Assembly (NCBI GenBank): GCA_903933015.1
Contig: CAIZIQ010000021.1
Coordinates: 1-38,728 of the forward strand
DNA length: 38,728 bases
Direction of reading: 5' to 3'
Origin: an uncultured Spartobacteria bacterium
Lineage (GTDB): Bacteria; Verrucomicrobiota; Verrucomicrobiia; Chthoniobacterales; UBA6821
Under the pieces are notes generated by a model. It was not told the DNA's origin. It made no database searches and saw only the letters and a list, made by a program, of their open reading frames with translations. This document shows, one piece after another, positions 1 to 38,728 of this stretch. Position numbers and translations under genes: made by a program. How positions within the stretch are numbered: position 1 is the first letter of the stretch; each line of letters begins with the position of its first letter.

Positions 1-2565
1 CTTCACATCGGCTGCCTTCTCTCCGAAGATGGCGCGCAGGAGGCGCTCCTCCGGGGCAAGCTCGGTCTCGCTCTTCGGGGTGATCTTGCCGACGAGGATG
101 TCGCCGGGCTTCACCTCGGCACCGATGCGGATGACGCCGTCGGGCCCGAGATTTTGCAGGGCTTCCTCGCTGACATTCGGGATGTCGCGGGTGATTTCTT
201 CGGGTCCGAGCTTGGTGTCACGGGCTCCGATCTCGAATTCGTCGATATGGATGGAGGTGTAGATGTCCTCCTTGACGACGCGCTCGGATATGAGGATGGC
301 GTCCTCGAAGTTGTATCCGTTCCAGGGCATGAAGGCGACGAGCACGTTGCGGCCGAGCGCGAGCTCGCCGTTCTCGGTGTTCGGACCATCCGCAAGCACA
401 TCACCCTTCTTGATCACCTGGCCCTTCTTGACGATGGGCTTCTGGTTAATGCAGGTGCTGCTGTTGGAGCGCATGAACTTGCGCAGTTCGTAGACATAGA
501 TGCCGCTCTCGTGGTCATCCTTGATCTTCTTCTTGCCCTCGGGGAGCTCGCCGTCCTTGGTGACAATGATGCGCTGGGAGTCGACGGAAGCGATCTTGCC
601 GTTGGACTCGGAGACGATCACCGCGCGGGAATCGCGGGCGACGCGGCCCTCCATTCCGGTGCCGATGATCGGCGCGTCGGAGATTAGGAGAGGCACACCC
701 TGGCGCTGCATGTTCGAACCCATGAGCGCACGGTTGGCGTCATCGTGCTCGAGGAACGGGATGAGCCCTGCTGCCACGGAGACGAGCTGCTTGGGCGAGA
801 CATCCATGTACTGGACCTTCTCGGGCTCGATCTCGACGAAGTCGCCGCGGAAACGCGAGGAGACGGTCTCGCCGAGGAGCTTGCCCTTGGCATCGACGGT
901 GGAATTCGCCTGGGCGACGTAGAAGTTCTCGTCACGGTCGCCGGTGAGATACTCGATCTCGTCGGTGACGCGGCCGTTGACCACCTTCCGGTACGGGGTC
1001 TCGATGAAGCCGAAGTCGTTGACGCGGGCGTAGGTCGAGAGGGAGCTGATCAGACCGATGTTCGGACCTTCCGGTGTCTCGATCGGGCAGATTCGGCCGT
1101 AGTGCGAAGGATGGACGTCGCGGACCTCGAAGCCTGCGCGCTCACGTGAGAGACCCCCGGGTCCAAGGGCCGAAAGACGGCGCTTGTGGGTGAGCTCGGA
1201 GAGCGGGTTCGTCTGATCCATGAACTGGCTCAGCTGCGAACGGCCGAAGAAATCACGCACAACGGCGCTCAGCGACTTGGGGTTGATGAGCTTCTGCGGG
1301 GTGATGTGATCGACGGAAGGATCATAGAGGGCCATGCGCTCGCGGACGAGTCGCTCGGTGCGGGAGAGACCCACGCGGCACTGGTTGGCGAGAAGCTCGC
1401 CGACGGTACGGACGCGGCGGCTGCCGAGGTGGTCGATATCGTCAAGCATCCCGTCGCCCTTACGGAGCTTAAGGAGATAACGCATCGACTCAACGATGTC
1501 TTCCTTGCGGAGGATGCGGTCGTCGATCTTGGGATCGAGGCCGAGCTTCTGCTGGATCTTGTGACGGCCGACACGACCAAGGTCATAGCGCTTGGCGTCA
1601 AAGAAGAGGCGCTTGAGCATCCCTCGGGCATTCTGCACGGTTGGGGGATCGCCAGGGCGGAGCTTGCGGTAGATATCCTTGAGAGCCTCCTCCTCGTTGT
1701 GTGCAGGATCACGCTTGAGGGACTTGACGATGGTATCGTCTTCCTTGGTATCGATCACCTTGACGGTGGTATGACCGGCACGGATGAGGTCACGTATAAC
1801 GGCGGGAGTCAGTGGCTCGTAGGCACGGGCAATAATGGCATCACCCTCGCGGACATCCGCGAGCAGCACCTTGGTGCTGATCTCCTCCTCGTCGAGCTTG
1901 TCGGAGAGTTTCAGGTTCTCGATCTTGTAGAAAAGCGAGGCAATCTCCTCGTCGGTCGGGAATCCGAGTGCGCGGAGGAAGGTGGTGGCAAGGAACTTGC
2001 GACGGCGCTTACGACGGTCGAGGTAGACGTAAAGGAGGTCGTTCGTGTCGAACTGGACTTCGGTCCAGGAACCGCGGTCGGGGATGATGCGGAAACCATG
2101 CAGGAGCTTGCCATTGAGATGGACATCGGACTCGAAGCAGATACCGGGCGAACGGTGCAACTGGCTGACGACGACACGCTCGGCACCGTTGACGATGAAG
2201 GTTCCAGCACGGGTCATGAGTGGAATCTCACCCATGTAGACCTTCTCTTCCTTCGTGGATTTCTCGTCCTTATAACGGAAGGTGACGTAAAGAGGGGCGC
2301 TGTAGGTCTGCCCGTCGATCTGGCACTCCACGGGTCCCACCTTGGGCTCCTCGAGGGTGTAGTTGACGAAATCCAGGGAGGACTTCTCCTCAAACCCGAA
2401 GATCGGGAAGAACTCGCGGAACACGGCCTGTAGGCCAACGTTCTTACGCTTGGAGGGATCAACCCCGGTCTGGAAAAATTCCTCGTACGACTTGATCTGC
2501 AGTTCGATGAGGTTCGGGGGCTGGATGGCCTCGTGGAGTTTGCCGAAGGAGATGCGTTCAGACAT
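1..2565 (-). CDS. rpoB: DNA-directed RNA polymerase subunit beta (3' end truncated by window edge)
   Basis: Minus-strand frame from ATG at 2565 reads [69 protein letters not shown]..., typical RpoB N-terminus; lies downstream of rplL. Not in the ORF track because it leaves the window. Confidence 0.97.
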
Positions 2566-2892
2566 GGTGCAGGATCTTTGGTGGCGCGTGGGTGACGATA
2601 CGATGTGCCGGTGTGGCGACTCTTCCTCTCAGGCTAGCGCCGGAAAGAAAGAGAAAGGGTTTGGGACTCCGGGGAGAGACAGGAAAATCGGTAGGCAAAA
2701 GAGCCGCCTGCTGCTGAATCCTTGATGGGATTCGCGCGGGCGGCAACAATTTCAGAGAGACTAAAGGTCGTGGTGCCGTGTTGCAGAGCTCGGGACAGGT
2801 GGAACTTTTTCTTTTACACCCTGCCGGCCATCCTGTCAACAGGGCAACCCCTGAAGTCAGCGATGACCGGCATTGAATGGCGTAATCGGTGA

Positions 2893-3279
2893 TTACTTGA
2901 TCTCGACCTTGGCGCCTGCGGCCTCGATCTTCTTCTTGATCTCCTCGGCCTCCTCCTTGGTGGCGCCTTCCTTGATGGCCTTGGGAGCGCTCTCGACGAG
3001 GGCCTTGGCCTCTGCGAGACCGAGTCCTGGGACTGCGGCGCGCACTTCCTTGATGACGCCGATCTTGTTGGATCCGGCTTCCTTGAGGATGACATCAAAT
3101 GCTGTCTTCTCCTCGGCGGCAGCGGCAGGTGCACCGGCAGCGGCACCACCGGCGGCGGCGACGGCGACGGGAGCGGCGGCGCTCACGCCCCACTTCTCTT
3201 CGAGAGCCTTCACGAGATCTGCGATCTGAAGGACGGTGAGGTTGCTGAGCTGATCGACTAGTGCTGTGTTATCGGACAT
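2893..3279 (-). CDS. rplL: 50S ribosomal protein L7/L12
   Basis: Protein [32 protein letters not shown]...[26 protein letters not shown]...[21 protein letters not shown]. Confidence 0.97.
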
Positions 3280-3457
3280 GGTGTTGTTTGGATTTTGATG
3301 CTGTCGCGTCCCGAAGCCTCAGGACATTTGAGTCCGGCAGCCGCCGGCCCGACAGGTCATCGTGTTGTGTTTCCTTCACCCGTCGTGGCTTCGTACGCCG
3401 GGAGAAATTTTTTGTAAAAGGGTTTTGTTGCTTGGTGTTATCGAAATGATCGTACAG

Positions 3458-4063
3458 CTACTCGGCGGCTGGCGATTCTTCAGCGGGGGCTGCCTCGACC
3501 GGAGCGGCGGGAGCTTCCACGACCACCTCGGCAACCGGCGCTGCGGGAGCGGCGGGAGCTTTCTCGGCAATGGCTGCAAGGACGCGGGCCAAGCTGGCGC
3601 CAGGCTCATTGAGCGTACGAACAAGCTTGGTGGCGGGACTGAGCAGGAGCCCAAGGAGCTGGGCCTGAAGGACTTCCTTGGAGGGAAGGTCGGCCAGCGC
3701 GATCACTTGGGCTGTATCGAGGACGGAATTATCCAGGATACCTGCACGGATCTTAGGCTTCTCGAACTCGGCGGAGAAGGTCTTGAGGACCTTGGCTGCG
3801 GCGCAGATATCCTTTTCACCGACCACAAAGGCGGTCTGGCCGTTCAGGTGAGCATCAAGCTCAGGAAGGCCGGCATCCTTGATGGAGCGGCGGAGGAAGG
3901 TGTTCTTGACGACGGTCAGGCCTGCTCCCACGCCACCGAGGCGTGTGCGGAGTTCTGCAAAATGCTCGACGTTCATCCCGCCGTATTCGACGACGATGAG
4001 GAAGGGAGAGTCTGCGAGGCGTTTCTGAAGGTCCTCTACGATCGTGGGTTTCTCGGGGCGCAT
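3458..4063 (-). CDS. rplJ: 50S ribosomal protein L10
   Basis: Protein MRPEKPTIVEDLQKRLADSPFLIVVEYGGMNVEHFAELRTRL..., position between rplA and rplL. Confidence 0.95.
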   Translation of the reverse strand: MRPEKPTIVEDLQKRLADSPFLIVVEYGGMNVEHFAELRTRLGGVGAGLTVVKNTFLRRSIKDAGLPELDAHLNGQTAFVVGEKDICAAAKVLKTFSAEFEKPKIRAGILDNSVLDTAQVIALADLPSKEVLQAQLLGLLLSPATKLVRTLNEPGASLARVLAAIAEKAPAAPAAPVAEVVVEAPAAPVEAAPAEESPAAE

Positions 4064-4087
4064 GGTGGTGTTCCTTGTTCCTGGGCG

Positions 4088-4789
4088 TTAGTTTTTGAGG
4101 AAGGGGGCTGCATCCACAAGGATGCCCGGGAGCATCGTGGCCGCAAGGGTCACGGACTCGACGAAGGCACCCTTTGCTGTGGCTGGGCGGGACTTGACCA
4201 CCGCATCGATCACGGCGCGGCCGTTGTCGAGCAACTGGGCCTCGCTGAAGGAAAACTTGCCCACAGGAACGGCGATGTTGGCATTCTTATCGAGCTTGAA
4301 TTCGACGCGCCCGGCCTTCACTTCCTGGACGGCCTTGGCAGTGTCGTCGCTAACGGTTCCGGTCTTCGGATTGGGCATCAGGCCGCGGGGACCGAGAACC
4401 TTACCGAGCTTGCGGACCTCGACCATGGCAGCCGGGGTGGCGATGGCGACGTCGAAATCAGAGAATCCACCCTGAACCTTCTTGAGCAGGTCTTCAAAAC
4501 CGACGAACTCTGCTCCAGCTTCCTGGGCGGCCGTGGCGGCTGCTCCGGAGGCAAAAACCAGGACTCGTACATTTTTTCCACTTCCATGGGGAAGGGGGCA
4601 GGTTCCACGGACCATCTGGTCACTCTGTTTGGGATCCACTCCGAGACGGATCGAGACGGTAACCGTCTGATCAAACTTGGTGGGAGGCATTTTTTTGAGG
4701 ACGGCGAGGGCGTCGCTCAGAGGATACTTGCGGCCCTGCTCAACGAGTTCGTTGGCGGCGCGGTAGCGTTTGCTGCGTTTGTGTTGCAT
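4088..4789 (-). CDS. rplA: 50S ribosomal protein L1
   Basis: Protein MQHKRSKRYRAANELVEQGRKYPLSDALAVLKKMPPTKFDQTVTVSIRLGVDPKQSDQMVRGTCPLPHGSGK...GPRGLMPNPKTGTV. Confidence 0.98.
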   Translation of the reverse strand: MQHKRSKRYRAANELVEQGRKYPLSDALAVLKKMPPTKFDQTVTVSIRLGVDPKQSDQMVRGTCPLPHGSGKNVRVLVFASGAAATAAQEAGAEFVGFEDLLKKVQGGFSDFDVAIATPAAMVEVRKLGKVLGPRGLMPNPKTGTVSDDTAKAVQEVKAGRVEFKLDKNANIAVPVGKFSFSEAQLLDNGRAVIDAVVKSRPATAKGAFVESVTLAATMLPGILVDAAPFLKN

Positions 4790-4856
4790 AGGAGTTGCAG
4801 TTCAAGCGGCTCTCAAGGTGATGAGAGCCTCCTGCGGTTGGTTTTGGGTGAATTGC

Positions 4857-5282
4857 TTAAGCTTCGATCTCAATGCCCATCTGACGAGCGGTTCCGCAGA
4901 GGGTGCGGAAGGCTGCCTCTTCGCTGCGGGCATTCATATCCTTCATTTTGATTTTCACGAGGTCCATGACCTGCTTCTTGCTAAGCTTGGCAACCTTGAC
5001 CTTGTTCGGCTCCTTGGAGCCCGAAGCAATACCTGCTGCCTTTTTAAGAAGCACTCCGGCCGGCGGTTGCTTGGTGATGAAAGTGAATGTCTTGTCCTTG
5101 TAGACGGTAATAACGACGGGAAGGATATCTCCGGCCTGCTTCTGGGTGGCGGCGTTGAATTCCTTGCAGAAGGCCATGATGTTGACGCCCTGCTGACCGA
5201 GCGCTGGACCCACCGGAGGGGCGGGATTGGCCTGTCCGGCCGGAATCTGAAGCTTGATCTGTCCTGTGATTTCTTTGGCCAT
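4857..5282 (-). CDS. rplK: 50S ribosomal protein L11
   Basis: Protein [47 protein letters not shown]... Confidence 0.98.
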
Positions 5283-5394
5283 GGTTCTAGTTTGGAAAAG
5301 GGATTCGAAAAGAGTTTCTGCGCCTGTTTTGGCGAAAAAGGGTGGTAATAAAAGCTGAACCGAGCCTCGGGAGCAAGATGTTTCTTGATTTTTT

Positions 5395-5400
5395 ATTATA
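5395..5400 (-). promoter_or_regulatory. candidate -10 box (TATAAT on minus strand) upstream of rplK cluster
   Basis: Plus strand attata = TATAAT on minus, about 113 nt upstream of rplK; the best -35-like match (TTGAAG, 5422-5427) is at a poor spacing (21 nt). Confidence 0.3.
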
Positions 5401-5473
5401 GTATTCGTCCGCCCTCGATCCCTTCAACCAAGTTCCGATTGATCGAACCTCCGGAACGGATCAAAATGCCCGA

Positions 5474-6064
5474 GTGCGTTTTCAGCAACCCAATCAGATC
5501 AATCACACTGGTTTCCTGCTCGTGGCGCTACCCACCCTATTGGACCCGAATTTCCGCCGCTCCATCCTTTTCTTGACCCATCATGATCCGACGGAGGGCG
5601 CGATGGGCTTCATCATGAATCGACCCCGGCAAGAAAGTCTGGGAGATCTGACCGAAGCACCGGGAGGGCTTTCTGGAGTCCCGGTATTCGAGGGAGGTCC
5701 TGTGGAGCCCCAGAACCTGATCCTCACTCGACTGCTCTGGAAGGAAAGCGGAATTCGTTTCCAGTCGCTTGGCGTCGAGGATTTTTTGCCGCGGGAGCCT
5801 CAAGGAGATTCCGATCCCGAGAGTCACCATCAAAACTTAGGTAATAACCTCAGGGCTTTCACCGGGTATGCCGGATGGTCGGCCGGACAACTAGAGAGGG
5901 AAATCACTGAAAAGTCATGGCACCTCCTCAAGCCCACCGAGGCAATGCTGCTTCCGGTGACAACCCAGGAGGAGGGCGTAAATCGCTGGAAATCGGTGAT
6001 GAAAGATCTTGGCCCTTGGCACCACCTGCTTGCCCAGGCCCCGGATGATCTCTCCTTGAATTAA
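5474..6064 (+). CDS. yqgE: YqgE/AlgH family protein (UPF0301/DUF179)
   Basis: GTG start; FLLVALPTLLDPNFRRSILFLTHHDPTEGAMGFIMNRP and VPVFEGGPV motif. Confidence 0.9.
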   Translation: MRFQQPNQINHTGFLLVALPTLLDPNFRRSILFLTHHDPTEGAMGFIMNRPRQESLGDLTEAPGGLSGVPVFEGGPVEPQNLILTRLLWKESGIRFQSLGVEDFLPREPQGDSDPESHHQNLGNNLRAFTGYAGWSAGQLEREITEKSWHLLKPTEAMLLPVTTQEEGVNRWKSVMKDLGPWHHLLAQAPDDLSLN

Positions 6065-6072
6065 ATTCCGCG

Positions 6073-7068
6073 TCAGATTTTTCCTTGCTGGCGCAACCAG
6101 TCAGCGGTTGCGGCAAGGGTCTGCCTGAGTTTTTTGGAAGGTTTCCAGCCGAAGTGCTGGGAAAAGGGGGTCTCATCGCAGACCCACCGATCAGGCAGGA
6201 TTTCCCTGACGCGATCCCGGCCGAGGCTGGGAGCCGATGCACGCCAAGAAGGCACGGCGTCGATCAGCAGGGATGCCAACCTGACGGCAACTTGCGGAAC
6301 CGAGAGAGTGAATCCCCTCGCCCCGATGACCTCGGCTGCCGTGGAAATGAGTTCCGAATCCGTGATCGTGTCCTCCGACCCAAGGTAAAAGGGGCCATAC
6401 TGACCTGTTCTATCCCAGTCGGTGGATAGCACCGCAAGGATAGCCCGACAGAGATCGTCGACATCGATCCAGCTGTAGTGCTTTGCAGCGAAGCCTGGCT
6501 TGATCCGGACGGCGCCTTTGGCCATCTGGAACAAGGGAACGGTAGCGCTATCCCTCGGCCCCAGAACCATTGGGGGACGAAGTATCATGAGACGACGTCC
6601 CAGACGGTTTCGGAGTTCTCTCTCCATCGCCAGCTTGGATGCTCCATAGAAAGACACCGGCCGGTTATCATGATCAGACGTGCGTGCCACGGCACGCTTG
6701 GGTGTGGGCCCACCTGCTGCAAGCGATGAGAGAACGATGACCCGCGCAGTCCGTGGCAGTTGCGCCACCAGGCGAAGAGTTCCCTCCACATTGGTCTGAA
6801 AATAATCCTCCCTGCGCCTGCCGAAGAGAAGACCGGCGGCATGGATGACAACATCGGGCGCGGCATCCCGGGGAAGTTCCCAGAAATCACCTCTCACGCT
6901 GGTGATCACCATTCTTTCGTCGGCAATCCCCTCATCCTCCAATTGGGCACGGAGTTTTTCAGGGTTACGGACAGGAAGAAGAATACGGCTCCAGCGAGGA
7001 TGCCGCCGGAGATGAAGCAGGAGATTCCTCCCCACAAATCCTGTGGAACCGGTGATCAGCAGTTCCAT
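6073..7068 (-). CDS. NAD-dependent epimerase/dehydratase-like protein, candidate ceramide reductase (CerR-like)
   Basis: MELLITGSTGFVGRNLLLHLRRHPRW (Rossmann TGxxGFVG), YGASK (YxxxK); third gene of a cluster with spt-like and acyltransferase-like genes. ORF extends to 7113; ATG at 7068 fits the Rossmann start. Confidence 0.75.
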   Translation of the reverse strand: MELLITGSTGFVGRNLLLHLRRHPRWSRILLPVRNPEKLRAQLEDEGIADERMVITSVRGDFWELPRDAAPDVVIHAAGLLFGRRREDYFQTNVEGTLRLVAQLPRTARVIVLSSLAAGGPTPKRAVARTSDHDNRPVSFYGASKLAMERELRNRLGRRLMILRPPMVLGPRDSATVPLFQMAKGAVRIKPGFAAKHYSWIDVDDLCRAILAVLSTDWDRTGQYGPFYLGSEDTITDSELISTAAEVIGARGFTLSVPQVAVRLASLLIDAVPSWRASAPSLGRDRVREILPDRWVCDETPFSQHFGWKPSKKLRQTLAATADWLRQQGKI

Positions 7069-7119
7069 AAAGGGATGTCGCGATTCCGGGTGATCGTAAC
7101 GATCAAACGCCAAACTCTG

Positions 7120-8274
7120 CTACGACAGAGGCTTCTCGTAGAGTTCGTACGTGCGGGATCGATGGCCTCCCATCAGTTCCGCCGCCTCAAGAATCTCGGT
7201 GTTGTTGGCCTCGACCCAAGAGACTTCGGAAAGTTCATACTTGGCCTTTGCAATGCGGAAGCTCTCGAAAAAGAGCAGGGCACTGAGTCCCTTGTCACGG
7301 TAAGCGGGCTCAACGCCGAGAACCGTCAGACGGTCCGTCTTGATCTTCTGGAACTGGAGGCGCAGGGCCATTTCAAGGAAGCGGAAGATCCCTTTGCGGC
7401 CACGCGCTGCATGGAAGACCTCGTTCACATTGGGCAGAGCGAGCGTGAAGCCGACCTCACGGCCATCAACACAGACAAAGACGATGATGCTGGGGTCCGC
7501 AATCGCCTTGAGGTCATCGGCCGCATGCAGCAAATCCTCAAGGGCAATCGGATAAAATCCCCAGTTCCGGTCCAGACACTGGTTGTAAAGGCGGTGAATC
7601 GTCTCCAACTCCTTGTTCAGGTTCTTCATATCGATCGTTCGGATCGACACCTTGTTCCTCTTCTGCAGCCAGTTGACAATCTTGGTAACGCGGGCGGCGG
7701 GCTCCCTGTGCAGCGGGATATCCCATGCATACAAAGTACGGATATTCGTCAGGCCGGCGGCCTTGTAGACACCGTCATAATAGGAAGGATTCCATGGCAT
7801 GGAGATGAAGGTGGGCCTGTCATTACCCTCCGTCAGGACTCCGCAGTCATCGTTGATCGAGGGGTTGTAAGGCCCGCGCATCACCGTCAGCCCCCTTTCC
7901 TTAAGGATCGCAGCGGCAGCATCGGCCAGAGCTCTGGCAACGGAGACATCATCGATGAAGTCAAAAAAGCCAAAGAAGCCAATCGAATCTTTATTGTAGG
8001 CGTTGTGGGAGCGGTTGACGATCGCTGCAATGCGACCGACAGGCTTGCCGTCACGATAAGCGATCAGCGGCGTGATCTCGCCGTGTTTCTTCAGAAAGAC
8101 GGATTTCGGCCCGATCAGGCCGACAACACTACCTGGAAACGGCGGAGTGAATGCCGGATCCGTTCCGTGAAGAATCTCCGGAATCTGCTCGAACTTCCTG
8201 AGCTCCGCCGCGGTGCGGCAGGGCAAAATCGAAAACGTTCCGGCGGCGGCCTGGTTCTGTGTATGCTGGGTCAT
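7120..8274 (-). CDS. GNAT-fold acyltransferase-like protein, candidate bacterial ceramide synthase (bCerS-like)
   Basis: 384 aa, F..IPEILHGTDPAFTPPFPGSVVGLIGPKSVFLKKHGEITPLIAYRDGKPVGRIAAIVNRSHN; C-terminal GVEPAYRDKGLSALLFFESFRIAKAKYELSEVSWVEANN; adjacent to spt-like gene. Confidence 0.65.
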   Translation of the reverse strand: MTQHTQNQAAAGTFSILPCRTAAELRKFEQIPEILHGTDPAFTPPFPGSVVGLIGPKSVFLKKHGEITPLIAYRDGKPVGRIAAIVNRSHNAYNKDSIGFFGFFDFIDDVSVARALADAAAAILKERGLTVMRGPYNPSINDDCGVLTEGNDRPTFISMPWNPSYYDGVYKAAGLTNIRTLYAWDIPLHREPAARVTKIVNWLQKRNKVSIRTIDMKNLNKELETIHRLYNQCLDRNWGFYPIALEDLLHAADDLKAIADPSIIVFVCVDGREVGFTLALPNVNEVFHAARGRKGIFRFLEMALRLQFQKIKTDRLTVLGVEPAYRDKGLSALLFFESFRIAKAKYELSEVSWVEANNTEILEAAELMGGHRSRTYELYEKPLS

Positions 8275-9460
8275 CGAAAGTTCCTAGTTCTCTCGCAATT
8301 CTGGCGAAAATGTCGAGCACCTTGTCGAGGTCCTCATCGGTATGGGTCGACATGAAGCTGGTACGGACGATCGCCTCTCCGTAGCGGACGGCCGGATAAA
8401 TGGCCGGAATAGCAAAAACCCCCTCCTCAAAGAGACGCTGTGCAAAGGCGAAGGCCTTGGCTTCGCTGCCGATGAGGATCGGAACGATAGGGCTCTGGGT
8501 GGATCCGATCTTGAAACCTATCGACTTGAAGCCCTCGTGCATCTTGCGGGTGTTCTTCCAGAGCATCTCGATACGCTCCGGCTCGGACTGCATGATTTGG
8601 AGAGCCTTGAGAACTCCACCGGTCACGGCTGGAGCAAGCGAGGCAGTAAAGATGAAGCAGCGGGCCTTGTGCTTCACGAACTCTATTAGTTCGTTTGATC
8701 CGGAGATGAACCCGCCCATGGAGCCGAAGGACTTGGAAAAGGTTCCCATGACGATCTCGACATCGTCATTGACTCCGAAATGATGAGCCACACCGCGTCC
8801 CTGAGGACCGACCACACCGAGTGAATGAGCCTCGTCGACATACATGACGGCACCGTATTCCTTGGCAGCCTTTACCATCGGAGGCAGATCAGCCATATCG
8901 CCAGACATACTGAAGACACCATCCATGATGATCAGACGTCCGGACTCCTCGGGGATTCGTTTGAGGCGATTGCGGAGGGCATCCACCGAGTTGTGACGGT
9001 AGGGAACCAGCTTGGCTGGAGCGACCTGGCATCCCTCAATGATCGATGCATGGTTCTCACGGTCGCAGAGAATAAAGTCATCGGCTTCGGTCAGTGCTGC
9101 AAGAGCCCCCTGGTTGGCAAAGAAACCGGTGGAGAACAGAAGGGCGCTTTCACGACCAAGGAACGCGGCCAACGCCTCCTCCAACTCATTATGGAGAGAG
9201 ATCGTGCCATTCAGGAGACGGGAACCGGTGCATCCGGCTCCGAACTTGCGGGTCGCATCGATGGCCGCCTCGACAACCCGGGGATCCTGAGCCAAGCCGA
9301 GGTAGTTGTTCGAGCCGATCATGATCTTCTCCTCGCCGCCGCAAACGACATGATTCCCGTAGCTCTGCTCGATGCAACGGAAATAGGGGTAGAATCCCTG
9401 GGCGCGCGCGTCCGCGGAATCTCTATACTCTCGGCACTTCTGGAATAGGTCTCTGGCCAT
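8129..9460 (-). CDS. spt: alpha-oxoamine synthase family PLP enzyme, probable serine palmitoyltransferase
   Basis: GSNNYLGLAQDPRV, DEAHSLGVVGPQGRGV, GTFSKSFGSMGGFISG (PLP lysine) motifs. Final ~49 codons overlap the next gene out of frame. Confidence 0.8.
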   Translation of the reverse strand: MARDLFQKCREYRDSADARAQGFYPYFRCIEQSYGNHVVCGGEEKIMIGSNNYLGLAQDPRVVEAAIDATRKFGAGCTGSRLLNGTISLHNELEEALAAFLGRESALLFSTGFFANQGALAALTEADDFILCDRENHASIIEGCQVAPAKLVPYRHNSVDALRNRLKRIPEESGRLIIMDGVFSMSGDMADLPPMVKAAKEYGAVMYVDEAHSLGVVGPQGRGVAHHFGVNDDVEIVMGTFSKSFGSMGGFISGSNELIEFVKHKARCFIFTASLAPAVTGGVLKALQIMQSEPERIEMLWKNTRKMHEGFKSIGFKIGSTQSPIVPILIGSEAKAFAFAQRLFEEGVFAIPAIYPAVRYGEAIVRTSFMSTHTDEDLDKVLDIFARIARELGTFDDPAYTEPGRRRNVFDFALPHRGGAQEVRADSGDSSRNGSGIHSAVSR

Positions 9461-9528
9461 GAAGAATTGTGGGTAAAATTCGCAGGAATCGGCGGGCGTG
9501 TAAACCCTTTCATTCTCCGTTAATGTGA

Positions 9529-9547
9529 GACAGTTCAGGGAACTGTC
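9529..9547 (-). terminator. perfect 8-bp stem / 3-nt loop hairpin just 3' of tRNA-Pro (possible terminator, no T-tract)
   Basis: GACAGTTC-AGG-GAACTGTC. Confidence 0.45.
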
Positions 9548-9556
9548 ATGAGAAAA

Positions 9557-9630
9557 TCGGGGCGACAGGATTCGAACCTGCGACTTCTTGGTCCCAAACC
9601 AAGCGCTCTACCAAGCTGAGCTACGCCCCG
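9557..9630 (-). tRNA. tRNA-Pro (anticodon TGG)
   Basis: Minus strand CGGGGCGTAGCTCAGCTTGGTAGAGCGCTTGGTTTGGGACCAAGAAGTCGCAGGTTCGAATCCTGTCGCCCCGA; cloverleaf pairs, CCA not encoded. Confidence 0.97.
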
Positions 9631-9690
9631 GAAAGCGTCGAACCTATCTGCTTAGCGCAGGAATGTGCAAGAAGCGTCTTGAGGCTCGCC

Positions 9691-10020
9691 TCAGAGTTTT
9701 TCGATGGTGACGGCTGTCCCGTAACAGAGAACTTCGGTTGCGGAAAGGTTAGCCCCGAGATCTGAGGCATCATAGCGCACCCCGACGATGGCGTTCGCCC
9801 CGAGTTCCGTGGCGTGAGAAACCATCGCGTCATAAGCATGCTGGCGGCCCTGCTCACACATCTCCGTATAGGCCCCGATGCGACCGCCGATGATGCTCTT
9901 GAGGCCGCCGAGGATTCCCTGGGCGATGGTCGGCGAGCGGACGATGATGCCGCGCACCATCCCCTTGAGGGCAGTTATCCGGTATCCGGGAATGTCAAAC
10001 GTCGTGGAGACGAGCATCAT
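9691..10020 (-). CDS. YbjQ family (UPF0145/DUF74) protein
   Basis: MMLVSTTFDIPGYRITALKGMVRGIIVRSPTIAQGILGGLKSIIGG...GANAIVGVRYDAS; ATGA overlap with upstream gene. Confidence 0.88.
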   Translation of the reverse strand: MMLVSTTFDIPGYRITALKGMVRGIIVRSPTIAQGILGGLKSIIGGRIGAYTEMCEQGRQHAYDAMVSHATELGANAIVGVRYDASDLGANLSATEVLCYGTAVTIEKL

Positions 10021-11972
10021 TCCGCCCTCTGTGCGGCATCGGCCTTGAGCCACTGCCAGAGTTTTTCGAGTCCCTCGGCCACGCGTACTTTGGTGGAGGC
10101 AAGTTCTTCGGGCGAGAAGTTACCGGAAGCCGGCTTCTCGGTGGCGTAGAGATAGTATTTGATCTTGGGCTCGGTCCCGGAGGGGCGGACGGCGACTTTC
10201 CAGCCACCATCAATCTCAAAGACGATCATTGCCTCCTTGGGAATGAGTTCACCCTCGGAGTCATGAAGATCCTGGGTGGCGTAATTCAGGACGGAGAGCA
10301 CCTTGGCCCCCTCAATCTCCTTGGGCGGATTTCCGGCGTAGGAATCGACGAGTTTTTTGATCTTTGCGGCTCCCTCGGCCCCCTCGAAGGTGAGCGACTC
10401 ACCGCGCTCAAGGTAGAAGCCGTATTCGGAGTAGATCCGGTCGAGAAGGGTCACGACCGTGATTCCAAGGCTCGCGGCATAAGCCGCCACCTCGGCGAAG
10501 CAGATGACGGCGGCGTTACCATCCTTGTCCCGGACGAAGTCGCCGGTGTTGTAACCGTAGCTCTCTTCGCCGCCGAAGACGAAGAAGAGGGAGTTCTTCA
10601 ACCGTGCCTCGCGGGTCTCTTCCTCCGAGAGGTTGCGGTAATTAGCCTGGGTCTCCGCAGGGAGTTTCTCCTCGTAGGCCCGCTGTTTGGAGCCGATGTA
10701 CTTGAATCCGGTGAGTGTCTCGACGCACTTCACGCCGAATCCGAGGGCGATCTCCTTCTGAAGATCCGTGGTGACCAGGCTCTTGATCACGACTGCATGG
10801 TCGCGGTTGGCATCATTCAGGATTCCTTTTTCAAAGAGCCTCTTCAGGCGGTACCAGACCATCACGGATCCAATCTGATTACCCGTCAGCAGAACAAGCT
10901 TGCCCGAGGCATCACGCGCCGCCACGCCCATACGGTCATCATCGGGATCGGTGGCCTGAACAAGATCCGCCTTCTCGATCTCGGCCAGTTCCATGCCGAG
11001 TTTCAGTGCCTCGGGATACTCGGGATTGGGCGACTTGACCGTTGGGAAAAGACCATCGGGCACCATCTGGGAGGGAACAGGCCAGCACTCGACGCCGAGG
11101 CGGTGGAGCATCGGGACGATGATCACGCCTCCAACCCCGTGGAGAGGGGTGAAGACGGTCTTGAGCGGGGGGGTCCGGCGAAAGAGTTCCGGATCAACGA
11201 TCAGCTTCTCGAGACGAGCCATGTACGCCTCGTCGATTTCTCGGCCGATCTTGATCACCTTCCCCCTCTTGCCTTCCGGAAGGGGCTCGTAGGAATCATC
11301 GCCCGCGTTGACCAGATCGATGATTCCCTGGTCATGGGGAGCCACCACCTGGCCGCCGTCATCGAAGTAGACCTTATAGCCGTTGTAGCCCGGAGGATTA
11401 TGACTGGCGGTAATATTGATGCCTGCTGCGGCATTCTTGTAACGGACGGCAAAGGAGAGTTCGGGCGTGGAGCGCGGTCCTTCAAAAAGGAGCGCATCAC
11501 AGCCGAGATCAGTCATGACCTTGGCGGCCAGGTCAGCGAACTCCCGGGAGAAGAATCGCGTATCATAGCTGATCGCAATGGAGGGACGCCCTGGACGATT
11601 CTCACGCTCATGCCACTGGCGCACATAGGTGGCGAGCCCACGGGTGGCGCGGGCGATATTGTAGTCGTTCATTGCATTCGTGCCGATGCAGGCGTGCTCC
11701 GGGCGGCCGTCGGGACGCCCTAGTCCCGCCTCGGTTTTCGTGACAACCTCACCGATCGTCTTGCCACGGAGCCCTCCAGTACCAAACGCCATGGCACGGA
11801 AAAAGCGGTTGTTCAGCTCGTCCCAGCGTCCGGCTTGAGCCAACTCCCCGATCACCGCTTCAGCCAGGGGAGAGGTGCCTCGGGCAAGCATCTTGCGGAT
11901 GTTCTCCGCTGAGGAATCGAGAAGGGTTCCCGCGGCCTCGGCCGTGGCGATGGAATCGAGGAGTGTCGACAT
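10017..11972 (-). CDS. phosphoglucomutase/phosphomannomutase family protein
   Basis: AFGTGGLRGKTIG, ITASHNPPGYNGYKVY (phosphoserine loop), ATDPDDDRMGVA, GGEESYGY, VRPSGTEPKIKYYL. ORF extends to 12008; MSTLLDSIA start preferred. Confidence 0.93.
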   Translation of the reverse strand: MSTLLDSIATAEAAGTLLDSSAENIRKMLARGTSPLAEAVIGELAQAGRWDELNNRFFRAMAFGTGGLRGKTIGEVVTKTEAGLGRPDGRPEHACIGTNAMNDYNIARATRGLATYVRQWHERENRPGRPSIAISYDTRFFSREFADLAAKVMTDLGCDALLFEGPRSTPELSFAVRYKNAAAGINITASHNPPGYNGYKVYFDDGGQVVAPHDQGIIDLVNAGDDSYEPLPEGKRGKVIKIGREIDEAYMARLEKLIVDPELFRRTPPLKTVFTPLHGVGGVIIVPMLHRLGVECWPVPSQMVPDGLFPTVKSPNPEYPEALKLGMELAEIEKADLVQATDPDDDRMGVAARDASGKLVLLTGNQIGSVMVWYRLKRLFEKGILNDANRDHAVVIKSLVTTDLQKEIALGFGVKCVETLTGFKYIGSKQRAYEEKLPAETQANYRNLSEEETREARLKNSLFFVFGGEESYGYNTGDFVRDKDGNAAVICFAEVAAYAASLGITVVTLLDRIYSEYGFYLERGESLTFEGAEGAAKIKKLVDSYAGNPPKEIEGAKVLSVLNYATQDLHDSEGELIPKEAMIVFEIDGGWKVAVRPSGTEPKIKYYLYATEKPASGNFSPEELASTKVRVAEGLEKLWQWLKADAAQRAE

Positions 11973-12026
11973 GAGGGAAGGTTTAAGCGTGAATGACCTC
12001 CGTTTCAAAGCGTTTCAAAGCACAAG

Positions 12027-12845
12027 ATGCAGTTTCATCAGATATTCGGCAAATATAGGGCCATCTTCTCGATCGGCCTTCAGAACACTTTTGTCTACCG
12101 CTGGAACTTTTTGCTCCGTTCGCTCTTTGCCCTAGTCCCGCTTTTTGGAACGGTCTTTGTCTGGCGCGCCATCTACGGGGGTACCTCGGGAACGATCGCC
12201 GGATACGACTTTGGTCAGATGGTCTTCTATTTTCTCGTGATCCTGCTGGTGGACAACCTGATCACTCCCACCGAGGACGAATGGCAGATCGCCGCGGAAA
12301 TCCGAGAGGGCCAGTTGAGCTCCTTCCTGCTGAAGCCGTTTGATTTTCTCGCCTACCGGTCCTGTATTTTTGTCGGCTCCCGCCTGCTTTACACCATGGT
12401 CACCCTCCTCCCGGTGTTAGCCGTCTTCTGGTGGTACCGACAGTATCTCGAGTGGCCCTCCCATGCCTCCACCTGGGGATTATTCGCGATCAGCCTCGTC
12501 ATGGCGGGGGCGATCCAGTTCCTGATCGCCTACGCCCTCGCGATGCTGGCCTTCTGGATTCTCGAGATCTCGACCGTGGTATTCATTCTCTACTCCTTCG
12601 AATATTTCCTGAGCGGAAAACTTTTCCCTCTCGACACGGTTCCCGGAGTCGCAGGAACGATCCTTCGTCTGCTCCCCTTCCCCTACGAAGTCTATTTTCC
12701 CGTGGCAGTGCTCATGGAAAAAATCCAAGGACCCCGGCTCTGGCATGGGCTGATCATCCAGGCGACCTGGGTGCTACTCTGTTTCCTGCTGGCCCGGGGC
12801 CTCTGGCGCTCGGGTGTGAGACGCTACGAGGCCGTGGGGATTTAG
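12027..12845 (+). CDS. ABC-2 type transporter permease
   Basis: MQFHQIFGKYRAIFSIGLQNTFVYRWNFLLRSLFALVPLFGTVFVWRAIY..., six hydrophobic stretches, DEWQIAAEIREGQLSSFLLKPFDFLAYR. Confidence 0.8.
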   Translation: MQFHQIFGKYRAIFSIGLQNTFVYRWNFLLRSLFALVPLFGTVFVWRAIYGGTSGTIAGYDFGQMVFYFLVILLVDNLITPTEDEWQIAAEIREGQLSSFLLKPFDFLAYRSCIFVGSRLLYTMVTLLPVLAVFWWYRQYLEWPSHASTWGLFAISLVMAGAIQFLIAYALAMLAFWILEISTVVFILYSFEYFLSGKLFPLDTVPGVAGTILRLLPFPYEVYFPVAVLMEKIQGPRLWHGLIIQATWVLLCFLLARGLWRSGVRRYEAVGI

Positions 12846-13427
12846 CAGACTCCCGAGGAAGGATTCGTGCACCGGCAGATGCTCGGGAATGATCTGTACC
12901 ATGGCACCGGTGGAAACCCGGTCGCAGAGCGCCGCCACATCGGTGGAGCGCATCCGGATGCAGCCGAAGCTGGCAGGGCGACCTAGAAGCTTTTCCTGCG
13001 GCGTCCCATGAATATAGATGCCCCGGTTGAAGGCATTCCTATTGCCGGGTTCCGCACCCTCAAGCCACAGGATACGGGTCACGATGGGATCGCGTCCCGG
13101 GGCGTTGGGGCGGAGCACCTCACCGGTGGGCACCCGGGAGTGAAAAACCGCGCCAAGCGGTTGTCCCATTCCAATCTTCATCCGAACAAAAAACTTACCG
13201 ATCGGCGTGGCATAGCTTCCAAAGCGGTCGCCAATGCCGAAACGTGAGGTGGAGACGGGATAAACCGCCTCGGTTTTCCCATTGGTCTTCAGCAGCAGCT
13301 GCTGGTCCCTAACGCTCACGATGATTTCGTGCCGAGGATCTCCGGTAACATCCGCCGCTGAAAGATTTCCGATAAGAATCGGAAGCATCACCAACAGAAG
13401 CGTTACTCTGTAGAAATTAGACATCAA
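12774..13427 (-). CDS. L,D-transpeptidase-like (YkuD domain) secreted protein
   Basis: Signal peptide; YATPIGKFFVRMKIG, GIYIHGTPQEKLLGRPASFGCIRMRSTDV. Confidence 0.88.
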   Translation of the reverse strand: MMSNFYRVTLLLVMLPILIGNLSAADVTGDPRHEIIVSVRDQQLLLKTNGKTEAVYPVSTSRFGIGDRFGSYATPIGKFFVRMKIGMGQPLGAVFHSRVPTGEVLRPNAPGRDPIVTRILWLEGAEPGNRNAFNRGIYIHGTPQEKLLGRPASFGCIRMRSTDVAALCDRVSTGAMVQIIPEHLPVHESFLGSLLNPHGLVASHTRAPEAPGQQETE

Positions 13428-13472
13428 GTTGATAAGTTGGCCTTATAAGGTCAGCCCGTCAACCCCGGCGGA

Positions 13473-14042
13473 TCACTGTGACAGACTTGTAACTTTGAGC
13501 CGGCAGTTCGTAATCTCCACCTGCGCCCCGTTACCAACCACTTCGTAGAGCTTCAGGACATCTGCCGAGCGCATCCGGATACAGCCGTAGCTGACCGGAG
13601 TGCCAAGCAGCGCTTCCTGCGGCGTTCCATGGATGTAAATGCAGCGGCTGAATGCATTGCGATTGTGAGGTTCGAGACCATCGAGCCAGAGAATCCTCGT
13701 GACGATCGGATCGCGTCCCGGAGCATCAGGCGGCAGAACCTCACCGGTTGGCTTCCGGGATTTAAAAACCTCGCCGAGTGGAAAACCGTCTCCGATTTTC
13801 TTGCGAACGCAGAGATGGCCTAGGGGCGTGGCGTAACTCCCTTCTCGGTCACCCGTTCCAAACTTCGAGGTCGAGACCTTGTAGAGTGCAACCGGCTTCC
13901 CGTCATTCAGGACCAGCATCCGTTGATCCGGCACACTGACAATCAGCCGATGATGAGTATCCCCCGCACAACCGGCGAGAAAGAGCATCAGGCCGGCAAG
14001 CAGCGCCACCACTCCGCCCGTTGCCATTTTTTTGATCATCAC
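13473..14042 (-). CDS. L,D-transpeptidase-like (YkuD domain) lipoprotein, paralog of preceding gene
   Basis: Lipobox LFLAGC; YATPLGHLCVRKKIGDGFPLGEVFKSRKPTGEVLPPDAPGRDPIVTRILWLDGLEPHNRNAF...IYIHGTPQEALLGTPVSYGCIRMRSADV. Confidence 0.9.
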   Translation of the reverse strand: MMIKKMATGGVVALLAGLMLFLAGCAGDTHHRLIVSVPDQRMLVLNDGKPVALYKVSTSKFGTGDREGSYATPLGHLCVRKKIGDGFPLGEVFKSRKPTGEVLPPDAPGRDPIVTRILWLDGLEPHNRNAFSRCIYIHGTPQEALLGTPVSYGCIRMRSADVLKLYEVVGNGAQVEITNCRLKVTSLSQ

Positions 14043-15049
14043 AGCGAGGTCGCGACCTCCGCGGCAAAATAAGTCAGGATCATGTCGGCGCCGGCCCGCT
14101 TGATCGCCAGCAAGGACTCGTCACGCGTCGCTTCATAATCAAGCCACCCGAGACGCGAAGCAGCGTGAATCTGAGCATATTCACCCGAGACCTGATAGGC
14201 CGCCACGGGAAGCAACGTATGCCCGCGCACTGCACGGATGATATCAAGATAGGCCCCGGCGGGCTTCACCATCACCATGTCGGCTCCTTCCTCCTCATCG
14301 AGCGTCACCTCATGCAGGGCCTCCCGGACATTGCCGGGATCCATCTGGTAACCTCGTTTGTCGAGCTTACGCGACGATTGGCCAGAGCCGCTTTTTACCG
14401 CATCCCGGAATGGACCGTAGTAAGCCGAGGCATACTTTGCCGCGTACGCCAGAATGCCTGTCTGCTGCAGGCCCGCGGCATCGAGTGCCAAGCGGATTGC
14501 CTTCACCCGCCCATCCATCATGTCCGAGGGAGCCACGATATCGGCACCGGCCTCAGCCTGTGCGAGGGCCAATCTCTTCAATGCATCGACTGTGGAGTCA
14601 TTTTCCACATCACCACGTGCATCCAGCAATCCGTCATGCCCATGACTCGTGTAGGGATCAAGAGCTACATCCGCGATTATCGCAAGCCCGGGCGTGGCGG
14701 TTTTCACAGAGCGGATCGCCTCAAAAAGAATATTCCCGGGATCATGGGCATGGGATCCCACGCCATCCTTCCTGGAGCTTTCAATGCAGGGAAAAATTGC
14801 GATCGCACGGATCCCATTCTGCTCCAGTTTACGGCATTCCTCGGTCAGCGTGGTCACGGAGTGGCGCACCACACCAGGCATCGAGTCAACCTCTTCAGGT
14901 TTCCCGTCACCAGCGCGCACGAAAAGCGGTTGAATCAGATCATCCACCTTCAGAACCGTCTCCCGGACCAGAGAACGCACGGCGGGCGTCGCACGGTTAC
15001 GCCGCATTCTGCGGAGAAGATCCAGGGCGGTTCTTTGTTCACTCATCAA
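14039..15049 (-). CDS. hemB: porphobilinogen synthase (delta-aminolevulinic acid dehydratase)
   Basis: RMRRNRATPAVRSLVRETVLKVDDLIQPLFVR, IIADVALDPYTSHGHDG, MVKPAGAYLDIIR. Confidence 0.97.
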   Translation of the reverse strand: MMSEQRTALDLLRRMRRNRATPAVRSLVRETVLKVDDLIQPLFVRAGDGKPEEVDSMPGVVRHSVTTLTEECRKLEQNGIRAIAIFPCIESSRKDGVGSHAHDPGNILFEAIRSVKTATPGLAIIADVALDPYTSHGHDGLLDARGDVENDSTVDALKRLALAQAEAGADIVAPSDMMDGRVKAIRLALDAAGLQQTGILAYAAKYASAYYGPFRDAVKSGSGQSSRKLDKRGYQMDPGNVREALHEVTLDEEEGADMVMVKPAGAYLDIIRAVRGHTLLPVAAYQVSGEYAQIHAASRLGWLDYEATRDESLLAIKRAGADMILTYFAAEVATSL

Positions 15050-15168
15050 GGTATCTTCACCGATGAAAGTCTTGAGTCAAGGAAGGGCACTTGGGGCTAA
15101 TTGGCCTAAAAAGCTGAACTTTGCTTGAATTATCATGCGCTTAGGGCATTTTCTTCCCTCCCACTCAC

Positions 15169-15244
15169 GACCCTATCGTCCAGTGGCCTAGGACACTCCC
15201 CTTTCACGGGAGTAACACGGGTTCGAATCCCGTTAGGGTCGCCA
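15169..15244 (+). tRNA. tRNA-Glu (anticodon TTC), CCA encoded
   Basis: GACCCTATCGTCCAGTGGCCTAGGACACTCCCCTTTCACGGGAGTAACACGGGTTCGAATCCCGTTAGGGTCGCCA. Confidence 0.97.
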
Positions 15245-15296
15245 CGTCAGTGTCGATTGCCTTTAGGCGAATTTGAACCCGTAGGGTTTGACTGCC

Positions 15297-15322
15297 ATGC
15301 CGCGATCAGCGGCATTTTTTTT
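15297..15322 (+). terminator. rho-independent terminator downstream of tRNA-Glu
   Basis: ATGCCGC-GATCA-GCGGCAT 7-bp stem followed by an uninterrupted T-run (8 T including the last stem base). Confidence 0.8.
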
Positions 15323-15342
15323 CCGAAGGGAATCTGCAGAGC

Positions 15343-15534
15343 CTGCCAAAGGCAGTATCATCCCGTTAGGGTCGCCAACATTGTTGGCGAGTCCGCAGGA
15401 CATTCGAACGTAGTTCGAGCCGAGCGAAGCGAGTCAGATCATGCGTAGCATGACCCGTTAGGGCGAAGACCGAAGGTCGAAGTCAATCCCTTTAGGGTCG
15501 CCACTTCCGTGGTGATCGCCGAGCAGCGCGATCA
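15343..15534. repeat. hairpin-dense intergenic array with copies of the tRNA-Glu 3' end
   Basis: Perfect stem-loops CTGCC-AAA-GGCAG, TCGCCAAC-ATT-GTTGGCGA, GTCC-GCA-GGAC, TCGAAC-GTA-GTTCGA, TCATGC-GTA-GCATGA, GACC-GAA-GGTC, CCAC-TTCC-GTGG, TGATCGC-N8-GCGATCA; ATCCCGTTAGGGTCGCCA at 15360-15377 (exact copy of 15227-15244) and ATCCCTTTAGGGTCGCCA at 15486-15503. Confidence 0.85.
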
Positions 15535-15609
15535 TCAATCCCGTATTCCCGGGCCAGGGCGCTTTCTGCCATCGTCACAGAGCCCGCCGGAGACGCAATG
15601 ATAACCCCT

Positions 15610-17001
15610 TCAAGGAGTCTTTGTACCGGTTTGGATGCAGGAGTTGGTCTGCACCTCCGCATCTTCCGCCACGAGCCATGGCCTGGCATCGGGTTGGGCA
15701 ACGGAGACAACCACATGATCCAGAATCACGTTTGTGGCATGGCGGACATACAGGACGGAGGCCGGCGGGTCCCCGACGATATTGGACTGGGGGTAGTCCT
15801 TCTCATGCTCGGGAGGTGACGGGGGAATGCTCGCCATGCCCCCGGGCATCTGAAGATAACAGTTGCGCAGGGTCACATTCCCCATCTTGGCCTCCGGAAT
15901 ACCAGTGATGGAACTGGAGGGACGGGTTTCATTGCCCGGCTCGGTCACCCGCACATTTTCGATGAGAATCCCGTCCATGGATCCCGGCAGATTACTGCGA
16001 TGGGCCAGTCGCAGGAACAGTGGCTGGGAGACACTTTTCATCTCCAGACCATCAACGGTGATGTCCTTCACGATAGAGCCGTCCACCGATTCAAGGCAGA
16101 GCCCCCCGTACTTCGCACCGCTCACCACGTTGTTGCGGAACACAATTCCCGAAACCGGACCGGCCGAGGCGGTGCCTAGCTTGATCGCGTTCGCACGGTA
16201 GGAGCGGATGGCATTGTTCTCCACGAGGATGTTTCTCAATCCCCGACCGCCGTGTGATTTCAGGCAGATGGCGTCGTCCTCGGAGTTGATGACGCAGTCG
16301 CGGATCACGACTTCTCCACAGTCGCAGATGTCGATGCCGTCGAGATTCGGACAATCAGGGGGAGCCTCCACTTTCACCCTTTCCATAAGCAGATGGGAAC
16401 ATTCGCTGTAGACCTGGGTCCACATCCTGGGATTGCGCAGGGTGATGTCACGGACCGTCACGTTCGTGCTCTGGAAAATCCTGAGCAACGAGGGACGCTC
16501 GCTCTCCACGCCCGACATCTGAACTTCCTTGCACCGTCCGTCAATCTCGCCCTCCCCGTCGATGGTCAGGTTGTTGGCAACGGCCGCGTAAAGAAGGCTC
16601 CTTTTGTTCGCACCTGCGGAGGATCCCGAGGGAAAGAGGACCGGGTAATCCGCAGCATTGGTCCCGCCGACTAGAACAGCTCCTTTGCCTAGATGAAACG
16701 TCATCCCTCCTTTCAGGGTTAGTTCGGCCGTAAGGTAACGTCCTGGTGAAAAAACCACACTGCCACCGCTCCCGCCACAGGCATCGATGGCCTTCTGGAT
16801 GGCCTCCGTGTCATAGGTCATCCCGTCTCCCTTCGCCCCGTAGGAACGTGGGTCGTGAATGGGCGCGGGAGGAAGAACGATCGGCGACGTGGAATTGGTC
16901 AACCGCGCGACCGGCTGCTCCCACCATCGGGAATTTTCAATTTGATCGGCAGGGGTGGAGGTACCCAGCAGGAAGGCGGCAAGAATCAGGGGGGGAATCA
17001 T
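15610..17001 (-). CDS. glycoside hydrolase family 28 (polygalacturonase-like), secreted
   Basis: YGAKGDGMTYDTEAIQKAIDACGGSGGSVVFSPGRYLT; PNLDGIDICDCGEVVIRDCVINSEDDAICLKS; IKLGT. Confidence 0.87.
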   Translation of the reverse strand: MIPPLILAAFLLGTSTPADQIENSRWWEQPVARLTNSTSPIVLPPAPIHDPRSYGAKGDGMTYDTEAIQKAIDACGGSGGSVVFSPGRYLTAELTLKGGMTFHLGKGAVLVGGTNAADYPVLFPSGSSAGANKRSLLYAAVANNLTIDGEGEIDGRCKEVQMSGVESERPSLLRIFQSTNVTVRDITLRNPRMWTQVYSECSHLLMERVKVEAPPDCPNLDGIDICDCGEVVIRDCVINSEDDAICLKSHGGRGLRNILVENNAIRSYRANAIKLGTASAGPVSGIVFRNNVVSGAKYGGLCLESVDGSIVKDITVDGLEMKSVSQPLFLRLAHRSNLPGSMDGILIENVRVTEPGNETRPSSSITGIPEAKMGNVTLRNCYLQMPGGMASIPPSPPEHEKDYPQSNIVGDPPASVLYVRHATNVILDHVVVSVAQPDARPWLVAEDAEVQTNSCIQTGTKTP

Positions 17002-17116
17002 GGAGATATGTTCTGTGGGCTGTTAATTGAAAGTTACCTTGCTGTCAAAAGGATGAACTTCCCTAAAACCGCGATCTCGCCCCTGTGCCTGTGGGGTATG
17101 CGATCATCAAATCCGG

Positions 17117-18277
17117 TTAGGGGAGCCACTTCCTGATATCTGGTTTTTCCGACATCAGGATCATGCAGAGCATGTTGACCGAATCCGAGTAGTAGTCTTC
17201 GTGCTTCTTCTCCCCGTAGGAGAAAACGGCCTCTTCCCAGCCCGTGTTCCCCAGTGCCTTCGCCGCGACACCCGTCGGTGCAATGAAACAGGCGGTTTCG
17301 AAGTCACTGTTCCGCACGGGAGATCCATCCAGGTGATACCCGGCCCGGAACTCTTCCGGCGCATGGAGGACTCCGCCTATCCACCCCACCAACGGTTTCA
17401 GAACTTTTCCGGCACGTCCATCCTTCAGGGCCAGTTCCGCCCAACCGATGCGCCAGGGCACCCGGCAGGCATTGTAGTAGTAGTCCCCGTCGCTATGACC
17501 CTCCAGAAAACCGGACTGCACCGGAACCCACCGCCCCTCTTTTTGCACCGCAAAATCGGGAACAAGCCCCGTCCGGGGTGCTGCACCCTCCTGTAGCTCC
17601 CCGAGGATCGCATAGCACCGGCTCTCCACCTTCTCCCAGACCGGATCACCGGTCGCGACACCGAATGCCCGGAAGTGCGTCGGCATGAAGTCCGAGGGTC
17701 GCGTCTGACCAGGCATCTCATTCCAATCGCCGAGCCGGAGCGATCCATCGGGACGCACCAGGGAGACGGCAATGTTCCCGATCAAGGTTTTGGCCTCCGA
17801 TAGATAATGTTCCTCTCCCCAGCGATGATGAGCCAGGAGAAGGGCATAGGCCATATCGAGATCGCCGTCGGTGGCGCTGTCATCCCGAGGCGGCTTCTCA
17901 TTTGCCGGGATCTTCCAGCACATGAAGGCGTGATTGATACTCGAGGGAAATTGCTTCCGGAATGCATCAAGCCCATCGAAATACTTTTTTGCATCCGGAT
18001 CCCTGTCGGCCATGAAGACCGTGATGAGCATGCCGTATCCCATCGCCTCGGAGACGGTCGCCCCCTTGCCGTTGTAGTCGACCTTCCACGCTCCGGGAAA
18101 GCGCACCGAGGGAATCAGGTATTTACCCTTCCAGAAGGAATAATAGCTCTCCACGGCCCCCTCCCTGGCACTCGTGTTGGGATCGTGGGTGACCTCCGCC
18201 GCCTGCAGCGGGAGCGGCAAAGCCGTGAGTGCCGCCAACGGCAGGCTGAGGAGCAAAGCCACCCGAGTTCCCTTCAT
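17117..18277 (-). CDS. glycoside hydrolase family 8 (cellulase/chitosanase-type), secreted
   Basis: Signal peptide; VSEAMGYGMLITVFMADRDPDAKKYFDGL, DSATDGDLDMAYALLLAHHRWG, LGDWNEMPGQTRPSDFMPTHFRAF, ACRVPWRIG. Start at 18277 forms ATGA overlap with recO; longer ORF to 18448 is unlikely. Confidence 0.9.
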   Translation of the reverse strand: MKGTRVALLLSLPLAALTALPLPLQAAEVTHDPNTSAREGAVESYYSFWKGKYLIPSVRFPGAWKVDYNGKGATVSEAMGYGMLITVFMADRDPDAKKYFDGLDAFRKQFPSSINHAFMCWKIPANEKPPRDDSATDGDLDMAYALLLAHHRWGEEHYLSEAKTLIGNIAVSLVRPDGSLRLGDWNEMPGQTRPSDFMPTHFRAFGVATGDPVWEKVESRCYAILGELQEGAAPRTGLVPDFAVQKEGRWVPVQSGFLEGHSDGDYYYNACRVPWRIGWAELALKDGRAGKVLKPLVGWIGGVLHAPEEFRAGYHLDGSPVRNSDFETACFIAPTGVAAKALGNTGWEEAVFSYGEKKHEDYYSDSVNMLCMILMSEKPDIRKWLP

Positions 18278-18801
18278 GAGATCTGGGCCAGAAGGCGTGA
18301 ACGGTTTTCTGGAAGCTTGTGGGCCACGGAGGCCAGGGAGCGGTATGCGGGGATCGAGGGATCGTGGATCCCGAGGGCCTTGGCGAGTTCCGCTTCGAAA
18401 TGCTCGACGGCCCGTTTCACCGGCTGATTGCCACGCAGGAAGCCCCACGCCCGTTCCAGCAATCCGAAGATTTCTGGGACGGGATGCATCGGCTCGGTGA
18501 AGAGATCGCAGAGTTCGGCGAAGTAGGAAGCGGAGAGGATCGTGGCATACGTCGCAGGAAGGGCCTCGTCCATGCAGACCGCCACCTCGCTGAGCGAGTG
18601 CAGATCGCCGCTCCTCGGCGGCTTAAAGGAAATCTCCGCCATAGTGAACAGCTCAAGCCTTCCAGCAAAGGGACTCCCCGGCTTCATGGCGCTCCGTACT
18701 GCCGTTTTCACCTTGCCGTGGCGGTCGGTCAGCCAAACAACCACCAGACTGTTCTCCGAGAAACGGTACCGACGCAGCAGGATGGCCCGCGCCTCGTTCA
18801 T
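18274..18801 (-). CDS. recO: DNA repair protein RecO (short form)
   Basis: MNEARAILLRRYRFSENSLVVVWLTDRHGKVKTAVRSAMKPGSPFAGRLELFTMAEISF OB-fold start; 175 aa, no zinc-finger cysteines seen. Confidence 0.8.
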   Translation of the reverse strand: MNEARAILLRRYRFSENSLVVVWLTDRHGKVKTAVRSAMKPGSPFAGRLELFTMAEISFKPPRSGDLHSLSEVAVCMDEALPATYATILSASYFAELCDLFTEPMHPVPEIFGLLERAWGFLRGNQPVKRAVEHFEAELAKALGIHDPSIPAYRSLASVAHKLPENRSRLLAQIS

Positions 18802-19322
18802 GAATCCCCTTCGCCCCCTTCACCATCTAAGCAGCGCACCAGACACTCCTGGATGAAGGCGTAGAAATTCACCTGCATCAGAGCGATCCCTCGTGCATCG
18901 GAAAGATCGGGAAACGATTCATGGGAGAGATCCGCCTCGGTGAATCGATGCTCACCGACTAGGGCGAGTCGCAGCGCATTCAGCGTGGTGAGCCACGCGT
19001 CGGCATGTCCGAGGGGAATCTCCAGGGAGGCCCCCTTCTCCTCGCCTACCTTTTCATCCTGTTCCATGGGCTCCGTCATCCTCTCCAGATCAGCCGCCAC
19101 CATCGAACGCTCCGTCTCGAAATGCCTCCGCAACTCCGGCTGCACATGGTCCTCCCAATCGAGGCGAAGATCCTCATCCTCGCCGGGCGAAGGAAGTAGC
19201 CTTTCACTCCCCTCCGGACAGCGCTCCCAAGGATCGACCGCCACCGCGCGTAGCAACTCCACCAGCAGAGGATGAATCCCCGTGAACAAGGGGTTCCCGT
19301 GATCGTTGATCTCGAAAATCAT
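18798..19322 (-). CDS. DUF2017-like protein
   Basis: Located directly downstream of clpS as in actinobacterial clpS-DUF2017 pairs; ...LGHADAWLTTLNALRLALVGEHRFTE; ATGA overlap with recO. Confidence 0.55.
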   Translation of the reverse strand: MIFEINDHGNPLFTGIHPLLVELLRAVAVDPWERCPEGSERLLPSPGEDEDLRLDWEDHVQPELRRHFETERSMVAADLERMTEPMEQDEKVGEEKGASLEIPLGHADAWLTTLNALRLALVGEHRFTEADLSHESFPDLSDARGIALMQVNFYAFIQECLVRCLDGEGGEGDS

Positions 19323-19334
19323 GCGTCCAGTTCC

Positions 19335-19622
19335 CTAGGAAGATTTCTCAAGAGTCGCCAGCAGGAGGTAGGTATGGAGCTGCTGCACATAGAGCTCAGC
19401 CTGCTCGCGCCCCCCGCTCCAGACCACCGAACGTCCCTTCACATGGACCTCCATCATGTGCTGCTCAGCGCGTTCACGCGTCCAGCCGAAGATCCTGCGG
19501 AAAACCATCGAGACATAGCTCATCAGATTGACCGGGTCATTGTGAACCACGACAAGCCAAGGGAGATCCAACGCCTCCGCAAGATCCGTCTCGGGTGATT
19601 CCAGAAGATCGGGATTCGCCAT
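19335..19622 (-). CDS. clpS: ATP-dependent Clp protease adaptor ClpS
   Basis: PWLVVVHNDPVNLMSYVSMVFRRIFGWTRERAEQHMMEVHVKGRSVVWSGGREQAELYVQQLHTYLLLATLE. Confidence 0.9.
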   Translation of the reverse strand: MANPDLLESPETDLAEALDLPWLVVVHNDPVNLMSYVSMVFRRIFGWTRERAEQHMMEVHVKGRSVVWSGGREQAELYVQQLHTYLLLATLEKSS

Positions 19623-19624
19623 GA

Positions 19625-20215
19625 TCAGACGACTGAGATGGGGGCCGAAAAATCTTCCCGCCCGAGAATGCCTAGGATCAGGAAACGCGAGATGTCTCGC
19701 CCGTCGAGCCCTGAACCCATTCCCTCCTGCAGAAGATAAGCCCCCTCCATGACACGCGGAGGAAGGCTGAAAAGTGCGGCCCGGAGAGCATGGATCACGG
19801 CCAGGTGTCCCGGGGCATCTCCGGCGAGCACCATCGCGCGATAGCGTTCCAACATCCGGTCACCACGCGGTGGTAGAAGCCCGCCAATGAGACGCTTTCC
19901 CTCGGTGCGGCTCTGTAGGGAGAGAGACTTTGGGAGGAACGCCTCCAGCCGACAATCAATCCCGGCGATCTCCAGATTCCCTCCCTGGGAATACTCTCGG
20001 CGCACATCGGCCATGGCGGAGCGGATCGCAGGGGAAAAGAGTGCGGCATTCCAATTCACTACCGAGGCCGCCACGGGGCCACGGACTTCGAGGGTCACCT
20101 CACCCACGGCATCGAGGAAGGGATTGCACAACTCCGCCGCACGCACGATCACCCCGAGATCACTCCCGGAGTCGACCTGCTCCTGCTGGATGGCGACTTG
20201 GCTCCCTGAACTCAT
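19625..20215 (-). CDS. conserved-looking hypothetical protein
   Basis: ORF in an unbroken co-directional run between ybeY and clpS; no family recognised. Confidence 0.6.
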   Translation of the reverse strand: MSSGSQVAIQQEQVDSGSDLGVIVRAAELCNPFLDAVGEVTLEVRGPVAASVVNWNAALFSPAIRSAMADVRREYSQGGNLEIAGIDCRLEAFLPKSLSLQSRTEGKRLIGGLLPPRGDRMLERYRAMVLAGDAPGHLAVIHALRAALFSLPPRVMEGAYLLQEGMGSGLDGRDISRFLILGILGREDFSAPISVV

Positions 20216-20228
20216 GAGCCGAAAGCTA

Positions 20229-20660
20229 TCACAGACCGCGAAGCGCGGCCTTTAAAATCTCCTCCTGCCGGGCATGCATGATCACCCTCTCTTTTTTGCT
20301 CAGGTCATCGTAGCCGAGCAGATGGAGCAGACCATGGATCGCACAGAGGGCCACCTCGTGGTCGGCGGGATGACGAAACTTCTTGGCATTAGCCGCCGCG
20401 ATCGGAACCCCAATCAGGATCTCACCATGCTCGAAGGTGATCACATCGGTCGGCGTCGGATCCTCCAGGAACTCCCCGTGCACCTTGGCGATCGCCGCCT
20501 CACCCAGCAGCGTGATCTCAACCTCGGATGGAAGCTCCAGCCCCTTCTTCCTCGGCTTCTCCAGACACATAGGCAACGCCACTTCCACAATCCGCCGGAT
20601 CTTCGGCAGATCGACCTTCACCGCCCGCTGACGGTTGGCCCAAGTGAGAATGGGGAGCAT
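20229..20660 (-). CDS. ybeY: endoribonuclease YbeY (rRNA maturation)
   Basis: PTDVITFEHGEILI...HEVALCAIHGLLHLLGYDDLSKKE (HGLLHLLGYDD metal motif). Confidence 0.93.
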   Translation of the reverse strand: MLPILTWANRQRAVKVDLPKIRRIVEVALPMCLEKPRKKGLELPSEVEITLLGEAAIAKVHGEFLEDPTPTDVITFEHGEILIGVPIAAANAKKFRHPADHEVALCAIHGLLHLLGYDDLSKKERVIMHARQEEILKAALRGL

Positions 20661-20686
20661 TAGAGGATTTGAATATGGAACTCAGG

Positions 20687-21071
20687 AACTCAGGAAGGGG
20701 AAAAAAGAAGAATATCGCGCAGAGGCGCAGGGGCGCAGAGAAGAATTCCAAGGAGAAGGCTGTTAAGGCTGAAGACAACCAAGCTTGTGGGTACAAGCGC
20801 GGAAGACTGACGAAGTCAGCCCCGAAGGGGTGGCACTGTCCGCCGAGAGGCGGATGCCATCAATTAGGCTGTTAGGAAGGCAAGAACCAAGCGATTGGGA
20901 CCGCCGAGTGCTGGGAGGCACGGCGTAGCCTGTGCGATAGCACAGCCCGGTAGGGCGAGGTGAGCGGGAGCGAACGAGGCAAGTCGCTCGGAAGACCGTG
21001 ACAGAGTCGCAACCCGCGGGGCGGCACCGCTTGCCGGGAGGCAAGTGCCGTCAACTCAGGAAGGGGAAAAA
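20687..21071. repeat. non-coding hairpin-rich element bounded by exact 19-bp direct repeats
   Basis: AACTCAGGAAGGGGAAAAA at 20687-20705 and 21053-21071; bulged GNRA hairpins at 20831-20859, 20902-20925 and 21022-21050; further hairpins GCTTGT-GGGT-ACAAGC, CTGAC-GAA-GTCAG, CCCC-GAA-GGGG, CTGTGC-GATA-GCACAG, GCCC-GGTA-GGGC. Confidence 0.85.
20717..20740. repeat. tandem octamer GCGCAGRG x3
   Basis: GCGCAGAG GCGCAGGG GCGCAGAG; degenerate relative at ~21927-21951 (GCGCGGAG GGGCAGAG AACGCAGAGG). Confidence 0.8.
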
Positions 21072-21171
21072 GTATCTCGATCAGCCAACTCGTGAGCCCT
21101 TTGGTGAGAGAATCTAACCTACAGCGAGATTGTTTTAGGAGATTGGGCCTCTTTTACCTACTTTGGATTGA

Positions 21172-21501
21172 TTGAAGGATGCGATCATACTTTTCTCGGC
21201 CATCTCATTTTTGGCTTACGGGTTGGGCTGTTTTACTTCCCAGCACCTTAAAAAGGAGTTTGTGCGCTTCGGATTCTCCGCTCAGCGCGGGCTGATCGGT
21301 TTGCTTCAGATCTGCGGAGCCCTCGGAGTGATTGCAGGGCTATGGTTTCCCCTTCTTGGGAAGGCGGGGGCAGGAGGACTTGCCGTGATGATGTTTGTCG
21401 GGATCCTGGTGCGCATCAAAATCCGCGACAGCCTGCTTAAGACCATGCCGGCGGTTCTCTACTTTCTGGTGAACACCTACCTGGCGCTCTTCGCCTACTA
21501 G
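21172..21501 (+). CDS. DoxX-like small membrane protein
   Basis: LKKEFVRFGF...LLQICGALGVIAGLWFPLLGKAGAGGLAVMMFVGILVRIKIRD; similar to the convergent neighbour. Confidence 0.75.
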   Translation: MKDAIILFSAISFLAYGLGCFTSQHLKKEFVRFGFSAQRGLIGLLQICGALGVIAGLWFPLLGKAGAGGLAVMMFVGILVRIKIRDSLLKTMPAVLYFLVNTYLALFAY

Positions 21502-21507
21502 GTTCCC

Positions 21508-21870
21508 CTACAGCGCCGCGATCAGCAGAGACAACCCAAGCATTGCCAAGGAGGGCCATGTTTTCTTGAAAGGGTCTTTGACCTTCAAATGCATGGTGAA
21601 GGCTCCCGCCATCAGCACTGCCAACCCGAAAGCTCCAGGGATCACTAGGATGGGAAACCAAATGCCAACCAGCAGTGCCAGTGCGCAGGCGATCTTCAAG
21701 ATCCCCACCAGGTAGAAGAACCAGACAGGCAGCCCATAAGTGGCAAACTCCTCCTTCAGACTCTTGGCTTCACCACCGCGGTAGCCAGTCGACTGGTTGG
21801 CCCGGAGGAGCCACACATTGAGAATCCCAAGACCCACCACGACCTGTAAAACGATGCGAAGGAGTTCCAT
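21508..21870 (-). CDS. DoxX family membrane protein
   Basis: MELLRIVLQVVVGLGILNVWLL...LKEEFATYGLP...LVGILKIACALALLVGIWFPILVIPGAFGLAVLMAGAFTMHLKVKD; longer ORF start (22005) is unlikely. Confidence 0.8.
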   Translation of the reverse strand: MELLRIVLQVVVGLGILNVWLLRANQSTGYRGGEAKSLKEEFATYGLPVWFFYLVGILKIACALALLVGIWFPILVIPGAFGLAVLMAGAFTMHLKVKDPFKKTWPSLAMLGLSLLIAAL

Positions 21871-22041
21871 AACTGCAACTAACGCCACACACCCTGAAAA
21901 GGAAAGGGGAAACGACGAAAGATCTCGCGCGGAGGGGCAGAGAACGCAGAGGATAGAATGAACGATCCGGAAGGAATTACTTGATTCTGCACTTATCCAG
22001 ACCAAGCCTGAACAGCTGACTATTACACCATTAACCGCATC

Positions 22042-22740
22042 ATGATCCGCTGGCGCTGCCTCTTTCTGGTCTATTCAAGAATTGATGTTTCATTGTCACG
22101 AAACCCTTTCTTCCGAAAAAGGTTTGTTCATGAACTGCCAGACGAAGAAGTTAACAATGCAGTTGATTCATTTAAGTCTTTCCCGGCACTTGTCTCTGAT
22201 GTGACGGAACAACAGGCGGGAATTGACTTCGAAGTCATCCACAGCAAGAGGCCCCTCTCAAGCCTCACAAAGATAGGCAAAGACTGTTGGTGGCCATCTC
22301 CAGTAGATGTAGCTGAAGAGCTAAATGATTTTTCCAAACCAGGAAAACACCATTCTATATTTGTCTTCTGGCCTCAAAATAACCTTCAAATAAATAAGTC
22401 CATAAGATCTGCAGGTTGGGGACTCGGCATGGGCGGATCTGCATCTTCAATGGGTGCTACGTATGCTTCAGTTGCCAATACTCATTCTCATGTATGGAAA
22501 ATTCCTTTAGCTGGAGAAGTTTGGCTGCATGAGTGGCTACATGGGGTTTGTTACTATTTCACCCAGTTAGGCTTTAAAATGCCTGATGGCGATGCAGATG
22601 GAGGAGGGCGGCATGGTTACATTCAATCCCCTGAAACTGGTTGGACTGATTACTATCGGGATCTCATGAACGGTAGGGTTTTGGAAGATGGTGAATTAAC
22701 TGGTATACCCAAGCATGCTTGGAGACTCCCGATACAATGA
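22042..22740 (+). CDS. hypothetical protein with HEXXH motif (putative zinc metallopeptidase-like)
   Basis: GEVWLHEWLHGVCYYFTQLGFKMPDGDADGGGRHGYIQSPETGWTDYYRDLMNG; visibly AT-richer than neighbours. Confidence 0.6.
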   Translation: MIRWRCLFLVYSRIDVSLSRNPFFRKRFVHELPDEEVNNAVDSFKSFPALVSDVTEQQAGIDFEVIHSKRPLSSLTKIGKDCWWPSPVDVAEELNDFSKPGKHHSIFVFWPQNNLQINKSIRSAGWGLGMGGSASSMGATYASVANTHSHVWKIPLAGEVWLHEWLHGVCYYFTQLGFKMPDGDADGGGRHGYIQSPETGWTDYYRDLMNGRVLEDGELTGIPKHAWRLPIQ

Positions 22741-22748
22741 GATCCCAT

Positions 22749-22849
22749 AGGCTCGCAAGCTTGGATGGAGAGCAAGGCGGGCAAGCGAAGCTGTGTGAAT
22801 CACACTGCGAGCGCAGACCAACGAAGCTATCCGCCAAGATCGCGAGCCT
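22749..22849. terminator. complex inverted repeat between convergent genes (possible bidirectional terminator)
   Basis: Outer arms AGGCTCGC/GCGAGCCT, inner CTTGG/CCAAG, apical GTGTG-AAT-CACAC. Confidence 0.55.
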
Positions 22850-22852
22850 CCT

Positions 22853-26611
<3,759 letters not shown>

Positions 26612-26673
26612 AGTCAGAAAAGGAACGAATCAGGGAGATTGGAGAAAGGGGTGCCACATGATACGGATTTGGC

Positions 26674-27345
26674 ATGCGGGACGCCACAGAAACGATCGAG
26701 ATCGGGGGAAAGAAGCTCACCATGTCCCTACCGCCTTCCTATAGCAGGGAACCCGCGAGCCGCCGCTTTCCCTGCGTTCTGGTACTGACTCCCGGCCTGA
26801 AGGCTGACACAGCAGTTGCCTCCCTTCATGCCGAAGGAGTGCTGCCGGAAATGCTGGTGGCGGAAATCACGGAAAGCGATCCCGCCGCTCCCATCATCAA
26901 TCCGGTCGCTATGATGACGGAGTTGGCGGAGAGATTCCGCCTGCTCAATACCCCCGTGGCACGCTGGATCGGCGGAACGGGACATGATGCCATCACGGCT
27001 CTGCGCGGCATTCTGGATCACCCCGAAATCTTCGGCGCAGCCCTCTGCCTTTCAACCTCTTTCGAGGGAGTGGAGGGGGCGCCCCCCCCTCATTCCCCGA
27101 TGCTTTTGAACCTTGAGACAAAAACGACCCTCCCAACGGGAGTCCGTCTCTACCTCGACTACGGAACGGTCGGATTAGACGAATGCTACGAACCGTACCA
27201 CCGGGATCTCGGCGCCATCCTACGCGAGAAGGGATGGAAGGAGGGCCGCGAATTCCAGATCAACCGTCATCCCGGAGGCTCGCAGGATATAGCCTCCTGG
27301 CAGCAGAGAATTATCCCCGCTCTCCGTTGGCTGGCAAAGCGCTGA
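26674..27345 (+). CDS. esterase-like alpha/beta hydrolase-fold protein with degenerate catalytic motifs
   Basis: Esterase-D-like layout: WIGGTGHDAITALRGILDHPEIFGAALCLST, LYLDYGTVGLDE, HPGGSQDIASWQQRIIPALRWL. Confidence 0.65.
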   Translation: MRDATETIEIGGKKLTMSLPPSYSREPASRRFPCVLVLTPGLKADTAVASLHAEGVLPEMLVAEITESDPAAPIINPVAMMTELAERFRLLNTPVARWIGGTGHDAITALRGILDHPEIFGAALCLSTSFEGVEGAPPPHSPMLLNLETKTTLPTGVRLYLDYGTVGLDECYEPYHRDLGAILREKGWKEGREFQINRHPGGSQDIASWQQRIIPALRWLAKR

Positions 27346-27363
27346 AGAAGATACTCCCGCTGA

Positions 27364-27951
27364 TCAGGCGACGACCCGAACAGCCATCCGTTGACTGGGA
27401 ACACTCCTCTCCAGAAGTACAAAGCAGGCGGCGAAGAGAAGGTCTCCCAAGAGGCTGTTCCGGAAGAAGGTCCAGGTCGGAGGGAAGCCGGGAAGCCCGC
27501 TCGTCATCGCCTGAGCCCACCCAGAGAAAGTCTGCGGGTAGCCTGCAAGACCGAGCCAACTGCCGGTATTGGTCACCAGATAAAAAACCACCGAGGCCGC
27601 AAGCGTGGAGCCAACAACTGGAAGCAAACCGTGAACTTTGCCGCGCAGGTTCCACCCGAGTCCCACGGCCATCAGGTAGCAGGGGAGCGTCCAAAGGAGC
27701 TGTGAGGAGAGGAGAGGTTCACCCAGATGCAGGTTCAGCATCGCGTCGGAAACAAGGAGAGCGGAGAGCGGAACGATCAACCCGATCCAACCCGGGAGAT
27801 AGAGCGCTCCGCACAGAGCCGCCGCCATGAGGGGGGAGAAATTCGGCAGTGTCTCGGGAGCCAGATCGGCCCGGATCACCCGGAAAAAAGTCCCGAACAG
27901 CAGGAGACAAAGGGCCAGAATGCTGGAGGAGGGACTGCGGAGGGAGATCAT
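27364..27951 (-). CDS. integral membrane protein (possibly DUF6580-like)
   Basis: MISLRSPSSSILALCLLLFGTFFRVIRADLAPETLPNFSPLMAAALCGALYLPGWIGLIVPLSALLVSDAML; multiple TM stretches. Longer ORF to 28110 overlaps rlpA. Confidence 0.65.
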   Translation of the reverse strand: MISLRSPSSSILALCLLLFGTFFRVIRADLAPETLPNFSPLMAAALCGALYLPGWIGLIVPLSALLVSDAMLNLHLGEPLLSSQLLWTLPCYLMAVGLGWNLRGKVHGLLPVVGSTLAASVVFYLVTNTGSWLGLAGYPQTFSGWAQAMTSGLPGFPPTWTFFRNSLLGDLLFAACFVLLERSVPSQRMAVRVVA

Positions 27952-28072
27952 GATAAGTGGTGCTGAAGGATGAATGAAGAACGGTAGCGATGTTGGCATC
28001 ACCCGACATTTGGTCAAGTCGGGTCGGCTTGGGAATGCCCGCCAAGGAGACCAGCGCCCCTCGACTGAATCC

Positions 28073-28534
28073 TTAAGGAAGTTCCCGGTTCGGTTTGGTG
28101 ATGATCTCAATCGGTTTGAGTACCTCCGCGCGAACAGGAATAATCCCGTCGCCGATCATGTCGATTTTCTTCGCAGCAACCATGCTGAGGTCGAGGATTC
28201 TTCCCTTCGCATAGGGACCCCTGTTATTGATCCGGACAACCACGCTCTTCCCGTTCCTGAGATTGGTGACACGAACCATCGTATTGAAAGGCAGGCGCTT
28301 GTGCGCAGCCGTGCAATCCGAGGCATGGTAGTGCTCCCCGTTGGCCGTCAGGCGACCGATCCAGCGACCACCGTAGTAGGAGGCCTTGCCGGTCTCCACG
28401 GCAACGGGCTTCGACTCGTAGAGAGCCAGACCGGCTCCAGGGGAGAGCTCCGGAATCACTGAGGCGCAGCCGCTCATCAGCAAGACAATCAGGATGACTG
28501 CTGCAAGCAAGACCGGCGCGGGGGAAGAGCGCAT
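28073..28534 (-). CDS. rlpA: RlpA-like lipoprotein (double-psi beta-barrel)
   Basis: Lipobox [82 protein letters not shown]. Confidence 0.9.
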
Positions 28535-28702
28535 GGCTCCATTGAAGTCACGCAGGGCAGTCAACGGCAAGTCCCCATCGTAGCCAGACACCCTCCACGA
28601 CTTTCAAAAATTCCCACCCTACAGAGAGTTGATCCTTCCTTCGATGGCCTTCAGCGTGTAGCAACTCCCCACAGGGCGTCCCTGCGCACAAGTTCCCAAA
28701 GA

Positions 28703-29335
28703 ATGTCCGGTTCCAAAAAACATCACAGCCACCATCGCCACACCCTGGGCGATGCCCTGCACTTTGCCTCCCGGTTCATCTCACGCCCCGGATCGATCGG
28801 TTCGGTCTGGCCAAGCTCGCGCCAACTCGGGGAGGCAATGATTGAAAACGTTCCCCTGAAAACCGGGGATGTTGTCGTGGAGTATGGTCCCGGAACAGGT
28901 CCCTTCACCAGCGTGCTCAGGGAGCAGATGCCGCCCGGCGTCGAATACCTCGGCATCGAGCGCGATCCGGAACTCCACCGCAATTTGGTCCGCCGCTTCC
29001 CGGGCATGCGTTTTCACCTAGGGTCGGCCGAGGAGACCCATGAAATCCTGGATCATCACCGTCTGGGCAAAGCCCGCCTCGTTCTCTCGGGCCTCCCTTT
29101 TGCCAACATGCCGGCCGACCTGCAGGGGAGAATCCTCAACTCGACGCGCGAGGCCATGCACCATGACGGGGTCTTCCGAACCTTCACCTACCTGCTCTCG
29201 GCGATGAGTCCCCGAACCAAGCATTTCAAACGACTGGTCGGCGAACATTTCCATCACCACCACGGGGGAAAGACGGTGATGAAGAATTTCCCGCCGGCCA
29301 AGGTGATGAGCTACTCGAAACCGACGAACAAGTAG
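28703..29335 (+). CDS. SAM-dependent methyltransferase, phospholipid N-methyltransferase (PmtA)-like
   Basis: FISRPGSIGSVWPSSRQLGEAMIENVPLKTGDVVVEYGPGTGPFTSVLREQMPPGVEYLGIERDPELH; SGLPFANMPADL. Confidence 0.75.
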   Translation: MSGSKKHHSHHRHTLGDALHFASRFISRPGSIGSVWPSSRQLGEAMIENVPLKTGDVVVEYGPGTGPFTSVLREQMPPGVEYLGIERDPELHRNLVRRFPGMRFHLGSAEETHEILDHHRLGKARLVLSGLPFANMPADLQGRILNSTREAMHHDGVFRTFTYLLSAMSPRTKHFKRLVGEHFHHHHGGKTVMKNFPPAKVMSYSKPTNK

Positions 29336-29451
29336 GTGCTTGGCAATCGGTGGTGGGATCGCGGGAGTCGGATCGAATCAGATATTCTTGGGAATCTTTG
29401 GGGCCGATCTCCTACTGTATCCCTATTACTTATCTCCGATTCCCCAAAAAG

Positions 29452-29476
29452 TGGCTGCCTCGCATGGTTTCGAACC
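29452..29476 (-). repeat. partial copy of tRNA-Gln 3' end (att-like site)
   Basis: Plus strand TGGCTGCCTCGCATGGTTTCGAACC matches 31044-31068 TGGCTGCCTCGCATGGATTCGAACC at 24/25. Confidence 0.85.
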
Positions 29477-29561
29477 TTGTGTAGGGAACTTGTGGCGCAG
29501 TCGAATTACAATAAGCTTCTTACGAATTGACCGTAAACGGATGGTTGCTTATCTGTCACAT

Positions 29562-30182
29562 ATGAAAAATATACTGGCATGGATTGCAGTCATTTTTATG
29601 GTGCATGGTCTTCATGCTGAAAACTTTGCCACCAGAGATGGCGATATGTATACCAATGCCACGGTAAAGCGTGTTGAGCCTGATGGCATCGTTGTTGCTG
29701 ATGCGGATGGATTGAGAAAACTGAAGTTCTCAAATCTTTCTCCCGAGCTTCAGCAGAAATATGGCTACGATCCTCAAAAGGCCACACAGTTCAGCAACGC
29801 GATAGCTGCTTCTTCCATCGCCTCACAAACAGAAATGGTGAAGTTTCAAAATAGTCAGCAAGCCGAGAAAATCGCCGCACAACCCACACAAACAACTGCC
29901 GCATCCTCCTCTCCAAACGGATCATCGGCCGCAGCTCAAACTACGCCCCATCCGCACAAGGGAGTTGAAAGCTTTGAGTCTCACATTCACGGCTGCGGCG
30001 GCACTTACGAAGTTCTCTCATGTGATGACACGGGCCTAACGTGTAAACATAAAGAGCACTACAAGACCCGAACCGAATATAAAACGGACACTACAACGGA
30101 ACACATTCCCTACTACTACCTACCTCCCTCTGTTCGATCAGCATGTGGATTTCCACCTCCTTCAATCAACGATCCGATGTGA
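29562..30182 (+). CDS. secreted hypothetical protein
   Basis: Signal peptide MKNILAWIAVIFMVHGLHA; TRDGDMYTNATVKRVEPDGIVVADADGLRKLKFSNLSPELQQKYGYDPQKA. Upstream in-frame ORF start at 29340 is unlikely. Confidence 0.7.
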   Translation: MKNILAWIAVIFMVHGLHAENFATRDGDMYTNATVKRVEPDGIVVADADGLRKLKFSNLSPELQQKYGYDPQKATQFSNAIAASSIASQTEMVKFQNSQQAEKIAAQPTQTTAASSSPNGSSAAAQTTPHPHKGVESFESHIHGCGGTYEVLSCDDTGLTCKHKEHYKTRTEYKTDTTTEHIPYYYLPPSVRSACGFPPPSINDPM

Positions 30183-30268
30183 TCCTTAAAGGCTGAAAAC
30201 TGATTTGCCGCAATCTGTATTAACTAATACGGAATCAACCAGTTAGAAAGGGCGTCGGCGACTAATAC

Positions 30269-30697
30269 TCACGGAATCGATAAAACGAGTCCAATTGGCG
30301 GATTTTCTTCCTGAGAAACGGCAATTCTATTTTGCCCGTTCAAACGGAAAGCGATCACTAGCAGCTTAATTTTCCCAAATGCAGGATCTCCTCCTATTTC
30401 ACGGTATGGTTGCTTCCAGTCAACATGAAGAGAATCATTCTTTATTGACCTCTGAAGAATACCTGTAACATCACGCCAAGAACCGTTTGCACCACAATAT
30501 CCAGATAATATGTCCAAACGTGGCTGAATTATTGTGGCTGATTCAGCTTGCTTCTGCATTGCCTGCAAAAGCTGGTTAAGAGTCATCCCTGTTACGACGG
30601 AACTTGAGGAACCATATGATGTCTTCTGTGACCAATCATCGGCGTGAGCCAATGTTGCTATACAGCATATCCCTAGAAGGATTCGTAGTGTTCTCAT
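30269..30697 (-). CDS. secreted hypothetical protein, tentative DUF3395-like C-terminal domain
   Basis: Signal peptide MRTLRILLGICCIATLAHA; YCGANGSWRDVTGILQRSIKNDSLHVDWKQPYREIGGDPAFGKIKLLVIAFRLNGQ. Confidence 0.6.
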   Translation of the reverse strand: MRTLRILLGICCIATLAHADDWSQKTSYGSSSSVVTGMTLNQLLQAMQKQAESATIIQPRLDILSGYCGANGSWRDVTGILQRSIKNDSLHVDWKQPYREIGGDPAFGKIKLLVIAFRLNGQNRIAVSQEENPPIGLVLSIP

Positions 30698-31043
30698 GCG
30701 ATGATCTTTATTCTACCGCTTCCTTTCGCTATTAATACAAAATTTACTAGTTTTCCAGTGTTCACGTCAGAGAAGTCATCAAGGTATCTCTTTCCCGTTT
30801 CAGTGGGTGTTCGCATTTAGGGACCCTTTTACCGATATCTCTCTGATCGGAGGCAGAGGTCTCTCTTTTTCTGGTGATCAGGTTCAGATTTCTGCGTTGC
30901 TGCTCGGAGTGCCTCCACCTGCTTTATTGCATCCTTGTAAGAACAATATGGCTGCTTCGCTAGGCAAGCCCATTATGAGTTACCGTTATGACTCTGGTTT
31001 TTTTGAGTCATTAAAATGCCATAGACCCTTTATTTATAAGGGT

Positions 31044-31117
31044 TGGCTGCCTCGCATGGATTCGAACCATGACAAGCAGATCCAGAATCTGCTGTGCTAC
31101 CGTTACACCACAAGGCA
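31044..31117 (-). tRNA. tRNA-Gln (anticodon CTG), CCA encoded
   Basis: Minus strand TGCCTTGTGGTGTAACGGTAGCACAGCAGATTCTGGATCTGCTTGTCATGGTTCGAATCCATGCGAGGCAGCCA. Confidence 0.95.
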
Positions 31118-31164
31118 GTGGTAAAAAACTGAGCCGGCAAGAGTGCCGCAGTCGGGACCGCTGA

Positions 31165-31809
31165 TCAAGCCTTTGATTCCCTCGCCCCCTCCAAGAGCGA
31201 TGAAACATCGAGGGGGGCGGCTACCGAACCAAACTTCGGGTAGACGTAGCGTGAGGTCACGGTCTTGTCACGGGTGACGCCGGAAACCGATGCGAGACCG
31301 CGCTCCCGGAGCTCTGAAAGGGATGCATGCAGGAGCCGGGAACCAATGCCTCGGTTGCGGTATTCCATCAGCACGGAAGGCCCGCTAACGAGATGGTTCG
31401 GGGCTTCGGGAAGGGGATCGAGCAGCGATGCGGCGATGAACCTGTTCCCTTTGGGAATGACAAGGCAGAGCGGTTCCTCGGCATTGAAGATCCTGGCGAC
31501 TGCGGCCTTCACGTATTCCTCGGCCACTTGAAGGGAGTCATTCCACCCGGAATCCATGGAGAGTGAGAGAAGGATCACATGAAGCACATCCTCTCCCTCT
31601 TCGCGTGTGGCACGGCGGATCAGGTCACTTCCGGCAGCAGGCACCTGCAGGGAACCCAAGGCGTCCGTCTTCCAGACAAAACGGCTCCAGCGGGAAGAAT
31701 CCTTGCTCAGACGGGGACCGCCGAACGAACCTCCCGCAACGGCGGAGTCGGTTGATAGGGCTACCGGAAGCCTGGGTATGGCCGAAGAGGATGCGGTTTG
31801 GAATGCCAT
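31165..31809 (-). CDS. GNAT family acetyltransferase-like protein
   Basis: VLMEYRNRGIGSRLLHASLSELRERGLASVSGVTRDKTVTSRYVYPKFG. Confidence 0.65.
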   Translation of the reverse strand: MAFQTASSSAIPRLPVALSTDSAVAGGSFGGPRLSKDSSRWSRFVWKTDALGSLQVPAAGSDLIRRATREEGEDVLHVILLSLSMDSGWNDSLQVAEEYVKAAVARIFNAEEPLCLVIPKGNRFIAASLLDPLPEAPNHLVSGPSVLMEYRNRGIGSRLLHASLSELRERGLASVSGVTRDKTVTSRYVYPKFGSVAAPLDVSSLLEGARESKA

Positions 31810-31922
31810 CGGGAAGGGCGTGAAGGGAACGTCAAAACTCTTCACCGGTCAACGGATTTTTCGGCCAGGGGGGATTCCTTCCAACTCTTTTTCCAAATCA
31901 TGTTTGAAGGCGGGGGCAAAAG

Positions 31923-33449
31923 ATGAAAACTTGGCCGTTGTCCGGAATTGTGTCCGGCATCCTTTTTTTGAAACCATCACTCACGCCCACCGTGTCAGAG
32001 TCCCATCGTCCCAAACATGAATGCGGCGTCTTCGCCGTCTACGGCCACAAGGATGCGGCACTGCTGACCTACTACGGTCTCTTCGCCCTGCAGCATCGCG
32101 GGCAGGAAAGCGCTGGCATCGCCTCCAGCACCGGGGATGGAAAGACCTTCTCCCTCCACAAGGGAATGGGACTGGTCTCCCAGGTCTTCAATCCGGATGA
32201 CCTTGAATCGCTCAAGGGATCGCGCGCCATCGGCCACGTGCGCTACTCGACCACCGGATCGAGCACGCTGCTTAATTCCCAACCACTCGGCGTCAACACG
32301 GCGCGCGGACAACTGGCAATCGCCCATAACGGCAACTTGGTCAACGCTTCCGCCCTGCGTGCCGAACTCGAGACACGCGGCTCGATCTTCCAGACCACCG
32401 TCGACAGCGAGATCATCCTGCATCTGCTGGCCCAACCTGATGAAACGATGGGAGGCCCCATCGGATCGCTCCGCAGGCTGGAGGGAGCATTCTCCGTTGT
32501 GATCATGGGGGAGAACGAGATCATCGGTGTGCGTGATCCCAGCGGCCTCCGTCCCCTCTCGCTCGGCAAGCTCGATGGAGGATGGATCCTTTCCTCGGAG
32601 ACCTGCGCCTTCGACCTGATCGGCGCCACCTTTGTCCGTGACGTCGAACCCGGCGAAGTCGTCATCATCAGCGATCAGGGGGTCCGTTCCGAGTTCCCAT
32701 TCACTCAGTCACGCGAGGCCTTCTGCATCTTCGAGTATGTCTATTTTTCCAGGCCTGACAGCCGTCTCCGCGGAGTCACGGTCAGCAAGGCCCGTGTCGA
32801 GATGGGCCGCGAACTCGCACGCCTCCACCCGGTCGAGGCCGATGTCGTCATCCCGGTTCCCGACTCCGGGATCTACGCCGCACTCGGTTTCGCCGAGGAG
32901 CTCGGCATTCCCTACGATCCGGCCTTCGTCCGCAATCACTACATCGGACGCACCTTCATCCAACCGACACAGCTGATCCGTGACTTCAACGTCCGCGTGA
33001 AACTGAACCTCATCGGCGAGGCCGTGAAGGGGAAGCGCGTCGTTGTTGTCGATGACTCCGTCGTCCGCGGGACGACCGCAAAAGCCCGCGTGGTGAATCT
33101 CCGTGAGGCCGGTGCCAAAGAGGTGCACCTCCGCATCAGCTGTCCTCCACACCGCCATGCCTGCTACTACGGCATCGACTTCCCCGATCCGGAAAAGCTC
33201 ATCGCTAACCAGCACTCTCACCAGGAGATTTGCGATTACCTGGGTGCCGACAGCATCGGTTACCTGGATGTCGACGGCATGGTGAGGGCCACAGGCCTGG
33301 AGAAGAACTCCTTCTGCATGGCCTGCTTCACGGGCGAGTATCCGGTCCCCTTTGATTCCGCCTTCGACAAACTCATCATGGAACGCCGCAAGGGGAGCGC
33401 CCAACTCCTACCCGACCAGAGCTCCCAACCCTCGTTGCTCACCCCCTGA
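31923..33449 (+). CDS. purF: amidophosphoribosyltransferase
   Basis: HECGVFAVYGHKDAALLTYYGLFALQHRGQESAGIASS; VVVVDDSVVRGTTAKARVVNLREAGAKEVHLRISCPP. GTG at 31992 would give a shorter propeptide before the Cys nucleophile. Confidence 0.97.
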   Translation: MKTWPLSGIVSGILFLKPSLTPTVSESHRPKHECGVFAVYGHKDAALLTYYGLFALQHRGQESAGIASSTGDGKTFSLHKGMGLVSQVFNPDDLESLKGSRAIGHVRYSTTGSSTLLNSQPLGVNTARGQLAIAHNGNLVNASALRAELETRGSIFQTTVDSEIILHLLAQPDETMGGPIGSLRRLEGAFSVVIMGENEIIGVRDPSGLRPLSLGKLDGGWILSSETCAFDLIGATFVRDVEPGEVVIISDQGVRSEFPFTQSREAFCIFEYVYFSRPDSRLRGVTVSKARVEMGRELARLHPVEADVVIPVPDSGIYAALGFAEELGIPYDPAFVRNHYIGRTFIQPTQLIRDFNVRVKLNLIGEAVKGKRVVVVDDSVVRGTTAKARVVNLREAGAKEVHLRISCPPHRHACYYGIDFPDPEKLIANQHSHQEICDYLGADSIGYLDVDGMVRATGLEKNSFCMACFTGEYPVPFDSAFDKLIMERRKGSAQLLPDQSSQPSLLTP

Positions 33450-33467
33450 TCACGGAATTTTTAGCAC

Positions 33468-34574
33468 ATGACAACCAAGAAAAAAGCCACGAAAGCAGCC
33501 AAGGCCACGGTCAAACCCTCACTCAAAAAGGCATCGAAAAGCTCCTACGCCCAGGCCGGAGTCGATGTGAATCTCGGCAACCGGGTCAAGTCGGGCATCG
33601 GCGCCCTGGTACGACCCACGCACGGAGCCGAAGTCCTCGGAGGCATCGGGGGATTCGGAGGTCTCTTCCGTCCTGATTTCAAGAAGCGTGGCATCAAGGA
33701 CCCCGTCCTGGTCTCGAGTGTCGATGGTGTGGGCACGAAGCTGAAGATCGCTTTCGCCACCGACAAGCACGACACGATCGGCGCCGACCTGGTCAACCAC
33801 TGCGTCAACGACATCGCCGTCACCGGTGCCCGCCCTCTCTTCTTCCTCGACTACATCGCGGCGGCGAAGCTCGATCCCCGCGTCATGAAGGAGATCATCA
33901 CGGGTCTCTCCAAGGCCTGCAAGGAGTCCGGTTGCGCCCTCATCGGCGGTGAGACCGCCCAGATGCCCGGGCTCTATGGTGAAGGTGAATACGATCTCGC
34001 CGGCTCCATCACGGGCATTGTGGACCGCAAGGATCTCCTCGATGGCAGCCGGGTGAAGGTCGGCGACGCTCTTGTCGGACTCCCCTCCAACGGACTTCAC
34101 ACCAACGGCTACTCTCTGGCCCGCAAGGTGCTCTTCGACCTGCTCGGGCTGGAACTTTCCGATCGCCCCGCAGGGCTTGGCTCGACCATCCAAGCCGAGC
34201 TCCTCAAGGTCCATCGCAGCTATCTGCCGGCCTTTGAGACGCTTCACAAGATGAAAGGCAAGCCGCTCCATGCAGCAGCCCACATCACCGGGGGAGGCTT
34301 GATCGACAATCTCCCCCGCATTCTCCCCAAGGGATGCGACGCCGTGATCGATCCCCGCTCCTGGAAGGTCCCCGCGATCTTCGGCATCATTGGTCGGGGC
34401 GGGAATGTGGATCCGCTCGAGATGTACCAGGTCTTCAACATGGGTATCGGCATGGTGCTCGTGGTTCCCGGAAAGGAAGGCGCCGCCCTTGCCAAGAAAC
34501 TCGGAGGCAAAGTCATCGGCTCGGTCACCAAGGGAACCGGAATCGTCCGGTTCGATCCCCAACCGGGAAAGTAA
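33468..34574 (+). CDS. purM: phosphoribosylformylglycinamidine cyclo-ligase (AIR synthetase)
   Basis: SYAQAGVDVNLGNRVKSGIGALVRPTHG, SVDGVGTKLKIA, ALIGGETAQMPGLYGEGEYDLAG, GLHTNGYSLARKV. Confidence 0.97.
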   Translation: MTTKKKATKAAKATVKPSLKKASKSSYAQAGVDVNLGNRVKSGIGALVRPTHGAEVLGGIGGFGGLFRPDFKKRGIKDPVLVSSVDGVGTKLKIAFATDKHDTIGADLVNHCVNDIAVTGARPLFFLDYIAAAKLDPRVMKEIITGLSKACKESGCALIGGETAQMPGLYGEGEYDLAGSITGIVDRKDLLDGSRVKVGDALVGLPSNGLHTNGYSLARKVLFDLLGLELSDRPAGLGSTIQAELLKVHRSYLPAFETLHKMKGKPLHAAAHITGGGLIDNLPRILPKGCDAVIDPRSWKVPAIFGIIGRGGNVDPLEMYQVFNMGIGMVLVVPGKEGAALAKKLGGKVIGSVTKGTGIVRFDPQPGK

Positions 34575-34610
34575 CGCTCCACGCACGCATCAAAATCCCG
34601 CAAGGCCTTC

Positions 34611-35609
34611 ATGAGCGAGGAACCCCAGAATCCCGCGGGACACCGGAAGGCGCTGGGCGTCGGCTTGGGTGCGGGATTGCTCGGGGCTCTTGCGTTGGCC
34701 GTTCGCTACGGATGGCGGAGTACTCTCCGCAGCATCATCCCGGACACGATCTCTCCGGCAGTCTTTGCGACACGCGTCGCCGACACCTCCGCGGGGGAGA
34801 TCGTCTACCATACGGCCGACAGCCAGACTCCGGGTCCTCCACTGCTGTTCCTGCACGGAGTCTTCCCGGGGGCATCCTCCTTCGAGTGGTCCAGAATCTA
34901 CCCGAAGTTTGCGGAAAGCTGGCGGGTTCTCGTCCCGGACATGATCGGATTCGGCGAATCCCAGCGACCCAATCCTCCCGCCACCGCCGAGGAGCAGGTG
35001 CGCTCTCTCGCCGAATTCCTCGATGAGACCGTGCCCGGCCAGGGAGCCGTGATCGTGGCCTCGGGACTGAGCTCCAATATCGCCCTGCTCTTCGCCTCCC
35101 GGTATCCGGAGAAGGCGCTGAAAGTGATTCTCTGGATGCCCGACATCGCGCTCGGCAAGGCGAACCCGTCGCGCGGGTGGCACCGGCTCGGATGGTTTCC
35201 CCGCCTTGCACGGTTGGTCTACCGCTACCAACTCTCCACAGAATCCTTTCTCCGTGCCTGGCTTCTCCGTTCAGGCTTCGTCACCGAGGGACCCGGCCTT
35301 GAGGAATGCCTCACGGTCATCTCCTCCACCGCAACCCAGTACGGCGCGGAGCATTCCTTCCTCGCCCAATGCTCCAAGAGCTACTGGCGGAGCCTGCGCA
35401 CGGGTCTGAGAAATCTCGCCTCACCCGTTTCCGTGATCCTCGCCATCGGCTCTGATAAGGACTCCTCGGCGGCAATCCATGATCTCCGCCCACTGGTGAG
35501 CCGCTTCTCCATCGTGGAGATCACGGCGCAGGGCCAGCTCGCCCCGCTGGCGGAACCGGAATCCGTCGCCGCCGCGATCGAGATCGAACTGCTGACGCCG
35601 AATCCCTGA
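34611..35609 (+). CDS. alpha/beta hydrolase-fold protein
   Basis: PPLLFLHGVFPGASSFEWSRIYPKFAESWRVLVPDMIGFGES; GLSSNIALLFASRYPEK. Confidence 0.8.
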   Translation: MSEEPQNPAGHRKALGVGLGAGLLGALALAVRYGWRSTLRSIIPDTISPAVFATRVADTSAGEIVYHTADSQTPGPPLLFLHGVFPGASSFEWSRIYPKFAESWRVLVPDMIGFGESQRPNPPATAEEQVRSLAEFLDETVPGQGAVIVASGLSSNIALLFASRYPEKALKVILWMPDIALGKANPSRGWHRLGWFPRLARLVYRYQLSTESFLRAWLLRSGFVTEGPGLEECLTVISSTATQYGAEHSFLAQCSKSYWRSLRTGLRNLASPVSVILAIGSDKDSSAAIHDLRPLVSRFSIVEITAQGQLAPLAEPESVAAAIEIELLTPNP

Positions 35610-35669
35610 CTAGGCACATGATAAATTGATTGCGCCACCCAGAGCACCCGTCACACCATCCGATATTCC

Positions 35670-36965
35670 GTGAACGTTTCCGACCTCAGAGAAATCCTCC
35701 AGTATGTTCCCCGCTTCCGCGAGCGGATCTTCGTGATCGCCGTGGACGGTGCGGTGGCCGCCTCGGAGAACTTCCCCAACATCCTGCTGGATCTGGCCGT
35801 CCTGCGCTCACTCAGCGTGCGGGTCGTTCTGGTCCACGGCGCAAGCCACCAGATCGAGGAGCTTGCAAAAAAGCGTGGCATCTCGGTGACCAACAGCGAC
35901 GGGACGGGCATCACCAACGATGCGACCCTCGAACTGGCGATCGATGCAGCAATACGGCTCACCAACGGGATCATGGAGGGGCTCTCCGCGGTCGATCTGC
36001 GCGCCGCCTACGCCAACGCGATCATCGCCCATCCGGCCGGCATTCTCGGCGGAACCGACCAACTCTTCACCGGGCGGGTGGAGCGCGTCGACAACCATGC
36101 GCTGGAACTCCTCCTCAAGGAGGGGATCATTCCTGTCATCCCTCCCCTGGGATTCGACGGGGAGGGGCGCACCTACCGCGTCAACTCGGATGGAATCGCC
36201 CTTGAGGTGGCCGAGGCGCTGCATGCGGCAAAGATCATTTTTCTGGGAGCAGACGAGGTCGTGGGCGGAACCCATCCACTGCCGCGTCAGCTCTCGATCG
36301 ATGAGTCCGAGGATCTGATCAAGAAGCTCCGTGCCTCGGGAGGCCCCACCGGACTGATTTCCAAAATCGAATGCGCCGCCCGTGCCTGCCGCGGCGGCGT
36401 GCCACGCGCCCACCTGCTTGATGGTCGCATCAACGAGGCGTTACTCACCGAGATCTTCAGCCACGAGGGGTCGGGAACAATGGTCTATTCCAACGAATAC
36501 CAGCAGATCCGCCGCATCTTCAAAAAGGATGTCCGTTCCGTGATGACCCTGATCCGCCAGTCGGTAGAGGACGAAGAGATCGCCCGGAGGACCCGTGCCG
36601 ACATCCTATCCCGGATCGAGGATTACTGGATCCTGGAGGTCGACAGGACTCCGATCGCCTGTGTCGCACTCCATGTCGACCAAGAGCACTCCCTTGCGGA
36701 GATGGCATGCCTCTACGTGAGCAAGGCCCATGAAAACAAGGGTTACGGACGCAAGTTGATGGCCTTCGCAGAGAATCTGGCCAAGGAAAAAGGCGTTGAA
36801 AAAATCTATGCCCTTTCGACCCGGGCGGTGAATTACCTGCAGCAGAAAGGCGGCTACACCGAGGCCGACGCAGGGATCCTCCCCGAGCAGCGTCGCCTGC
36901 GTTACGAGGGAAGCGGCCGGAACTCCAAAATTCTGGTGAAGGAACTTCGTCCGAAGCTTTCCTGA
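35670..36965 (+). CDS. argA: N-acetylglutamate synthase (amino-acid N-acetyltransferase; kinase-like + GNAT domains)
   Basis: GTG start; VLVHGASHQIEELAKKRGI, ISKIECAARACRGGVPRAHLLDGRINEALLTEIFSHEGSGTMVYSNEYQQIR; C-terminal GNAT KGYGRKLMAFAENLAKEKGVEKIYALSTRA. Confidence 0.92.
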   Translation: MNVSDLREILQYVPRFRERIFVIAVDGAVAASENFPNILLDLAVLRSLSVRVVLVHGASHQIEELAKKRGISVTNSDGTGITNDATLELAIDAAIRLTNGIMEGLSAVDLRAAYANAIIAHPAGILGGTDQLFTGRVERVDNHALELLLKEGIIPVIPPLGFDGEGRTYRVNSDGIALEVAEALHAAKIIFLGADEVVGGTHPLPRQLSIDESEDLIKKLRASGGPTGLISKIECAARACRGGVPRAHLLDGRINEALLTEIFSHEGSGTMVYSNEYQQIRRIFKKDVRSVMTLIRQSVEDEEIARRTRADILSRIEDYWILEVDRTPIACVALHVDQEHSLAEMACLYVSKAHENKGYGRKLMAFAENLAKEKGVEKIYALSTRAVNYLQQKGGYTEADAGILPEQRRLRYEGSGRNSKILVKELRPKLS

Positions 36966-36993
36966 GCAGGGAAGTTCAGGACGCTTCAGACCG

Positions 36994-38577
36994 ATGCCCT
37001 CGCTCCTCCACCGGGGATTCTGGATCGATGCAGCCGTCATCCTCGCCTACTTCGCCCTGATCGTCTGGGTTGGCCTGCGTGCCGGACGAGGTAACACCAC
37101 GCTGAAGGAGTTCGCCCTCGGCGGGCGATCAATCCCATGGTGGGCGGTTCTGGCCTCGATTGTGGCGGCGGAGACAAGTGCGGCAACTTTTCTCGGGACA
37201 CCCGCCGAGGGGTACAAGACCCGTGCTTTTTTCTACGGCCAACTCGCGATCGGCACCGTGATCGCACGCGTTGTCATCGCCTTCACGTTCATCGGCCCTT
37301 ACTACAAGTATGGCGTCGAGAGCATCTATGAGTTCCTGACCGTGCGCTTCGGCCCACGCACCAAGAATGCTGCCAGCGGGATCTTCCTCTTCACCCGTGT
37401 CCTGGGAATCGGAGTGAGGCTCTATCTGGGAGGGGCGTTCCTGGGGGTTGTCTGGCGTCATCTGCACCCCGGAGCACCGGTGCCCCTCACCGTCTATTTC
37501 TGGGGCATCCTCTTCGTGACGCTCGTCACCACCGCCTACACGATCGTTGGAGGAATCAAGGCCGTCGTCTGGACCGACCTGATCCAGGCAACCCTGATGC
37601 TAGGCTCCGTGGCATTTGTCATTTGCTTTCTCGTTGGACATCTGGGCGGGGTGGGCGCTGTCGGTACCGCTCTGGGAGGCTGGAATAGCCTGCAGTGGAT
37701 CCAGGTGGGTTGGGACGGATCACTGCCCTTCGGAAAGGCGCTCTCGGCAATGCTTTCCGAACCCTACACGATCTTTGCGGCCATCATCGGCTCGACCTTC
37801 TTCACCATGGCGACCCATGGCACGGATCAGGATATGGTCCAGAGACTCCTCACCGCTCCCGACATCAGGCGTTCCCGCCTATCCCTTATTCTGAGCGGAC
37901 TGGCTGACATCCCCATCGCCCTGGCCTTTCTGTCGATCGGGATCCTGCTCTGGCTCTATTACCGCGGAACTCACGGAGCACTGCCGGATATCCCGGACAA
38001 CGAGATCTTGCCGGAGTTCATCGTCGCCCACATGCCCGTGGGTCTCCGGGGACTGATCGTGGCGGGTGTCTTCGCCACGATGATGGGATCCACCTCCGCC
38101 GCCCTGAACGCCCTGGCCACAAGCTTCACCGCCGACTTTTACCTCCCCTATATCAACCCCGGGGCAGACGATCGCACCTCGGTCCGCACCGCAAGGATCG
38201 CCACCTTGGTCTTTGGCCTCCTGATGGTGGGTGTCGGCACGTTGGCAGCCTATTCGGTCCTCAAGGATCCTCACCTCACGATCATCCCGATTGCGATCGG
38301 CATCCTCGGCTACACCTACGGCTCTCTGCTCGGCATCTTCCTGCTCGGCATGCTTTCGACGCGGAGGGGAAATGATCGGACAAATGTCGCCGCGATGCTC
38401 TGCGGCATTCTTGCGGTATTCTTCCTAGGTAAGGTTCATTTGCCCGGCATTGTCGACTTCGGGCACTGGATGCCCACCTGGTGGCCAGAGATTGCTTGGC
38501 CCTGGTATGTTCTCATCGGCTGCACCACGACCCTGCTGTTTGCCGCGCCATTCCGGAGCCCCAAGCTAGCGGAGTAG
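36994..38577 (+). CDS. sodium:solute symporter family protein
   Basis: LKEFALGGRSIPWWAVLASIVAAETSAATFLGTPAEGYKT; AYTIVGGIKAVVWTDLIQATLMLGSVA; GTDQDMVQRLLTAPDIRRSRLSLILSG. Confidence 0.92.
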   Translation: MPSLLHRGFWIDAAVILAYFALIVWVGLRAGRGNTTLKEFALGGRSIPWWAVLASIVAAETSAATFLGTPAEGYKTRAFFYGQLAIGTVIARVVIAFTFIGPYYKYGVESIYEFLTVRFGPRTKNAASGIFLFTRVLGIGVRLYLGGAFLGVVWRHLHPGAPVPLTVYFWGILFVTLVTTAYTIVGGIKAVVWTDLIQATLMLGSVAFVICFLVGHLGGVGAVGTALGGWNSLQWIQVGWDGSLPFGKALSAMLSEPYTIFAAIIGSTFFTMATHGTDQDMVQRLLTAPDIRRSRLSLILSGLADIPIALAFLSIGILLWLYYRGTHGALPDIPDNEILPEFIVAHMPVGLRGLIVAGVFATMMGSTSAALNALATSFTADFYLPYINPGADDRTSVRTARIATLVFGLLMVGVGTLAAYSVLKDPHLTIIPIAIGILGYTYGSLLGIFLLGMLSTRRGNDRTNVAAMLCGILAVFFLGKVHLPGIVDFGHWMPTWWPEIAWPWYVLIGCTTTLLFAAPFRSPKLAE

Positions 38578-38728
38578 GAGTCTGACATAAAATTCCGATG
38601 GCTGGGTCAAGAGTTTTCGGGAATCCCAGGTGAAATAAAAAGGGGGGCAGTCGGCAATTCTGCTTGAGGAAGGAATCGGCCATTTTTTATTCTGTTCCTC
38701 CCCCAAAAGTCTCCAGCCTCTTGAAATC

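Follow-up and report, generated by a model that had tools for sequence, protein, structure and literature searches.

The intergenic interval at positions 20687-21071 holds two copies of a sharply defined family of dispersed hairpins, called type 1 here, which is previously undescribed in the open-licence literature that we searched and is absent from Rfam. Its copies share a covarying structure and sharp ends, lie between genes, are present or absent at corresponding sites of related genomes and are found inserted in other repeats, and one of the two carries a unit of a second family (type 2) nested inside it. We lean toward the view that type 1 is a non-autonomous mobile hairpin family of the REP/IS200-IS605 kind and that the interval served as an intergenic landing zone where such repeats accumulated. 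The window is the whole stretch of 38,728 nucleotides that was analyzed, from an uncultured Spartobacteria bacterium.

Composition of the interval and the ybeY site

On the left of the interval is ybeY (20229-20660, minus strand), assigned by matches to PF02130 and TIGR00043; on its right is a DoxX-like gene (21172-21501, plus strand). A first-pass annotation of the sequence had described it as a hairpin-packed element without a convincing open reading frame (ORF), bounded by exact 19-bp direct repeats. Both copies of the 19-mer AACTCAGGAAGGGGAAAAA are present, at 20687-20705 and 21053-21071, with a start-to-start spacing of 366. The space between them is as densely folded as claimed, with -143 kcal/mol for the plus strand against -130 +/- 4.9 in shuffles (z of -2.66) and a z of -3.25 for the minus strand, and its base pairs are backed by covariation as well as by energy. 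The intergenic setting agrees with the claim about coding content, except that a mechanical ORF list has two short minus-strand frames with TTG starts touching the interval (20518-20796 and 20763-21044); the second, of 93 amino acids and spanning the hairpin units, we take as spurious. The first-pass annotation had not recognized tmRNA, RNase P RNA, SRP RNA, 6S RNA, or a known REP/BIME class; the Rfam scan that it proposed gave no family above the gathering threshold, and the sole match of a permissive scan, RsmY, scored 13 bits where the threshold is 57, which we take as chance.

The interval is a mosaic of two type-1 units, one type-2 unit and several simple repeats, all given here on the plus strand. 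The left 19-mer falls within repeat A, a common and dispersed sequence (AATATGGAACTCAGGAACTCAGGAAGG) that stands here as GAATATGGAACTCAGGAACTCAGGAAGGGG (20671-20704), contains the 8-mer AACTCAGG twice and has many further copies in the genome. Next comes repeat B (20716-20741), CGCGCAGAGGCGCAGGGGCGCAGAGA, also written CGCAGAGGCGCAGGGGCGCAGAG, a dispersed purine-rich intergenic repeat with many copies (for example, on contigs C10, C153, C169, and C251). An 8-mer array of the CTGTTAGG type, repeat E, is the target of type-1 unit 1, which splits it into a left part (20758-20776) and a right part, TTAGGCTGTTAGGAAGG (20864-20880). Unit 1 itself (20777-20863; 87.8 bits with the covariance model R1 described below) has the layout AACCAAG, H1 (loop GGGT), GCGCGGAAGA, H2 (loop GAA), H3 (CCCCGAAGGGG), H4 (3-nt bulge, loop GAGA), and TCAA. 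Unit 2 (20885-21054) starts with the family left end and the 5' arm of H1, AACCAAGCGATTGGGA (20885-20900), which pairs with 20984-20988 (AGCGA/TCGCT); the two arms are kept apart by a type-2 hairpin unit in the H1 loop (20901-20982, left boundary approximate). The remainder, with the 3' arm of H1, H2 to H4 and the end GTGCCGTCAA (20983-21054), scores 52.5 bits with R1, and we read the type-2 unit as nested in unit 2 because both flanking halves match the type-1 consensus. Abutting unit 2 is half of repeat A, CTCAGGAAGGGGAAAAA (21055-21071). The right 19-mer is made of this half and of the terminal AA of unit 2 (21053-21054), which doubles as the end of the hairpin unit (...GTCAA), and the arrangement of the repeat A 8-mer against a unit end recurs at several other loci, on contig G000:C82 and in other genomes. 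Three contigs, G000:C52, C322, and C255 (L010, L012, and L021), have nearly the same coding end, and next to it repeat A is arranged as a long palindrome (GGAACTCAGGAACTCAGGAA...TGAGTTCCTGAGTTCCATATT).

Type-2 copies, stand-alone or independently placed, occur in most congeners at 78 to 91% identity. A type-2 unit sits in a type-1 loop both in the window and in genome G014, where a type-1 left end runs into it. The converse, type-1 units inside type-2 units, is seen at L106, L145, L155, L171, and L175; the junctions are identical in several genomes, so such composites may be mobile, or inherited, as single units. On G000:C169 (L018), a copy of CCATCAACTAAAGTTGATGGAGCCGGCA stands on each side of a type-2-like unit at about 1430-1610, and one of these copies is at the end of a putative tRNA gene.

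The history of the interval can be followed at the ybeY site of related genomes, which is filled in three species and elsewhere empty or occupied by a bare 8-mer repeat. G003 and G014 have unit 1 upstream of ybeY, inside the same 8-mer repeat, with neither of the 19-mers, nor repeat B, unit 2, or type 2. In G015, the 8-mer repeat is present without the unit (...GGCTGAAGAC-TG-TTAGGCTGTTAGG), G010 and G011 retain no more than short pieces of it, and none of the parts of the interval was found at this site in G001, G002, G004, G005, G009, or G012. As unit 1 occurs at the orthologous site without the 19-mers, these were not formed by insertion of the interval, and the differences between congeners indicate that the block was built stepwise. 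The earlier reading, in which one element of 347 nt was inserted and duplicated 19 bp of its target site, has in its favor the exact 19-mers at both ends; with the 19-mer a fragment of a common repeat, the full block lacking any other copy in its own genome, and the orthologous ybeY loci contradicting it, it keeps hardly any probability. The suggested search for further copies succeeded for the separate pieces (dozens of partial matches) and failed for the whole. What survives of the first-pass proposal is a non-autonomous, mobile, structured, and non-coding element with many copies and with sites in relatives that lack the unit.

Structure and distribution of type 1

Type-1 units are 85 to 91 nt long (87 nt in unit 1), start with (G)AACCAAG, end with GTCAA, and contain four stem-loops. 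The covariance model R1, built from five genomic copies where the first-pass annotation had advised using all, recovers both window copies and reveals the dispersed family in the genome (23 matches at E up to 1, about 20 copies) and, among the 97 genomes scanned, in 14 of the 15 congeners, with 2 to at least 44 copies each. Beyond the genus, it matched weakly in three of the six sister-genus genomes, and the rest of the order gave isolated matches. The exact right-end pattern, searched across 85,462 species, was restricted to freshwater Spartobacteria/Chthoniobacterales bins and one record labeled Proteobacteria, which we take to be misnamed. No type-1 match was found in the plasmid and phage sequences searched, so we rejected an origin from either. 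Six extra genome loci with the exact right-end motif, considered as a possible autonomous parent, were ordinary coding DNA matched by chance.

Among 117 copies, 24 of the 29 base pairs change on both sides, with 484 double changes, and pairing holds in 97.4% of cells. With the partners shifted against each other, the share falls to 37 to 46%, a wide margin even though fitting the alignment to the structure favors pairing. The hairpins at the two ends, H1 and H4, covary in all six H1 pairs and all six upper H4 pairs. Regarding folding as RNA or as DNA, the count of wobbles by strand gave 66 G-U cells (2.2% of type-1 pairs) and 23 A-C cells. Of about 57 copies that could be classified with a home-made codon-bias gene caller, one overlaps a called gene, in DNA that is 73% coding, and the orientation relative to neighboring genes is mixed. 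G001 has a tandem cluster of three type-1 matches (one of them weak) where its congeners have none.

Insertion sites and candidate movers

When the flanks of the copies are aligned, conservation stops before AACC (after a G) on the left and directly after TCAA on the right, save for a 7-nt rhythm that arises because many copies sit in heptamer arrays (GAAACCT, GAATTAT, GGGTCGA, GGAGCTA, and others). Insertions were found in (AACTCAGG)n, in heptamer arrays, and in type-2 units, and the boundaries are identical in contexts as unrelated as type-2 units and repeat A. The clearest gain is syntenic, G012 reading CCAAGTG/AACCAAG...GTTCAA/GCTG (slashes mark the boundaries) where G004 has CCAAGCGAAGCTG (CCAAGCG-AA-GCTG): 87 nt gained outside any array, with no duplication beyond an ambiguous AA. 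The empty-site search that had been recommended thus yielded a site lacking the unit, in G004, while at the ybeY locus it led to relatives holding unit 1 without the 19-mers; for G012:C67, synteny was too broken to show further empty sites. Of 108 copies, 16 have exact repeats of at least 5 nt across the junction, compared with a rate of 2.1% when the flanks are shuffled, and 14 have them at offset 5 or 6, where about 2 would be expected by chance. These repeats fit insertion into 7- or 8-nt arrays, with the AA of the element replacing two bases, and in several arrays AG, GG, or TG appears to have been replaced by AA in this way. A 5-bp target-site duplication was rejected, as the cross-junction repeats agree with the 7- and 8-nt host arrays and the clean gain in G012 has none. 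Intergenic arrays in the flanks of many loci (e.g., L099, L114, and L144) have many different heptamers with a common G(A/G)(A/G) step, and their origin may be connected with hairpin units that insert and excise.

Y1 transposases were found in only 2 of the 16 genomes of the genus, IS110 transposases in 3 of them (the genome of the window has none), and TnpB in none, and the latter two were rejected as resident movers. The Y1 proteins of G007 are RAYT-like, yet below the curated NCBIfam cutoff. One of their genes (L180:1465-2523, on G007:C33) has inverted ends, GGGGTCAGTGT/ACACTGACCCC, lies in a heptamer array, and is immediately preceded by a truncated left end of type 1, GAACCAAGCCGCTG, found on the upstream side only, a link to type 1 that is suggestive but a single case. 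A second RAYT-like gene (L178:1462-2400, on G007:C70) has a repeated AAAAGGGGTCGG upstream and ATGACCGACCCCTTTT downstream, with no type-1 unit in the surrounding 3.3 kb. No complete type-1 unit was present within about 1.5 kb of any Y1 gene found, and no autonomous copy with type-1 ends was seen. Given this census of enzymes and the single RAYT link, the mechanism of movement is something we infer. Type 1 may move as single-stranded DNA in folded form, with a Y1/HUH-type enzyme reading the left and the right hairpin in trans, as in IS200/IS605 and REP/REPIN, and would insert after a GAA-like site without target-site duplication; an excised circle, if formed, would carry the junction GTCAACCAAG. 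As the enzyme is missing today from most genomes, most type-1 copies would now be immobile.

Strong covariation would also be expected if type 1 were mainly a functional structured RNA or a regulatory DNA site under selection, with dispersal secondary or ancient, and some copies are indeed well conserved. At the prmA-pyrD site, where a type-1 unit is common to five species, the unit is 90% identical between G004 and G001, against 76 to 79% in coding DNA and 40 to 53% in the near flanks; several pairs show the unit exceeding the adjacent genes, and at ybeY the G000-G003 pair does likewise (93% against 84%). These conserved copies, like those of the window, lie between divergent genes. However, not every pair has such an excess (G004 and G002 share 82% in both the unit and coding DNA), and gene conversion or hot-spot re-insertion could give the same pattern as selection. 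The range of copy numbers among congeners, the tandem and nested copies, the lack of a fixed orientation to genes, and a G-U share that is low for RNA also speak against a primarily functional site, which we regard as doubtful. We would be similarly hesitant to propose a genus-wide set of multi-hairpin units with a machinery unlike that of REPs, targeting heptanucleotide arrays and sibling hairpins, of which some were co-opted in divergent promoters.

The remaining alternatives concern how the units spread. Passive dispersal, by recombination or gene conversion between 7- to 8-nt tandem arrays and with no dedicated transposase, would account for the excess of cross-junction repeats at offset 5 or 6, for type-1 subfamilies that retain the same array type, and for the rarity of transposases; the clean gain of G012 relative to G004 outside arrays and the same boundaries in type-2 units and repeat A make it improbable. 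Another recombinase (IS110-type, serine, or integron-type) moving circular hairpin units through a 2-bp AA core seems more improbable still, with IS110 as scarce as it is in the genus and absent here, although AA flanks nearly every copy on both sides and the two-base replacement would suit it. That replacement is not predicted by IS200/IS605 insertion and so counts against the REP/IS200-IS605-like family that we prefer.

Comparison with known repeats

Type 1 is most likely closest to the non-autonomous elements of the REP and IS200-IS605 kinds, though it departs from them in several of the characters by which they are recognized. With the MITEs of DD(E/D) transposons, it shares a small, non-coding, dispersed, and intergenic nature, but its ends (AACCAAG/GTCAA) are not inverted repeats and no target-site duplication of fixed length is seen at G012/G004. 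The host arrays of many copies are 7-nt intergenic direct repeats like STRR-like repeats and the TAACTGA repeats of Beggiatoaceae (PMC4679880), differing from these in having many different heptamers, whose common G(A/G)(A/G) step keeps the phase of the insertion point.

IS608, which carries hairpins close to both ends, inserts 3' of its target without target duplication and has TCAA as its right cleavage site (PMC5934647). Type 1 also carries hairpins close to both ends, of which the right one is bulged, and ends in TCAA on the right. At the clean gain it was inserted 3' of a short motif (GAA) without long duplication; other sites suggest that two target bases were replaced. In contrast to IS200/IS605 elements, type 1 has no tnpA or tnpB, no autonomous parent was found, and the transposase is missing from most host genomes; its target is GAA-like rather than the TTAC of IS608.

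REPs and REPINs are palindromes tagged with GTAG or CGTC, known also from the PVC superphylum, and the CGTC REPs have no dedicated transposase (PMC3733652, PMC3116915). Type 1 resembles them in being short, extragenic, and palindromic, with many copies in one lineage and tandem clusters, and the CGTC REPs in lacking a dedicated transposase. Many copies have CGTC at the 3' foot of H4 (others have CATC, CTGTC, or further variants), and the unit ends two bases past this tetranucleotide, at TCAA. REPs and REPINs are single 20- to 40-bp palindromes or head-to-head pairs, whereas type 1 has four different stem-loops over its 85 to 91 nt, in fixed order and one orientation, with constant AACCAAG/TCAA ends and a seat in heptamer arrays; no cognate RAYT is flanked by type 1, the one with a truncated left end upstream being the nearest case. 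Type 1 adds to the small mobile repeats of bacteria a well-defined and strongly covarying element of four hairpins, and it does so in a phylum with few described examples. Its apparent lack of a resident transposase, together with orthologous copies in up to five species, makes it possible to test for orphan palindromic repeats what is also asked of the CGTC REPs: whether they are relics, hitchhikers on foreign enzymes, or domesticated sites.
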